From NCBI RefSeq assembly GCF_016863615.1, contig NZ_BOPF01000043.1, positions 1 through 64,000 on the forward strand: 64,000 nucleotides of DNA, in the 5' to 3' direction. The stretch comes from Virgisporangium aliadipatigenens (GTDB taxonomy: Bacteria; Actinomycetota; Actinomycetes; Mycobacteriales; Micromonosporaceae). How positions within the stretch are numbered: position 1 is the first letter of the stretch; every line of letters starts with the position of its first letter. The notes below the pieces were generated by a model, which searched no databases, was not told where the DNA came from, and saw nothing but the letters and a program-made list of their open reading frames with translations. This document shows positions 1 to 64,000 of this stretch, one piece after another. Both the position numbers and the translations under genes were made by a program.

Positions 1-59
1 AACCAAGATGAGCCGCAGCGCACAAGCCCACGACCGCAACGCACGGGATCGTGGGGGCG

Positions 60-80
60 TCCGGGGGCTCGGCCCCCGGA
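60..80. repeat. GC-rich hairpin in the left-edge intergenic region
   Basis: Nine-base arms (60-68 and 72-80) are perfectly complementary around a 3-base loop. It sits in gene-free sequence at the window edge. Such G-run/C-run hairpins are common as dispersed intergenic repeats in high-GC actinomycetes. No function can be assigned. Confidence 0.5.
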
Positions 81-92
81 GAGAAATGACGA

Positions 93-131
93 GAGGGCGT
101 ATGCCTGCGCTTTCCGCAGGCATACGCCCTC
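93..131 (-). terminator. Hairpin terminator downstream of tRNA-Ala
   Basis: A perfect 17-bp inverted repeat (93-109 with 115-131) encloses a 5-base loop and starts 13 bases past the 3' end of the tRNA on the minus strand. There is no strong T tract on either side, so it may be a transcription stop or an RNA 3'-end stabiliser. It is nearly symmetrical and could act in both directions. Confidence 0.65.
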
Positions 132-143
132 TGCAATCTCGGG

Positions 144-216
144 TGGAGCCGAGGGGACTCGAACCCCTGACCCCCACACTGCCAGTGTGGTGCGCTACCA
201 GCTGCGCCACGGCCCC
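144..216 (-). tRNA. tRNA-Ala (anticodon GGC)
   Basis: Read on the minus strand, this 73-nt sequence folds as a complete cloverleaf. The acceptor arms are GGGGCCG and CGGCTCC with one G-T pair, the D arm contains GCGCAGCTGGTAGCGC, the anticodon loop is CTGGCAG with anticodon GGC, and the T arm is GGGGTTCGAGTCCCC. The discriminator base is A. The genome continues with CCC, so the CCA end is not encoded and must be added. It decodes GCC, a highly used alanine codon in this genome. Confidence 0.96.
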
Positions 217-292
217 ATTTCGTACCCCCGCCTCAGCGTCGGGCACTCGCGCAATAGTACACACCCCACCGCCCCGCCCCACACCGGGTATC

Positions 293-979
293 TCAGTTGA
301 GGGACGGATCCGCCGGGAAGTGCGCCACCGCGGCCAGCAGCCCGCCCTGCCGGCGCAGCACCATCGGCCACAGGTCGTCCGGCCGCCCCGCGAACGGGTC
401 CCCCGGCAGCGCGTCGAACACGAACCACGAGCCGGTCTCGATCTCGTTCTCGAGCTGCCCGGGCGACCAGCCGGCGTAGCCCGCGAAGACCCGGACCCCG
501 AGCACTCCGGCCCGCAGCGCCTCCGGGTCCGTGGAGAGGTCCACCGTCCCGAGCACTCCCGAGACGCGGTTGAACCCGTCCAGCTCGGCCGTATTGGGCC
601 GGGCGCGCGCCAGGCAGATGGCCGCCTCGGGCTGCACCGGGCCGCCCTCGAAGACAACGGCGGGGTCGTCGGCGAGGGTGCCCCACGGGCCGAGCACCTC
701 GGCGACCGGCACCTCGGTGGCGCGGTTGAGCACGACGCCCAGCGCGCCGCCCTCCTCGTGCGCGACGAGCAGCACGACGGTGCGTTCGAAGTTGGGGTCG
801 CGCAGCGACGGGGTGGCGACCAGCAGCCGGCCGGTCAGCGACTCGGTCGAACGCCCCTTCGACGCCCCCGGCCAGCCGGGACCGCCACCGCTGCTGAGCC
901 CGCCGGGCCCCGAACCGCCCGAGCCCGCGCCTCCGGCGCCGCCCGCGGCGTCCGCGGGGCCTCCCTGACCTGGCTGCAC
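293..979 (-). CDS. YqgE/AlgH family protein (UPF0301)
   Basis: This 228-residue product has the YqgE/AlgH fold from about residue 48 onward: the opening TGRLLVATPSLRDPNFERTV, then VVLLVAHEEGGALGVVLNR, and the later FAGYAGWSPGQLENEI segment are all characteristic. The first ~45 residues are a low-complexity Gly/Ala/Ser/Pro extension that most family members lack, so a non-ATG start further in is possible. The family is widespread in bacteria and its biochemical role is unresolved; AlgH was named from alginate regulation in Pseudomonas. It is followed on the same strand, upstream, by the VOC gene with a 6-bp gap, so the two are probably co-transcribed. Confidence 0.9.
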   Translation of the reverse strand: MQPGQGGPADAAGGAGGAGSGGSGPGGLSSGGGPGWPGASKGRSTESLTGRLLVATPSLRDPNFERTVVLLVAHEEGGALGVVLNRATEVPVAEVLGPWGTLADDPAVVFEGGPVQPEAAICLARARPNTAELDGFNRVSGVLGTVDLSTDPEALRAGVLGVRVFAGYAGWSPGQLENEIETGSWFVFDALPGDPFAGRPDDLWPMVLRRQGGLLAAVAHFPADPSLN

Positions 980-985
980 GGCGCC

Positions 986-1339
986 CTACCCGGCCACGCA
1001 GAACTCGTTGCCCTCGGGATCCGCCAGAACGGTCCAGGACAGGCCCGGCATGGTTTCCTCGCCGACTACCGTGGCGCCTAGTTTCTTCAGCCGTTCGATC
1101 TCCGCCGGGCGGTCGTCACTGGTCCAGTCGATGTGCACCCGGTTCTTCGCCACCCGCGGCTCGGGAACCTTCTGCAGGCCGATCGCGATGCCCTCCCCTT
1201 CGGCCGGGCTGAGCATGACGAAGAAGGACCAGTCGCCGTCGACCTTGTAGCCGGCGGCCTCGGTCCAGAATCTGGCCAGCGCCTGCGGGTCCGCGCAGTC
1301 GATCGTGACCATCTTGGGTGTCAACGCCATGCCACGCAC
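986..1339 (-). CDS. VOC (glyoxalase-like) family protein
   Basis: A 117-residue single-domain protein of the vicinal oxygen chelate superfamily. The segment TIDCADPQALARFW near the N-terminus and VLADPEGNEFCV at the C-terminus are the typical beginning and end of the glyoxalase-like betaalphabetabetabeta unit, and RVHIDW supplies a plausible metal-ligand His. Substrate cannot be inferred; many such small actinobacterial members are of unknown function. A second ATG three codons in (MALTPKM) is an equally good start. It lies immediately upstream of the YqgE-like gene on the same strand. Confidence 0.85.
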   Translation of the reverse strand: MRGMALTPKMVTIDCADPQALARFWTEAAGYKVDGDWSFFVMLSPAEGEGIAIGLQKVPEPRVAKNRVHIDWTSDDRPAEIERLKKLGATVVGEETMPGLSWTVLADPEGNEFCVAG

Positions 1340-1376
1340 ATTAGCCTGGCCCCCGCTCCACGGTTAGCCTCTGCGG

Positions 1377-2189
1377 GTGGACATCGCAGCGACTGCTGAC
1401 ATTGCCGTGATCGGCGGCTCGGGTCTGTACTCCTTGTTGCCCGACGCCACTGAAATTCGGGTCGATACGCCGTACGGGCCGCCGTCGGATGCCGTGACGG
1501 TGGCGACCGTCGGCGATCGGCGGGTGGCGTTCCTCCCGCGGCACGGGAAGGATCACCGGTTCCCGCCGCACCGGATCCCCTATCGGGCGAACCTGTGGGC
1601 GTTACGCGCGCTCGGCGTGCGGCAGATCCTGGCGCCGTGCGCGGTCGGCGGGCTGCTGCCTGAGCTGGGGCCGGGGTCGTTCGTGGTGCCGGATCAGCTG
1701 ATCGACCGCACAAGTGGGCGGGTGCAGACGTTCTACGACAGCGGCGCGGTGCACGTGAACTTCGCCGACCCGTACTGCCCCACCGGCCGGCGCACCATCC
1801 TGGCGGCGGCCGACGGCAACGGGATCGCGGCCACCGACGGCGGCACCATGGTGGTCGTCGAGGGGCCGCGGTTCTCGACCCGGGCGGAGTCGCGGGCGTA
1901 CACGGCGATGGGCGGCACGATCATCAACATGACCGGCCATCCGGAGGCCGTTCTGGCGCGGGAGCTGGCCCTGTGTTACTCGGCCGTGGCGCTGGTGACG
2001 GATCTGGACGCCGGCGTGGAGGGCGATCACGGCGTCACCATGGAGGAGGTGTTCCGCGTCTTCGGGGAGAACACCGACCGGCTGCGCGGGGTGCTCCTGG
2101 ACGCGGTGAAGGCGTTGCCGGGCGAGCGTTCGTGCGGCTGCGGGGACGCGCTGGCCGGGATCGACGTGCCGGAGCTGCCTACGTCGTAG
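1377..2189 (+). CDS. mtnP: S-methyl-5'-thioadenosine phosphorylase (MTAP/PNP family)
   Basis: The 270-residue product belongs to the trimeric purine nucleoside phosphorylase family. Phosphate-binding motifs are visible at IGGSGLYSL (residues ~12-20) and FLPRHGKDH (~51-59), ribose/base contacts at INMTGHPEAVLARE, and the Asp pair in VTDLDAGVE, which in MTAP contacts the adenine base. These favour methylthioadenosine cleavage in the methionine salvage pathway, though NMTGHPEA also resembles the methylthioinosine-type branch, so base preference is uncertain. The start is GTG. The gene converges on the histidine kinase gene with an 11-bp tail-to-tail overlap. Confidence 0.88.
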   Translation: MDIAATADIAVIGGSGLYSLLPDATEIRVDTPYGPPSDAVTVATVGDRRVAFLPRHGKDHRFPPHRIPYRANLWALRALGVRQILAPCAVGGLLPELGPGSFVVPDQLIDRTSGRVQTFYDSGAVHVNFADPYCPTGRRTILAAADGNGIAATDGGTMVVVEGPRFSTRAESRAYTAMGGTIINMTGHPEAVLARELALCYSAVALVTDLDAGVEGDHGVTMEEVFRVFGENTDRLRGVLLDAVKALPGERSCGCGDALAGIDVPELPTS

Positions 2190-3192
2190 CGGGCAGGTGC
2201 ACCTCGAAGCGGCAGCCGTCGTCGGTGTTGGCGACGGAGACCGTGCCGCGGTGCGCCTCGACGAGGCCTCGGACGATCGCGAGGCCGAGGCCTCCCCCGC
2301 TGTCCGCCGGGGTCCGTGCTGTCGTTCCGCGGAACGCCACGTCGAACACGCGCGGCAGGTCTGCCTCGGGTATGCCGCCGCACCCGTCGCTGACGGCCAT
2401 CCAGCCGGTGGCGCCCGATCCGGTGAGCCCGCCGGAGATGACGACGGTGCCGTCGCCCGGGGTGTGCCGAACGGCGTTGCGCACCAGGTTCGCCACGACG
2501 CGGGACAGCTCCGGCTCGGAACCGAGCACCACCGGCCAGCCGCCCGGAGCGGCCACGACGCGCACTCCCCGGGCGGCGGCGATCGGTGCGGCCGAGGCGA
2601 CCGCGTCGGAGACGACGTCCCCGAGCGCGACGGCGTGCGTGGTGAGGCGCAGCGCGCCGGCGTTGATCCGGGACAGTTCGAACAGGTCGTCGACGAGCCC
2701 GGCCATGCGATCGGCCTCGACGCGCAGCCGCCGGTGGTATTCGCCCACGGTGGCCTCGTCGGCGACGACGCCGTCCTCCAGTGCCTCGGCCATGGCGCGC
2801 ATGCCGGCCAGCGGCGTGCGGAGGTCGTGCGACACCCACGCCACGAGTTCGCGCCGGCTCGCTTCGAGCCGGCGTTCGCGTTCCCTCGCCTCGGCGGCCC
2901 ACATGGCGGCGGCGGCGAGCCGCCGGGTGGCCGGGAGCGCGACGGCGAACGACACCACCGCGGCGGCCGACACGACGACGAACAGCACCTGCAGGTCGTG
3001 CTCGGAGATGAACATCCGCATCGACGCGGCGACGATCCCGGCGAGCACCGCGAGGATCGCCACGGCGAGCAGAACGGCGATGTGCGCAGCGATCGCCGCC
3101 GCCCGCATGAGCCGCAGCAGCAACAGCCCGGGCAGCGCCACGGCGAGCGACCCGCTCAGCGCGATGACGAACGTGTAGGCGACGTCAGCCAT
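2179..3192 (-). CDS. Two-component sensor histidine kinase
   Basis: A 337-residue membrane kinase with three hydrophobic segments in the first ~90 residues and little extracytoplasmic sequence, suggesting an intramembrane sensor. The HisKA motif SHDLRTPLAGM (His ~123) is followed by the N box NLVRNAVRHTP, the G1 box DGCGGIP and the G2 box GGGLGLAIV, so all catalytic elements are present. It overlaps the preceding response regulator gene by 8 bp, making them a translationally coupled pair. The stimulus is unknown. Confidence 0.93.
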   Translation of the reverse strand: MADVAYTFVIALSGSLAVALPGLLLLRLMRAAAIAAHIAVLLAVAILAVLAGIVAASMRMFISEHDLQVLFVVVSAAAVVSFAVALPATRRLAAAAMWAAEARERERRLEASRRELVAWVSHDLRTPLAGMRAMAEALEDGVVADEATVGEYHRRLRVEADRMAGLVDDLFELSRINAGALRLTTHAVALGDVVSDAVASAAPIAAARGVRVVAAPGGWPVVLGSEPELSRVVANLVRNAVRHTPGDGTVVISGGLTGSGATGWMAVSDGCGGIPEADLPRVFDVAFRGTTARTPADSGGGLGLAIVRGLVEAHRGTVSVANTDDGCRFEVHLPATT

Positions 3193-3877
3193 CGGTGCCG
3201 GTCTCGTAGCGGTAGCCGACGCCCCACACGGTGACGATGCGGCGCGGCTGCGCGGGATCCGCCTCGACCTTCTCCCGCAACCGTCTCATGTGGACGGTCA
3301 CAGTGGACTGGTCGCCGAACGTCCAGCCCCACACGGCATCCAGCAGCTCCGCGCGGCGGAAAGCCTTGCCGGGACGGCGCATCAGGAACGTCAACAGGTC
3401 GAACTCGCGCACCGTCAGGGCGAGCACGGCACCGCGCAACTTCGCTTCCCGCCGTCCCACGTCGACGGTGAGCGCCCCGTCGGTGAGCAGGCCGCTGTCC
3501 GGCGAAACCGTGGTGGTGCGGCGCAGCACGGACTGCACACGCAGCACCAGTTCCCGGGGAGAGAACGGCTTGGTGACGTAGTCGTCGGCACCGATCTCCA
3601 GTCCGAGCACCCGGTCGGCCTCTTCGCCGAGCGCGGTGAGCATCACGACCGGAACGTCGCTACGGGCGGCCCGCATCCGCCGGCACACCTCGAGCCCGTC
3701 GATGCCGGGCAGCATCAGGTCGAGCACGACAAGGTCCGGCCGCCCGGTCTCGAACGCCCGCAGCGCCGACACGCCGTCGCCGGCGAGGTGGACGTCGAGC
3801 CCCGCGCGTTCGAGATATCGCCGGACGACGTCGCTCACGGTCGGGTCGTCGTCGACGACCAGCACACTCTGCCCCAC
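3185..3877 (-). CDS. OmpR/PhoB-family response regulator
   Basis: 230 residues with an N-terminal receiver domain (acidic triad in VVDDDP, phospho-acceptor Asp in LVVLDLMLPG, conserved Lys in YVTKPFSPREL) and a C-terminal winged-helix domain ending VTVHMRRLREK...TVWGVGYRYE. The start is GTG. It is the first gene of the pair with the histidine kinase and presumably its phosphorylation partner. Target genes are unknown; the adjacent secreted-protein gene on the same strand is one candidate. Confidence 0.94.
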   Translation of the reverse strand: MGQSVLVVDDDPTVSDVVRRYLERAGLDVHLAGDGVSALRAFETGRPDLVVLDLMLPGIDGLEVCRRMRAARSDVPVVMLTALGEEADRVLGLEIGADDYVTKPFSPRELVLRVQSVLRRTTTVSPDSGLLTDGALTVDVGRREAKLRGAVLALTVREFDLLTFLMRRPGKAFRRAELLDAVWGWTFGDQSTVTVHMRRLREKVEADPAQPRRIVTVWGVGYRYETGTDG

Positions 3878-3932
3878 AGGCCGAGCGTACGGCGGTCGTC
3901 GACGACGACCCGATCACGTCAGCGAACCGTAA

Positions 3933-4364
3933 TTACTGCCAGTCGTCGCCGCGCTGGCGACGGAGGTTGCCCTCGAGCTCGTCCCCACCGGGGCCGTCTT
4001 CCTCGACAACGACCTCGGCGTTGCGCCGGCTGTGCAGGAGCTGCCAGGCGGTGTTGTCCGACAGCCACTTGCAGCCGACCGAGCGGCCACGACGAAGGTC
4101 GTTGAGCCAGATGTCGCGCCGGCCGAGCTCGATGCGGGCCTCGTCGGCGTCGGTGTCGCGGACGAACAGCGTGTAGCAGAACCGGCCGTCCTCATCGAGG
4201 GTGGCGTTGAAGACACCCCAGCCGTCGCCGCGCAGGAACGCGGAGAACTTCGTGGTGTCGTCGTGGTTCTGGTGATGCGGGGACGCCATCGCGGGGCTCG
4301 CGAAGGCACCGGCCAGCGCGACTCCGAGAACGGCGGTTGAGACGATTCGACGTACGGACTTCAT
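3933..4364 (-). CDS. Small secreted protein of unknown function
   Basis: I place the start at 4364 because a GGAGG ribosome site lies just upstream and it gives a clean Sec signal peptide (basic MKSVRR, hydrophobic core, AMA-S cleavage around residue 26). An in-frame ATG at 4505 would give 190 residues but buries the signal. The mature ~115-residue protein is charged (DDTTKFSAFLRGDGWGVFN..., two Cys) and I do not recognise its family. It lies 55 bp upstream of the response regulator gene on the same strand. Confidence 0.75.
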   Translation of the reverse strand: MKSVRRIVSTAVLGVALAGAFASPAMASPHHQNHDDTTKFSAFLRGDGWGVFNATLDEDGRFCYTLFVRDTDADEARIELGRRDIWLNDLRRGRSVGCKWLSDNTAWQLLHSRRNAEVVVEEDGPGGDELEGNLRRQRGDDWQ

Positions 4365-4669
4365 TTTTTGCTGACCTCCACAGACGAAGCTTGTGTGGAG
4401 GAACCCTTGGGGAGGGATTGCGCCACAGGGGAAATACATCCCTTGTGACACAGCAGAAGCGTAGCGGTTCTGAGATGGGCTCCGGCCCGGAACGCCGCAA
4501 ACCACACGGCATCCGACTCCATAGTGGCCACCCGGTCAGACTTTGGCGGCCAACCGTCCGAGCAGGGCGTTGTCGCCTATCCGACCGGTCCGATTGAACC
4601 GCGATGCCTTCCGTGGCCGTGGAGGCGGGCAGACGATCCACGCAATCTCTCCTCCCGACGGAGCACACG
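4365..4669. promoter_or_regulatory. Divergent intergenic region (305 bp)
   Basis: No gene is supported in this stretch, which separates the secreted-protein gene (minus) from the Rieske-type operon (plus) and must hold both promoters. It contains an imperfect inverted repeat at 4424-4447 (CACAGGGG, 8-base spacer, CCCTTGTG) about 60 bp upstream of the secreted-protein start, a possible regulator site. I found no convincing -35/-10 pair. Confidence 0.45.
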
Positions 4670-5350
4670 ATGAAATTGAAGGGTCCATATGTGACGATCG
4701 CGGCGGGCGCACTCGTCGCCGCGACCGTATTAGGTCTGAGTATTACGGCGGCCAATCGCGATGCGGAACGCGCGGCGCGCAATACCGCGGCCGCGGCCGC
4801 CGCGGAGTCACCGGCGGTACCGCCGTCGCCGAGCGCGCAGCCCAGCCCGAGCGCCCCGACCGTCCCCGACCGCCCGCCCACCACGTACGCCGGGAGCATC
4901 GCCGGGCTCGGCGCCTCGATCGCCGTCGCAGTCAACGGCCGCAGCGCCGTCGGCTACGTCTGCGACGGCAAGCGCGTCGAGGCCTGGTACCAGGGCGGCA
5001 CGACCGACGGCACCGCGTTCACGCTCGCCGGAAACGCCGACGGGGCAACGCTTTCGGCCAAGCTGGGCCAGGGCGCCCTCGCCGGGACGGTGCGGATCGC
5101 CGGGCGGGACCTGACGTTCACCGCGCAGCCGGTCCAGGCGCCCAACGGGCTCTTCCGCGCGGTCGAGCAGGCCGCCGCCACCCAGGCGGCGACTGTGGTC
5201 GGCTGGATCGTCACGCCGGACGGCCAGGTCGGCATCCAGCGGCGCGGTGACGAGGTCGCCCCGGCGCCGGTGCTCGACCCGGCGAGCGGCACCGCCACGC
5301 TCGACGGCCGCGCCATCAAGGCCGTTCCCGTGACGGGGGCGCCGCTATGA
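4670..5350 (+). CDS. Membrane-anchored extracytoplasmic protein, first gene of Rieske operon
   Basis: 226 residues counted from the ATG at 4670, which has a GGAG site; an upstream in-frame ATG at 4604 lacks one. An N-terminal hydrophobic segment (residues ~7-25) serves as a signal anchor, followed by an Ala/Pro/Ser-rich linker and a ~140-residue domain beginning YAGSIAGLGASIAVAVNG with one Cys. I do not recognise the domain. The stop overlaps the next start by 4 bp, so it is translated with the DUF6529-like and Rieske genes and is probably a periplasm-side partner of that redox system. Confidence 0.8.
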   Translation: MKLKGPYVTIAAGALVAATVLGLSITAANRDAERAARNTAAAAAAESPAVPPSPSAQPSPSAPTVPDRPPTTYAGSIAGLGASIAVAVNGRSAVGYVCDGKRVEAWYQGGTTDGTAFTLAGNADGATLSAKLGQGALAGTVRIAGRDLTFTAQPVQAPNGLFRAVEQAAATQAATVVGWIVTPDGQVGIQRRGDEVAPAPVLDPASGTATLDGRAIKAVPVTGAPL

Positions 5351-5883
5351 CGGCCAAGGCGGCGCGTCTCGCGGTCCCCGCCGCCGTCGGTGCCGCGGTC
5401 GCGCTCACCCTCGGCGTGTACGGCAAGCTGCACGGCCCGACCGGTGTCGGGGTGTCGCTGGCCGGGTTCTCCAGCGGGTTCGCGGCGAAGTCGTGGCTCG
5501 CCACCGGCGCGGTGGTGCTGGCGCTGGTGCAGCTGGCGTCGGCGCTGGTGATGTACGGCAAGGTGCCGGGGGTGCGGGCCCCGTCCTGGACCGGCGGGCT
5601 GCACCGCTGGTCCGGGCGCATCGCTTTCCTGCTGGCGACGCCGGTCGCCGTGCACTGCCTGTACGCGGCCGGTTTTCAGACCTACGACCTGCGCACCACC
5701 GTCCACTCGATCATGGGGTGCTTCTTCTTCGGGGCGTTCACCGTGAAGATGCTGATCCTGCCGCGCAAGGGCGTACCCGGTTGGGCGTTGCCGCTCGCCG
5801 GCGGGCTCGTCTTCACCGCGCTCGTGGTCCTCTGGTTCAGTTCCGCGTTCTGGTTCTTCTCCACGACGGGAGTCGCGCTGTGA
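5347..5883 (+). CDS. DUF6529-like four-helix membrane protein, possible heme b carrier
   Basis: 178 residues with an N-terminal hydrophobic segment and four further membrane helices. Histidines fall inside or at the edge of helices in GLHRWSGR, VAVHCLY and TTVHSIMG, a pattern seen in cytochrome b561/ferric-reductase-like proteins that bind heme b. From memory the sequence fits the DUF6529 family of actinobacteria, which is often beside Rieske genes. It overlaps both neighbours by 4 bp. Heme binding is inferred, not shown. Confidence 0.8.
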   Translation: MTAKAARLAVPAAVGAAVALTLGVYGKLHGPTGVGVSLAGFSSGFAAKSWLATGAVVLALVQLASALVMYGKVPGVRAPSWTGGLHRWSGRIAFLLATPVAVHCLYAAGFQTYDLRTTVHSIMGCFFFGAFTVKMLILPRKGVPGWALPLAGGLVFTALVVLWFSSAFWFFSTTGVAL

Positions 5884-6371
5884 CGACGTTCGATCCCTGC
5901 GCCGGTCGCCGCGCGCTGCTCGCGGTGGGCGCCGCCGCCGCCCTCGGTGGCTGTTCCGTCTACGGGGGAACATCCACCGACGAGCCCCCACCGGACGGCG
6001 TGGACGCCGCCTCTCCCCCGCCGCCGTCCGGCGGGTCCCCGGCCGGCACACCACCCGCCTCGGGTGCCCCGCCCGCGGGCGGCCCGGCACCGCTGGCCCG
6101 CACCGCCGACATCCCGGTCAACGGCGGCAAGATCTTCAAGGAACAGGGCGTCGTGGTGACCCAGCCGACGGCCGGGACGTTCAAGGCGTTCTCGGCGACC
6201 TGCACCCATCAGGGCTGCACGGTGACGTCGATCCAGGGCGGCACGATCGTGTGCGGCTGCCACGGCAGCAAGTTCGCCCTGGCGGACGGCGCGGTCAAGG
6301 CCGGCCCGGCCACCAAGCCCCTACCCCCCAAGCGCCTGAACGTCACCGGCGACGCCATCACGCTCGCCTGA
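5880..6371 (+). CDS. Rieske [2Fe-2S] lipoprotein
   Basis: 163 residues starting at GTG within a GTGA overlap. A short N-terminus (C..RRALLAVGAAAALGGC) carries an RR pair and a lipobox with the acylated Cys near residue 24, then a ~45-residue Pro/Gly/Ser linker. The Rieske cluster ligands and disulfide cysteines are complete: CTHQGC and, 17 residues on, CGCHGS. It is therefore a surface-exposed electron carrier tethered to the membrane. With the preceding membrane protein it could form an electron-transfer chain outside the bc1 complex; donor and acceptor are unknown. It converges on the methyltransferase gene with a 3-bp gap. Confidence 0.92.
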   Translation: MTTFDPCAGRRALLAVGAAAALGGCSVYGGTSTDEPPPDGVDAASPPPPSGGSPAGTPPASGAPPAGGPAPLARTADIPVNGGKIFKEQGVVVTQPTAGTFKAFSATCTHQGCTVTSIQGGTIVCGCHGSKFALADGAVKAGPATKPLPPKRLNVTGDAITLA

Positions 6372-6374
6372 GGC

Positions 6375-7202
6375 CTACCAGCGGTCCTGCTGTGCGCGCG
6401 CCTCGTACAGCAGGACCGACGCCGACACGCTGACGTTGAGCGAGTCGGCCCGTCCGAGCATCGGCACGAACACCCGCCCGAACCCGTGCGCGTACCACGC
6501 CTTGGAGATCCCGTACCGTTCGCTCCCCACGACGAACGCCACCCGGCCCCGGTAGTCCACCTCGCGGTAGTTGCGCGCGTCGTCGGTGTCCGCGAGGTAC
6601 ACCGAGAACCCGTTCCGCTTGAGCCAGATGGCCGCGTCCTCGACCTCGTCGAACTCCACCGACGGCATGGTCAGGCACATTCCCTGACTCCCCTTGAAGA
6701 CCTTCGGATGGGTCAGCCGGGTGCGCCGGTTCGTCATGACGAGACAGTCCGCGCCGGCGGCGTCCATGCTGCGCAGCAGGGTGCCGAGGTTCCCCGGAAT
6801 CTCCACCGCGTCGGCGACCAGCACCAGCGCGCTGTCCCCGAAGCTCAGCTCGTCGCGATCCCACGCCGGCAACTGCGCGATGGAGACCATCCCGTCCGGC
6901 CGCTCCCGCTCGCAGATCCGCTCCATCGTCTTCGGCGACACCCGGTAGGCCCGATAGGCCCGCGCCGCGATCTCCGAACTCCGCTTCCGCGCCTCGTCGG
7001 AGTAGATCGCCTCCGGACACCAGAAGAAGCACTCCACCGGAGCACCCGTCTCCAGCAGCAGGTTGTGCGCCCACAGCCCCTCAGCCACGAACAGCTTGTG
7101 CCGGTTGGGCGCCGTATTGCGCTGAATGTCCAGCACCTGCTTCACCCGAGGGTGCGAGAGACCGATCTGCTGCAGGTCAAGTTGCGGTTCCACGAAGACC
7201 AT
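6375..7202 (-). CDS. SpoU/TrmH-family RNA 2'-O-methyltransferase
   Basis: 275 residues with an N-terminal substrate-binding part (HPRVKQVLDIQ...FVAEG) and a C-terminal SPOUT domain. All three knot motifs are visible: IPGNLGTLLRSMDAAGAD (motif 1), FVVGSERYGIS (motif 2) and VPMLGRADSLNVSVSASVLL (motif 3), so SAM binding should be intact. It presumably methylates a ribose in rRNA or tRNA; the exact nucleotide cannot be told from sequence. It lies 197 bp downstream of tmRNA on the same strand. Confidence 0.93.
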   Translation of the reverse strand: MVFVEPQLDLQQIGLSHPRVKQVLDIQRNTAPNRHKLFVAEGLWAHNLLLETGAPVECFFWCPEAIYSDEARKRSSEIAARAYRAYRVSPKTMERICERERPDGMVSIAQLPAWDRDELSFGDSALVLVADAVEIPGNLGTLLRSMDAAGADCLVMTNRRTRLTHPKVFKGSQGMCLTMPSVEFDEVEDAAIWLKRNGFSVYLADTDDARNYREVDYRGRVAFVVGSERYGISKAWYAHGFGRVFVPMLGRADSLNVSVSASVLLYEARAQQDRW

Positions 7203-7317
7203 CCTGCCGCCAGCGAAAACCCGGACGAACAGCGCCTACCGATGGGGTGCAGGGGCAGCGCCCCGCCGCCGGCGAAGCCCGGCCCAACGGGGGTGCGGGT
7301 GGCGAAGCCCCCGCCTC

Positions 7318-7336
7318 GCGCGGACGAAGTCCGCGC
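7318..7336. repeat. Perfect short hairpin in a GC-rich intergenic repeat region
   Basis: Arms GCGCGGAC and GTCCGCGC flank a GAA loop. It is one of several GAA/CAG-loop hairpins between 7236 and 7340 (others around 7249-7262 and 7301-7315). This resembles the dispersed GC-rich intergenic palindromes of actinomycete chromosomes and lies between ssrA and the methyltransferase gene. Confidence 0.5.
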
Positions 7337-7347
7337 ACAAATACCGA

Positions 7348-7386
7348 GGAGCCCCAGGTCCGCGCACTCCGCGGACATGAGGCTCC
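7348..7386 (-). terminator. Terminator of ssrA
   Basis: Outer arms GGAGCC/GGCTCC (7348-7353, 7381-7386) and inner arms GTCCGCG/CGCGGAC (7358-7364, 7370-7376) form a two-part stem 12 bases beyond the tmRNA 3' end on the minus strand. There is no long U tract, as is usual in this group. Confidence 0.6.
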
Positions 7387-7398
7387 CAGGCGACTCGA

Positions 7399-7769
7399 TG
7401 GAGGTGCCGGGAATCGAACCCGGGTCCTTCGCCGCTTTGTCAGGGCTTCTCCGAGCGCAGCTCACTGTGCCTCTACTCGGCCCCTCCGATCACGTGAGCG
7501 AGTCGGTGTGGCGGGCCCAGTTGCATTTAAATCTCGCCGCCCCGGCCCCGCAACGGGTCCGGATTGGCCAGCCTTCTAGCTGATGCCGGTGACCGGGCCG
7601 AAGGCACTCCCGGACCGACAGATCTCAAACTCGCTTAGACAGCGAGAGCGAGATCAGAGCGCTTGTAGTTGGCGCTTATTGGTTTCCGACCACTGATTAA
7701 CGAGACAATGTCGGCTTCCTCGGCTCGCTTCCCCTGTCGCTACGAACAAAGTCGAAACCAGTCACCCCC
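7399..7769 (-). ncRNA. ssrA: Transfer-messenger RNA (tmRNA)
   Basis: The minus-strand 5' end GGGGGTGACTGGTTTCGACTT and the 3' end GGTTCGATTCCCGGCACCTCCA are the hallmark tRNA-like ends; they pair as a 7-bp acceptor (GGGGGTG with CACCTCC). CCA is not encoded. The likely tag reading frame runs from 7673 down to the TAA at 7635 and gives (A)ANYKRSDLALAV, ending in Val rather than the usual ALAA. tmRNA with SmpB rescues stalled ribosomes; smpB is encoded 2.1 kb upstream on the same strand. Confidence 0.97.
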
Positions 7770-7818
7770 TGGATGTTGAACCAAGACCGTACCAGTCTAG
7801 CTCGCCGGCGGCATCCCG

Positions 7819-9114
7819 TTAGATCCCGCCGCAGGCCTGGCCGTTGACGGTGCACGCGGTCGGCTTGCCCACCCCGTCGGCCTCGTAGGTGAACAGCGCG
7901 GTGCGTCCGGGGCCGACGAGGCGGGTGTCGGGCGACGGCGTGAAGACGAACCGGTCGCCGTCCTGCTTCATCTGCGCCCCGGCCGTCTTGCGGATGGTGA
8001 GGTTCAGGACGGGCAGGGTCAGCACGACGGTCCAGCCCTCGACGGGTTGCCCGCCGGGGTTGCTGATCGTGACGGCCCCGCGGTAGCCGCCGAGGCGCAC
8101 GGTCTCGGTGCGGTAGACGGCGGTCAGGTTGGGGCCCAGGTGCGCGCCGCCGGAGGCGGTCGGCAGGACGCCGGAGGGCTCGGCCGGCTGGCCGGACGCG
8201 GACCCGCCACGGGACGCGCCGGCGCTGGCCGGGGGACGGGTGCCGCCGGGCAGTTCGGCGTAGCCGTCGTGGCCCTGCCCGTTGCCCGGGCCGATCAGCG
8301 GGCTGCCCGGCGGGTAGGAGAGGGTGGCGGCCACGACGATCAGCGAGACGAGCGCGATCACCAGGAGCAGGCCGGCGCCGACCGCGACGTGCCGCCCCCG
8401 GGCGTCGGGCCGGATGCGCTGCGCCATCCGGGTGAGGGCGCCGCCGAGCGCGTGCAGCCGTCCGTCCCGGCGGTGCCCGCGCCTTCCGTGTGCGGGGGAA
8501 CGCCTGGCGAACGGCACGGTCCGTTCCAGATGCAACGGCCGGGTCACGGTGACCCGCCCGACGGCGCGCAACCGCCGCGCGAATCCGCCCCGCCGCTGGT
8601 ACGGCCGGGCGTTGCGGCGGCTGCCGGAGTGGTCGGCACCCTTGGTGCGCTGGGCCAGCCGCCGCGCGAGGGCCGCTCCTACCGGGCCGCGCTTGCCGTC
8701 CTCGACGGCCAACCGGTCGAGCGCCTCCGGCAACCGCCGGCCGAGCATCTCCGTGTAGGTGCGGTGCAGCACGCGCCGCCGCAGCAGCCCCTGCATGCCG
8801 AAGAACCCGCTCTGGCGCAGCGTGACGCGGCTGCCGCCGCCGACGCGGGCGATGGAGACGCTGACGCGGGCGTCGAGTTCGGGGGCACGCCACCGCATGG
8901 CGAGCCGCCGGGGTGCGTCGACCTCCAGCACCTCGGCGTCGATGGGCTCCTCGAACCCGGGCTGCCCCTTGGCCTCGACCCGGAACGTGTGCCCGACGAC
9001 CGGGCGCAGTTTGGCGGGCGCGAACCATCCGGCGAGCACGGCGGCGTCGGTGAGCGCGCGCCAGACCCGTTCGGGCGGATGCGCCACATCGACGTCGAGC
9101 CGGATTTCCGTCAC
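7819..9114 (-). CDS. SRPBCC domain - transmembrane - CBM2-like fusion protein
   Basis: 431 residues in three parts. Residues ~1-140 are an SRPBCC/AHSA1-type lipid-cavity domain (opening DVDVAHPPERVWRALTDAAV, with LAGWFAPA and a beta-rich core). A basic Arg-rich stretch (~145-235) leads to one membrane helix (~242-264). After a Gly/Pro/Ser linker, residues ~325-431 form a carbohydrate-binding module 2-like beta-sandwich with GWTVVLTLP and the terminal ACTVNGQAC. Topology would place SRPBCC in the cytosol and CBM2 outside. I know of no function for this pairing. The next gene upstream also ends in a CBM2-like domain. A shifted overlapping ORF on the same strand is a shadow. Confidence 0.85.
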   Translation of the reverse strand: MTEIRLDVDVAHPPERVWRALTDAAVLAGWFAPAKLRPVVGHTFRVEAKGQPGFEEPIDAEVLEVDAPRRLAMRWRAPELDARVSVSIARVGGGSRVTLRQSGFFGMQGLLRRRVLHRTYTEMLGRRLPEALDRLAVEDGKRGPVGAALARRLAQRTKGADHSGSRRNARPYQRRGGFARRLRAVGRVTVTRPLHLERTVPFARRSPAHGRRGHRRDGRLHALGGALTRMAQRIRPDARGRHVAVGAGLLLVIALVSLIVVAATLSYPPGSPLIGPGNGQGHDGYAELPGGTRPPASAGASRGGSASGQPAEPSGVLPTASGGAHLGPNLTAVYRTETVRLGGYRGAVTISNPGGQPVEGWTVVLTLPVLNLTIRKTAGAQMKQDGDRFVFTPSPDTRLVGPGRTALFTYEADGVGKPTACTVNGQACGGI

Positions 9115-9201
9115 GGTCCGACTATATTTCCGTCACGCAGCACACGACCGCCCACAATGTCCGGCTCCGGTGTGCGTTTCCTCGACTACTGACCGGTATT
9201 C

Positions 9202-9825
9202 CTACTGGCAGGGGACACCGTTGATGACACAGGAACGCGGCGTGGCGCTCGTGCGTTCCGGGCGGCTGACCGAGAGGGCGACGACGATCGTCGATCCGGC
9301 GGCGATCCGGCCGGAGAGGCGCACGCCGTCGTCGGTGCGGTCGGCGTCGACGTTCTGGTCGCCGCTGACCACCCACGCGCGGGTGACCCGGGACCCGGCC
9401 ACGAACTCCACGGCGGCCCTCCAGTCGACCGCCGCCGAACCGGCGTTCTTGACGGTGACCGTGCCGAAGTGCCCGCTGTTGAACTGCTGCGTGGTCGCGT
9501 ACTTCGCGGTGAGCTTCGGCGCGGCGGGGCTCGGCGAACGACTCGGCGACGGCGTCCGCGAACGGGAGGGGCTCGGCGTCGCCGACGCGCTGGGCGAGGC
9601 GGGCGCGCTCGACTCGGCCGGCTCCGTCGAGGGGCTGGACTCCTCGACGGCCGGCGGCCGCAGCGGCAGCCCGGCGTTTCGGGTGTCGCGGGAGTCGTTG
9701 TCGGTGAGCGTCAGCGCGACGAGGCTGGCGATCAGCGTGACGGCCACGCCGAGCACGATGGCGGTCCACCCGCTGATCGGCCGTGCCGCCGTATGCCGGA
9801 TAACCACCGCTGGCCGAACCACCAC
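9202..9825 (-). CDS. Membrane-anchored CBM2-like protein
   Basis: 207 residues: a short basic N-terminus, one membrane helix (~20-42), a Pro/Ser/Arg-rich linker (~65-100) and a ~105-residue beta-rich domain. The domain begins PKLTAKYATTQQFNSGHFG and ends SCVINGVPC, matching the ends of bacterial family-2 carbohydrate-binding modules, though the central Trp is shifted (VDWRAAVEFV). There is no catalytic domain, so it probably binds polysaccharide or cell wall at the surface. It sits 87 bp upstream of the SRPBCC-CBM2 gene and 39 bp downstream of smpB. Confidence 0.82.
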   Translation of the reverse strand: MVVRPAVVIRHTAARPISGWTAIVLGVAVTLIASLVALTLTDNDSRDTRNAGLPLRPPAVEESSPSTEPAESSAPASPSASATPSPSRSRTPSPSRSPSPAAPKLTAKYATTQQFNSGHFGTVTVKNAGSAAVDWRAAVEFVAGSRVTRAWVVSGDQNVDADRTDDGVRLSGRIAAGSTIVVALSVSRPERTSATPRSCVINGVPCQ

Positions 9826-9864
9826 CGCAGGGACGTTAGTTGAATCGTCCCAGTCTCGCGAGGG

Positions 9865-10341
9865 CTAGTCGCGACCTTTGTTGCGCCGGCCGGCAACTTT
9901 CGCGATCTCCCGGTCGGCATCGCGCTTGGCGAGGTCCTGCCGCTTGTCGTAGGTCTTCTTACCGCGGGCGAGCCCGATCTCGACCTTGGCCCAGCCGTCG
10001 GAGAAGTACAGCGCCAGCGGGATGAGCGTGACCCCACCCTCCTTGATCTTGCCGGCGAGACGGGCGATCTCCATCTTCTTGAGCAGCAGCTTGCGGGTGC
10101 GCCGCGGCTCGTGGTTGGTCCACGTGCCCTGCGTGTACTCCGGGATGTGCAGGTTGCGCAGGAACACCTCGCCGTACTGCACCTCGGCGAACGCGTCCAC
10201 GAGGTTGGCCCGGCCGGCCCGCAGCGACTTCACCTCGGTGCCGGTGAGCTGCATGCCGGCCTCGTACGTATCGAGGATCGCGTAGTCGTGGTAGGCCTTG
10301 CGGTTGGACGCGACGACCTTCCGACCCTTCTCGCGGGGCAT
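9865..10341 (-). CDS. smpB: SsrA-binding protein SmpB
   Basis: 158 residues, the normal length. The family signature is clear: [45 protein letters not shown], and the basic C-terminal tail [19 protein letters not shown] that enters the mRNA channel. It binds tmRNA, delivers it to stalled ribosomes and is essential for trans-translation. The ATG has an AGGAGG site, part of which lies in a hairpin (see the regulatory entry). The gene follows the M23 peptidase gene at 38 bp. Confidence 0.98.
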
Positions 10342-10370
10342 TGATCCTCCTGTGCTTGCGAAGGATCAAT
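10340..10370 (-). promoter_or_regulatory. Hairpin overlapping the smpB ribosome-binding site
   Basis: On the minus strand ATTGATCCT (10370-10362) can pair perfectly with AGGATCAAT (10348-10340) across a 13-base loop. The second arm contains the last AGG of the AGGAGG site and the AT of the smpB start codon. No T tract follows, so translational masking fits better than termination. Confidence 0.5.
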
Positions 10371-10379
10371 CCTATCCGT

Positions 10380-11621
10380 TCAGCACAGGCATCCCGGCAG
10401 CCATTTCTCCGGGTCGACCGGGCTGCCGCCGATGCGCACCTCGAAGTGCAGGTGCGGGCCGGTGGAGTTCCCCGTGCTACCCACCCGTCCGATCAGCTGG
10501 CCGCGCCGCACCTGCTGCCCGGCCTGGACGAGGATCGCGGACTGGTGGCCGTAGCAGGTCGCGATCCCCTTGCCCTGGTACTGGCCGTGGGCGATGCAGG
10601 TGTAGTTGCCGTAGCCGCCGCTCCAGCCGGCCTTGACCACCTGGCCGTCGGCGGCGGCGAGGATCGACTGGCCGCTGCCCGCGCCGATGTCCAGGCCGCT
10701 GTGCAGGATCCAGCTGTGGAACAGGGGATGGAACCGCATCCCGAAGCTGCTGGACTTGCGCCCGGCGACCGGCATCCCGAAGAAGCCGCCCCCCGAGGGG
10801 ACGGGCACCCGCGGGTCGCCGCTCGGCCGGTTCTCCGCGTCGCGCAGCTCCTGCTCGACCCGCGCGCTCTCCGCCTTCAGCTCCTCGACCTTGGCCAGGA
10901 CGGCTCCGCGCTCGGCGTTGGCCACGTCGAGGGCCGCCTGGCGCTGGTCCACGAGCTGCTGCACCCGGTCGCGGGCCCGGTTCGCCTCGTCGGCGGCGGC
11001 CTGGCTCCTGGTCAACGCGTCGCGGGCGGCGGACTCCGCCTCCTCGGCCCGCCGGTGCGCGGCGGCGGTGGCGGCCTGCTCCTGGCGCAGCACCGCGCGG
11101 GCGGCCACGAGCCCGTCGAGCACGCTCCTGCGGTGCGCGGCGACGTGGTCGAGGTAGCCCATGCGTTGGGCGAAGACCTCGGGCGACCCGGACGTGACGA
11201 TCGAGTCGAGCAGGAGCATGTCGCCGCCCTTGTAGGTGGTGGCGGCCAGCTTGCCGACCTCCTCCCGGGCGCGGGCCACGCCGGCCCCGGCCTCGACGTA
11301 CCTGCGGTCGGCGTCGTGCCGGACGGTGCGGGCCGCGTCGACCTGCCGGCCGGCCTCGCGGACGTTCACCTCGGCGGCGGCCACCCGGCCCTCGGCCTCG
11401 GCGACGGCGGACTGCGCCGCCGGCAGGCCCGCGACAGCGGCGGCGTAGTCGGCGGCCGCCTGCTGCGCGCGTTCGGTCGCCGCCTCCAGATGCGCCGAGG
11501 CCGCGTCGAGCTGCTTGTCGAGTCGCGCCTTGTCGTCGTTCGGATCGGCATTCGCGGGAACGGCCAGAGCCAGGCTCAGCAGCACAGCAACCAGGGAGAT
11601 GAACCTTCGGTACACGCCCAT
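10380..11621 (-). CDS. Secreted murein hydrolase/activator with M23 peptidase domain
   Basis: 413 residues: a Sec signal peptide (ending PANA-D at ~26), a long Ala/Glu/Arg-rich coiled coil (~28-250) and a C-terminal LytM/M23 domain (~285-410). Zn-ligand motifs are present: HSGLDIGAG (HxxxD) and GPHLHFEVR (HxH). The architecture matches EnvC/RipC-type proteins, which are activated by FtsEX; ftsX and ftsE lie directly upstream on the same strand, separated by a strong terminator. It probably cleaves peptidoglycan cross-links at division or growth sites. Confidence 0.92.
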   Translation of the reverse strand: MGVYRRFISLVAVLLSLALAVPANADPNDDKARLDKQLDAASAHLEAATERAQQAAADYAAAVAGLPAAQSAVAEAEGRVAAAEVNVREAGRQVDAARTVRHDADRRYVEAGAGVARAREEVGKLAATTYKGGDMLLLDSIVTSGSPEVFAQRMGYLDHVAAHRRSVLDGLVAARAVLRQEQAATAAAHRRAEEAESAARDALTRSQAAADEANRARDRVQQLVDQRQAALDVANAERGAVLAKVEELKAESARVEQELRDAENRPSGDPRVPVPSGGGFFGMPVAGRKSSSFGMRFHPLFHSWILHSGLDIGAGSGQSILAAADGQVVKAGWSGGYGNYTCIAHGQYQGKGIATCYGHQSAILVQAGQQVRRGQLIGRVGSTGNSTGPHLHFEVRIGGSPVDPEKWLPGCLC

Positions 11622-11669
11622 TGACCCACGGTAACCATGAGTTGTCCCGATATAGGCGTGTATTACACA

Positions 11670-11720
11670 AAAACGCCCGACGCAGCGGTCTGATTCAAAA
11701 CCGCATGCGCCGGGCGTTTT
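11670..11720 (-). terminator. Intrinsic terminator of the ftsEX operon
   Basis: Arms 11670-11689 and 11700-11720 pair along ~19 bp with one wobble and one bulge, and the minus-strand transcript ends in a GCGTTTTT run. It lies 11 bp after the ftsX stop. This is the most canonical intrinsic terminator in the window. Confidence 0.88.
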
Positions 11721-11730
11721 CTGGGGTTTT

Positions 11731-12609
11731 CTACACCCGTACGTAGAACCGGAGCGTGATCCAGCCGGTCACCGCGCTGATGAGCGACCCGATGCCCGCC
11801 AGGATCGGCAGCATCAGGAAGATCCGACTCCACGGCACCGGCGTCAACAGGCTCGCCAACGACTTCAACGAACCGTCGATGAGCAGCCACTTCGCCAGCA
11901 CCAGCGTGATGAACGCCAGCAGCGAGCCGATCAGGCCGGCGAACACCGCCTCCAGCACGAACGGCGCCTGGATGAACCAGTTCGAGGCGCCCACGAGCTT
12001 CATCACCGCCACTTCGCGCCGCTTGCTGTAGGCCGCCACCTGGATCGTGTTGGCGACCAGGAGCAGTGCCGCGACGCCCTGCACGATGGCGACGACCAGC
12101 GCCAGGTTCTGCATCGAGTTGAGGATGCCGAACACCTTGCCCAGCAGCTGCCGCTGGTCGACGATCTCGTCGATGCCCGGACGGGCCCGGTACTTGTCCG
12201 ACACGGCCTGGAACTGCTGCGGGTCCTTCAACTTCACCCGGAACGACTGCGGCAGCGTGTCCGCCTTGACCGACTCCACCAGGTCCGGCGCGTCGGCGTA
12301 GAGCTTGCGGAAGTTCTCGTAGGCCTGCTCGCTGCTCTCGTAGTTGACCTCGCGCACCAGCGGGTCAGCCTTGAGGTCGGACTGCAGCCCGTTGCGCTGC
12401 TCCTCGGTGACGTCCGTCCGGAGGAAGATCGACACCTCGACCTTCGTGTTGAAGAACGTCTCCATCTCGTTGACCTGCCAGTACAGCAGGACACCGGCAC
12501 CGAGCATGGTCAGGGAGACGGCCATGGTAATGATCATGGCGACGGTCATGGTCACGTTTCGCCACAGACCGGTGAGAACCTCGGTCAGGACGTACTTGAC
12601 GCGCATCAT
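11731..12609 (-). CDS. ftsX: Cell-division protein FtsX
   Basis: 292 residues (normal length) with an N-terminal membrane helix, a large extracytoplasmic loop (VEVSIFLRTDVTEEQ...VVDQRQLLGKVFGI region) and three C-terminal membrane helices. The ending LISAVTGWITLRFYVRV is typical of actinobacterial FtsX. It pairs with FtsE in a mechanotransmitting ABC complex that activates peptidoglycan hydrolases outside the cell. The gene starts 24 bp after ftsE. Confidence 0.96.
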   Translation of the reverse strand: MMRVKYVLTEVLTGLWRNVTMTVAMIITMAVSLTMLGAGVLLYWQVNEMETFFNTKVEVSIFLRTDVTEEQRNGLQSDLKADPLVREVNYESSEQAYENFRKLYADAPDLVESVKADTLPQSFRVKLKDPQQFQAVSDKYRARPGIDEIVDQRQLLGKVFGILNSMQNLALVVAIVQGVAALLLVANTIQVAAYSKRREVAVMKLVGASNWFIQAPFVLEAVFAGLIGSLLAFITLVLAKWLLIDGSLKSLASLLTPVPWSRIFLMLPILAGIGSLISAVTGWITLRFYVRV

Positions 12610-12633
12610 CGGGGAAAACAGTTCCTTCCGGGA

Positions 12634-13314
12634 TCAGCCGTAGACGCCGCGCGGCTGGTCGCGGACGATCCGACCGCCTTCGATTTCGATGACCCGACGA
12701 CGCATCTGGTTAACGATGTTGGAGTCGTGGGTGACCATGACAACCGTGGTGCCGGTGCGGTTGATCCGGTCGAGCAGGCGCATGATTTCGATCGACGTGT
12801 CCGGGTCGAGGTTACCGGTCGGCTCGTCGGCGAGCAGAATCAGCGGCCGGTTGACGAACGCCCGCGCCACCGCCACGCGCTGCTGCTCACCACCGGACAG
12901 TTCCTGCGGGTACCGGTGCTCCTTGCCGCCGAGGCCCACGAGCTCCAGGACCTCGGGAACGACCCGGCGCGCGACCGCCTTCGACTTGCCGATCACCTCG
13001 AGGGCGAAGGCCACGTTCTCGAACGCGGTGCGGTTGGGCAACAGCCGGAAGTCCTGGAAGACGCATCCGATCGAACGGCGGAACGCCGGGATGCGCCACG
13101 ACCGCATGGCGGTCACGTCCTTGCTGTTGACCAGCACCTTCCCCTTCGTGGGGGTCACCTCGTGCAGCAACAGCTTGATCATCGTGGACTTGCCGGACCC
13201 GGATGGACCGATGAAGAAGACGAACTCGCCCTTCTCGATGGACACCGACACGTCGTCCAGCGACGGCCGGGACGCCTTGGGATACGTCTTCGTCACGCGC
13301 TCAAGCTGAATCAC
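12634..13314 (-). CDS. ftsE: Cell-division ATP-binding protein FtsE
   Basis: 226 residues from a GTG at 13314 ([17 protein letters not shown]), the usual actinobacterial N-terminus; an in-frame TTG at 13350 would overlap the promoter. Walker A is GPSGSGKST, the signature [14 protein letters not shown], Walker [14 protein letters not shown], and the switch His is in VTHDSN. Cytosolic ATPase partner of FtsX. There is no ribosome site before the GTG, and a -10-like element just upstream suggests a leaderless message. Confidence 0.96.
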
Positions 13315-13322
13315 GGGGGCAG

Positions 13323-13350
13323 AGTCTACGCGGTGTAGCCGCTGCGCCAA
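13323..13350 (-). promoter_or_regulatory. Putative ftsE promoter (leaderless)
   Basis: On the minus strand TTGGCG (13350-13345) and TAGACT (13328-13323) are separated by 16 bases. The -10 ends 8 bases before the GTG of ftsE, so the transcript would start at or next to the start codon. Confidence 0.45.
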
Positions 13351-13374
13351 GTGGTGCGTTGTGCGGTAAGTGCG

Positions 13375-13398
13375 TTCTGCCCGGAATGCCGGGCAGAA
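13375..13398 (-). terminator. Hairpin downstream of prfB
   Basis: Perfect 10-bp arms (TTCTGCCCGG and CCGGGCAGAA) with an AATG loop lie ~80 bp after the prfB stop and upstream of the ftsE promoter. No U tract follows, so I call it a probable rather than certain terminator. Confidence 0.55.
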
Positions 13399-13480
13399 TC
13401 ATGCACGATTTACGGGGCTACGCAAGACCAATACACCAAGACGTGATGTCTACCTCACGACCCGTGCCCGAACGGGTGAT

Positions 13481-14608
13481 CTAGTTGGTCGTCGTCAGCT
13501 GACGCTGCTTCCGCCAGCGGATCCCCGCCTCGATGAACGGGTCGATCTCGCCGTCGAGCACCGCGGCCGGATTGCCCGTTTCGTGCTCGGTCCGCAGATC
13601 CTTCACCATCTGATACGGGTGCAGTACGTAGTTGCGCATCTGATCGCCCCACGAACCGGCCACGTCGCCGCGCAGCGCGTCCATCTTCGCGGCCTCCTCG
13701 GCCCGCTTGAGCGCCAGCAGCTTCGACTTGAGCACGCCCATGGCCGTCGCCTTGTTCTGCAACTGGGAACGCTCGTTCTGGCAGGAGACGACGATGCCGG
13801 TCGGCAGGTGCGTGATCCGCACGGCCGAGTCGGTCGTGTTGACCCCCTGACCACCCGGGCCGGACGAGCGGTACACGTCCACCCGCATCTCGTCGTCGGG
13901 GATCTCGATCTCGTCGGTCTGCTCCACCACGGGAACGACCTCGATCGCGGCGAAGCTCGTCTGGCGGCGCCCCTGGTTGTCGAACGGGCTGATCCGCACG
14001 AGCCGGTGCGTCCCCGCCTCCACCGACAGCGTCCCGTAGGCGTACGGCGCGTGCACCGCGAACGTCGCCGACTTCAGCCCCGCCTCCTCGGCGTAGGACG
14101 TCTCGAAGACCTCCGTCGGGTAGCCGTGGCGCTCCGCCCAGCGCAGGTACATCCGCAGCAGCATCTCGGCGAAGTCGGCGGCGTCCACACCACCGGCGCC
14201 GGAGCGCACCGTCACGAACGCCTCACGCGAGTCGTACTCGCCGCTGAGCAGCGTGCGCACCTCGAGCTCGTCGATCGCCTTGCGCAGCACCGTCACCTCG
14301 GAGCCGACCTCGTCGAGCGAACCGCTGTCGTCCTCGGCCTCGGCCAGCTCCAGCAGCACCTTGGCGTCGTCGAGCCGGGAGCGCAGCTTCTCCACGCGGT
14401 TGATCTCGCCCTGCACGTAGGACAGCCGCGACGTCACCTGCTGCGCGATGGCCGGGTCGTCCCACAGGTCCGGCGCCGACGCCTGCTCCTCGAGCGCGGC
14501 CTTGTCCGCACGGAGACGGTCCAGATCGAGCACCACCTCGATGTTGCGCAAAGTGGCATCGAGGGACGAAAGCGCATCAGCGTGTTCGGCAGCGGTCACA
14601 GCTGCCAA
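13481..14608 (-). CDS. prfB: Peptide chain release factor 2
   Basis: 375 residues. The catalytic GGQ is in [12 protein letters not shown], and the stop-recognition tripeptide SPF (RF2 type, UAA/UGA) is in VRISPFDNQ. The reading frame is continuous: no CTTTGA-type programmed +1 frameshift is present near codon 25, so autoregulation by frameshifting is absent here. The neighbourhood prfB-ftsE-ftsX-smpB is conserved in actinobacteria. Confidence 0.97.
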
Positions 14609-14628
14609 GACTACGCCCTATCGCCCGG

Positions 14629-15144
14629 CTATTTTCCGGGCGCGTTCTTCAGCCAGGCCAACGCGGCGCGGTGGTACGCCGCCGCCAGCTCCAGCGACGC
14701 GGAACCGAAGTCGTCGCCGTTCTTCTTCGACTCCTTCGCCTGCTCCCGCGCCTCGGCCAGAGCGGCCGTGTGGTACTCCGAAGCCTCGGTGTAGGCCGCC
14801 TGAAGCTGGGCCGCCGACTGGTGCGCCCCGAACGCCACCCGCAACGCCAGCGGGCTGCGCAACACCTCACGCGACGACGGCTCCCCGAGCCACCGCACGA
14901 ACGCCCGCTTACCGGCCGGCGTGATGGAGTACGGCTGACTCGAACGCGCACCGGGCTTGCCGAGCTTGACGAAACCGGCCTCGGCGAGGGCGGGCAATTC
15001 GCGGTAGACCTGGCTACGGGTCATCGACCAGTAGGGGCCCAGCCGGCGCTGTGCGGAGGACATGAGCTGACCGCCGGTCATCGGTCCCTCGTGCAGGAGC
15101 CCGAGCAACGCCGCCGCGGTGGGATTGAGTCCGGATTCGGCCAT
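14629..15144 (-). CDS. PadR-family transcriptional regulator
   Basis: 171 residues. The N-terminal winged helix reads ALLGLLHEGPMTGGQLM, SRSQVYRELPALAEAGFV and PYSITPAGKRAFVRWL, all diagnostic for PadR. A C-terminal helical region (~90-165) should mediate dimerisation, and its shape is like the Vir/PadR-C type. Ligand and targets are unknown. It lies 20 bp upstream of prfB but encodes an unrelated function, so co-transcription may be incidental. Confidence 0.92.
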   Translation of the reverse strand: MAESGLNPTAAALLGLLHEGPMTGGQLMSSAQRRLGPYWSMTRSQVYRELPALAEAGFVKLGKPGARSSQPYSITPAGKRAFVRWLGEPSSREVLRSPLALRVAFGAHQSAAQLQAAYTEASEYHTAALAEAREQAKESKKNGDDFGSASLELAAAYHRAALAWLKNAPGK

Positions 15145-15194
15145 GCGTCAAAAGTGCCACCTGAACGGTCAGTAGTCCAGGTTTTCGACCAACT

Positions 15195-15216
15195 CCACTG
15201 TGTTCGATCCACTGTG
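15195..15216. promoter_or_regulatory. Direct repeat upstream of padR
   Basis: CCACTGTG occurs twice (15195-15202, 15209-15216), 14 bp start to start, about 50-70 bp upstream of the padR start. It could be an operator, possibly for autoregulation, but no experimental motif is recalled. Confidence 0.25.
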
Positions 15217-15242
15217 CACTGTCGCAGGAGGACAGTCGAGAG

Positions 15243-15278
15243 TGGACCGGAGCCCGGCCCGCAAAGGGCTCCGGTCCA
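15243..15278 (-). terminator. Terminator of the Ser/Thr kinase gene
   Basis: A perfect 13-bp inverted repeat (15243-15255 with 15266-15278) and a 10-base loop begin 5 bp past the kinase stop codon on the minus strand. No U tract is present. Confidence 0.65.
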
Positions 15279-15282
15279 ACGC

Positions 15283-17658
15283 TCAGGGTCGCGGACCGAC
15301 CGGCACGCCCGGGAAGGTGGGCAGCGGATCGCCGATTCCGGGCTGTCCACCGTTTCCACCGCCGGAGGAACCGCCACCGTTCGAGCCGCCGCCGTTGTTT
15401 CCGCCGTTGCCGCTGTTTCCGTTGCCACCGTTGTTGTTTCCGCCGTTGTTGTTTCCGCCGGAACCGTTGTTTCCCGCGCTGCTACTGGGAACGGCGCTCG
15501 GCGGGACGGCGTTCGACGGCGTGGGAGCGGGGCTCGACGGAGCCGGCGCCGACGGGCTCGGGTCGCCCACGACGACACCCGTGGGTTTGTTCGGCTTGTC
15601 GCCACCACCGATCGCGTTGGCCGCGAAGATGCCCCCGAGAACGAGCACCAGCACGGCCGCCAGCGCACCGGTGCCGACGAGAATCCGCTGCCGCCGCTTG
15701 TTTTCCGGCCGCGTACCGGTCGGCGGCGCGCCGCCGTCCGGGCCGGGGCCGTAGTGGCCGTCGCTCCCCACGAACGACGTCGCACCGTCCGGCGCACCCG
15801 ACGCCATCGCCGCCACGACCGGCTCGGCACCGTCTGTCGGACGCGCCCACGGCGACCCGGGACCACCGCCCGGCACTCCGGAAACCGGCGCCGCGTAAGC
15901 CCCCGCGGAGACGCCACCGCCCGAAACCGCCTGCGACGCACCGAACCCGGCACCCCCACCGGAAACGGGAGCACCCCCGGAGACCGGCGCACCGCCGGAA
16001 ACCGGTGGCGCGTAAGGCACCGCGGACATCGGCGCGCCACCGGAGACCGGAGCGTGCGGCGGCCCGAAGACCGGCGCACCGCCGACACCCGCACCCGCCG
16101 CGGAACCCTGCGAAGGCACCGAACCCGCCGCACCGGAAACCGGCGCACCCGACACCGGCGCACCCGAAGCCTGTCCCGGCCACACCGGCCCGGCCGGCGA
16201 CACTGGATCCACCCCACCGGAAGCCACACCGCCGCCGGCGTGTCCCGCGCCGTGGGAAGCCGCACCGGCCCCACCGTCACCGGCAGCACCGCCGCCCCCG
16301 GAAGCCGCACCTACAGCGCGGGCACCGGCAGCACCCAAAGCCGCGCCGCCGGCAACGCCGGAGACACCGTTGCCCGCGCCGGACCCGCCGGAAGCCGCAC
16401 CGACTGCGCCCGCGCCGACGCCGGCAGCCGCAGCGACACCGCCGGCACCGACAGCGGCGCCGGAACCCGCCACGCCCGAGGGCACACGCTGCCCCGGCAC
16501 GGCGACATCGCTGTCCCCGGCGGAAGCCGCCCCCAAGGCGCCCCGGGCCGCCGCGGCACCCCCGGAAACACCCCCGAGCGCCGCGGACGCCGCCGGAACG
16601 GCACCGGCCGGGGTGGCACCCACCACCACGGGCGGAGCGGAGGCCGGAGCCGGCGACACCGGCGCGGCCTGCGTGCCCGGCGTGATCCGGGTCGTGTCGG
16701 CCACCGGCACGGCGACCATGCGCGCGACCGTCGGTGTGTCCGACGTGGACAGCGGCACCCATTCGACCTTGCGAACGGGCACCGGCACGGGAGCCGTCAC
16801 CTCGGCCGAACGCGGCCAGAACGTCACGGCGTCGATCGGCACGGCGTCGCCCGCCGGGAACCCGGCGAGTGCCGGCACCGCGTCGCGCAGCCGCGCGGCG
16901 AGCATGGCCGGACCGGGCCGCAGCCGCGGGTCGAGTTGCACGCAGGAGTCGATGATCGTCCAGAGCCGGTCCGGCACACCCGGCGGCGGCACGATCACGC
17001 ACGCGGCGTGCCGCGCGAGAACCTCGCTGGGCGTTCCGCCGCGGTACGGGCTGCGGCCGGCGATCAACTCGTAGAGGACGAGGCCCAGGGCGTACACGTC
17101 GGCGGGGGGCTCCGGAACGGCGCCGGCCACCACCTCGGGGGCCACGTACTCCGGCGTCGCCAGGATGGCCCCGGGCGCCTCGTCCCGCCGGCGCGCCACA
17201 CCGAAGTCGGCCAGCCGCACGATCCCGCCGTCGGCGGGCAGCAGCAGGTTGCCGGGCTTGACGTCGCCGTGGGTGATGCCCTTGCCGTGAATGTATTCGA
17301 GCGAGCCGGCCACCTCGGCGCCGATGCTCGCGGCCTGCGCCGGCGACAACGGCCCCCCAGACCGCAGCCGCCGGCGAAGGTCTGTTCCACCGACCAGGTC
17401 CAGCACCAGCGCCGTGGCCTCGGGGCTGGTTATCAGGTTGCGGACCCGGACGATGGCGGGGTGATCCAGACCGGCCAGGATCTCGGCCTCCGCGAGGAAG
17501 CCGGTGACCAGTTCGGAGACTGCCGCGGCCTCGGGCCTGAGCAGCTTGACGGCGACCGCTTCACCCGTGCTGGTGTCGATCGCGTGCCACACGACCCCGA
17601 TCGCTCCTCTGGCGATCTCGGCCGTCAGCCGGTAGCGGCCGTCCAGCAGGGTGTTCAT
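15283..17658 (-). CDS. Membrane-anchored Ser/Thr protein kinase (PknB-like)
   Basis: 791 residues from the ATG at 17658, which has a GGAGG site; an upstream GTG adds 10 residues. The kinase domain (~8-265) has Lys38 (AVKLL), HGDVKPGN (130-137, Gly in place of the usual Arg of HRD), DFG (151-153) and APEVV. In the glycine loop two of the usual glycines are Ala (IARGAIGVV). A ~390-residue Ala/Gly/Pro/Val-rich linker precedes one membrane helix (~659-684) and a Pro/Ser then Asn/Gly-rich external tail (~729-775). There are no PASTA repeats, so the external ligand is not obvious. It is probably active. Confidence 0.9.
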
Positions 17659-17780
17659 GTCAACGCCTCCCCCAACCATCGATCGCAAACGCTACAAAGC
17701 GCGGGCGCCATGTCGTCGGAGTATGGGCGGCAGGTGGCACGAATTGGGGACAGCCTTGCGCAGGTGCGCCCGGACGTGCT

Positions 17781-18605
17781 TCAGATGCGGGTCCGGAGCT
17801 GCCACAACTCCGGGTAGAACTGCAGGTCGGCGCGGGAACGCAGGTAAGAGGTGCCGCTGCTGCCGCCGGTGCCCGGCTTGGTGCCGATCTGACGTTCGAC
17901 CATCAGGACGTGACGGCCGCGCCAGAGCGCCCACGCCTGGTCGTGCTCGAGGAGCGCCTCGGCGAGGTCCCACAGCGCGCTGTACCGCTCGCGGTCGGCG
18001 CTGATCAGCTTGTAGGCGGAGAAGCGCTCCTCGGCGGTGCACACCTCGAAGCCGGCCTTGTCGAGCAACGATACGAAGCCGTCCCAGAGGGTCGGCTCGG
18101 CTAAGCGGCGGCGTAACCGGGCCTCCTCCTGCGGGATGCCGCGAAAGCGCCGGGTGTAGTCGGGATCCTTGAGCCCGGAGATGAACTCGATCTCGCGGAA
18201 CTGGCTGGACTGGAAGCCGGACGCGGCCCCCAGGTCGCCGCGGAACTCGGCGAAGTCCTGCGGTGCCATCGTGTCGATCACGTCGACCTGCTGGACCAGC
18301 GTGCGTTCGATGACGTGGCAGCGCTGGAGCCGGACCCGTGGCACGTACGTCTCACCGGCGAGCATGCGATCACGCGCGTCGACGAGCTCCGAGAGCATCA
18401 CCTTGAACCAGAGCTCGTAGACCTGGTGGATGGTGATGAAGAGCAACTCGTCGTGGGCCACCGGGTCCGACTCGGGGACCTGGAGCGCCAGGAGGTCGGC
18501 CAGCCGGAGGTAGGAGCCGTACGTCAGCCCACCACCACCGCGTGGACGCACGGCAGAACCCGTGACGGCGGGTTCGGCGACGTCGATGATGTGATCGCGG
18601 CTCAC
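17781..18605 (-). CDS. kynA: Tryptophan 2,3-dioxygenase
   Basis: 274 residues. Family motifs are plain: LTYGSYLRLADLLALQ, HDELLFITIHQVYELWFK (with the substrate-binding region), ASGFQSSQFREIEF and the C-terminal GTGGSSGTSYLR. This heme enzyme opens the indole ring of L-Trp to N-formylkynurenine, the first step of the kynurenine pathway. No other kynurenine genes are in the window. It is transcribed divergently from the helicase-associated gene with ~40 bp between starts. Confidence 0.97.
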   Translation of the reverse strand: MSRDHIIDVAEPAVTGSAVRPRGGGGLTYGSYLRLADLLALQVPESDPVAHDELLFITIHQVYELWFKVMLSELVDARDRMLAGETYVPRVRLQRCHVIERTLVQQVDVIDTMAPQDFAEFRGDLGAASGFQSSQFREIEFISGLKDPDYTRRFRGIPQEEARLRRRLAEPTLWDGFVSLLDKAGFEVCTAEERFSAYKLISADRERYSALWDLAEALLEHDQAWALWRGRHVLMVERQIGTKPGTGGSSGTSYLRSRADLQFYPELWQLRTRI

Positions 18606-18632
18606 GAGCGGTCACGGTACGCCCTGTGGGCG

Positions 18633-18638
18633 TAGATT
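18633..18638 (+). promoter_or_regulatory. -10 element for a leaderless helicase-associated gene
   Basis: TAGATT ends 8 bases before the GTG at 18647. This spacing puts the transcription start at the start codon, and no ribosome site is present. A clear -35 was not found. Confidence 0.35.
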
Positions 18639-18646
18639 CGTGTACC

Positions 18647-20946
18647 GTGTCCGCCCTCTCCATGTCCCGGTGGCTCGCCAGCCTCGAAGCGGACGCGTTG
18701 TCCGACATCCTGGTGCGGCGCCCCGAGAGTACCGCTCCCCCCAGCCCGAAAACCGTTGGTGACCTGGCCGGACGGCTATCTCAGCAACACCATGTGGCCC
18801 ATGTCGTCACGACACTTTGCGCACCCGCTGTACAACTCCTCGAAGCGGCGCAAGTCCTCCTAGTAGGTAATGCTCACAGTGTGCCACGTCTGGATCTGTC
18901 CCAAATTCTGGGACAAATCCCAGACAGCGGCGAATTCTGTGCGGCATTGGAGGTCCTGTACCAACGCGCGCTCGCGTGGCCGGACGGACAATCCGTGGTC
19001 CTCGCGGGACCGCTGCGTCACTGGTTCGCGTTCCCGCTGGGGTTCGGGCGGCCGGCCGCGACACTGCTCTCCGCCCGCCCGGTGGACGAGTTGCGGCGCA
19101 TCGCCACCAACATCGGATGCCCGCTCGCCGGTCGACCGAAGCCCGAACTGCTCGCCGCCCTCTCCGCGCACCTCGGCACGCCGGAGGTCATCGCAGGCAT
19201 CATGGTCGATGTCCCGGAGGAGCTGCGGCCCACTCTGGAGCGCCTCGCGACCGTCCATCCGGTTACGGAGGGTGAGCAAGGCTACCTTCCCCCGGAACTA
19301 CGCTGGGCGATAGAACACGGCATTCTCGTCAGCGACGGCTGGGCCCGCGCCGAAATGCCCCGCGAAGTGGCGTTCGCGCTGCGCGGGGAGGAGTGGCGGG
19401 CGCCGTTCGAGCCGCATCCGCCGCTGCCGCCGCTGGGCGTGCCGGCCCCGGAGACCGTGGCGCGGGAGGCCGCCGCCGCGGCCGCGGCCGCACTCGACGG
19501 GGTGGCCGCCGTGGTCGAGGCGACGCCGGTCGCACTTCTGAAGGCCGGCGGGGTCGGTGCGCGCGAGGTGGGGCGGCTGGCGCGGGTCGCCGGTTCGCCG
19601 GCCGCGGCGGGTCTTTTCCTCGAACTGGCCGGCGGCGCGGGCCTGCTCGCCGAGGACGACTCCGAGCTGGTGCCGACCCCGGAGTACGACGCGTGGGCCG
19701 CCGAGGAGCCCGCCGAGCGGCTGGCGACGTTGCTGCACGCGTGGCTGGAGCTGGCCGGGGCGCCCGGCGCCGGGGGCACGCCGCTGCGCGCCGGCTACCA
19801 GGAGCCGCTGCCGCTGCGCACGACCCTGCTCGACGTGCTCGCCGACCTCGCCGGCGCCCTGCCCCGCGACGGCGAACTGGTGCCGCGGTTGCTGCACTGG
19901 CACGCCCCTCTCGCCGTTCCCCCAGAGGATCTGGAGCGGCTCGCGGCGGGACTGTGGACGGAGGCCGCGCTGCTCGGCGTCGTGGCTCACGGGGTGTTGA
20001 CCCCGCTCGGGCGCGCGCTGCGCGACGGCGGCGACGTGGCGGCGGTGGCCGGTGATCTCGTGGTCGCACCGCAGCGCGGCGCGACGTTCCAGGCGGACCT
20101 CACGGCCGTGGTCGGTGGTTCTCCCGCGGTCGAACTGCGTGAGCTGCTCGACGGGTGCGCCGTCCGGGAGGCGCGCGGCACGGCGTCGGTGTGGCGGTTC
20201 ACGCCGGATTCGGTGCGCCGCAGCCTCGACTCCGGAACGGCCGCGCCCGAACTGCTCGATCGGCTGCGCGCCGTCGGCTCCGTCCCGCAGGCCCTGGAGT
20301 ACCTGGTCAACGACGTCGCCCGGCGGCACGGCCGGATGCGGGTGCGCGCCGTCGGGTGCGTCCTGCGCGGCGCCGACCCGCAGCTGCTCGCGGAGGTGGC
20401 CGCCGACCGCCGCCTGGCCGGCCTCGGCCTGACCGTGCTGGCGCCCACCGTCCTCGCGAGCACCCGGCCGCCGGCCGACACCCTGGCCGCCCTGCGCGCC
20501 GCCGGATACGCCCCCGCCGCCGAGGACGCCGACGGCCGGCCGCTGATCGAACTGCCACCGCAGCGCCGCGCCGAACCGGCGTTCACGTACCGGCGGATCC
20601 GTCGCCGGCCCGTGCCGATGCGCTCCGACGAGGCCATGGCCGCGGCGGAACGCATCCTCGCGACGACGCCGCAGGCGGAGGAGCCCACGCCGCAGGCGCA
20701 CCCCGAACGGGTGACGATCGCCCGCGCCGCCCCGCAACTGGCGCCGTACGACGCCGACCTCCTGACCGACGCGCTGACGAAGGGCGAGCCGGTCCACATC
20801 GTCTACATCAACGCCGACGGCCGGAGGTCCGAACGCGTGGTGGAGCCCATGGAGATCGAGGACGGGTACCTGCTCCGCGCGTGGTGCCAGCTGAGGGACG
20901 ACGAACGCGTCTTCTCCCTGAACCGCATCCGCGCGGTGTCCACCCC

Positions 20947-20950
<4 letters not shown>
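18647..20950 (+). CDS. Helicase-associated (XPB/Ssl2-like C-terminal) domain protein with WYL-like end
   Basis: 767 residues from the GTG at 18647 (other in-frame starts: GTG 18626, ATG 18662). The N-terminus MSRWLASLEADALSDILVRR and the internal helical and winged-helix-like repeats match the actinobacterial 'helicase C-terminal/helicase-associated' family related to XPB. No Walker A, DEAD/DEAH box or other motor motif is visible. The last ~60 residues (VHIVYINADGRRSERVVEP ... AWCQLRDDERVFSLNRI) look like a WYL ligand-sensing domain. A role in DNA repair or regulation is possible but unproven. It ends convergently with pruA, overlapping by 4 bp. Confidence 0.82.
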
Positions 20951-22575
<1,625 letters not shown>

Positions 22576-22599
22576 TGTGTGCTCCCGTCGACTGCATTG

Positions 22600-22621
22600 G
22601 CGAGGATTGCTCAATCCTCGC
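22600..22621. promoter_or_regulatory. Inverted repeat operator candidate upstream of pruA
   Basis: Perfect 9-base arms (GCGAGGATT and AATCCTCGC) flank a 4-base spacer in the 117-bp divergent region between pruA and the membrane-protein gene. It lies 25 bp upstream of the pruA start, well placed for a dimeric regulator. The regulator is not identified. Confidence 0.5.
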
Positions 22622-22692
22622 ATGGTCCGGAAGCGCCCGGAGCAAGCCCGCGTACCCTGTGACGGCGGCGCACCGTGAGGAGAGCACCCGAG

Positions 22693-24108
22693 ATGAGCAA
22701 GGCGAAGAGCCGTCGCGGACCGGCGGGGCGCACCGTTGTCCCCGGACCCGTGGCGGCCGACCCGCAGACCGAGACGGCGGCGGAGCGGGGATCGGTGACT
22801 CCGCCGAGGGCGCGCGCCGCCGAGACCGCCGAGCCGTCTTCCGCCGGGACGACAGCATCCGGGGGAACGACCGACGCGCCCGGAAGCACCGCCGACGGGC
22901 CGGCGCCCGGGGTGGCCGACGAGGCGCCGGCGTCCGGCGGGAGTGCCGGCCGGAAGGCCACGCCACCCGCGAAGAAGGCACCCGCCGGGAAGGCCGCCGC
23001 CCGCAAGCGCACACCGGCCGCGGGCAGCACGCCCGCCGCCGAAGGCACGCCGGCCAGGACCGCGCGCGCCACCAAGGCCGCGGGCACGCCCGCCGAAGGC
23101 ACGCCGGCCAAGAACGCGCGCGCCACGAAGGCCGCGGGCAGGACGGGCGCCGCCAAGACTGCAGCCGCCGGCCGCAAGACCGACGCGGGCAAGACCGGCC
23201 CCGGCAAGGCGGCCGCCGCGCGCGAACGTTCCGCCGCGGAGCCGGTCGACGAGACACCGGGCCGGGACCGGCGCGGGCCCACCGTTCTCGCCGGGATCTC
23301 CGTGCTCTGGCTGGCGGCCACCCTCTGGTTCACCCACCACACGGTCGCCAGTTCGCTGACGCCCGAACTCGGGCTGGCCAACGTGGCGCTGTCGTTCCCG
23401 CTGGTGATCTCCACCTGCCTGCTCGCCGGCGCGGCGGTGGCGCTCGCCGTCACGACCTCGGGCCGGCCGCGCGGCTGGCGGGCGCGTTCGCTGATCGGCG
23501 CCGGTGTCGGGCTGGTCATCGGTGGCGTCGCCGCCGGGTTGGTGCTGCTCGGCTACGGGCGTGCGGAGGCGCTCGTCGCCCTCGCGGCGGCCATCGCGAT
23601 CGCGGCCGCGGTGGGTGGCGCCCTGTCCGGCCTGCCGGCGCCGGCGGTGCTCGCGGCGGGGCTGGCCGGAACGCTGGGCTGGTTCGCGGTGACGCTGCTG
23701 GAAGGGCTGTTCGCCGGCAAGCTCCAGGAGGTCTTCGCGGCGGGGCCCTCGCCGGCGGCGCAGTTCGCGGCGGCGGGGCGCATCACGTTCGCGGTGGCGC
23801 TGGCGGGCGGCGCGCTCGCCGGGCTGACGGCGTACGCCTACCTGCGGCGGCGGGGCGGCGGCGGCGAGAAGTGGCCGGCGTACCTGGCCGCGGGGGCCAC
23901 GCCGGGGCTGCTGCTGCTCGCGTCGGACGTGGCCAGCCGGATCGGCGGCGGTTCGCTGCTGCGCCTGGCCGGCGCCCAGGGAACGGCGGACGAGATCGCG
24001 CTCGAGTACGTCGGCTCCGCCCGACTGAGCACGGCGCTCGTGGTGCTCTTCGCCGGCACGATCGCCGCGATCCTCGCGGTCGGCCGCACCCTGCCCCCGA
24101 AGCGCTGA
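22693..24108 (+). CDS. Polytopic membrane protein with histone H1-like N-terminal tail
   Basis: 471 residues; the start at 22693 follows a GAGGAGA site. Residues ~87-178 are a Lys/Ala/Pro/Thr/Arg-rich segment like a histone H1 tail, including two near-identical ~18-residue repeats (113-131 and 132-149, each ending ARATKAAG). Residues ~196-471 contain about eight membrane helices with Ala/Gly/Leu-rich sequence and a Trp/His start (LWLAATLWFTHHTV). No transporter family is recognised. The tail would be cytosolic and could contact DNA or acidic partners. Confidence 0.8.
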   Translation: MSKAKSRRGPAGRTVVPGPVAADPQTETAAERGSVTPPRARAAETAEPSSAGTTASGGTTDAPGSTADGPAPGVADEAPASGGSAGRKATPPAKKAPAGKAAARKRTPAAGSTPAAEGTPARTARATKAAGTPAEGTPAKNARATKAAGRTGAAKTAAAGRKTDAGKTGPGKAAAARERSAAEPVDETPGRDRRGPTVLAGISVLWLAATLWFTHHTVASSLTPELGLANVALSFPLVISTCLLAGAAVALAVTTSGRPRGWRARSLIGAGVGLVIGGVAAGLVLLGYGRAEALVALAAAIAIAAAVGGALSGLPAPAVLAAGLAGTLGWFAVTLLEGLFAGKLQEVFAAGPSPAAQFAAAGRITFAVALAGGALAGLTAYAYLRRRGGGGEKWPAYLAAGATPGLLLLASDVASRIGGGSLLRLAGAQGTADEIALEYVGSARLSTALVVLFAGTIAAILAVGRTLPPKR

Positions 24109-24232
24109 GCCCCGCCAGGGACCGCACGCGGACCCGGCAGCGGAGCGGCCGGTCACGCGCAGCGGATCGGCCCGGAGCGGTGCGCGCGGGAGCGGGCGGT
24201 CGCGCGCCCGACGGACGCGCGACATACCGCCC

Positions 24233-24736
24233 TTAAATCAGTTGGTCCAGCTCGGTGGGGTCGTACCAGAGGAGGTCGTGGTCCTCTGCCCCGTCGACGG
24301 TGAACTGGGCGTCCGGGTCCCCGGCCTCCGCCTCCGCGACCACCGCCGCCGCGGCTCCCACGTCGGACTCGGCCTCCTCGGCGTCGACATGGATCGCGGC
24401 GACCACGCCCAGCGCGACGGCGTCGGCCACCACCACGAGGCTCGACCCCAGCTCGCGCGGCCCCGGCCGCACCGCCGAAGGCGGCAGGTCCACCGACACC
24501 ACCACGCGACGCCGCGGCGCTTCGGCGTCGGCCCGCAGCAGCCGCAGCGCCCCCTGCGCCGCCCGGGTGAACGCGACGTACTCCAGCTCCTCCTCGTCGC
24601 CCTCGGCGTACCACTCGCGCAGGTCCGGGGTGACGGCGTGCGCCTCACCCGGGGGCGACAGTTCGCCCTTGTCGCGCAGGCCCGCCAGGGCGGGAAGGGT
24701 CGCGGGCAGGTACACCCGGACGGGCTCGTCGGCCAC
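24233..24736 (-). CDS. DUF6912 family protein
   Basis: 167 residues, cytosolic, acidic. [20 protein letters not shown], then the middle segment around 40-53 ([18 protein letters not shown]) and the C-terminal [10 protein letters not shown] match, from memory, a small actinobacteria-specific family annotated DUF6912. No catalytic motif is evident and the function is unknown. It stands alone between a convergent membrane-protein gene and the rhodanese gene. Confidence 0.82.
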
Positions 24737-24794
24737 CGTGGCTCCCGTCGGTCACGTCGTCACTGATCCGAACAGGATAGGAGGCCGCCGGCGC

Positions 24795-25226
24795 TCAGCA
24801 TCCGCAGGACACCGCCGTGGGCGCCGTCAGCGGGTCGACGGGGTCGGCGGTGATCCCGGCCGGGGTGCGGACCGGGTAGCCCTCGCGCCGCCAGTACTCG
24901 ATGCCGCCGAGCATCTCCTTGACCCGGTAGCCGAGCGTGGCGAGGGCGAGGGCCGCGCGGGTGGCGCCGTTGCAGCCGGGCCCCCAGCAGTGCGTCACGA
25001 CGGGGACGCCGGGGTCGAGTTCGCGGGGTGCGCGTGCCGCGATCTCCGCCGTGGGCAGGTGGAACGCGCCGGGGATGTGCGCCTCGTCCCACGCCGCGCG
25101 GCTGCGCGAGTCGAGGAGCACGAAGCCGCCACCGGCCATTGCCGCCGAGACGTCGGAGGCATCGGTGTAGAGGGCGAGCGAGGCCGCGTAGTGGTGCGCC
25201 GCGACCGCCGGTTCAGCAAATTCCAT
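24795..25226 (-). CDS. Rhodanese-like sulfurtransferase
   Basis: 143 residues from the ATG at 25226; the frame continues upstream only as a shadow of the divergent gene. FVLLDSRSRAAWDEAHIPGA and the active-site loop THCWGPGCNGAT identify a single rhodanese domain with a catalytic Cys, and LGYRVKEMLGGIEYWRREGY is typical of the C-terminal half. The C-terminus carries an extra SCGC. It is divergent from an Lrp-type regulator, a pairing that is common in actinobacteria and suggests control by it. Confidence 0.92.
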   Translation of the reverse strand: MEFAEPAVAAHHYAASLALYTDASDVSAAMAGGGFVLLDSRSRAAWDEAHIPGAFHLPTAEIAARAPRELDPGVPVVTHCWGPGCNGATRAALALATLGYRVKEMLGGIEYWRREGYPVRTPAGITADPVDPLTAPTAVSCGC

Positions 25227-25319
25227 GGGAACGACCGTAGGCCTTTGTTTTGGCCGACAGCAGACGCAATCGTCGGCACATTCTTCGGATTGCCGGGACA
25301 TCAACGGTATTCTGCCGGG

Positions 25320-25805
25320 ATGGCCGCTGATTCCCTGGACGACGTCGACTGGCGGATCATCGCCGCCCTGCAGGACGACGCCCGGGTGAGCTTCGCCGAC
25401 CTGGCCCGCACCGTGAACATGTCCGCCAGCGCCGTCACCGAGCGCCTCCGCCGCCTGGAGGAACGCGGCATCGTGACCGGCTACCGCGCGGAGATCTCGC
25501 TGGAGGCCGTCGGCCTGGGCATCCTCGCGCTGGTGCGGCTGCGCTACCCGTCGGGCCGCTACGACCCGGTGCACACGCTCATCGCCCGAACGCCCGAGAT
25601 CCTCGAGGCGCATCACGTGACCGGCGAGGACTGCTTCGTGCTCAAGGTGGCGGCCCGTTCGATGCGACACCTGGAGGAGGTCAGCGGGCGGATCGCCGGC
25701 CTCGGTGCGGTCACCACCAACGTGGTCTACTCCAGCCCGCTCCCCCGCCGCCCGGTCGAACGCGCCGCCGCGGATCCCCGTCACAGGCGTTCGGTGGCAA
25801 ACTGA
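25320..25805 (+). CDS. Lrp/AsnC-family transcriptional regulator
   Basis: 161 residues from the ATG at 25320. The N-terminal HTH reads DDVDWRIIAALQDDARVSF and MSASAVTERLRRLEERGIVT; the C-terminal RAM/ligand domain includes GYRAEISLEAVGLGILALV and GEDCFVLKVAARS. Such proteins form octamers that respond to amino acids. The 93-bp gap to the divergent rhodanese gene is the probable shared operator region. Confidence 0.94.
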   Translation: MAADSLDDVDWRIIAALQDDARVSFADLARTVNMSASAVTERLRRLEERGIVTGYRAEISLEAVGLGILALVRLRYPSGRYDPVHTLIARTPEILEAHHVTGEDCFVLKVAARSMRHLEEVSGRIAGLGAVTTNVVYSSPLPRRPVERAAADPRHRRSVAN

Positions 25806-25840
25806 GGCAACCGGTCGATGCGAACGAGAGGAGGCGGTAC

Positions 25841-26077
25841 GTGGAGCCACGGTTCCTGACCATGTCCGACGTCGCCGACCTGCTCAGCACCTCGCAGTCG
25901 CAGGTGTACCACATGGTGCGCAGCGGCGACCTGCCGGCGATCAAGATCGGCGGCCGCGGCCAGTGGCGCATCGAACGCGCCAAGCTCGAGGAGTACATCG
26001 AGCGCAAGTACGCGGAGACGGCCGAGTGGGTCAAGGACAACCCGCTCGTGGCCGGCCGCGAGGAGTTCGAGGACTGA
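25841..26077 (+). CDS. Small excisionase-type helix-turn-helix DNA-binding protein
   Basis: 78 residues; GTG start with GAGGAGG site. A single MerR/excisionase-like winged HTH: FLTMSDVADLLSTSQSQVYH, SGDLPAIKIGGRGQWRIERA, then a helix LEEYIERKYAETAEW. BldC and phage Xis proteins have similar size and fold, but I cannot assign orthology. A phased GCAAACG repeat array begins 90 bp downstream, in front of the next gene, and could be its target. Confidence 0.9.
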   Translation: MEPRFLTMSDVADLLSTSQSQVYHMVRSGDLPAIKIGGRGQWRIERAKLEEYIERKYAETAEWVKDNPLVAGREEFED

Positions 26078-26166
26078 GGCCCGGAGCGGCTCTCCCGCCC
26101 GGATGACACGCGTCCCGCTCTCGGATGCTTCACGGCTTATGTGAGGCATGCCGCTTCTCCTGCTCT

Positions 26167-26253
26167 AAGCAAACGAAAGCAAACGCAAGGTTCTTGAGGA
26201 TCATTATCGATTCCCTTCACACTTTGTCGGAGGCAAACGTAGGCAAACGCAAG
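26167..26253 (+). promoter_or_regulatory. Phased GCAAACG repeat array upstream of Rv3235-like gene
   Basis: GCAAACG occurs at 26169, 26179, 26233 and 26243: two pairs, each exactly 10 bp apart, 64 bp between pairs. The second copy of each pair extends to GCAAACGCAAG. One-turn spacing puts adjacent copies on the same DNA face, as for head-to-tail binding proteins. The second pair ends 13 bp before the ATG of the next gene. Confidence 0.55.
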
Positions 26254-26266
26254 ATCGGAGCGGGCG

Positions 26267-27706
26267 ATGGCTCAACTGCTGGCAACCCGACCGGAGCGGA
26301 TGTCGTCCCCGGACGACGGGTCCCCGCCATCGGCGACGGTGCGCCTCTACGCCCCGCCCGCCTTCGAGCCGCCCTACGACGACCCCGCCGACGGAGGGCA
26401 CCGGTACGACGCGGAGCACCGCTACGACGGCGAGCCCGCCGACGGCACCTTCTCCGACGCCGGATCCGCCGACGCCGACTCTGCCGACACCGGTCTCACC
26501 GACGTGGCGCTCGCCGGCACCGGGCTCGCAGACGCGGGGCCGGACCGGGCGGACGTCGCGCGGCTGGCGTCGGCGTCCTGGGCGGGGCCCGGGTCACGGC
26601 CCGGGTCGGGGAGCATGCCGGTCGGGTGCGCCGAGGCGATCCGGACGGCGAGTGGGCGGGCCGAGGCGGGGCCGTGTCCGCGGGCCGGGATCATCGTGGC
26701 GCTCAGCCCGCACCTCCTGCGCCGGCCGGCCGCCGGAGCGGGCGAGTCCGATGGCCAGCACGACCCCGACGGCCGTCCGGAAGGCCCCGGTGGGCGCGAT
26801 GTCGCTCACGGCCGGCCGGGCGACCCGGACCGCCGCCACGACGCCGAGGGCCGTCCGGAAGGCGCCGAGCGGGGTGACGACGCCGGCGACAGAGAGGGCG
26901 ACCGCCGACCCGACGACCCGGAGCGCCGCGAGCGGAAGACCGGGCGCCGCGCGGGCGACCCGGACCGCCGCGACGGGCAGGTCGGGACGGGACGGCGTGC
27001 GGGAGCGGGCACCGCCGGGGGTGCGGGACACGGCGACTCGGGACCCGGGCGGGACGCCGAACCCGGGGCCGGGGCCGGGCAGGACGCCCAGCCAGGACGG
27101 GGCACGGGGATTCAGGCCGGACGGGGTGCCGAGACCGGGCGGAGTGCCGGGGGCGGGCGGGACGCCCAGCCAGGACCGGGCTCGGGGATCGAGGCCGGAC
27201 GGGGTGCCGGGTCGGGGCGGGGTGCCGGGGCCGGGCGGGGTGGGCGCTCCGCTGCCGACGGCCCGGTGCGTGGGGTCCCGCGGCCGGCACCCGACGACGA
27301 GAGCGCGCGGCAGGATGCGGCCCTGCAGGCGCGCCGCCGCGCCGCGGCTCTCCGGGCGTCCCCGGCGGCCCGTGCCGCCGCCCAGCGCTTCGTCGGCGTC
27401 TGCGTGGAGGTTCTCGGCGGGCACCGGCCGATCAGTCACCTGCGCGCGGTCACCTCGACGGCCGACCTCGCCCGCGTCACCGATCAGGTGATCCGCCGGA
27501 CGACGCGGGCGCACCTGGCCCGGCCGACGCCGCCGGGCACCCGCCCGCACCGGGTTCGGCTGCGCAGCCTGCACGTCTGCGAGCCCGTCGACGGGGTGGC
27601 CGAGGTGGCCGCCGTCCTGGAGTACGGCCCGCGGGTGTGGGCGATGGCCGTTCGGCTCGAACGCCACGGCGAGTCGTGGCTGTGCACCCTGGTGCAGGTG
27701 CTGTGA
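26267..27706 (+). CDS. Rv3235-like protein with large low-complexity repeat expansion
   Basis: 479 residues, start with a GGAG site. Only the last ~115 residues (AQRFVGVCVEVLGGHRPISH ... ESWLCTLVQVL) are the conserved Rv3235 domain; usual members are well under 250 residues. Between ~150 and ~355 lies Gly/Arg/Asp/Pro-rich sequence built from internal DNA repeats, e.g. 27078-27133 repeated at 27156-27214 and a CGGGCGACCCGGACCGCCGC unit. Long open frames in other phases reflect base composition. It is next to secA and convergent with it, as in mycobacteria. Function unknown. Confidence 0.75.
   Translation: MAQLLATRPERMSSPDDGSPPSATVRLYAPPAFEPPYDDPADGGHRYDAEHRYDGEPADGTFSDAGSADADSADTGLTDVALAGTGLADAGPDRADVARLASASWAGPGSRPGSGSMPVGCAEAIRTASGRAEAGPCPRAGIIVALSPHLLRRPAAGAGESDGQHDPDGRPEGPGGRDVAHGRPGDPDRRHDAEGRPEGAERGDDAGDREGDRRPDDPERRERKTGRRAGDPDRRDGQVGTGRRAGAGTAGGAGHGDSGPGRDAEPGAGAGQDAQPGRGTGIQAGRGAETGRSAGGGRDAQPGPGSGIEAGRGAGSGRGAGAGRGGRSAADGPVRGVPRPAPDDESARQDAALQARRRAAALRASPAARAAAQRFVGVCVEVLGGHRPISHLRAVTSTADLARVTDQVIRRTTRAHLARPTPPGTRPHRVRLRSLHVCEPVDGVAEVAAVLEYGPRVWAMAVRLERHGESWLCTLVQVL
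27078..27214. repeat. Imperfect tandem repeat inside the Rv3235-like gene
   Basis: Two ~57-bp copies (27078-27133 and 27156-27214) share GGACGCCCAGCCAGGA and GGCCGGACGGGGTGCCG and differ at scattered bases. They encode Gly/Arg/Gln-rich low-complexity protein and are likely to vary in number between strains. Confidence 0.6.
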
Positions 27707-27711
27707 ACACG

Positions 27712-27747
27712 CGAAGGCCCGCCGGCTGCACCGCCGACGGGCCTTCG
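27712..27747. terminator. Bidirectional terminator between Rv3235-like gene and secA
   Basis: Arms CGAAGGCCCG (27712-27721) and CGGGCCTTCG (27738-27747) pair perfectly and extend with a bulge. The hairpin lies in the 54-bp gap between two convergent genes and can serve both. Confidence 0.7.
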
Positions 27748-27760
27748 AACGCGAACGGGA

Positions 27761-30688
<2,928 letters not shown>

Positions 30689-30831
30689 GGGTCAGCGCTC
30701 CCTCAACGTCCTGCGGGACCCATCGTAGGCGCACCCATGGGCGCTCTGCCCACAGCGCCTGACCAAACCGACAAAACACGCACTGACCCTGAATGTTGCC
30801 GCGCCGGCCCGGTCGGGCAGGATTCGACGCC

Positions 30832-32019
30832 ATGGAGCCGACACCGCCGCCCACGGGCCCACGGGCCGCACCCGGCGGAGCCGCGGGGACGCCGACCCAG
30901 CTGGCACTGGCCGCCGAGTCGATCGAGGGCGCCGGGGTCCGCGTGCGGCGTTACCGCGAGGAGGACGTCGAAGACGTCCGGGTCGGCTGTGACGATCCAC
31001 TTACTCAGCGTTTCCTTCCGCTGCTGCCGAGCCCGTACACGTACGAGGAAGCGGCCTGGTGGATCGCCGAGGGGTCGGTCACGTCGTTCATGTCCGGCGG
31101 CGGCAACTTCGCCATCGCCGACCCCGGCAGCGACCGGCTCCTGGGCGGCATCGGAATCACCCACCAGCGTGAGGGCAGCGGCGAGATCGGCTACTGGGTG
31201 GCGCCCTGGGGCCGGGGCCGCGGCGTGGCGACCGCCGCCACCATCGCGCTCACCGGGTACGCGTTCCTGGCCGGCTACGGGCGGCTGCAGCTGCGCACCG
31301 AGTACGAGAACCTCGCCAGCCAGCGGGTGGCGCTCGGGGCCGGCTACCGCCGCGAGGGCGTGCAGCGTTCCTCGGCGATCGGGCGGGACGGGGCGCGCCA
31401 CGACCTGGTGGTGTGGGCCCGCACGCCGGGCGACCCGCCGGGGCCCACCCCGCGCCTGCTGCCCGACCTGCCCGGCGGCACCCTCTCGGACGGCGTCGTC
31501 GCGCTGCGCCCGTTGGGACGCGCGGACGCCCCGCACATCCACGCGCTGTACACCGAGCCGGACGTCGCCGCCACCGCCGTCGGCGAACCGCCGCGCTCGA
31601 TGGTCGACACCGCCCGGTTCTGCGCACGGGCCGGGTCGACGTGGCTCGCCGGCACCTCGGCGCACTTCGCCGTCCGGGAACTCACCACCGGCGAACTCGT
31701 CGGCGACGCGGTGCTCTTCGACGTCGCCCCGCTCACCCGCACCGCCATGGTGGGCTACTCGATGCGCGGCCCCTGGCGACGGCGCGGCTACGCGGGGCGC
31801 GCGGTGCGGCTGCTGTCCCGGTGGGCGCTGCGCGACGCCGGCCTCGCGCGGCTCACGGCCGGCACGGCGCCGGACAACGTCGCCTCGCAGCGCGTGCTCG
31901 AAAAGGTCGGCTTCGTACGCGAGGGATACCAGCGCGGCCACCTTCCCACGCTGAACGGTGGCCGCGCCGACGTCGTCTCCTACGGGCTGCTGCCCGCGGA
32001 CCTCAAAGCGTCTGGTTGA
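30832..32019 (+). CDS. Tandem GNAT (RimJ/RimL-like) acetyltransferase
   Basis: 395 residues from the ATG at 30832; an in-frame TTG at 30793 is less likely. Two GNAT domains follow each other: the first (~20-195) has VRVRRYREEDVEDV and acetyl-CoA loop YWVAPWGRGRGVATAA, the second (~210-390) has VALRPLGRADAPHI and MRGPWRRRGYAGRAVR with ASQRVLEKVGF. Both keep the R-x-x-G-x-G/A loop, so both could bind acetyl-CoA. The substrate (protein N-terminus or small amine) is unknown. Its end overlaps hpf by 17 bp tail to tail. Confidence 0.92.
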   Translation: MEPTPPPTGPRAAPGGAAGTPTQLALAAESIEGAGVRVRRYREEDVEDVRVGCDDPLTQRFLPLLPSPYTYEEAAWWIAEGSVTSFMSGGGNFAIADPGSDRLLGGIGITHQREGSGEIGYWVAPWGRGRGVATAATIALTGYAFLAGYGRLQLRTEYENLASQRVALGAGYRREGVQRSSAIGRDGARHDLVVWARTPGDPPGPTPRLLPDLPGGTLSDGVVALRPLGRADAPHIHALYTEPDVAATAVGEPPRSMVDTARFCARAGSTWLAGTSAHFAVRELTTGELVGDAVLFDVAPLTRTAMVGYSMRGPWRRRGYAGRAVRLLSRWALRDAGLARLTAGTAPDNVASQRVLEKVGFVREGYQRGHLPTLNGGRADVVSYGLLPADLKASG

Positions 32020-32632
32020 TGCTCAGAACGCCGTAGTCGTACGCCTTGCGGCGGTACACCACGCTCGGCCGACCCGATTCCTTGTCGTTGAACAGGTAGA
32101 AGTCGTGGCCCAGCAGTTCCATGTGGAACAGGGCGTCCTCGACCGTCATCGGCTCGCCCGGGTGCTCCTTCTCCCGGACGATGCGCCACGGCTGGTCGTT
32201 GTCCTGCGCGTCCCACGAGTCGCTCTCGGCTTCCGGGTTGTCCGGCCACGCCTGCGTCGTCATGGGTGCCTGCACCTGCGCGAGTCCTGCCGTCGCCGCC
32301 GCCACGGACATCGGCGCGTGCCGGCCGCGATGGATCCGCCGGCGGTCGGCGGCCCTGCGCAGTCTCGCGTCGAGCTTGTTGATGGCGGCGTCCAGGGCGC
32401 TGTAGAAGTCGGCGGCGCACGCCTCGGCGCGGATCACCGGTCCACGGGACACGCAGGTGATCTCGACGCGTTGGCATTTGTCGGCCTGGCGCGGGTTCTT
32501 CTCGTGGAAAAGCTCCACGTCCACCCGGATGAGCTTCTGATCGTACCGTTCGACCTTCTGCAGCTTCTCGGCGACGAGAGTGCGGTAGTGGTCGGGCACT
32601 TCGACGTTGCGGCCCTTGACGACGATGTCCAC
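32003..32632 (-). CDS. hpf: Long-form ribosome hibernation promoting factor
   Basis: 209 residues; GTG start after GGGGGAGG. The N-terminal domain (MDIVVKGRNVEVPDHYRTLV, LHEKNPR-like region, SALDAAINKLDARLRR) binds the 30S decoding centre. After a ~45-residue linker, the C-terminal domain (EEP-type MTVEDALFHMELLGHDFYLF, SVVYRRKAYDYGVL) dimerises ribosomes. It shuts down translation in stationary phase or stress. The position between comF and secA is conserved in actinobacteria. Confidence 0.97.
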   Translation of the reverse strand: MDIVVKGRNVEVPDHYRTLVAEKLQKVERYDQKLIRVDVELFHEKNPRQADKCQRVEITCVSRGPVIRAEACAADFYSALDAAINKLDARLRRAADRRRIHRGRHAPMSVAAATAGLAQVQAPMTTQAWPDNPEAESDSWDAQDNDQPWRIVREKEHPGEPMTVEDALFHMELLGHDFYLFNDKESGRPSVVYRRKAYDYGVLSINQTL

Positions 32633-32891
32633 TAAAGGACCTCCCCCAAGCGGTTCGATGTACAGGTTGGACCCGGTTTGCTACCCCGATCGCCCTGCCG
32701 CCACTCGTGATCCGCACGGCGGTCGACCGGGAAATTCGGTGTTCCGCCTCCCTTCGCGGTGGGAGCCTTTCGAACTTCGACGCTAACCCGAGTACATCCC
32801 GTAGTCACCCCTCGTTCCGCGAACTGGTGGGTAATCCCAGGAAAGAGGCACCCGGAGGATTCCCCCAGTCGGACTGTCCGAGCTCAAAACG
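32633..32891. promoter_or_regulatory. Intergenic region upstream of hpf
   Basis: 259 bp without a credible gene, holding the hpf promoter and the comF 3' end. It contains a short palindrome TCGGACTGTCCGA (32869-32881). I could not pick a promoter with confidence; a stress-sigma site would be expected for hpf. Confidence 0.35.
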
Positions 32892-33575
32892 CTACGGATC
32901 GCGACGGAGTGTGGCAGCGGCGACGACTGCGGCGTGTCGGACGCTGATGCCGTTCCCCCGCAACAGATCGGCGACGGCGGAGAGGGTGGCGCCGGTCGTG
33001 ACGATGTCGTCGACGAGCACCACGGCCGCCCCGGCGGACAGCGCGTCGCGGACGGCCGGGAGGCGCCCGGGGCGCACCGCGAACGCCGCGCCCGCGGTCC
33101 GGTGCCGCTCCTCGACGGACAGGTGGGTCGAGTCGGCGCGCGGCAACGCCCGCAACGGCTGCCCCACCGCGGCCTCGACACCGCGCGCCCGCAGTGCCCG
33201 GGCCGCGTGCCGGGCCAGGAGCGCCATGTGGTCGCCGTAGCGCTGCCGCGCGGCCGCCGACGTCGCGGGCACCGGGACCAGCAGGACCGGACCGGGGCCG
33301 ACCGCCGTGGCCAGGCGCGACCCGAGCATCCCGGCCAGCCCGTGCCGGCCCCTTTCCTTGAACGCCAACAGCGCCCCACGCAGCGGCCCCGCGTACGGAC
33401 CCGACGCCACCACCGGCGGCAGCCCCGGCGGACACGGCCGCGGCACGGCCCGGGCCGGGGCCCACGCCGCCACGGCGGCCGCGCACGGGTCGCACCACGC
33501 CTCGGCCGGCCGTTCGCAGCCCGCGCACGACACCGGCAGCACCAGGTCGGCCAGCGCCGCCAGGAGCGCACCCAC
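32892..33575 (-). CDS. ComF-family phosphoribosyltransferase-like protein
   Basis: 227 residues with an N-terminal zinc-finger-like set of Cys (SCAGCERPAEAWCDPC) and a type I PRTase domain whose PRPP motif VVLVDDIVTTGAT is intact. YAGPLRGALLAFKERGRHGL and LLVPVPAT are also standard. In competent bacteria ComF helps DNA uptake; in actinobacteria its role is unknown. It follows lpqB at 3 bp and is the last gene of the mtrA-mtrB-lpqB-comF operon. Confidence 0.94.
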   Translation of the reverse strand: MGALLAALADLVLPVSCAGCERPAEAWCDPCAAAVAAWAPARAVPRPCPPGLPPVVASGPYAGPLRGALLAFKERGRHGLAGMLGSRLATAVGPGPVLLVPVPATSAAARQRYGDHMALLARHAARALRARGVEAAVGQPLRALPRADSTHLSVEERHRTAGAAFAVRPGRLPAVRDALSAGAAVVLVDDIVTTGATLSAVADLLRGNGISVRHAAVVAAATLRRDP

Positions 33576-33578
33576 CGG

Positions 33579-35498
33579 TCAGTCCGCCGCGAGATCGACG
33601 TAGAACGCCCCGCGCACGGGCATCGTCGTCGGTGCCGGACTCGCGCCCGGGGTCGGGTTCGCCGACGGGGAGAGCGTCACCGTGATCGGCGCCAGCGACT
33701 CGGTGTACACCCGGTACGACTGCACATTGCCGCCGGTGCCGCCCTCGACCACCATCGTGCCGGCCCCGCCGGTCGGCCGGGGCACCACCGCCACCGCCGT
33801 CACCGGGAACAGGCCGAAGTCCGGCTTCGTCACCTTGTTGCGCTCCGAGTTGTCGATCGTCACCTCGGTCAGCGAACCGGCGGCCGCGACCACGAGCTGG
33901 TGCTCCAGCACCCAGGCGACGCCGCGCAGGTCGGTCACGTCGCCGACGTCGAGCGTGCGCCGGTCGGTGAGGCTCACCGGGCTGGACTCCGGGTTGACCG
34001 TGGCGACGACGACGCGCTCCGGGCCGTTCGGGTCGACGACGATCATCGCCACGCGCCGGCCGTCGGGAGCCACGGAGATCGCCTTGATCGTGCGGCCGAG
34101 CAGGTCGACCGTCCGGGCCGCGCTGTTGTTGACGTCGGAGGTGACGTCGAAGAGCCGCCCCTGCGCGGGAACGAGGAAGCGGCCGTTGGAGCCGGGCAGG
34201 TACACCGGCCGCCCCATCGACGTCACGTCGGCCGGGAACTCCGCGCGGAAGGCGTTCGGGGTGCCGGCGGCGCCGACGCCCTCCGGCCCCTCGCGCACGA
34301 ACCACAGCTCCTGCCGGTTGGACGCCACCTGACGCACCAGCGCGGCGGTGCGGCGTTCCACGTTGACGGCGGCGGCCACGACGTTGCTGTTGTGCTCGTC
34401 GTTCAGGACGGGCATCGGCCGGTCGCCGGACGCCGTGCGGGTCACCTTGCCGTTGACCATGCCGAAGATGCCGAACTTCGCCTGGTTGTCGGCCTCCTGG
34501 AAGCGGTACGTCGGGTTGTAGGCCAGATAGCCGGAGCCGTCCTCGACGTGTCGCGTGCGCGAGTCGATCTGGATCTCGACCGCCTCCTGGGTCGGCGACA
34601 ACGACCAGCGCAGCTGCCGGGCGAGGCGCTCGAGCTTCTCCTGTTCCAGCGGGGTGGGTGCGCTCAGGTTGACCGTGATGCGGGAGTTCTCCACGACGGG
34701 GTTGCTGGTGATGGTGAGGCTGTCCGGCAGCCGGGCCACCACGTCGTCGATCATCTTCGAGGGGCCGTCGATGAGGCGTTCGACCACGGCGCGGGCGCGC
34801 TTCTGCGAGTTGACCTGGCCGTTGAGGTAGCGGCGGTCGGGCACCAGGTAGCGGCCGTTGCTGTCCCAGAAGTACACCGAGCGCGCCTCGTAGAACTCGT
34901 TCAGCGCGGTCGTCGACAGGACCAGCGCTCCCGGCGGGGCGTTGCGCAGCCGCAGTTCGCCGCCGGCGGCGGGCCGTTCCACCTGGAACTTGAGGGTCTG
35001 CGGGACGGGGCTCGGGGAGCCCTCCGCCAGGGCCTCGATCGCGCCCCACTCGTTGAGCAGGCCGACCGCCCGCACGTCGACGTCGACCTCGTCGGCGCTG
35101 ACGACCCGCTTCTGCGTCACGTCGATGACGACCACCTGCCCGACGGTCGGCTTCCACTCCTGCGCGGCCGCCGGCGTGAGGAAGTCCTTCGCGTACCGGA
35201 CCGCGGTGTCGAAGCGCTGGTCGCGCAGCGTCGGGTCGACGTCGCCGGCCGCGGCCGCCTTGAAGAAGCGGTCCACCAGCTCACCCGCGTCGGGGATGCC
35301 GATCGCGGAGGGCAGTTCGGGGTTGTTGCTGCCGGGGCGCGGGTCGTTGACGCCGGGCGCGGTGCCGGCGGTGCGCGGTTCGCTCTTGCCGGGGACGCCG
35401 CAGCCCGCGAGGCCGACGGCGGCGGCCAGCACGAGACCGACCAGGCGCCTCCTCGCGGTGCCACCGGTTCGCGACAGCGGTCCTCGCAAGCTGCTCAC
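33579..35498 (-). CDS. lpqB: Lipoprotein LpqB (MtrAB accessory)
   Basis: 639 residues; GTG start in a 4-bp GTGA overlap with mtrB. The signal peptide ends in a lipobox, VGLAGC. A GerMN domain (~180-300, with NGRYLVPDRRYLNGQ and TVNLSAPTPLE) is followed by a beta-propeller-like region with repeated Asp/Gly/Arg strands. In mycobacteria LpqB modulates the MtrB sensor from outside the membrane. Gene order mtrA-mtrB-lpqB confirms identity. Confidence 0.97.
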   Translation of the reverse strand: MSSLRGPLSRTGGTARRRLVGLVLAAAVGLAGCGVPGKSEPRTAGTAPGVNDPRPGSNNPELPSAIGIPDAGELVDRFFKAAAAGDVDPTLRDQRFDTAVRYAKDFLTPAAAQEWKPTVGQVVVIDVTQKRVVSADEVDVDVRAVGLLNEWGAIEALAEGSPSPVPQTLKFQVERPAAGGELRLRNAPPGALVLSTTALNEFYEARSVYFWDSNGRYLVPDRRYLNGQVNSQKRARAVVERLIDGPSKMIDDVVARLPDSLTITSNPVVENSRITVNLSAPTPLEQEKLERLARQLRWSLSPTQEAVEIQIDSRTRHVEDGSGYLAYNPTYRFQEADNQAKFGIFGMVNGKVTRTASGDRPMPVLNDEHNSNVVAAAVNVERRTAALVRQVASNRQELWFVREGPEGVGAAGTPNAFRAEFPADVTSMGRPVYLPGSNGRFLVPAQGRLFDVTSDVNNSAARTVDLLGRTIKAISVAPDGRRVAMIVVDPNGPERVVVATVNPESSPVSLTDRRTLDVGDVTDLRGVAWVLEHQLVVAAAGSLTEVTIDNSERNKVTKPDFGLFPVTAVAVVPRPTGGAGTMVVEGGTGGNVQSYRVYTESLAPITVTLSPSANPTPGASPAPTTMPVRGAFYVDLAAD

Positions 35499-37201
35499 GG
35501 GGCCACCTCCGTCCGTGCCGCACCGTCGATCGGGATCGCCACATCCTCGGGAACGAGCGGAAGCGGCGCCGACACCAACCGGTCGCCGGACCGCATCGGC
35601 AGCGTCAGCCGGAACTGCGCGCCCTCCCCCGGTGCGCCCCAGGCCTCCAGCCAGCCGCCGTGCAGCCGGGCGTCCTCCACGCTGATCGACAGCCCCAGGC
35701 CGGTGCCGCCGGTCTGCCGGGCACGGGACGGGTCGGCCCGCCAGAAGCGGTTGAACACGAGCTTCTCCTCGCCCGGCTTCAGGCCGATCCCGTGGTCGCG
35801 CACGGTCACCGCCACGGCCGACTCGTCGGCCCGCACGGTCACCCGCACGGGTGCGCCCTCGCCGTGCTCGACGGCGTTCCCGACGAGGTTGCGCAGGATG
35901 CGCTCGACCCGGCGGGGGTCGACCTCGACGATCACCGGGATGTCGGGAACGTCGACCTCCAGCGGGCTGCCGCAGCGTTCGGCCAACGACTCCAGGCGGT
36001 CGGTGACCCGTCCGACGACGGCGACCAGGTCGGTCGGCTCGGCGTCCAGCACGGCGAACCCGGCGTCGAACCGGGAGATCTCCAGCAGGTCGGTCAGCAG
36101 GCTCTCGAAGCGGTCCAGCTCGCCCTGCAGGATCTCGGCGCTGCGCGCGGTCGCCGGCTCGAACTCGTCCCGCGAACTGAAGATCAGGTCGGCCGCCATC
36201 CGGACGGTGGTCAACGGGGTGCGCAGCTCGTGCGACACGTCGGAGGTGAAGCGGCGCTGCAGCCGGGACATCTCCTCCAGCCGGATGATCTGCCGTTGGA
36301 GGTTGGCGGCCATCTGGTTGAACGACGCCGCCAACCGCGCCAGGTCGTCCTCGCCGCGCACCTCCATCCGCTGGTCGAGCAGGCCGGCGGAGAGCCGCTG
36401 CGCGGTGCGCGCCGCAAGCCGGACCGGCCGCACCACCATGCGGGTGACCAGCGCCGCGAGCACCGCGAGCAGCAGCACCAGCGTGAACCCGGTGACCGTC
36501 ACCGTGTACGTGACCCGGTCGGCCGTGACGACCTCGGCGTCCAGCGGGAACAGGTAGTAGAGCCCCAGCGTGCCGGCCGGTATGGAGATGCGCGTGGCGT
36601 ACACCAGGAACGGCCGCATGCCGTCGCCGTCGGGATCGGCGGTCACGTACTGGAACATGATGTCGCCGGCCTGCACGCCGGCGCGGAGGCGTTCCAGCTC
36701 GGCTGACTTGATCACGTCGAGCGTGCCCGACCGGTCCGGCGCGGCGTCCTCGGTGACCTGGAGCTGGCCGTGCGGCACGATCGCGACCTCGGCGCGGCTG
36801 CTGCCGCTCTGCTCACTGGCCAGCCGGGTCAGCACCTCGCCCACGTACTTGCGCAGGGCCGGGTCGTTGGGATCGCCCACCTGCAGCTGCTGGATCGCGT
36901 ACTCGGCCGCGGCGGTCACGTCCCGGTGGGCGTCCTTCTGCTTGTCGCCGAGCAGCCCGTCCGTGATCGACACCGACACCAGCACGCCGAACGACCCCAC
37001 CAGCAGCCCCGACAACGCGAGCGTGATCGACACGACGCGCAGCTGGAGATTGCGCCGCCAGGCCCGGCGCAGCAGCAGCCACACCCGGTACAGGGAGCGC
37101 ACCGGCCCTCGCAGCAACGCCTGCCACCACCGCGAACGCCGCACCGCCGCCCACACTCCCGTGCGGCGCAGCGGTGCGAGCACCGGGTCGATCCGCAGCA
37201 C
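35495..37201 (-). CDS. mtrB: Sensor histidine kinase MtrB
   Basis: 568 residues; GTG start directly abutting the mtrA stop. Two membrane helices (~50-72 and ~235-260) flank an extracytoplasmic sensor domain, then HAMP (VVRPVRLAARTAQRLSAG), HisKA (TSDVSHELRTPLTTVRM), N box NLVGNAVEHGEG, and G boxes DHGIGLKPGEE and GGTGLGLSI. It controls MtrA in cell division, osmotic and cell-wall homeostasis, known from mycobacteria, corynebacteria and streptomycetes. Confidence 0.98.
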   Translation of the reverse strand: MLRIDPVLAPLRRTGVWAAVRRSRWWQALLRGPVRSLYRVWLLLRRAWRRNLQLRVVSITLALSGLLVGSFGVLVSVSITDGLLGDKQKDAHRDVTAAAEYAIQQLQVGDPNDPALRKYVGEVLTRLASEQSGSSRAEVAIVPHGQLQVTEDAAPDRSGTLDVIKSAELERLRAGVQAGDIMFQYVTADPDGDGMRPFLVYATRISIPAGTLGLYYLFPLDAEVVTADRVTYTVTVTGFTLVLLLAVLAALVTRMVVRPVRLAARTAQRLSAGLLDQRMEVRGEDDLARLAASFNQMAANLQRQIIRLEEMSRLQRRFTSDVSHELRTPLTTVRMAADLIFSSRDEFEPATARSAEILQGELDRFESLLTDLLEISRFDAGFAVLDAEPTDLVAVVGRVTDRLESLAERCGSPLEVDVPDIPVIVEVDPRRVERILRNLVGNAVEHGEGAPVRVTVRADESAVAVTVRDHGIGLKPGEEKLVFNRFWRADPSRARQTGGTGLGLSISVEDARLHGGWLEAWGAPGEGAQFRLTLPMRSGDRLVSAPLPLVPEDVAIPIDGAARTEVAP

Positions 37202-37891
37202 TCAGCCGGTCCCGGCCTTGTAGCCGACCCCGCGGACGGTCAGGATGATCTCCGGCCGCTCGGGATCCGGCTCGATCTTGGCACGCAGCCGCTGCACGTG
37301 GACGTTGACCAGCCGGGTGTCCGCCGCGTGCCGGTAGCCCCAGACCTGCTCCAGCAGCACCTCGCGGGTGAACACCTGCCGCGGCTTGCGGGCCAGCGCC
37401 ACCAGCAGGTCGAACTCCAGCGGCGTGAGCTTGACCTCCTCGCCGTTGCGGGCGACGGTGTGCGCCGGCACGTCGATGGTGATCTGGTTGCCGGGTGGCC
37501 CGATGGCCAGCAGCTCCGGCGCCACGTCCTCGCCGCGGCGCAGCCGGGCCCGCATGCGCGCCACCAGCTCCTTCGGCTTGAACGGCTTCACCACGTAGTC
37601 GTCGGCGCCGGACTCCAGGCCCAGCACGACGTCGACGGTGTCGCTCTTCGCGGTCAGCATCACGATCGGCACGCCCGACTCCGCGCGCACCGCCCGGCAC
37701 ACGTCGATGCCGCTCATGCCGGGAAGCATCAGGTCGAGCAGGACGATGTCGGGTCGCGCATCGCGGAACGCGGCAAGCGCACGCTCACCGTCAGCTACGA
37801 ACGAGGGGAGGAACCCCTCACTGCGCAGCACGATGCCGAGCATCTCGGCGAGCGCGGGGTCGTCGTCCACCACCAGTACACGGGCCCTCAT
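37202..37891 (-). CDS. mtrA: Response regulator MtrA
   Basis: 229 residues from the ATG at 37891, the conserved start (MRARVLVVDDDPALAEML); the frame continues upstream without a plausible start. Receiver Asp is in IVLLDLMLPGM, and the OmpR winged helix includes LTPLEFDLLVALARKPRQVF and the C-terminal TVRGVGYKAGTG. Essential master regulator in actinobacteria. It is the first gene of mtrA-mtrB-lpqB-comF. Confidence 0.98.
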   Translation of the reverse strand: MRARVLVVDDDPALAEMLGIVLRSEGFLPSFVADGERALAAFRDARPDIVLLDLMLPGMSGIDVCRAVRAESGVPIVMLTAKSDTVDVVLGLESGADDYVVKPFKPKELVARMRARLRRGEDVAPELLAIGPPGNQITIDVPAHTVARNGEEVKLTPLEFDLLVALARKPRQVFTREVLLEQVWGYRHAADTRLVNVHVQRLRAKIEPDPERPEIILTVRGVGYKAGTG

Positions 37892-37896
37892 GCGAC

Positions 37897-37906
37897 CCAA
37901 TATTGG
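37897..37906. promoter_or_regulatory. Palindrome at the mtrA start region
   Basis: The perfect 10-bp palindrome CCAATATTGG ends 5 bp upstream of the mtrA start codon. Its CAATAT half can also be read as a -10 element 8 bases before the ATG, which would make mtrA leaderless. Confidence 0.3.
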
Positions 37907-38102
37907 CACCTGCGCCGAACGGCGGCGTGCCCACCCTTGCCACCAGTGGATATCCGGGCCGAACGGGCATACCCGGGGACGCCCGAACGGGCCGCCGGAA
38001 CGCATGATCAACGGCAAGGGCCACGGCGGTTGGTGCCCACATGGAAGGATTCAGCAGGAGGCGTGCCCGTCCGGCGTGCCGCACCCGATTCGAGGAGGCC
38101 GC

Positions 38103-38939
38103 GTGCAGGCCGGCACGGTGCCACTGCGTCCACTCACCGTCGGTGAGCTGCTCGACGCGGCGGTCGCGCTGTTCCGGACCAACGCCCGGCCGCTGCTCCT
38201 GGTCGCGGTGCTGCTGGCGGCGGCCGAGCAGGCGCTGCTGTACCCGCTGCGGATAGACACGGCCAAGCCGCCGTACATGGTTCCGTACGACGACGCGCTC
38301 GACTGGTACTGGGTGATGATCGGTGTCGGGTTCGCGACCGAGGCGCTGATCATCACGCTGCTCGGCGGGCTCACCGCGCGGGCGGCCGGCTCCGCCCTGC
38401 TCGGCGAGCGGCTCCCGCCCCGGGCGCTGTTCGCCCCGCGGGGCAGCCGCCTCGGCTGGGTGCTCGCGGTCGCGGTGTTCTTCGGGCTGACCGCCGGCGT
38501 GGCGGCACTGGCCTGCTTCGCGCCCTGGTTCGTGGTGTACGCGCTGATCGGGTTCGCCGCGCCGGCTCTGGTGATCGACCGGGTCAACCCGTTCCGGGCG
38601 GTGGGGCGATCGGTGGCGATGTCGGTGCGGGTGGGACTGCGCGGCGCCGGCGTGCGGCTGCTGGCGTACTTCGGCTGGGCGACCGTCCGGCTCGCGCTGG
38701 GCTTCGGCACAATCGGGCCGCTGGAGCTGCTCACCGGCTCCGCGCTGGACAACGCCACGGTGTGGCTGGTCGCCGGGTTCGCCTGGACGGTGGTCAACGC
38801 CGTCGTCTACCCGATCCTGGCAAGCCTCGACGCGGTGCTGCACCTGGAGACGCGGATGCGCACCGAGGGGCTCGACATCGCGATCGGCCGGGCCCGCGCC
38901 ACCGGGCGGCCGCCCGCCGCCGAGCTGGTCGTGACCTGA
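38103..38939 (+). CDS. Polytopic membrane protein of the MoxR-type operon
   Basis: 278 residues; GTG start after GAGGAGG. About six membrane helices, beginning VPLRPLTVGELLDAAVALFR, which resembles the membrane domain found N-terminal to some glycerophosphodiester phosphodiesterases; no catalytic domain follows. It is the first gene of an operon with DUF4129, DUF4350, MoxR and DUF58 genes, with its stop overlapping the next start by one base. Function unknown. Confidence 0.85.
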   Translation: MQAGTVPLRPLTVGELLDAAVALFRTNARPLLLVAVLLAAAEQALLYPLRIDTAKPPYMVPYDDALDWYWVMIGVGFATEALIITLLGGLTARAAGSALLGERLPPRALFAPRGSRLGWVLAVAVFFGLTAGVAALACFAPWFVVYALIGFAAPALVIDRVNPFRAVGRSVAMSVRVGLRGAGVRLLAYFGWATVRLALGFGTIGPLELLTGSALDNATVWLVAGFAWTVVNAVVYPILASLDAVLHLETRMRTEGLDIAIGRARATGRPPAAELVVT

Positions 38940-39604
38940 TGTACCGCTGGTGGAACGGCCTCGTCGACCGCGTCTCGCAGACGGTGACGCTGCCCCTGCT
39001 GCTGCTCCTGCTCTTCGGTGCGGCCAGCGTCATCGCCCTGCTCTGGTACTTCTTCCCGCGCTGGGTGCCGCGCCGGCTGCCCGGGATGCCGCGCTGGCGG
39101 TGGCGGTCGTGGCGCTGGCCCCGGTTCACCTGGCCGGCGCTGCGGTGGCCGAAGTGGCGGTGGCCGCGGTTCACGTTCACGTGGCCGTGGCGCCGTCGGA
39201 AGAAGACCGTCCCGGCGAAGGAGGAGACCGTCGAGACGCTGGAGCCGGGGAGCGAGGAGGTGCCGGAGGTGCCGGTCGCCGACTTCGTCAGCCTCGCCGA
39301 CCGGCTCGCCGCCGAGGGCCGCTTCGCCGAGGCCGTCCGCGAGCGGCTGCGCGGCATGGTCCGCGAGCTGATCGAGCTGCGCGTGCTCGAGCACAGCCCG
39401 GGCCTCACGGTCACCGAGCTGGCCGCCGTGGCCGTCGCCCGCCGGCCCCAGGTCGCCGCGCCCCTCACCGAGGCGGGCATGATCTTTTCCGACATCTGGT
39501 ACGGGGAACGTCCGGCCGGCGCCGAGCACGACGCCAGGATGAAGGAGCTCGCGGGAACGCTGTCGGCGGCGCTGCGCACCCCCGTAGGAGCGGCGGCTCG
39601 ATGA
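38939..39604 (+). CDS. DUF4129-domain protein with Trp/Arg-rich juxtamembrane segment
   Basis: 221 residues. One membrane helix (~18-40) is followed by residues 41-89 containing 11 Trp and 17 Arg/Lys, in repeats of the type RWPRFTW, RWPKWRWP. The C-terminal ~110 residues (FVSLADRLAAEGRFAEAVR, LTVTELAAVAV, IFSDIWYGERPAG) are DUF4129, a domain typically encoded beside MoxR. The segment must sit at the membrane's inner face and may bind lipid or anionic partners. The stop overlaps the next ATG by 4 bp. Confidence 0.88.
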   Translation: MYRWWNGLVDRVSQTVTLPLLLLLLFGAASVIALLWYFFPRWVPRRLPGMPRWRWRSWRWPRFTWPALRWPKWRWPRFTFTWPWRRRKKTVPAKEETVETLEPGSEEVPEVPVADFVSLADRLAAEGRFAEAVRERLRGMVRELIELRVLEHSPGLTVTELAAVAVARRPQVAAPLTEAGMIFSDIWYGERPAGAEHDARMKELAGTLSAALRTPVGAAAR

Positions 39605-40962
39605 CGGCGACGTTGCGACCCGCGACCGAGGCTCCGCCGCCCGCCGAGGCGAAGAAGCCGCGCAGCTACCGCTGGCTGCGCCTCGTCGTGCCGTACCTGG
39701 TGGTGCTGGCCCTCCTCGGCATCAGCGGCCTCGCGTACAGCCTCGACTCGCCCGACCCCGAGGACGCGACGTTCCTCTCGCCGCTGCGCAACGACGACGT
39801 CGGCGCCAGCAAACTGGCCGGCCGGCTGCGCGAACGCGGCATCACCGTCGAACGGGTCACCGACGCGGGCGCCGCCCTGACCTCCGCGCACCGCGGCGAC
39901 GCCACGCTGTTCGTGCCGGCGCCGGAGTTCGTGCACTCGTACCACCTGCGCATGCTCAAGCTGATGCCCTCCACGACGAACGTGGTGCTGGTGCGCCCCG
40001 ACGCCCGCACGCTCGACCGGGGCTACCTGCCGGTGGGCGTCGAGGAGGAGCACTGGGCGACCCGGGTGGGGCAGCCGGGCTGCGACGACCCGGCGGCCCG
40101 CACCGCCGGGCGCGCGGCGGCCGACCGGATCAGGTACCTGACCGACATCGATCTGGCGCTGGTCAGCTGCTACGCCGGTGGGCTGGTGCGCACGCGGCAC
40201 GTCGCGACGACGGTCACGGCGATCGGGGCCGCCGAGCCGTTCCGCAACGACCGGATCGACGAGTACGGCAACGCGGCCCTCGCGGTCGGCCTGCTCTCCG
40301 GTGCGCGCCGCGTCATCTGGCTCGACGTGCACAAGGCCCAGCCCGGCCCGCGGTTCCTCGAGGGCACCGACCTCGACCCCAGCCCGGCCCCGGCCGACCT
40401 CGGCAGGGTGGGCTCGCCCGACCCGGACTTCCCCGTTCCGGACGACGAGGGCACGGAAGGCGGTAACCCCCAGCCGGGTGTGCGGCGCGGCGGCGGTGGC
40501 GGCAACAGCGGCCAGTCGACCGCCGACCTGTTCCCGGCGTCGGCGTGGAGCGTGCTGGCGCTGGCGCTGCTGGCGTTCGTGCTCGCGGCGCTCGCGGCGG
40601 GCCGCCGGATCGGGGCACCGGTGCACGAACCGCTGCCGGTGCTGGTCCCGTCGACGGAGACGGTCACCGGCCGCGGCCGGCTCTACGAACGTTCGCGCGA
40701 CCGGACGGCCGCCGCGGCGGTGCTGAGCCAGGCCGCCCGGACCCGGCTCGCGCACCTGCTGGACCAGCCGCCGGAGGTCGACCGGGCCACGCTCGTCGCG
40801 GCCGTGGCGGCGCAGGCCGGCGCCCCGAAGGAGACCGTCGCCGAGCTGCTCTACGGCGAGCGGTGGCTGGATGACGACGACGCCCTGGTGGCGTTCGCCG
40901 CCGCACTCGACTCGCTGATCGACGCTGTGATTGCCGTACCGGCCGATAAGGAGAACCCATGA
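39601..40962 (+). CDS. DUF4350-domain membrane protein
   Basis: 453 residues. An N-terminal membrane helix (~25-46), an external-type domain (~55-300) with a GATase1-like DUF4350 fold (DVGASKLAGRLRERGITVE, RRVIWLDVHKAQP), a Gly/Pro linker with an RGGGGGNSG stretch, a second helix (~320-340) and a C-terminal helical cytosolic tail. The operon position between DUF4129 and MoxR genes is conserved in actinobacteria. Role unknown; probably part of a MoxR-assisted membrane complex. Confidence 0.88.
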   Translation: MTATLRPATEAPPPAEAKKPRSYRWLRLVVPYLVVLALLGISGLAYSLDSPDPEDATFLSPLRNDDVGASKLAGRLRERGITVERVTDAGAALTSAHRGDATLFVPAPEFVHSYHLRMLKLMPSTTNVVLVRPDARTLDRGYLPVGVEEEHWATRVGQPGCDDPAARTAGRAAADRIRYLTDIDLALVSCYAGGLVRTRHVATTVTAIGAAEPFRNDRIDEYGNAALAVGLLSGARRVIWLDVHKAQPGPRFLEGTDLDPSPAPADLGRVGSPDPDFPVPDDEGTEGGNPQPGVRRGGGGGNSGQSTADLFPASAWSVLALALLAFVLAALAAGRRIGAPVHEPLPVLVPSTETVTGRGRLYERSRDRTAAAAVLSQAARTRLAHLLDQPPEVDRATLVAAVAAQAGAPKETVAELLYGERWLDDDDALVAFAAALDSLIDAVIAVPADKENP

Positions 40963-41942
40963 CCGAGGTATCCGCTCCCCCCGCGGCGCCGGATGCCGCG
41001 GCCCGCGCCGCGCTGGGCCGGCTGCGCACCGAGGTCGGCAAGGCCGTCATCGGCCAGGACGCGGTGGTGACCGGGCTGGTGATCGCGCTGCTGTGCCGGG
41101 GGCACGTGCTGCTGGAGGGCGTTCCGGGCGTGGCCAAGACGCTGCTCGTGCGCACTCTCGCGGCGTCGCTCGACCTGGACATGAAGCGGCTGCAGTTCAC
41201 GCCGGACCTGATGCCGGGTGACGTCACCGGCTCGCTGATCTTCGACGCGCGCACGGCGGCGTTCGAGTTCCGGGAGGGGCCGGTCTTCACCAACCTGCTG
41301 CTCGCCGACGAGATCAACCGCACGCCGCCGAAGACGCAGGCGTCGCTGCTGGAGGTGATGGAGGAACGGCAGGTCTCGGTCGAGGGCGAGCCACGGCGGC
41401 TGCCGGAGCCGTTCGTCACGATCGCCACGCAGAACCCGGTCGAGTACGAGGGCACGTATCCGCTGCCGGAGGCGCAGCTCGACCGGTTCCTGCTGAAGAT
41501 CAACGTGCCGCTGCCCTCCCGCGACGAGGAACTGGGCGTGCTGCGGGCGCACCACGGCGGCTTCGACCCGCGCGACCTGAAGGCGGCCGGCGTCACCCCG
41601 GTGGCGGGTGCCGCCGATCTCGCCGCCGGGCGGGCCGCGGCCCAGCGCGTGGCGGTCGCCGACCCGGTGCTCACCTACGTGGTCGACCTGTGCCGCGCGA
41701 CCCGCGTCTCCCCGTCGCTGGAGCTGGGTGCCTCGCCGCGTGGCGCCACGGCGCTGCTGGCCGCCGCGAAGGCGTGGGCCTGGTTGACCGGCCGCGACTA
41801 CGTGACGCCGGACGACGTGAAGGCGCTGGCCCGGCCCACGCTGCGGCACCGCGTGCGGCTGCGGCCCGAGGCGGAGCTGGAGGGTGTCACCACCGACGCC
41901 GTGCTCGACGCGGTGCTCGCCACCGTCCCGACGCCCCGATGA
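40959..41942 (+). CDS. MoxR-family AAA+ ATPase
   Basis: 327 residues. Walker A is EGVPGVAKT, Walker B LLLADEINRTPPKTQ, sensor 1 in TIATQNPVEYEG, with arginine-finger and lid elements further on. MoxR proteins act as chaperones that assemble or activate partner complexes, usually with a von Willebrand-like DUF58 partner, here encoded 55 bp downstream. It overlaps the DUF4350 gene by 4 bp. Confidence 0.96.
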   Translation: MTEVSAPPAAPDAAARAALGRLRTEVGKAVIGQDAVVTGLVIALLCRGHVLLEGVPGVAKTLLVRTLAASLDLDMKRLQFTPDLMPGDVTGSLIFDARTAAFEFREGPVFTNLLLADEINRTPPKTQASLLEVMEERQVSVEGEPRRLPEPFVTIATQNPVEYEGTYPLPEAQLDRFLLKINVPLPSRDEELGVLRAHHGGFDPRDLKAAGVTPVAGAADLAAGRAAAQRVAVADPVLTYVVDLCRATRVSPSLELGASPRGATALLAAAKAWAWLTGRDYVTPDDVKALARPTLRHRVRLRPEAELEGVTTDAVLDAVLATVPTPR

Positions 41943-41997
41943 CCATGGCCGTCCTTTCGAGCGCGGGCAACGCGGAGCCGTGCACTGAGCGGGAAAC

Positions 41998-43335
41998 ATG
42001 ATCACCGGCAGGGCGGCCGTTCTGGTCGCCGTCGGGGCGGTCGTCGTCGGCCTGGCCGGGCTCTTCGGCGACCCGACCGGCAGCGGGCCGTGGATCGCCG
42101 CCGGGGTGATCGTGGCGCTGGTGGCGCTGCTGTGCCTGGCCGACCTGGCCGTCGCCGCGCCGCTCAACGCGATCCGGCTTTCCCGCACCGGCGAGAAGGC
42201 CATCTGGTTGGGCGAGAGCACCAGCGTGGACCTCATCGTGCACAACGACTCGCCGCGGTTCCTGCGGGCCCGGGTGCGCGACGCCTGGGTGCCGTCGGCC
42301 GGGGCGACGCCGTTCGACCACGAGGCCGGGGTCGAACCGGGTGACCGGCTGACGCTCACGACCCGACTCACGCCCACGCGGCGCGGCGACCGGCCGGCCG
42401 TGCGCGTCACGGTGCGTTCGTACGGGCCCCTGGGGTTCGCGTACCGGCAGGCCCGGGCCGGGTTCTACCGGCAGCGCACCCCGGCGTTCACGCTGCGGGT
42501 GTACCCGCGCTTCGAGTCGCGGCGGCTGCTGCCGGAGAAGCTGTCCCGGCTGCGCGTGCTGGACGGCTCCGTCGTCACCCGGGGGCGGGGGCAGGGCACG
42601 GAGTTCGACAACCTGCGCGAGTACGTGATCGGCGACGACGTGCGCTCGATCGACTGGCGGGCCAGCGCACGCCGTTCCGACGTGGTGGTCCGCACGTGGC
42701 GCCCGGAACGCGACCGCCGGGTCCTGTGCGTTCTCGACACGGGAAGGACCTCGGCGGCCCGCATCGGCGACGAACCACGGCTGGACGCGGCGATCGACGC
42801 GGCCCTGCTGCTGGCGATGCTGGCCGCACGGGCCGGCGACCGGGTGGACCTGCTCGCGGTCGACACGGCGGTGCGCGCGTCGGTGGCCAACCCGGGCAAG
42901 CGCACGCTGCTGTGGCAGCTGGTGTCGGCGATGGCGCCGCTGCAGCCGGCGCTGGTGGAGACCGACTTCGGGCTGGTCGCCGGTGAGGTGCTGCGGCGCG
43001 AGCGCAAGCGCGCCCTGGTGGTGCTCTTCACCGCGCTCGAACCGGGTGCGCTCGCCGAGGGCCTCCTGCCGGTGCTCCCGCGCCTGGCCACCCGGCACAA
43101 GGTGGTGGTGGCCGCGGTGCACGACCCGGCGTTGCAGGCGCTCGCGTCCGCCAAGCCGCACACGGCCGCCGACGTCTACACCGCCGCAGCGGCACACCGC
43201 GCGCTGGCCGAACGCGACCGCGTGCGCACGGCCCTGGTCCGCTACGGCGTCGAGGTGGTCGACGCGCCGGTGGAACTGTTCGCCTCGAAGGTGGCCGACC
43301 AGTATCTGGCCCTGAAGGCGATCGGCCGCCTCTAG
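41998..43335 (+). CDS. DUF58 (vWA-like) protein
   Basis: 445 residues. Two N-terminal membrane helices (~5-50), a beta-rich region, then the DUF58 signature (EFDNLREYVIGDDVRSIDWR, ASARRSDVVVRTW) and a vWA-like Rossmann part starting VLCVLDTGRTS. Such proteins work with MoxR ATPases. It is the last gene of the operon and converges on the SpoIIM gene with a 24-bp gap. Confidence 0.95.
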   Translation: MITGRAAVLVAVGAVVVGLAGLFGDPTGSGPWIAAGVIVALVALLCLADLAVAAPLNAIRLSRTGEKAIWLGESTSVDLIVHNDSPRFLRARVRDAWVPSAGATPFDHEAGVEPGDRLTLTTRLTPTRRGDRPAVRVTVRSYGPLGFAYRQARAGFYRQRTPAFTLRVYPRFESRRLLPEKLSRLRVLDGSVVTRGRGQGTEFDNLREYVIGDDVRSIDWRASARRSDVVVRTWRPERDRRVLCVLDTGRTSAARIGDEPRLDAAIDAALLLAMLAARAGDRVDLLAVDTAVRASVANPGKRTLLWQLVSAMAPLQPALVETDFGLVAGEVLRRERKRALVVLFTALEPGALAEGLLPVLPRLATRHKVVVAAVHDPALQALASAKPHTAADVYTAAAAHRALAERDRVRTALVRYGVEVVDAPVELFASKVADQYLALKAIGRL

Positions 43336-43359
43336 ATCAGCCGCCGCCGGAAACCAGGA

Positions 43360-44358
43360 TCAGGCGACCGGCACCGACGCCTCACGCAGGTCGGCGTCGA
43401 GATCCGCGCTCTCCCCCGCCTGGCTGGCGCGGGCCCCGAGCACGAACACGTAGCCCATGAACCCCAGCCACGCCGACACCCCGATCATGATCCGCATGGC
43501 GGTCGGCAGCCCCGACGGCGTCACGAACGCCTCGATCAACCCGCTGATCAGCAGAACCGGCACCAGCCCCAGCGCCACCAGCATCCCCTCGCGGCAGGTC
43601 TCGGCCAGCGCCTGCCCACGGGTGCGCAGCGGCCCCGGCGCGATCCACGCCCACCCGATCCGCAGCCCGAACCCGGCCGCCACGAACACGGCCGTCAGCT
43701 CCAGCAGCCCGTGCGGGATGATCAGCCCGAAGAACGTCTCCGCGCCCCCGTTACCGATCATCACCCCGCCGACGACGCCGACGTTCAGGGCGTTGACGGC
43801 GAGCAGGTAGAACACCGGCAGGATCAGCACCCCGCTGGCGAGGCACTGCGCGGCGAGCCAGGCGTTGTTGGTCCAGACCCGCAGGAAGAAGTTCTGCGCC
43901 GGATATTCGGTGTAGTACGCGGCGAAGCCGGAGTTGACCAGCTCGTCGACGGCCTCCGGCGGGAAGAACCGCGCGGCGACCTCGGGATCGCTCGCCACGT
44001 ACCAGATCACCAGCGCGGAGAACGCCGAGAAGGTCAGCGACACCCCGACCCACCACGGCGCCGCCCGGTACGCCGCCAACGGGAACGTCGTCGTGAAGAA
44101 CCGCGCCACCATCTGCCACGAGAACTGCGGCCCGCCCGTCAGCGCGCCGCGCGCCTGCAGCACCAGCCGGGAGAGCCGGGCGACGAGCGCCGGGTCGGGC
44201 GAACGGCTGCGCACCGCCGACAGGTGCGTCGCGGTCCGCTGGTACAGCGTCACCAGTTCGTCGGACTCGGCCGCGCTCAGGCGTCGCCGCCGGGACGACA
44301 GCTCGTCGAGCCGGCGCCACTCGCCGGCGTGCTCCGCGACGTACGCGTCGAGATCCAC
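43360..44358 (-). CDS. Stage II sporulation protein M (DUF95) homologue
   Basis: 332 residues; GTG start. A helical N-terminal region (LDAYVAEHAGEWRRLDELSS) precedes about six membrane helices; FFTTTFPLAAYRAAPWW and IPHGLLELTAVFVAAGFG are typical of SpoIIM/DUF95. In Bacillus SpoIIM helps peptidoglycan remodelling during engulfment; in mycobacteria the homologue lies beside MoxR-DUF58 and RDD genes exactly as here. Divergent from the RDD gene. Confidence 0.93.
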   Translation of the reverse strand: MDLDAYVAEHAGEWRRLDELSSRRRRLSAAESDELVTLYQRTATHLSAVRSRSPDPALVARLSRLVLQARGALTGGPQFSWQMVARFFTTTFPLAAYRAAPWWVGVSLTFSAFSALVIWYVASDPEVAARFFPPEAVDELVNSGFAAYYTEYPAQNFFLRVWTNNAWLAAQCLASGVLILPVFYLLAVNALNVGVVGGVMIGNGGAETFFGLIIPHGLLELTAVFVAAGFGLRIGWAWIAPGPLRTRGQALAETCREGMLVALGLVPVLLISGLIEAFVTPSGLPTAMRIMIGVSAWLGFMGYVFVLGARASQAGESADLDADLREASVPVA

Positions 44359-44406
44359 GGGGAACAGTCAACACCATCGGGGCCACGCGCAGGGTGACAG
44401 CGCAAC

Positions 44407-44412
44407 TAGGCT
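44407..44412 (+). promoter_or_regulatory. -10 element of leaderless RDD gene
   Basis: TAGGCT is followed after 7 bases by the GTG at 44420, with no ribosome site between. This spacing implies transcription starting at the start codon. Confidence 0.4.
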
Positions 44413-44419
44413 TCAGGCC

Positions 44420-45355
44420 GTGGAGACCACGAAGTGGGCGCTGGAGGAGCCGGAGTCCACCGTCGACCGGCTGGTCAGCGGCGAGGCGGTCGAGCTGGAG
44501 GTGCGCGTCGCACGCATCGGCTCCCGCGCGCTGGCCCTGATGATCGACATCTTTCTGCAGGTCTCCGCGACCGCGCTGCTGCTCACCGGCATCGGGATCG
44601 GCATCGCGATCACCGGTGCGCAGATCGACGAGGCGCTGTTCGGCGCGATCGCGGTCGCCTGCCTGGTGACGGTGCTGGTCGGGTATCCGGTGACGGCCGA
44701 GACGGCGTTCAACGGGCGCTCGGTGGGCAAGGCGGTGATGGGCGTGCGGGTGGTCCGCGTCGACGGCGGGCCGGTGCGCTTCCGCCACGCGCTCACCCGC
44801 TGCCTGGTCGGGGTGGCGCTGGAGTGGCCGGGCATGGTGCTGGTGCCGTTGACCTGGGGCGTCAGCCTCGCCACGATGATCGCCCAGCGGCAGGGCCGGC
44901 GACTCGGCGACCTCGCGGCGGGCACGATCGTCGTGCACGAGCGGACCCCGGCGGCGTGGGGCTGGATCCCGCGGATGCCGCCGCCGTTGCAGCACTGGGC
45001 GCCGCTGCTGGACCTGACCGGGCTGAGCGACGACCTCGCGCTCGCCGTTCGTCACTACCTGGCCCGCAACCGCCGGATCCGGGAGCCGGTCCGTAGTCGG
45101 CTCGGCGTGCGCCTCGCCTCCGAGGTGGCCGCGTGCACGACTCCCCCGCCGCCGCCGGGCACTCCCGGTTGGGCCTACCTCGCGGCTGTTCTGGCGGAAC
45201 GTCACCGGCGGGCGGCCCATCGTCTCGCCGCCGGCCGTCAGGTGAGCGCCTCGGTGTGGGCGGCGGTGCGTTCGCCCGTTCCCCCGCTGGAAAGCAAGCC
45301 GGGCGGGCCGCAAGGGGATCCCTCACCGCTCCGCCCGGCCACACCGGTCTCCTAG
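44420..45355 (+). CDS. RDD-family membrane protein
   Basis: 311 residues from the GTG at 44420. The RDD domain (~30-170) shows the defining Arg and Asp positions in ARIGSRALALMIDIF and the following helices; TAFNGRSVGKAVMGVRVVR and GRRLGDLAAGTIVVHERTP are highly typical. The C-terminal ~130 residues are cytosolic with no known domain. Its role is possibly in ion or solute transport. Its end overlaps the ABC gene by 4 bp, tail to tail. Confidence 0.93.
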   Translation: METTKWALEEPESTVDRLVSGEAVELEVRVARIGSRALALMIDIFLQVSATALLLTGIGIGIAITGAQIDEALFGAIAVACLVTVLVGYPVTAETAFNGRSVGKAVMGVRVVRVDGGPVRFRHALTRCLVGVALEWPGMVLVPLTWGVSLATMIAQRQGRRLGDLAAGTIVVHERTPAAWGWIPRMPPPLQHWAPLLDLTGLSDDLALAVRHYLARNRRIREPVRSRLGVRLASEVAACTTPPPPPGTPGWAYLAAVLAERHRRAAHRLAAGRQVSASVWAAVRSPVPPLESKPGGPQGDPSPLRPATPVS

Positions 45356-46416
45356 ATCAGTTTCATCGCCTCGGCGTAGTGGCACGCGCTGCGGTGCCCC
45401 TCACCGCGGTCGACCAGCGCCGGCACCTCGTTGACGCACTTCTGCCGCTCACCCTCGCTCAGCTCGTTGGCGAACTTCGGGCACCGCGACCGGAACCGGC
45501 ACCCGCTCGGCGGGTTGACCGGGCTCGGTACGTCGCCGGTGAGCAGGATGCGCTTGCGGGTGCGCTCCTTCTGCGGGTCCGGCAGCGGGATCGCCGAGAT
45601 CAGCGCCTGCGTGTACGGGTGCGCCGCCGTGCGGAACAGCTGCTCCACCGGCGCCGTCTCGACGATGCGGCCGAGGTACATGACCGCCACCCGGTCGGCG
45701 ATGTGCCGGATGACCGAGAGGTCGTGCGAGATGAACAGGTACGACAGGCCCAGCTCCGCCTGGAGGTCCTCCAGGAGGTTGATCACGCCGGCCTGGATCG
45801 ACACGTCCAGGGCCGACACCGGCTCGTCGAGCACCAGCACCTTCGGCCGTAGTGCGAGTGCCCGCGCGATGCCGATGCGCTGCCGCTGACCACCGGAGAA
45901 CTCGTGCGCGTACCGGTTGCCGTGCTCCGGGTTGAGACCCACGGTGCGCAGCAGTTCGCGGACCTGGCCCCGACCCTTCTCGGACGAGCCGTACTGCCCG
46001 TGGATGCGCAGCGGCTCCGCGACGATCTCGTTGATCGTCATGCGCGGGTCCAGCGACGCGAACGGGTCCTGGAACACGATCTGCAGGTCCCGCCGCAGCG
46101 GCCGCATGTCCGAGGCGGACATCTTGGTCAGGTCCTTGCCCTGGTACATGACCTGCCCGGAGGTGGCCTTGACCAGGTTGAGCAGCACCCGCCCGGTGGT
46201 GGTCTTGCCGCAGCCGGACTCGCCCACCAGGCCCAGCGTCTCCCGCTCGTTGAGGTCGAACGACACGTCGCAGACGGCGTGCACGTCACCGATCTTGCGG
46301 CGGACCAGGCCCCGGGAGCGGACCGGGAAGTGCTTGACGAGATTGCGCACCGACAGGACCGGCTCTGCCTTGGTCGCCTCCGGCTCGGGCTTCCCGAGAC
46401 TGGTAGGAGCCGTCAT
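45352..46416 (-). CDS. Oligopeptide ABC transporter ATP-binding protein (DppF/OppF type)
   Basis: 354 residues from the ATG at 46416, in a 4-bp overlap with the preceding gene. Walker A GESGCGKT, signature FSGGQRQRIGIARAL, Walker B VLVLDEPVSALD, and the peptide-transporter C-terminal Cys-rich region (CRFRSRCPKF ... KCVNEVPAL) which may hold a [4Fe-4S] cluster. Last gene of a five-gene importer operon: binding protein, two permeases, two ATPases. Confidence 0.96.
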   Translation of the reverse strand: MTAPTSLGKPEPEATKAEPVLSVRNLVKHFPVRSRGLVRRKIGDVHAVCDVSFDLNERETLGLVGESGCGKTTTGRVLLNLVKATSGQVMYQGKDLTKMSASDMRPLRRDLQIVFQDPFASLDPRMTINEIVAEPLRIHGQYGSSEKGRGQVRELLRTVGLNPEHGNRYAHEFSGGQRQRIGIARALALRPKVLVLDEPVSALDVSIQAGVINLLEDLQAELGLSYLFISHDLSVIRHIADRVAVMYLGRIVETAPVEQLFRTAAHPYTQALISAIPLPDPQKERTRKRILLTGDVPSPVNPPSGCRFRSRCPKFANELSEGERQKCVNEVPALVDRGEGHRSACHYAEAMKLI

Positions 46417-47534
46417 TTCTGTCCCTCCAGGTCCACCGGCGCGAGGTCGGCGGCGGTCAGGTCCTCGGTGTCGACGGAGATCGGCCGGAACAGGTCGGAC
46501 GAACTCACCCCGACGAGACGCTCGTGGAAGTGGCACGCCGCCACGTGCTCGGGATCGCCGGTCGGGTAGAGGCCGGGCTCCTCCTGCTCGCACACGTCCT
46601 GCGCGAGCGGGCACCGCGGGGTGAACGGGCACCCCGGCGGCAGGTTCAGCAGCGACGGCGGCGAACCGACGATCGGCGTCAGCCGATCCTTGCCGGACTC
46701 GTCGAGGCGGGGCAGGCTGCCCAGCAGGCCGAGCGAGTACGGCATCCGCGGCCGGTAGAAGACGTCGTCGATCGACCCCTTCTCGACCAGCTTCCCGGCG
46801 TACATGACGCAGATCCGGTCGGCGTGGCCGGCGATGACGCCCAGGTCGTGCGTGATCAGCACCATGGCGGCGCCGGTCTCGTTGCGAGCGGCCTCCAGCG
46901 CCTCCAGCACCTGTGCCTGCACGGTGACGTCCAGGGCGGTGGTCGGCTCGTCCGCGATGATCACGTCGGGGTCGTTGGCCATCGCGATCGCGATCACGAC
47001 GCGCTGGCGCATGCCGCCCGACATCTCGTGCGGATAGTTGTCGACCCGCTGCTCCGGGAACGGGATCCCGACCGTCTTCAGCAGGTCGATCGCCCGGTCG
47101 CGGGCCGCCTTCTTCGACACGTCGTGATGCGCCAGGATCGCCTCGGCGATCTGGTAGCCGACCGTGTACACCGGGTTCAGCGAGGTCAGCGGGTCCTGGA
47201 AGATCATCGCCAGCTTGTTGCCCCGCAGCTTGGCGTACTCCTTCTCGGGCTTGCCGATGAGCTCCTCGCCCAGCAGCTTGACCGAGCCCTTGACCCGGGC
47301 CGTCTTCGGCAGGAGGCCGAGCACCGCCAGCGACGTCACCGACTTGCCGGAACCCGACTCGCCCACGATGCCGAGCGCGTCTCCGCGGCGCAGCTGGTAG
47401 CTGACGCCCCGGACCGCCTGCACGGCCCCGTCGTCCGTGGGGAACTCGACGGTGAGGTTGTCCACCTCGAGCACCACGTCGGACTTCGGGGCGGCCCCGC
47501 TGCGGTCCAGCGTGATATCGGTCGATTCGGTCAT
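46413..47534 (-). CDS. Oligopeptide ABC transporter ATP-binding protein (DppD/OppD type)
   Basis: 373 residues from the ATG at 47534, with 4-bp overlaps on both sides. Walker A GESGSGKS, signature MSGGMRQRVVIAIA, Walker B VIIADEPTTALD, and the C-terminal CPFTPRCPLAQDVC motif of the peptide/nickel family. Forms a heterodimer with the DppF-type subunit to power import. A ~45-residue tail follows the Cys region. Confidence 0.96.
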   Translation of the reverse strand: MTESTDITLDRSGAAPKSDVVLEVDNLTVEFPTDDGAVQAVRGVSYQLRRGDALGIVGESGSGKSVTSLAVLGLLPKTARVKGSVKLLGEELIGKPEKEYAKLRGNKLAMIFQDPLTSLNPVYTVGYQIAEAILAHHDVSKKAARDRAIDLLKTVGIPFPEQRVDNYPHEMSGGMRQRVVIAIAMANDPDVIIADEPTTALDVTVQAQVLEALEAARNETGAAMVLITHDLGVIAGHADRICVMYAGKLVEKGSIDDVFYRPRMPYSLGLLGSLPRLDESGKDRLTPIVGSPPSLLNLPPGCPFTPRCPLAQDVCEQEEPGLYPTGDPEHVAACHFHERLVGVSSSDLFRPISVDTEDLTAADLAPVDLEGQK

Positions 47535-48457
47535 CGGCGTTGCCTCATCTGTCGGGGGTCGAACGCATCGCGCAGACCGTCGCCGATGAAGCTGATGGTC
47601 AGGGCGATCAGAATGATCATGATGCCGGGCCAGTAGAAGAGCCACGGCCGCGTCTCCACGGCGCTACGGGCGTCGTTGACCAGCACGCCCAGCGACGTGT
47701 CCGGCGGCTGCACGCCCAGCCCGACGAACGACAGCGCGGACTCGGCCAGGATCGCCGCCGCGATGTCCAGCGTCGCCTGGACGATGATGGCGCCCGTCGC
47801 GTTGGGCAGCAGGTGGTTGAAGACGATCCGGAACGTGCCCGCCCCGAGCGCCTTCGCCGCCTCGATGAACTCCTGCTCGCGCAGCGAGAGCACGACACCG
47901 CGCACCACGCGGGCGTTGACCACCCAGCCGAGCAGGCCCAGCACCAGGGCCACCGTCAGGACGCTACCGCCGCGGCCGGTGACCAGCGCGCCGGCGACCA
48001 GGAGCAGCGGCAGGGTCAGCAGCACGTCGCAGATGCGCATCAGGATCGTGTCGACCCGCCCGCCGAAGTAGCCGGCGATCGCACCGTACGGGGCACCGAT
48101 GCCGGTGGAGAGCACCGCCACGATGACCGCGACCTTGATCGACTGCTGCATGCCGCGCAGCACCCGGGCGAACATGTCGTGCCCGAGGCTGTCGGTGCCC
48201 ATCGGGTTGGAAGCCGAGATCATGATGTCGGTCGGCGAGTCCAGATCCTCGAGCTTGTGGATCCACACCAGCGGGCCGATGTAGGCCAACAGGATCAGCA
48301 GGATCAACACGATCAGGCTGACGACCGCCAGGCGGTGCCGCAGGAAGCGCCGCACCACGATCTGCCACTGGGTGCGTTCCTTGACGGTGAACTCGCGTTC
48401 CGTCGACCCGGCGGGAACCGGCGCCTTGGGCACCGGAGGGCTCTGGATGTCACTCAT
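47531..48457 (-). CDS. Oligopeptide ABC transporter permease (DppC/OppC type)
   Basis: 308 residues. The start ATG at 48457 lies in ATGAGTGA, the same octamer that ends the upstream permease gene 118 bp away. Six membrane helices, the N-terminal cytosolic part with FLRHRLAVVSLIVL, GTDSLGHDMFARVL, and the EAA loop EFIEAAKALGAGTFRIVFNH that contacts the ATPase. There is no good ribosome site; translation may depend on coupling to the small upstream ORF. Confidence 0.95.
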   Translation of the reverse strand: MSDIQSPPVPKAPVPAGSTEREFTVKERTQWQIVVRRFLRHRLAVVSLIVLILLILLAYIGPLVWIHKLEDLDSPTDIMISASNPMGTDSLGHDMFARVLRGMQQSIKVAVIVAVLSTGIGAPYGAIAGYFGGRVDTILMRICDVLLTLPLLLVAGALVTGRGGSVLTVALVLGLLGWVVNARVVRGVVLSLREQEFIEAAKALGAGTFRIVFNHLLPNATGAIIVQATLDIAAAILAESALSFVGLGVQPPDTSLGVLVNDARSAVETRPWLFYWPGIMIILIALTISFIGDGLRDAFDPRQMRQRR

Positions 48458-48575
48458 TGCTGGCCCGTTCGCTCGGAGCAGCGCTACCGGCGCCGCCTTC
48501 CCTCGTCGCTCCGGCCGCTGCGCTCCCTGCACTCCTCAGTCCAGGCGACGCCGCGCCGCTCTGTCGCTCACTCAT
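48450..48575 (-). repeat. ~118-bp insertion with 8-bp direct repeats between permease genes
   Basis: TCACTCAT (ATGAGTGA on the coding strand) is present at 48450-48457 and 48568-48575. The distal copy forms the end of the DppB-type gene (Tyr-Glu-stop) and the proximal copy the start of the DppC-type gene. An ancestral single octamer would give the normal overlapping junction, so the intervening Ser/Glu/Arg-coding GC-rich sequence looks like an insertion with target duplication. It resembles dispersed GAGCGA-rich intergenic repeats. Confidence 0.55.
48450..48575 (-). CDS. 41-codon ORF bridging the permease genes
   Basis: Starting at the ATG in the distal octamer, a 41-residue frame (begins MSERQSGAASPGLRSAGS, ends SERASNE) runs to a TGA in the proximal octamer, overlapping the DppC-type ATG. 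The upstream permease stop overlaps its start. It is Ser/Ala/Gly/Arg-rich with no domain. If translated, its role may only be to carry ribosomes across the insertion. Confidence 0.3.
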   Translation of the reverse strand: MSERQSGAASPGLRSAGSAAAGATREGGAGSAAPSERASNE

Positions 48576-49554
48576 ACCTGATCCTCGGGTCGAGAATGCC
48601 GTACAGCAGGTCCGCGACGAGGTTGCCGACGACGATGAAGATACCTGCGACGAGCAGCCAGCCCATGACGGCGTAACGGTCCCGGGTGGCGATCGACGTG
48701 ATCAGGTAGCTGCCCATGCCGTTCCATTGGAACACCGTCTCGGTGATGACGGCCCCGCCGATGAGCTGCGCGATGCCGAGCGCGCTCACGGTCGTCATCG
48801 GGATGAGCGCGGTGCGCAGCGCGTGCCGCACCAGCACCTTGCGCGGGCTCAGCCCCTTGGCCCGCGCCAGCCGCACGTAGTCGCTGTTGAGCACCTCGAG
48901 CATCGACGAACGCTGGAACCTGCTCCACGCCGCGTACGTGATCAACGCCAGCGAGATGGTCGGCAGGATCATGTGGCCGAAGATGTCGGCGAACGCGTTG
49001 AACAGGCCGGGTTCGGTCTCGACCGAGCGCTCGCCGATGGTGAAGAAGGTCCGCGTGCCGGTGGCCTCGTTGTACTGCAACGCTCCCTGTTTGAGCAGCA
49101 CCGCCACCCAGAAGGCGGGCATCGCCAGGAAGATGAAGCCCAGGAACGTGAACGTGTAGTCGAGTTTCGAATATTGTCTTGTCGCACTCAGCACGCCTGA
49201 GATGATCGCCAGCACCAGTGCGAGCACGATCGCGAAGAAGATCAGGCGCAGCGTCACGAAGATGCGCTTGCCCAGTTCGCCGCCGATGTCGCGGGTCGAC
49301 TCGATCGAGGGCCCGAAGTCGCCCTTCGTGACGAGGTTCTTCAGCCACGTCACGTACTGGACCACGACCGGCTTGTCGAGACCGAGGCGTTCGCGCTCGA
49401 GGTTGATGGTCTGCTGCGGGACCGGTGGGTTGCGTCCCGCGTACTTCTCCTCCACCGGGTCACCGGTGAAGAGCGTGAGGGTAAAGACGATCATCGACGC
49501 GACCAGCAGCACCGGTATCGCCACCAGGATGCGTCGGATGGTGTAGGCGAGCAT
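48568..49554 (-). CDS. Oligopeptide ABC transporter permease (DppB/OppB type)
   Basis: 328 residues; ATG with a GGAGG site. Six helices, starting MLAYTIRRILVAIPVLL, with the family signatures ERLGLDKPVVVQYVTWL, FGPSIES and the EAA loop YVRLARAKGLSPRKVLVRHA. C-terminal GILDPRIRYE is the usual ending. Follows the binding-protein gene after an attenuating hairpin. Confidence 0.96.
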   Translation of the reverse strand: MLAYTIRRILVAIPVLLVASMIVFTLTLFTGDPVEEKYAGRNPPVPQQTINLERERLGLDKPVVVQYVTWLKNLVTKGDFGPSIESTRDIGGELGKRIFVTLRLIFFAIVLALVLAIISGVLSATRQYSKLDYTFTFLGFIFLAMPAFWVAVLLKQGALQYNEATGTRTFFTIGERSVETEPGLFNAFADIFGHMILPTISLALITYAAWSRFQRSSMLEVLNSDYVRLARAKGLSPRKVLVRHALRTALIPMTTVSALGIAQLIGGAVITETVFQWNGMGSYLITSIATRDRYAVMGWLLVAGIFIVVGNLVADLLYGILDPRIRYE

Positions 49555-49580
49555 GAGTCCTCCGGGGAGTGACCCGCCGT

Positions 49581-49626
49581 TGTCGAGGGACCCCGGACGC
49601 CGGGTAAGCGTCCGGGGTCCCCGACA
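49581..49626 (-). terminator. Hairpin between binding-protein gene and permease genes
   Basis: A 19-bp stem with one bulged A (49581-49600 with 49608-49626, including 13 perfectly paired bases next to the loop) lies 27 bp after the binding-protein stop. It can act as a partial terminator or 3' stabiliser, explaining higher expression of the binding protein than of the transporter. Confidence 0.7.
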
Positions 49627-49652
49627 GCGTTGCGAGCTTGGGCTTACTTACC

Positions 49653-51377
49653 TCACGAGTCGGCCTTCAGGCCCCACTCCTCGATGTTGTAAGTCGGACC
49701 CACGTTGGTCGGGTTGTTGCGGATGTTGATGTAGTCGCCGTACACCGCCAGGAAGACGGGCTTCTGGTACAGCGGCAGCACGTAGGCTTCCTTCGCCATG
49801 ATCTCGTCGGCCTGGTTGAAGAGCTCGCGCATCTTCGTCTCGTCCAGGGTCTGCGAGGCTTCCTTCATGAGCGCGTCGACCTGCGTGTTGGAGTACTTGC
49901 CGTAGTTCTGGCCGCCACCGGTGCTCCAGATGGAGACGCTGTCGCCGACGTACGGGGTACCGACCCACGCGAAGATGATGATGTCGTAGTCACCGCTCGA
50001 GGTGGTGCCACCGAGGCTGGTGGTCGGCTCGATCTTGATCTCGACACCGATCTTCTTCATCTGCGCCTGGAAGAGCTCGGCCGACTGCTGACGACCCTGG
50101 TTACCCGCGGTGTAGCGGAACCGGAACGCCGGGACCGGCTGGCCGTCCTTGCCGATGAGCTTGTCGCCCTCGATCTTGTAACCGGCCGTGGTCAGGATCT
50201 TCTTGGCCGCCTCGACATCCGCCTTGCCCTGGCCGGTGGACGTGATGACGTCCTTGTAGCCCGGGGCACCCGGCATGAAGATGTGGTTGTTCAGCGGCGC
50301 GGCGCTCGGGAAGTACGAGCCGACGGTCTTGTCGATGATCTCCTGGCGGTTGGTCGCCGTGAAGATCGCCTGCCGCAGGGCGACGTCGGCCAGGTACGTG
50401 TTCTTCGTGTTGATGTCGATGTGCTCCCAGGTGGGGCCCTTCGACAGGTTGAAGTTCACGCCGGCCATGCCCTTGACCTTGTCGACCATGTCCTTGTTGG
50501 GCTGGGAGACCATGACCTGGATCTCCTTGTTCTGCATCGCCGGCAGCTGCTGCGCCTGGTCGGTGATGATGCGGAACGTGATCTTGTCCAGCGAGGTCTT
50601 GGTCCCGTACCACTTCGGGTTGGGCACCAGGGTCACCGAGACGTCCTGCTGGTACTCGCTGACCTTGTAGGGGCCACCGGTCCAGTCCGGCTTGGCCTTG
50701 AAGTACTCCCACGCCTTCTCGAGGCCCTCGGGGGTGTTGATGTCACCCTGCTGAGCACCCTTGTGCGCCGGGAACAGCTGGAACAGGCCCTTCCAGTCCG
50801 GGTAGGGCTTGTCGAACTTGACCGTGACGGTCTTGTCGTTGTCCGAGCCCTCCACCGCGGTGATCAGCTCGTAGCCGCTGGTCGAGGCCGGGGTGCACTT
50901 CGGGCAGTCCTTGCCGTTCAGCGACTTCCAGTTCCACTGGAAGTCCTTGGCGGAGACCGGCGTGCCGTCGTCCCAGACTGCCTCGTTGCGGATCTTGTAC
51001 TGCACCGTCTGCGGGGTCGTCGACAGGAGCTTGGGCTCCTCGGCGAGCCAGTTCTTGTTCCACTTCACCGAGTTGTCCGGCTGGTTCGTGAACGGCGTCA
51101 GCGTGGTCGCGTTCATGATCTGGCCGGCCTCGAAGACGTTGCCCTCGGAGTCCAGCACGTTGAAGTTCGGAATGGGCTTTTCGAGCGCAACAACGATCGA
51201 GCCCCCGGGCTTCGTGGGGCCGTTGTTGCATTCGTTCGGCTTCTCCTCGCAGGCCGCGAAGCCTGGGGAGGACTGCTGCTTGTCGCCGCCACCGCTCGTG
51301 CCACAGGCACTGATGACCAACACCGACGCCGCAGCAATCGCCACGAGGCCGCCCAGCCTCTTGGATCGAGTGCGCAT
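49653..51377 (-). CDS. Oligopeptide ABC transporter substrate-binding lipoprotein (SBP_bac_5)
   Basis: 574 residues; ATG with CTGGAGGG site. Lipoprotein signal peptide (basic RTRSKR, core, lipobox VISAC). The fold is the DppA/OppA type: NEAVWDDGTPVSAKDFQWNW, PYPDWKGLFQLFPAHKGA, ALRQAIFTATNRQEIIDKT, and the lobe-2 closing segment. Two Cys pairs are present (CEEKPNEC; CPKC). It captures peptides outside the cell. First gene of the operon; specificity unknown. Confidence 0.95.
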   Translation of the reverse strand: MRTRSKRLGGLVAIAAASVLVISACGTSGGGDKQQSSPGFAACEEKPNECNNGPTKPGGSIVVALEKPIPNFNVLDSEGNVFEAGQIMNATTLTPFTNQPDNSVKWNKNWLAEEPKLLSTTPQTVQYKIRNEAVWDDGTPVSAKDFQWNWKSLNGKDCPKCTPASTSGYELITAVEGSDNDKTVTVKFDKPYPDWKGLFQLFPAHKGAQQGDINTPEGLEKAWEYFKAKPDWTGGPYKVSEYQQDVSVTLVPNPKWYGTKTSLDKITFRIITDQAQQLPAMQNKEIQVMVSQPNKDMVDKVKGMAGVNFNLSKGPTWEHIDINTKNTYLADVALRQAIFTATNRQEIIDKTVGSYFPSAAPLNNHIFMPGAPGYKDVITSTGQGKADVEAAKKILTTAGYKIEGDKLIGKDGQPVPAFRFRYTAGNQGRQQSAELFQAQMKKIGVEIKIEPTTSLGGTTSSGDYDIIIFAWVGTPYVGDSVSIWSTGGGQNYGKYSNTQVDALMKEASQTLDETKMRELFNQADEIMAKEAYVLPLYQKPVFLAVYGDYINIRNNPTNVGPTYNIEEWGLKADS

Positions 51378-51681
51378 GTTCCCTCCAGTCAGCTACCGCA
51401 TCCCGGTCGCAGAAAGGCTCCGACCCACGAGACATGGACCGCGGCCGACCGATTGCTGTGTAGTGCCTAAAGGAAACGACGCGCGACGCGCGGCGCCAAG
51501 GGCCGACGGAGATTCGTGACTGTCCCGTTATGCGGACGCGCCAGCGCAGTTATGCGGGTAGTCCGTTCGTAGGATAAGCGCTGACCGAAAGGCTGAAGAA
51601 TGGGATCGATTGTTACCACTTTCTGTCTGACTTGTCCCTATCTATCCGGACAATTTACCGGCCGGAAACGGGCTTCGCTCG
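51378..51681 (-). promoter_or_regulatory. Upstream region of the oligopeptide transporter operon (304 bp)
   Basis: No gene is supported here. GTTATGCGG occurs twice on the plus strand (51527-51535 and 51549-51557), 22 bp apart, i.e. two helical turns. Minus-strand TATCCT (51576-51571) could be a -10. The binding-protein gene's promoter and regulator sites should lie here, and also the 3' end of the efe transcript. Confidence 0.45.
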
Positions 51682-52947
51682 TCAACCGAAAAGTGTTGCG
51701 CCCCAGTGTTCGTCGGCCGCCCGTACCCCCGGAGGACAGGCGTAAACCCCAGTGGAGACGTGGCGGATGTATTCATTCATAACGTCATGTCGCGCCAGTT
51801 TCTGTTGCACGGGAACGAACTGGCGTCCCGGGTGCCGCTGGTACGAGATGAAGAAGAGGCCGGCGTTGAGGCGGCCCAACCCGTCCGAACCGTCCACGAA
51901 GTTGTAACCCCGCCGCAGTAGCCGAGCCCCCTGGTTGTTGCTCGGGTGGGCCAGCCGGATGTGCGCAACCTCACCGATGGCGGGCTCGCCGTCCGCTCCC
52001 TGAAGGGCGAAATCCGCCTCGTCGAACTCGTTCGTCCGTCCCAGGGGGCCGCCCTCGCCCTTGGTCCGGCCGACGATCGCCTCCTGCTCGGTCAACGACG
52101 TGCGGTCCCACGTCTCGACCAGCATCCGGATCTTGCGAACCACCGCGTACGTGCCGCCCACCATCCAGGCCGGCCCGTCGGCTCCCGGCACCCACAGGTG
52201 CTCGTCCAGCGCGGCGGTCTCCTCGGCCTTCAGATTGCGGGTGCCGTCCTTGAACCCGAACAGGTTCCGCGGGGTCGCCTGTGCGCGCGAGGTGGCGGAG
52301 GTGCGCCCGAAGCCGAGCTGCGACCAGCGCACCGACACCACACCCATGCCCAGACGGGCCAGGTTCCGGACCGCGTGCACGGCCACCTGGGGGTCGTTCG
52401 CGCACGCCTGAACGCACAGGTCACCACCGGAGATGCCGGCCTCGATGGCGTCGCCCGGGAAGCGCGGCAGCTCCTGCAGCGCCTCCGGCCGCCGATCGGC
52501 GATCCCGAACCGGTCCTTGCCGGCCGCGTCGCGGAACAGCGACGGACCGAACCCGACCGTGAGCGTCAGGCCGGACGGCGGTAGGCCCAGCGCCTCCCCG
52601 GTGTCGTCCGGCGGCGCCTCCGGGGCACCGCCCACCGCGCCGAGCGTTCCGGCGTCGAGACCGGCGGTCATCCGCGCGGCGGCGGCCGTCCAGGTCTGCA
52701 GCAGGTCCACCAGCTGCTCGCGCTTCGTGGTGACCACGTCGAACGCCACGAAGTGCAGGTGGTCCTGCATCGGTGTGGTGATGCCGGCCTGGCGGTCGCC
52801 GTAGAAGGGCACCGCCGCGGCCGACCCGTGCTGGCCGGCCGCGACCGGATGCGACTCCGGCCCCTGAGCGACGAGCGCCGCCGTCGTTGCCGCGCCGACG
52901 GCACCGGTGGCCGCCAGCCCGATGGCCGTGCGCCGGTTCATCCGCAT
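51682..52947 (-). CDS. efeB: Dye-decolourising heme peroxidase / deferrochelatase EfeB
   Basis: 421 residues. A Tat signal peptide is visible (NRRTAIGLAATGAVG). The Dyp motif GFKDGTRN (GxxDG) and the proximal-His region VAHIRLAHPSNN are intact. EfeB is exported folded and provides peroxidase activity for iron handling with EfeO and EfeU; release of iron from heme has also been proposed. Last gene of efeUOB; iron-box control is predicted upstream of efeU. Confidence 0.96.
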   Translation of the reverse strand: MRMNRRTAIGLAATGAVGAATTAALVAQGPESHPVAAGQHGSAAAVPFYGDRQAGITTPMQDHLHFVAFDVVTTKREQLVDLLQTWTAAAARMTAGLDAGTLGAVGGAPEAPPDDTGEALGLPPSGLTLTVGFGPSLFRDAAGKDRFGIADRRPEALQELPRFPGDAIEAGISGGDLCVQACANDPQVAVHAVRNLARLGMGVVSVRWSQLGFGRTSATSRAQATPRNLFGFKDGTRNLKAEETAALDEHLWVPGADGPAWMVGGTYAVVRKIRMLVETWDRTSLTEQEAIVGRTKGEGGPLGRTNEFDEADFALQGADGEPAIGEVAHIRLAHPSNNQGARLLRRGYNFVDGSDGLGRLNAGLFFISYQRHPGRQFVPVQQKLARHDVMNEYIRHVSTGVYACPPGVRAADEHWGATLFG

Positions 52948-52965
52948 GGCTGTGTCCCTACCTGT

Positions 52966-54102
52966 CTACTTGCGCGCGATGACCTCGGCCACCTTGCTGA
53001 TCGGCTCGCCGAGCGCGTTGATGGTGTCGCTGAGCTCCTTGAGGTCGGCCTCGCTCAGCTCGTTGTGCAGCTTCCAGCCGTCCCCGGCGCGGTGCTTGTC
53101 CAGCGCGGCCTCGGCCGCCGCGAACTTCTCGTCCAGCGTCTTGACCAGCGCGGGGTCGCGTTCCTCAAGCACCGGGCGCAGGGCCGCGATCGCCGCCTTG
53201 GAGCCCTCGAGGTTGGCGCGGAAGTCCCACAGGTCGGTGTGCGAGTAGCGGTCCTCCTCGCCGGTGATCTTGCCGGTGGCCACCTCGTCGAGCAGTTCCT
53301 TGGCGCCGTTGGCGAGCTGTACCGGGGAGAGCGTCGTGGAGTTCGCCAGTTCCACGATCTTCTTGACGTCCTCCAGGAGCTTGTCCGCGATCGGACCGGA
53401 CTTCGAGATGTCCTTCTTCTCCCAGAGGTCCTGCTCCAGCTTGTGGTACCCGGTGAACTCCTGGCCGGGCTCCAGCCCGTCCTCGCGGCCGTCGATCGCC
53501 GGGTCGAGGTCGCCGAAGATCTCGGCCACCGGCTCGATGCGTTCCCAGTAGGTACGCGAGACCGGGAAGAGCGCCTTGGCCTGCTCCGCCTGGCCGGCCT
53601 TGACGGCGTTGACGAACTCGGTCGTCTTCTCGATCAGCGCCGCCGTCTGCGACTTCACGTAGCGCTGGTAGCTGGCGGTCGCCTCGGCGAGCTTCGCGTC
53701 GGCGGTCAGCGGGGCGGCCGAGCCGCTCACCTTGAACGCGCCGCGGATGCCCTTGCCGACCATGCCCGGCTTGCACGCGGTCTCGTAGGTGCCGGCCGGC
53801 AGTTCGACGATCATGTCGCGGGTGATGCCCGGGACGATGTTCTCGACCTCGCTCATCACCCGGTCGCCGGAGGCGTACACGTAGAACTCGGTGACCTTGC
53901 TGCCCTTGTTGGTGATGGTGAACGTCAGCGTGCCGGCGTCGGCCTCGGTGCGGCCCACCTTGCACTCGGTGTCGGACGCGGTGACAGTGATCTTGCCGTC
54001 CTTCGGCGCGTCACCGCCGGAGTCTTCTTCCCCGCAGGCGGTCAGCGCCGTCACCGCGAGGGCGGCGGCGAACAGCGCCGAGAGGGAGGTTCGGGTGCGC
54101 AT
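52966..54102 (-). CDS. efeO: Iron-uptake lipoprotein EfeO
   Basis: 378 residues. Lipobox TALTAC gives a lipoprotein. An N-terminal cupredoxin-like domain (~30-125; KITVTASDTECKVGRTEADA, then FTITNKGSKVTEFYVYASG) with Cys/Met precedes an imelysin/M75 domain (~135-378) with the GxHxxE-type motif TGYHKLEQ and HTDLWDFRANLEG. It is thought to bind Fe and pass it to EfeU. Separated from efeU by 15 bp and from efeB by 18 bp. Confidence 0.96.
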   Translation of the reverse strand: MRTRTSLSALFAAALAVTALTACGEEDSGGDAPKDGKITVTASDTECKVGRTEADAGTLTFTITNKGSKVTEFYVYASGDRVMSEVENIVPGITRDMIVELPAGTYETACKPGMVGKGIRGAFKVSGSAAPLTADAKLAEATASYQRYVKSQTAALIEKTTEFVNAVKAGQAEQAKALFPVSRTYWERIEPVAEIFGDLDPAIDGREDGLEPGQEFTGYHKLEQDLWEKKDISKSGPIADKLLEDVKKIVELANSTTLSPVQLANGAKELLDEVATGKITGEEDRYSHTDLWDFRANLEGSKAAIAALRPVLEERDPALVKTLDEKFAAAEAALDKHRAGDGWKLHNELSEADLKELSDTINALGEPISKVAEVIARK

Positions 54103-54117
54103 GGTTCTCCTTGGATC

Positions 54118-54936
54118 TCAAGCAGCGGGGACCGGCGCGGGCGCGGTGCGCCGGGGCCGGAGGAAGAGGACCAGCACGGGAACGCCGTAGGCGACCCACG
54201 CGATGCTCTCCAGCACCGACGCCGTCGACGTGATGTTGAACATCCCGGCGAGCAGCGCCATGTACCACGAGTCCCCGGGGAACGTCGCCTCGACGTTGTA
54301 GGCGAGATCGTTCAGGCCGGGGAGGATGCCGGACTCCTGGAAGTCGTGCACGCCGTACTTGAGGATGCCGGCGGCGACCAGCACGAGAAGCGCACCGGTC
54401 CAGGTGAAGAAGCGGGTGAGGTTGATCCGCACGGCGCTGGCGTACAGCAGCCAGCCGAGCACCACGGACGTGAGAACCCCGAGCGCGATGCCCACGAACG
54501 GCGACGCCGTGGACCCCTGCGCGGCGGCGAAGAAGAGCACCGCCGTCTCCAGCCCTTCACGGGCCACCGCCAGGAACGCCATCACGACGACCGCGACCGG
54601 CCCGACCCGGATCGCCTGGGCCAGCTGTTCGCGCAGCTCGCCGGCCATCCTGCGGGCCATCCGCCGCATCCAGAAGATCATGAACGTCACGAAGCACACG
54701 GCCACCAGCGAGGTGATGGCCTCGAACGCCTCCCGCTGCTCGAACGTGAGGTTGGCGGCGGTGAACTCCAGCAGCGCCCCGACGCCCACGGAGAGCAGCA
54801 CGGCGACCGCGACGCCCGCCCACACGAGCTTCAGGTAGGCGCGCTGCTCGCTCTTGACCAGGAACGCCACGAGGATGCTGACGACGAGCGTTGCCTCCAG
54901 CCCCTCCCGCAGCCCGATGAGGTAGCTCGCGGTCAT
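54118..54936 (-). CDS. efeU: Ferrous/ferric iron permease EfeU (FTR1 family)
   Basis: 272 residues with seven membrane helices. Both REGLE iron-binding motifs are present: LIGLREGLEATLVVSIL and VAREGLETAVLFF. Imports iron released by EfeB/EfeO. First gene of the operon, 20 bp downstream of an IdeR/DtxR-like box, so low-iron induction is expected. Confidence 0.97.
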   Translation of the reverse strand: MTASYLIGLREGLEATLVVSILVAFLVKSEQRAYLKLVWAGVAVAVLLSVGVGALLEFTAANLTFEQREAFEAITSLVAVCFVTFMIFWMRRMARRMAGELREQLAQAIRVGPVAVVVMAFLAVAREGLETAVLFFAAAQGSTASPFVGIALGVLTSVVLGWLLYASAVRINLTRFFTWTGALLVLVAAGILKYGVHDFQESGILPGLNDLAYNVEATFPGDSWYMALLAGMFNITSTASVLESIAWVAYGVPVLVLFLRPRRTAPAPVPAA

Positions 54937-54956
54937 GGCGCTCCCTGGATGCGAGG

Positions 54957-54975
54957 TTAGGTCAGGCTGACCTTA
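54957..54975. promoter_or_regulatory. DtxR/IdeR-type iron box upstream of efeU
   Basis: TTAGGTCAGGCTGACCTTA differs at three of 19 positions from the canonical actinobacterial box TTAGGTTAGGCTAACCTAA and keeps its symmetry. It lies 20 bp upstream of the efeU start, where a repressor would block transcription. Iron-dependent repression of the operon is a strong inference. Confidence 0.88.
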
Positions 54976-54998
54976 GCTGCGGCTCACAGGAAACGGAA

Positions 54999-55026
54999 AG
55001 GGGCCGGGAGGGTGATCCCGGCCCCT
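54999..55026 (-). terminator. Terminator of ahcY
   Basis: A perfect 11-bp GC-rich stem (54999-55009 with 55016-55026) with a 6-base loop follows the ahcY stop by 15 bp, and the minus-strand transcript then runs into TTTCCGTTTCC. It isolates ahcY from the efe operon. Confidence 0.8.
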
Positions 55027-55041
55027 CTTTGTGCAGGTAGA

Positions 55042-56520
<1,479 letters not shown>

Positions 56521-56630
56521 CAAATCTCCTGATCGGCGTCTGCCCGGCGCGCGAGTGTGGCGCCGCAGGCTGAGAAGGCGCATCCACCCTACGCGACACC
56601 GGTTGCGAGACCGAAAACGTCCACCTATGC

Positions 56631-56673
56631 GCACGGGGCGGTGACGAGCGTGATGCCCGCCACCGCCCCGTGC
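56631..56673 (-). promoter_or_regulatory. Structured leader element upstream of ahcY
   Basis: A perfect 13-bp stem (56631-56643 with 56661-56673; GCACGGGGCGGTG arm) with a 17-base loop lies in the ahcY 5' leader. Nearby a GCGCAT/ATGCGC pair brackets two GGTGGA motifs and a CGGGGGAACC segment. It could be a riboswitch-like regulator or the terminator of the upstream manA cluster. No Rfam class is confidently matched by eye. Confidence 0.4.
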
Positions 56674-56738
56674 TTCCCCCCGGTTTGGTTCCCCCGCGCG
56701 TGGCTCGGACTTGCGTCGCGTGACACTGCGTGGTTAAG

Positions 56739-56766
56739 AGATTACCCTCCGGCAGGGATAAGTCAA
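56739..56766 (-). promoter_or_regulatory. Sigma-70-type promoter of ahcY
   Basis: On the minus strand TTGACT (56766-56761) and TAATCT (56744-56739) are separated by 16 bases, close to vegetative consensus. Transcription would start near 56732, giving a leader of about 210 nt. Confidence 0.65.
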
Positions 56767-56789
56767 GCTTTTCCGGAGAAACGGACAAA

Positions 56790-57947
56790 CTAGCGGCCGA
56801 CGCTCGCCTGAAAAACCTCGGCCGAACCCGTCACCAGCACCGGCTTCGACGACGCCCGCACGAACGCCGCGTCACAGCCGCGCAGCCGCACCGCCGTCCC
56901 GCCGCAGTCCACCGTCGCCTCGCCGCGCAGGCACAGGACGATCCGCGGGCCGTCGCCGGGCAGTTCGACCGGGGTGCCGTCGACCGTCGCCCGGTACAGC
57001 GCGAAGTCGTCGATCGGCACCGGCCACGTCACCACTCCGGGCGCCACCGGCACCGGGCGCAGCACCGCGTCCGAGAGCACCTCGTAGCGCAGCACCCGCA
57101 GCAGTTCCGGCACGTTGACGTGCTTGGGGGTCAACCCGCCGCGCAGCACGTTGTCCGACGCGGCCATGATCTCCACGCCCAACCCGTGCAGGTAGGCGTG
57201 CAGATTGCCGGCCGGCATCCAGACCGCCTCGCCCGGTGCGAGCGTCACGCGGTTGAGCAGCAGCGCCAGCACCACACCGGGGTCACCGGGGTAGCGCTTC
57301 GCCAGTTCCCCCACAAGCTCGTAATCCGGGCGGTCGGCCGCGGCGGACACGACCGCGGCGACCACCGACTCGGGAAGCTCCACCAGCTGCGAGACCGCGC
57401 CGTGCAGCGCGGTCGCCGCGTCCGGCGCGCGCAGCGCGTCGACGACCTCCCCCAGCGCCGCGACCCGCAGCGCGGCCAGCAGCTCCGCCGACTCCTCCGG
57501 CGCGCGGAAGCCGCAGAGCGCGTCGAACGGCTCCACCGCCACCAGCAGCTCCGGCTTGTGGTTGGCGTCGACGTAGGTGCGGTTGGGCGCGCCGAGCGGG
57601 ACGCCCGCCGCCTCCTCGGCGGCAAACCCGGCCCGCGCCTGGTCCAGGTCCGGGTGGGCCTGCAGCGACAGCGGCGCCTCGGCCGCCAGGACCTTCAGGA
57701 GGAACGGCAACCGCGCGCCGAACCGCTCCGCCACACCCGCGCCGAGCAGCCCCTCCGGATCGGCCGCCACCGCGCGGTCCAACGGCGTTCCGGTGCCGGT
57801 GAGCACGGCCGGGGCGCCCGCGTGAGCGCCCAGCCACAGCTCCGCCTCCGGCTCCGCCGTCGGCACCGGCCGCCCCTGCAGCGTGGCGATCGCCGTGCGC
57901 GAACCCCACGCGTAGGGCCGGATCGGCGCCTCGATCACTTCGATCAA
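56790..57947 (-). CDS. manA: Mannose-6-phosphate isomerase, class I
   Basis: 385 residues. Zinc-site motifs are visible: LSLQAHPDLDQAR, the Glu/His pair in NHKPELLVAVEPF, and GNLHAYLHGLGVEIM. It interconverts mannose-6-P and fructose-6-P for GDP-mannose and cell-wall glycan synthesis. Last of five overlapping or adjacent genes (manB, Trm112-like, SIS protein, CDF transporter, manA); starts in a 4-bp overlap with the transporter gene. Confidence 0.97.
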   Translation of the reverse strand: MIEVIEAPIRPYAWGSRTAIATLQGRPVPTAEPEAELWLGAHAGAPAVLTGTGTPLDRAVAADPEGLLGAGVAERFGARLPFLLKVLAAEAPLSLQAHPDLDQARAGFAAEEAAGVPLGAPNRTYVDANHKPELLVAVEPFDALCGFRAPEESAELLAALRVAALGEVVDALRAPDAATALHGAVSQLVELPESVVAAVVSAAADRPDYELVGELAKRYPGDPGVVLALLLNRVTLAPGEAVWMPAGNLHAYLHGLGVEIMAASDNVLRGGLTPKHVNVPELLRVLRYEVLSDAVLRPVPVAPGVVTWPVPIDDFALYRATVDGTPVELPGDGPRIVLCLRGEATVDCGGTAVRLRGCDAAFVRASSKPVLVTGSAEVFQASVGR

Positions 57948-58879
57948 GAGCCTGCTCCCACCGCACTACGCAGCGCCGGTTCGATGTAGATCACGCGCGC
58001 GATCGGGACGGCCTCGCGGATGCGCCGTTCGATGGCGTCGATGCCGCGGGCCACGTCGGCCGCCGTGTCGTCGTGGCGCACCGCCACCTTCACCGCCACG
58101 AGCAGCTCCTCCGGACCGAGGTGCACCGTCTTCATGTGCACGATGTCCTCGACCTCGTCGCCGGCCCGGATCGCCGCGTCGATCGCCCGGGCCTGCTCGT
58201 CCGTCGCGGACTCACCCACCAACAGGCTCTTCATCTCGACCGCCAGGATCGCCGCCACGACGATCAGCAGGACCCCGATCGCGGCGCTGCCGACGGCGTC
58301 CCAGATGCCATTGTGGGTGATCAGGGTCATGCCGACCCCGAACAACGCGAGGATCAGGCCGACCAGCGCGGCCAGGTCCTCCAGCAGGATCACCGGCAGC
58401 TCCGGGACCCGCGAACGCTGCACGAAGTCCTTCCACGACGCGTTCCCGCGGATCTTGTTGGTCTCCACGATCGCCGTGCGGAACGACAGCGACTCCAGCA
58501 CGATCGCGACCACGAGCACCACCACCGGCACCCAGGCCCATTCCTCGATCGGATGCGGGTCGGCGAACTTGTGCCACGCCTCGTACAGCGCGAAGATGCC
58601 GCCCACGAAGAACAGCACCACGGCCACGATGAACGCGTAGATGTAGCGTTCCCGCCCGTAGCCGAACGGATGCTGCGGCGTCGCCGCCTTCTTCGACGTC
58701 TTGCCGCCCAGCAGCAGCAGGCCCTGGTTGCCCGAGTCGGCGACCGAGTGGATCGCCTCCGCGAGCATCGCCGAGGAACCGGTCAGGAAGAACGCGATGA
58801 ACTTCGTCACCGCGATCCCCAGATTCGCCGCCAGCGCGGCCACCACCGCCTTGGTGCCGCCCTCCCCACCGGCACTCAT
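57944..58879 (-). CDS. Cation diffusion facilitator (CDF) metal transporter
   Basis: 311 residues with six membrane helices. NLGIAVTKFIAFFLTGSSAMLAEAIHSVADSGNQ carries the first metal-site helix (shown here only by its AEAIHSVADS core), HPFGYGRERY is the CDF loop, and PVILLEDLAALVGL the TM5 site, with Glu-Asp in place of the usual His/Asp pair. A C-terminal cytosolic domain of ~90 residues follows. Metal specificity (Zn, Mn or Fe) is unknown. Placement inside a ManA/ManB operon with 4-bp overlaps is unusual. Confidence 0.95.
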   Translation of the reverse strand: MSAGGEGGTKAVVAALAANLGIAVTKFIAFFLTGSSAMLAEAIHSVADSGNQGLLLLGGKTSKKAATPQHPFGYGRERYIYAFIVAVVLFFVGGIFALYEAWHKFADPHPIEEWAWVPVVVLVVAIVLESLSFRTAIVETNKIRGNASWKDFVQRSRVPELPVILLEDLAALVGLILALFGVGMTLITHNGIWDAVGSAAIGVLLIVVAAILAVEMKSLLVGESATDEQARAIDAAIRAGDEVEDIVHMKTVHLGPEELLVAVKVAVRHDDTAADVARGIDAIERRIREAVPIARVIYIEPALRSAVGAGS

Positions 58880-60093
58880 GAGTTGGTCAGCTCCTTCATT
58901 TCCTGGATCGCCGGAACGGCCATCGGGTCCAACCCGTGCGCGAGCCCCAGATAGATGGAGGCGAAGTCCGGCACGGCCACCATCGACGCGAGCCGTTCGA
59001 GCTGCGAACCGCCCTCGGCCTCGACGACGCTCACCCGCACGCCGCGCTGCTCGGCGAGGCGCTGCACGGCGTCGGCGCGTCGTTCCTCGACGCTGGCCGG
59101 CTCGTCGCTCTCCTCGGCCGTGTCCTCGTTGTCGTCGCGCAGGCCGCCGTCGCGCAGCAGCACCACCCGGATGCGGGTGTTGTCCTGATCGCCCTCACCG
59201 GGGTCGGCGAAGATGTCGCGCTCGTTCTCGCTCAGGGCGCCGTAGGCACCGTCGAGCAGGCCGACCCGGCCACGCCCCGCCTCCAGCAGCGCACCCGCCA
59301 CTGCCGGGTACCGGGCGTTGGCGGCCAGCGTGTCGGCGAACCGGTGCGCCGCCACCGTGGCCAGCGGCGAGGAGCCCCACAGGATCGGGATCGAGCCGGC
59401 CAGGTCCAGCGCCAGCGTCTTGCCCGGGTTGACGAACGACTCCAGCGTCGGCCGGCACCGTTCGGCGTCGGTGTCCAGCCGGGCGGCCGTCTCCGCGAAG
59501 TCCGCCTCGGCCACCTTGACCAGCCCCAACGCGCGCGCGGCCAACAGCACCGGCACGGTCAGCGCCCACAGGCTGGTGCGCGCGTTGAACCGGCGCGGCA
59601 CTGGGATGAACGGCGCCCGCGCGCGTTCGGCCACGCTCTGCAGCTCCGAGTCGGGTGCGCCGATCGCCACGAGGCGGGCGCCCCGCCGGCCCGCGGCGTC
59701 GGCGGCGGCCAGCGCCTCCGGCGAACGCCCCGACGCCGATACGGCGATCACCACGTCCGCGGCGCCGACCCACCCGGGCACGCCCGAACTGCGGTGCGAG
59801 ATCACCGGCACCGGGCAGCGCGGCCCGGCCACCGTGGACAGCACGTCGCCGGTGCGCGCGGCGGTGCCGACGCCGGCGACGACGACGGCACGCGGCCGGC
59901 CCTCGTCGCCGAGCGAGGTCAGGTCCACCTCGGCCGCCAGCGCGGCGGTCTCCCGCACCTGCGCGCCCGCGGAGGCGGTGGCCCGCAGCATCTGCCCCGG
60001 GTCGGCCGCCTCCACGGACTGCAGGTCGTCGATCAGCGCGTGGTCGGCGTTGCGGGTGCCGCGGACGCCGGCACTCCCGTCGAGCGGCCTCAC
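58876..60093 (-). CDS. SIS-domain protein (phosphoglucose/phosphomannose isomerase-like)
   Basis: 405 residues from a GTG at 60093 in a 4-bp GTGA overlap with the Trm112-like gene. Two SIS domains are seen: AVVVAGVGTAARTGDVLS and ADVVIAVSASGRSPEALA in the first, and IPILWGSSPLATVAAHRFAD in the second. It matches the Rv3256c-type protein found between manA and manB in actinobacteria. Isomerase activity is possible, but many of these lack proof of function. Confidence 0.9.
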   Translation of the reverse strand: MRPLDGSAGVRGTRNADHALIDDLQSVEAADPGQMLRATASAGAQVRETAALAAEVDLTSLGDEGRPRAVVVAGVGTAARTGDVLSTVAGPRCPVPVISHRSSGVPGWVGAADVVIAVSASGRSPEALAAADAAGRRGARLVAIGAPDSELQSVAERARAPFIPVPRRFNARTSLWALTVPVLLAARALGLVKVAEADFAETAARLDTDAERCRPTLESFVNPGKTLALDLAGSIPILWGSSPLATVAAHRFADTLAANARYPAVAGALLEAGRGRVGLLDGAYGALSENERDIFADPGEGDQDNTRIRVVLLRDGGLRDDNEDTAEESDEPASVEERRADAVQRLAEQRGVRVSVVEAEGGSQLERLASMVAVPDFASIYLGLAHGLDPMAVPAIQEMKELTNS

Positions 60094-60275
60094 TCGCCCG
60101 CCGCCTTCCCCGGGCCGCCGGTCGCCTCGTCGATCAGCATGATCGGGATGCCGTCCCGGACCGGGTAGACCCGGGTGCACACGGTGCAGGTCAGGGTCTG
60201 CGCCGCCGCGTCGTAGGCCAGCAGGGCATGGTCCTGATCGGGACAGCGCAGCAGTTCGAGCAGAGCCGCATCCAT
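60090..60275 (-). CDS. Trm112-family zinc-ribbon protein
   Basis: 61 residues. MDAALLELLRCPDQDHALL and the core LTCTVCTRVYPVRDGIPIML are typical; Cys pairing is incomplete (CPDQ and CTVC), as in some bacterial members. Trm112-like proteins often stabilise methyltransferases, but here the operon context is mannose-phosphate metabolism. It lies 25 bp after manB. Confidence 0.92.
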   Translation of the reverse strand: MDAALLELLRCPDQDHALLAYDAAAQTLTCTVCTRVYPVRDGIPIMLIDEATGGPGKAAGE

Positions 60276-60300
60276 CTGTTTCTCCTTATATACCTGCGGT

Positions 60301-61680
60301 TCAGGCGCGGACGAGGGCGAGGATCTCGTCGCGCAGGCTCGCCATCTCGGCCTCCGTCGCGCCCTCGACGTTGAGGCGCAGCAGCGGCTCGGTGTTGGAC
60401 GGCCGCAGGTTGGCCCAGCTTCCGTCGGGCAGGACGATCGTGAGCCCGTCCAGGTGGTCGATGCTCACCCCGTCCCTTCCCTGGAACTGCGACTCGACGG
60501 CCGCCATGCGCCCCGCCTGGTCCGACACCGTGGAGTTGATCTCGCCCGAGGCCGCGTAGCGGGAGTACTCGCGGGCCAGGTGCGACAGCGGCAGCCCCTG
60601 CTCCCCCAGCGCGGCGAGCACGTGCATCGCGGCGAGCATGCCGGTGTCGGCGCCCCAGAAGTCGCGGAAGTAGTAGTGCGCCGAGTGTTCGCCGCCGAAG
60701 ACGGCACCGGTGCTGGCCATCTCCGCCTTGATGAACGAGTGCCCGACGCGCGTGCGCACCGGCGTGCCCCCGTTCTCCGACACGATCTCCGGCACGGCGT
60801 GGGAGGTGATCAGGTTGTGGATGACGGTCGAACCGGGGTGCTTCGCCAGTTCCCGCACAGCCACCAGGGCGGTGACGGCGGACGGCGACACCGGCTCGCC
60901 AAGCTCGTCCACGACGAAGCAGCGGTCGGCGTCGCCGTCGAAGGCGAGCCCGATGTCGGCGCCGTGCTCGCGGACGGCGGCCTGCAGGTCGACCAGGTTG
61001 GCCGGCTCCAGCGGGTTGGCCTCGTGGTTGGGGAACGACCCGTCCAACTCGAAGTAGAGCGGCACGATCTCCAGGGGCAGCGGGTCGAGCTTGCTGTCGC
61101 CCAGCACGGCCGGAACGGTGTAGCCCGCCATGCCGTTGCCCGCGTCGACGACGACCTTGAGCCGCCGGATGCCGGACAGGTCGACCAGGGTGCGCAGGTG
61201 GCGCGCGTACTCGACGAGCACGTCCCGGGTCTCGATCGAACCCTGGCGGTCGGCCGTCGCCGGCTTGCCGTCCAGGATGGCCTGCGCCCGGTCGCGGATC
61301 TCCGCGAGTCCCGTGTCCTGGCCGATCGGCTTGGCGCCGGAGCGGCACATCTTGATGCCGTTGTACTGGGCGGGGTTGTGGCTCGCCGTGAACATCGCAC
61401 CGGGCAGGTCGAGCGAACCCGAGGCGTAGTACAGCAGGTCGGTCGAGCCGAGGCCGGCATTGATCACATCGACGCCGGCGGCCCGGGCACCCCGGGCGAA
61501 CGCCTCGGTCAGGCCCGGCGACGACTCGCGCATGTCGTGCGCGACGACGATCCGGTCGGTGTCCGGTCCGAGCGTCTGCACGAACGCGGCGCCGATCGCC
61601 TCTGCCACCCCCTCGTTGATCTGGTCGGGGACGGTGCCCCGCACGTCATACGCCTTGACGATCCGGGTGAGGTCGGACAC
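60301..61680 (-). CDS. manB: Phosphomannomutase/phosphoglucomutase ManB
   Basis: 459 residues from the GTG at 61680 with a GAAGGAG site. Active-site phosphoserine in TASHNPAQYNG, metal loop DGDADRC, sugar loop GEHSAHYYF and phosphate loop RPSNTEPLLR are all present. It converts Man-6-P to Man-1-P for GDP-mannose, feeding PIM/lipomannan and protein mannosylation. First gene of the man cluster. Confidence 0.97.
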   Translation of the reverse strand: MSDLTRIVKAYDVRGTVPDQINEGVAEAIGAAFVQTLGPDTDRIVVAHDMRESSPGLTEAFARGARAAGVDVINAGLGSTDLLYYASGSLDLPGAMFTASHNPAQYNGIKMCRSGAKPIGQDTGLAEIRDRAQAILDGKPATADRQGSIETRDVLVEYARHLRTLVDLSGIRRLKVVVDAGNGMAGYTVPAVLGDSKLDPLPLEIVPLYFELDGSFPNHEANPLEPANLVDLQAAVREHGADIGLAFDGDADRCFVVDELGEPVSPSAVTALVAVRELAKHPGSTVIHNLITSHAVPEIVSENGGTPVRTRVGHSFIKAEMASTGAVFGGEHSAHYYFRDFWGADTGMLAAMHVLAALGEQGLPLSHLAREYSRYAASGEINSTVSDQAGRMAAVESQFQGRDGVSIDHLDGLTIVLPDGSWANLRPSNTEPLLRLNVEGATEAEMASLRDEILALVRA

Positions 61681-61791
61681 TGGCCCGCGCTCCTTCTGGG
61701 TCACCGGCTGGCAGGGCGGCGGCCACACCAGCGCACGCTTGCAACGTCAAGCAGCCTAGTGCTCCGGTGAGTCCTCCGCCGGGCAGGCTCG

Positions 61792-63216
61792 CTAGAGGGC
61801 GAGGCCGGTGAGGACCAGGGTGCGCGGTTCGGTGTAGTCGTCCATGGCGCTGCGCAGCCCCTCGCGGCCGACGCCGCTGCCCTTGGTGCCGCCGTAGGGC
61901 ATCTGGTCCGCGCGGTAGCTGGGCACGTCGCCGACGATCACGCCGCCGACCTTCAGGTCCCGCGCCGCGCGGAAGGCGACCGTGACGTCCCGCGTGAAGA
62001 CCCCCGCCTGCAGGCCGTACTCCGAGGCGTTGACCTGGTCGAACGCCTCATCGTCGGAACCGACGCGGGACAGTGCGAGCACCGGCCCGAAGACCTCCTC
62101 GGACCACGCCTTCGCCTCGGGCGGCACGTCGGCGAGCACCGTCGGGGCGAAGCGCGCACCGTCGCGGGTCCCACCGGTGAGCACCTTCGCGCCGGCGGCG
62201 ACGGCCTCCGCCACCCAGGCCTCCACCCGTTCCGCGGCGGCCGCACTGATCATCGGGCCGACCTCGGTCTCCTCGTCGAACGGGTCGCCGTCCTTCAGCC
62301 CGCGCACCTTCTCGGTGATCAGCGCGGCCAGCGTGTCGTAGGACGCGGCGTGGATCAGCACCCGCTGCACGGCGATGCAGCTCTGCCCCGCCTGGTAGTT
62401 CGAGAACGTCGCGATGCGGCTCGCCGCCCACTCGAAGTCCGTCCAGTCCGCGCAGACCACCGCCGCGGCGTTGCCGCCCAGTTCGAGGGTGACGTGCTTA
62501 CGCGGGACGGCGTCGCGGATCTGCCAGCCCACCGGCCCGGAGCCGGTGAACGACACCACCGGCAGCCGCGGGTCGGCGACCAGGCCGGGGGCGCGGTCGT
62601 TCGGCACCGGCAGGATCGAGAACATCCCGGCCGGCAGGTCGGTCCCCGCGAGGATCTCTCCCAGGAGCAGCGCCGAGAGCGGGGTGGCCGGCGCCGGTTT
62701 GAGAACGATCGGCGCCCCGACCGCGATCGCCGGGGCGACCTTGTGCGCCACCAGGTTCAGCGGGAAGTTGAACGGGCTGATGCCGAGCACGGGCCCGCGC
62801 GGCACCCGCCGCACCAGCGCGATGCGCCCCGTGGCGGCCGGGTCGGTGTCCAGCCGCTGGAGTTCGCCGGAGAAGCGGCGCGCCTCCTCCGCCGCCCAGC
62901 GGAACGTCGACACCGCCCGGCCCACCTCGGCGCGGGCCCACTTGAGCGGCTTGCCGTTCTCCCCGGTGATGAGGCGGGCGACCGCGTCGGCGCGCTCGGC
63001 CAGGGAACGGCTCACCGCGTCGAGCGCGGCGGCCCGCGCGTGCGCCGGCAGGGACTCCTTCGCGGCCTCGACCGCCGCGTCGAGCGCACGGTCGACCTGC
63101 TCCGGTGTGGCGTGGGCGGTGCGCCCCACCTCCCGCCCGTCGCCGGGATGGCGCACGGTCAGCACGTCGTCGCTCGTCTCGGGAGCACCGGCCACGTAGA
63201 ACGGGGTCACCACCAT
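61792..63216 (-). CDS. NAD(P)-dependent aldehyde dehydrogenase (succinate-semialdehyde DH type)
   Basis: 474 residues from the ATG at 63216; the frame continues upstream as a shadow of the divergent gene. Catalytic Cys in NYQAGQSCIAVQR, Glu in HVTLELGGNAA, SPFNFPLNLVAHKVAPAIA in the cofactor domain. The shape is closest to the phosphorylating-like/semialdehyde ALDH group; the substrate is not certain. Divergent from a second ALDH gene, 97 bp away. Confidence 0.92.
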   Translation of the reverse strand: MVVTPFYVAGAPETSDDVLTVRHPGDGREVGRTAHATPEQVDRALDAAVEAAKESLPAHARAAALDAVSRSLAERADAVARLITGENGKPLKWARAEVGRAVSTFRWAAEEARRFSGELQRLDTDPAATGRIALVRRVPRGPVLGISPFNFPLNLVAHKVAPAIAVGAPIVLKPAPATPLSALLLGEILAGTDLPAGMFSILPVPNDRAPGLVADPRLPVVSFTGSGPVGWQIRDAVPRKHVTLELGGNAAAVVCADWTDFEWAASRIATFSNYQAGQSCIAVQRVLIHAASYDTLAALITEKVRGLKDGDPFDEETEVGPMISAAAAERVEAWVAEAVAAGAKVLTGGTRDGARFAPTVLADVPPEAKAWSEEVFGPVLALSRVGSDDEAFDQVNASEYGLQAGVFTRDVTVAFRAARDLKVGGVIVGDVPSYRADQMPYGGTKGSGVGREGLRSAMDDYTEPRTLVLTGLAL

Positions 63217-63313
63217 GAAACACAGGCTATGCCCTGCGGAAACAGTGGCGACAGACCTTGTCCGCGACGGATTCGATCGAAAGAATGCCAGCAACCCGAG
63301 GATGGGAGTCCCC

Positions 63314-64000
63314 ATGGCCGACAAGCAGGTGCTGCGCAACTTCGTCAACGGCAAACACGTCGAGCCGACCGAGGGCGGGTACGCCGACCTGGTCGATCCC
63401 ACCACCGGGGAGGTATGGGCGGCCGCACCCGTGTCGAGCGCCGCCGACGTCGACGACGCCATGCGCGCCGCGGCGACGGCGTTCGAGAGCTGGGGCGGCA
63501 CGACCCCGGCCGAGCGCCAGCGCGCCCTGCTCAAGCTCGCCGACGCGTTGGAGAGCCGTGCGGACGAGGTGGTCGACGTCGAGGTGCGCAACACCGGCAA
63601 GCCCCGCGCGCTCACCACGTCCGAGGAACTGCCGCCCGCCGTCGACCAGCTGCGCTTCTTCGCCGGGGCGGCGCGGCTGCTGGAAGGGCGTTCGGCCGGG
63701 CAGTACATGGCGGGCTACGAGAGCTACGTGCGCCGCGAACCGATCGGCGTCGTCGGGCAGGTCACGCCGTGGAACTACCCGTTCATGATGGCCATCTGGA
63801 AGATCGCTCCCGCGCTGGCGGCCGGGAACACGGTCGTCCTCAAGCCGAGCGACACCACACCGGCGTCGACCCTCCTGCTGGCCGAGATCGCCGCCGAGTT
63901 CCTCCCGCCGGGCGTCCTCAACGTGGTCTGCGGCGATCGGGAGACCGGGCGCGCGGTGGTGGCTCATGACGTTCCCCAGCTGGTATCGATCACGGGATCG
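63314..64000 (+). CDS. Aldehyde dehydrogenase (gamma-aminobutyraldehyde/betaine aldehyde type), truncated by window end
   Basis: The first 229 codons are in the window, open to its last base; the rest lies beyond. ATG at 63314 has a GGGAG site; an in-frame ATG at 63302 is possible. LRNFVNGKHVEPTEGGYADL, QVTPWNYPFMMAIWKIAPA and VVLKPSDTTPASTLLLAEI match the gabD/prr/betB-type ALDHs. The catalytic Cys is not yet reached. Substrate unknown. Confidence 0.9.
   Translation, partial: MADKQVLRNFVNGKHVEPTEGGYADLVDPTTGEVWAAAPVSSAADVDDAMRAAATAFESWGGTTPAERQRALLKLADALESRADEVVDVEVRNTGKPRALTTSEELPPAVDQLRFFAGAARLLEGRSAGQYMAGYESYVRREPIGVVGQVTPWNYPFMMAIWKIAPALAAGNTVVLKPSDTTPASTLLLAEIAAEFLPPGVLNVVCGDRETGRAVVAHDVPQLVSITGS

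Follow-up and report, generated by a model that had tools for sequence, protein, structure and literature searches.

The interval between smpB and ssrA of Virgisporangium aliadipatigenens, a soil actinobacterium of a genus that belongs to the Micromonosporaceae, encodes a protein with an SRPBCC domain at one end and a CBM2-fold domain at the other, joined by a single transmembrane (TM) helix, and beside it a second membrane-anchored CBM2 protein. This raises the question of what two such folds could do when joined through a membrane, and of whether the two neighbors act together. We analyzed the locus within a stretch of 64,000 nucleotides (contig NZ_BOPF01000043.1, positions 1 to 64,000; hereafter the window) and compared it with related genomes.

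Two proteins encoded between smpB and ssrA

The genes of the fusion protein (P0001) and of its companion (P0002) are read in the same direction, between ssrA and the gene that we take, by recognition, to be smpB (Table 1), with gaps of 39 bases from smpB to the companion, 87 from the companion to the fusion and 49 from the fusion to ssrA. No sigma-70-like promoter was found in 7300-10500. Terminator-like sites number five in this stretch, where 1.4 would be expected, and none lies on the - strand within the smpB-ssrA interval. Upstream of smpB are an M23 peptidase gene and genes that are presumably ftsX, ftsE and prfB, named by recognition only, and this company may point to an envelope function or may merely reflect ancient gene order. 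The tag that ARAGORN predicts for the tmRNA of the window (7399-7769), ANYKRSDLALAV, ends in LAV, and those predicted in two genomes of the same genus end in LAA.

Table 1. Features of the smpB-ssrA interval and its flanks, in coordinates of the window
Feature	Position	Strand	Basis
ssrA/tmRNA (flank)	7396..7769	-	Rfam RF00023, 148.1 bits; ARAGORN 7399-7769
Fusion gene, 431 aa, GTG start	7819..9114	-	ORF and orthologues
CBM2-fold domain, aa 328-431	7822..8133	-	Pfam; structural match to 6qfs_A
Pro/Gly/Ser/Ala-rich spacer, probably extracytoplasmic, aa 266-327	8134..8319	-	sequence; low pLDDT
Single TM helix, about aa 241-265	8320..8394	-	prediction and AlphaFold2 model
Basic stalk, aa 137-240	8395..8706	-	AlphaFold2 model; charge count
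SRPBCC (AHSA1-type) domain, aa 1-136	8707..9114	-	Pfam; AlphaFold2 pLDDT 90-98; 3q63_B
Companion gene, 207 aa, GTG start	9202..9825	-	ORF, Pfam, AlphaFold2
Companion CBM2 domain, aa 104-207	9205..9516	-	Pfam, AlphaFold2, fold match
Companion TM region, about aa 22-40	9706..9762	-	hydropathy; AlphaFold2 helix 22-36 at low confidence
smpB (flank)	9865..10341	-	SmpB match in 118/121 family genomes
M23 peptidase gene, upstream of smpB	10380..11621	-	Pfam PF01551, E 3e-33

From its N-terminus the fusion protein comprises an AHSA1-type SRPBCC domain, a basic stalk, one TM helix, a spacer and a CBM2-fold domain. The first of these matches AHSA1 (PF08327; E 1.1e-15, 58.4 bits against a cutoff of 22.1, aa 12-109) and Polyketide_cyc2 (E 6e-9) in Pfam, and the AlphaFold2 model, built from alignments of the window proteins with loci from a contig pattern scan, gives aa 1-140 block means of 90-98. 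Model and PDB comparison agree on a helix-grip fold with a long C-terminal helix (3q63_B, Z 21.2, rmsd 1.4, 131 aligned). Below the AHSA1-type proteins, the list of matches also includes plant PYL receptors and TcmN-type cyclases, with one domain occupying most of it, as in each of these fold searches. The C-terminal domain matches CBM_2 (PF00553; E 2.8e-8, 34.4 bits against 24, aa 333-428), has block means of 84-97 over aa 331-431 and resembles 6qfs_A, a variant of the Cex CBM2 (Z 14.3, rmsd 2.2, 101 aligned), with which Foldseek agrees; it ends in a C-x6-C motif. Confidence is low in the outer stalk, which is modeled as a helix to about aa 161, and in the spacers of both proteins. Because the stalk holds 28 Lys/Arg (and 6 Asp/Glu) in 104 residues and the spacer only 2 Lys/Arg in 62, the SRPBCC domain would be cytosolic and the CBM2 domain would lie outside, an orientation to which charge and composition point.

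The companion consists of a short N-terminal tail, a TM region, a Ser/Pro spacer and a CBM2 domain that Pfam recognizes at aa 106-206 (E 7.2e-12, 46 bits against 24) and that AlphaFold2 models with block means of 87-95 over aa 101-207. Its best PDB match, 6qfs_A (Z 11.1, rmsd 2.6, 96 aligned, 31% identity), is tied with unrelated beta-sandwiches, and thus the Pfam match decides its identity. Neither protein has a hydrolase domain in Pfam and NCBIfam profile searches; the sole hydrolase-named matches, to the NCBIfam exoglucanase CbhB (fusion E 0.096, 10.6 bits; companion E 3.1e-8, 32.1 bits; cutoff 1950), span profile positions 895-995 of 997, which is the CBM end. A match of the fusion protein to the Rv0910 type II toxin (NCBIfam NF047960) stays below its cutoff (16.5 bits vs 100). 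The sequence-only reading had described the two proteins in these terms, as an SRPBCC-TM-CBM2 fusion and a TM-linker-CBM2 neighbor, both lacking a hydrolase, and the domains, their order and the predicted CBM2 folds bear it out. A lone TM-CBM2 protein elsewhere in the same genome (L249, 1463-2083) carries the same C-x6-C motif.

The fusion does not appear to be an accident of chance or assembly, since the two same-genus genomes, which we take to be V. aurantiacum (NZ_BOPG01000003.1) and V. ochraceum (NZ_BOPH01000062.1), encode it as one uninterrupted frame in the corresponding position, with 57% and 56% identity to the window's copy, and since dN/dS between those two is 0.16-0.42. An overlapping same-strand frame of 443 aa (7697-9028) was rejected as the gene because the 431-aa frame has a GC3 of 0.90-1.00 in each segment and full-length relatives. 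We also rejected the possibility that the SRPBCC part is a separate gene, which would have undone the claimed fusion: unfused SRPBCC-TM frames were seen in just one genus, g31 (L083, L208, L210), where some of the tandem fusion genes appear to be frame-broken between TM helix and CBM2 domain, perhaps through sequencing error or decay, and where another locus (L209) holds intact fusions.

Distribution and descent

A search for SmpB in 121 genomes of the family gave a match in 118, and the stretch downstream of smpB was read in 72 genomes from 37 genera: that of the window, 11 fetched for their fusion matches and 60 spread over genera with extra ones from fusion-bearing genera, a sample tilted towards fusions that therefore yields no family-wide frequency. 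Genes of the two kinds occur in 44 of the 72 stretches, 17 of which hold companion and fusion, 14 the fusion only and 13 the companion only; 28 hold neither. An SRPBCC-TM gene is thus found in 31 and a companion TM-CBM2 gene in 30; the fusion is intact and in one frame in 30 genomes (13 of the 37 genera), and 22 genera have a CBM2-type gene in the interval. Where ssrA follows, empty intervals measure 52-308 bases, except for one of 758 bases that was scored empty (L207), and occupied ones 769-3723; in five loci (L188, L202, L218, L228, L229) no same-strand ssrA was found downstream of smpB and 4.5 kb was taken. Two fusions are present in 6/7 genomes of g17, the Catellatospora group. A second SmpB relative lies outside the window in the same genome (G000:C2:183395-183859, 68% identity), and many genomes of the family have two.

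The place between smpB and ssrA thus recurs and provides a ready marker for finding members of the family. The notion of a conserved pair fares less well: companion and fusion adjoin each other in the window, but the 13 companion-only and 14 fusion-only stretches argue that their pairing is not obligate. Moreover, the companion is absent from this place in both same-genus relatives, and none was seen in the 18-kb stretches around eight relocated fusions (L076, L078, L082, L084-L088). On the SmpB tree, which has many weak forks, presence and absence change at least 9 times, and the tree offers 3 independent pairs for a comparison of the two genes. Four relocated fusions belong to genomes without a fusion after smpB (G005, G008, G012 and G033), and in G005, G012 and G033 the smpB-ssrA interval is empty.

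The search for further SRPBCC-CBM2 architectures that the sequence-only reading had proposed found them in these relatives, and so far the fusion family has been seen only in the Micromonosporaceae. In a class-level scan of 197 genomes, three of them from the family, 0/194 genomes outside it had a single frame with both parts at E 1e-7; at most 8 first-look candidates were scored per genome, so that a weak fusion could be missed (the other genome searches scored at most 14 or 28). A contig scan gave at least 69 loci, a set that is not exhaustive because the pattern was narrow, and both domains share a frame in 10/69; by their record titles, these 10 come from genera that we take to be Micromonosporaceae, an assignment looked up for Virgisporangium. 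Literature searches turned up no paper on an SRPBCC-CBM2 protein among the matches listed.

A tree of 90 CBM2 domains, built on few columns and with many uncertain branchings, groups companions with the fusions, relocated ones included, apart from the canonical CBM2 domains and those joined to kinases (support 98/88). In the SRPBCC tree fusions and soluble proteins separate with modest support (SH-aLRT 89, by a quick method) and with two exceptions, one cut by a contig end and the other on a long branch; domains shorter than 85 residues were omitted there, as were named loci that have a TM helix, and one protein counted as soluble (L111) is cut by a contig end. These sequence trees are consistent with, though they do not prove, one origin of the fusion. 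Two TM-CBM2 genes that nest among the fusions may be former fusions whose SRPBCC part was lost.

Nei-Gojobori counts over five segments give dN/dS below 1 throughout, lowest for the SRPBCC domain and the TM helix. Between V. ochraceum and V. aurantiacum the values are 0.18 for the SRPBCC domain, 0.22 for the stalk, 0.16 for the TM helix, 0.42 for the spacer and 0.33 for the CBM2 domain; between the window and each of these relatives they are 0.27-0.30, 0.60-0.67, 0.39-0.44, 0.74-0.79 and 0.76-0.77 in the same order. As the window-based value of the stalk comes close to those of spacer and CBM2 domain, the contrast between inside and outside is clear only for the SRPBCC domain and the TM helix, and the higher rate on the outer side may simply reflect a weaker constraint there.

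The aromatic face of the CBM2 domains

The canonical cellulose-binding face is presumably formed by three exposed aromatics, W17, W54 and W72 of Cex. Taking 1exg and eight canonical CBM2 domains of the same genome as reference, we find all three sites aromatic in 9/9 canonical domains. Among 37 syntenic fusions no site is aromatic in 29, one in a single copy and two in 7, six of which are the first fusion of the Catellatospora group; the 8 relocated fusions have no aromatic site in six cases, one in one and two in one. Companions keep two sites in 26/32, one in 3/32 and none in 3/32, and in the window the fusion has 0/3 and the companion 2/3 (Phe and Trp). Three TM-less frames (one in L083, two in L210) were omitted from these rows, and among the 32 companions those of L077 (at 1898) and L221 (at 1742) are the two that fall within the fusion clade. 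The core Trp (Trp361 in the window's fusion) is present in 37/37 syntenic fusions, 8/8 relocated ones and 27/32 companions. The C-terminal C-x6-C motif is found in 36/37, 8/8 and 27/32, the companion of the window included, and in 0/9 canonical domains.

Thus, the fusions have kept the CBM2 fold and not its cellulose face. Judged by sequence, the fusion is unlikely to bind cellulose, given that the three canonical aromatics are lost in 29/37 copies, including the window's, which has none of the three that mark a cellulose-binding CBM2a; to this extent the term carbohydrate-binding, which the sequence-only reading had used for the external domain, is weakened. Canonical domains with three aromatics, companions with mostly two and fusions with mostly none form a natural series along which one can follow how a sugar-binding fold turns to another use. 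CBM2 domains that bind copper are described in PMC12703677.

It is conceivable, if rather unlikely in our estimation, that the CBM2 fold serves protein-protein contact in the envelope, in the manner of an Ig-like beta-sandwich, and has no glycan role at all. The lost aromatic face of syntenic and relocated fusions alike fits such a use, as does the Cys pattern of 36/37 syntenic and 8/8 relocated copies, which lack an N-terminal Cys and have the C-x6-C motif, but two aromatics are kept in 7/37 fusions and in most companions, and glycans other than cellulose can be bound without an aromatic strip.

Proposed working and related systems

Anti-sigma factors of the RsgI type in Clostridium thermocellum are described in PMC12203970 as having an N-terminal cytosolic domain, one TM helix and a C-terminal extracellular sensor that can be a CBM (CBM3, CBM42). 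The fusion resembles RsgI, as portrayed there, in its cytosolic domain, TM helix and outer sensor-type domain, but differs in that its cytosolic part is an SRPBCC and not an anti-sigma domain, that its CBM2 has lost the canonical face, and that neither an autocleaving periplasmic domain nor an adjoining sigma-factor gene was recognized. No anti-sigma family appears among the Pfam hits, taken up to an E value of 1, and no sigma-factor gene was recognized near the fusion, where some of the neighbors were profile-scanned. Closer at hand, two proteins of the same genome (L246, 571-2202; L247, 707-2488) combine a kinase (PF00069) with a CBM2 (PF00553), both over cutoff, and share with the fusion a cytosolic signaling domain, a TM helix and an outer CBM2. 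They carry a kinase in place of the SRPBCC, and their CBM2 domains group with canonical ones and not with the smpB-ssrA lineage, which suggests that CBM2 ectodomains on cytosolic signaling domains arose more than once. On inspection these two CBM2 domains have no Trp at the binding sites. A further kinase-TM-CBM2 gene lies just past ssrA in L071 (2794-4425).

AHSA1-type proteins (PF08327) such as MLL2253, the protein of 3q63, share fold and family with the N-terminal domain of the fusion but are free-standing, whereas in the fusion a TM helix and an outer domain are attached to it. Both C-terminal domains, of fusion and companion, share their fold and core with the CBM2a of Cex from Cellulomonas fimi (1exg, 6qfs), yet that module sits on a secreted enzyme rather than a membrane protein, and in the fusion the equivalents of its W17, W54 and W72 are absent and the Cys pattern is changed. 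The fusion adds SRPBCC, a START-like fold, to the kinds of cytosolic domain that are paired with outer CBM domains, in an actinobacterial family of antibiotic producers.

The layout equal to that of RsgI and the two kinase-CBM2 proteins of the same genome lead us to read the fusion as a receptor or tether, and it looks like a cell-surface sensor or tether. We propose tentatively, and with somewhat less than even confidence, that it is a single-pass, N-in receptor-like protein in which a repurposed CBM2 ectodomain is coupled to a cytosolic SRPBCC domain. The support is that of a best explanation: the folds, the charge, dN/dS below 1, recurrence in 13/37 genera and elsewhere, and loss of the aromatics with the core Trp kept; from these we infer topology, coupling, and outer and inner ligands. 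The ectodomain would contact some component of the cell's own envelope, whether peptidoglycan, a protein or a polysaccharide at the surface. This contact would be coupled to the SRPBCC domain, whose own partner may be a protein or a small hydrophobic ligand. With two of three aromatic sites kept, the companion could simply bind glycans from its membrane anchor and assist wherever it is present. An intracellular lipid or ligand output of the SRPBCC domain, as the sequence-only reading had suggested, is plausible on the modeled fold. We consider it unlikely that the START-like pocket serves as the cytosolic part of a sensor for the envelope in which outer contact gates the binding or release of a hydrophobic molecule and the CBM fold reads the cell's own wall; if true, this would define a bacterial receptor family with a START-like domain in place of a kinase, cyclase or anti-sigma domain.

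It is likewise doubtful that the protein is a tether and not a sensor, its outer domain and spacer holding it in the wall while the membrane-held SRPBCC domain transports or keeps a hydrophobic molecule, such as a lipid, on the cytosolic face of the membrane. Eukaryotes offer a parallel in StARD3 and Aster/Lam, START-like proteins that are anchored in membranes, and a single TM helix beside a START-like fold, the ranking of the SRPBCC matches, and the SRPBCC domain as the most conserved part measured from the window accord with it. To our knowledge, however, AHSA1-type proteins have not been established as lipid carriers, and a separately folded ectodomain exceeds what an anchor requires.

That the genes are passengers with a minor surface role at a tolerated site, as empty stretches, repeated changes of presence on the weakly forked SmpB tree, and their appearance, duplication and relocation might suggest, is very improbable given dN/dS below 1 in each segment, one CBM2 group kept in 22/37 genera, and fusions elsewhere in the three empty-interval genomes G005, G012 and G033. 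With respect to the receptor-like reading, no signaling gene is consistently linked to the fusion: the smpB-ssrA neighbors are housekeeping genes, and those of relocated copies were set aside as a guide to function because they vary between places. One place is common to L084, L100, L101 and L110 and in part to L082, and the remaining relocated fusions sit elsewhere. The common place has a 170-aa protein without a Pfam or NCBIfam match, a weak HhH-GPD-like match (22.3 bits vs 136.5) and, in the first four, a convergent gene that is a NamZ exo-muramidase in L084, where alone it was profile-scanned. The relocated fusion of L086 has beside it a gene (5941-8019) whose product combines a TIR domain with WD40 repeats and is predicted to have TM helices.
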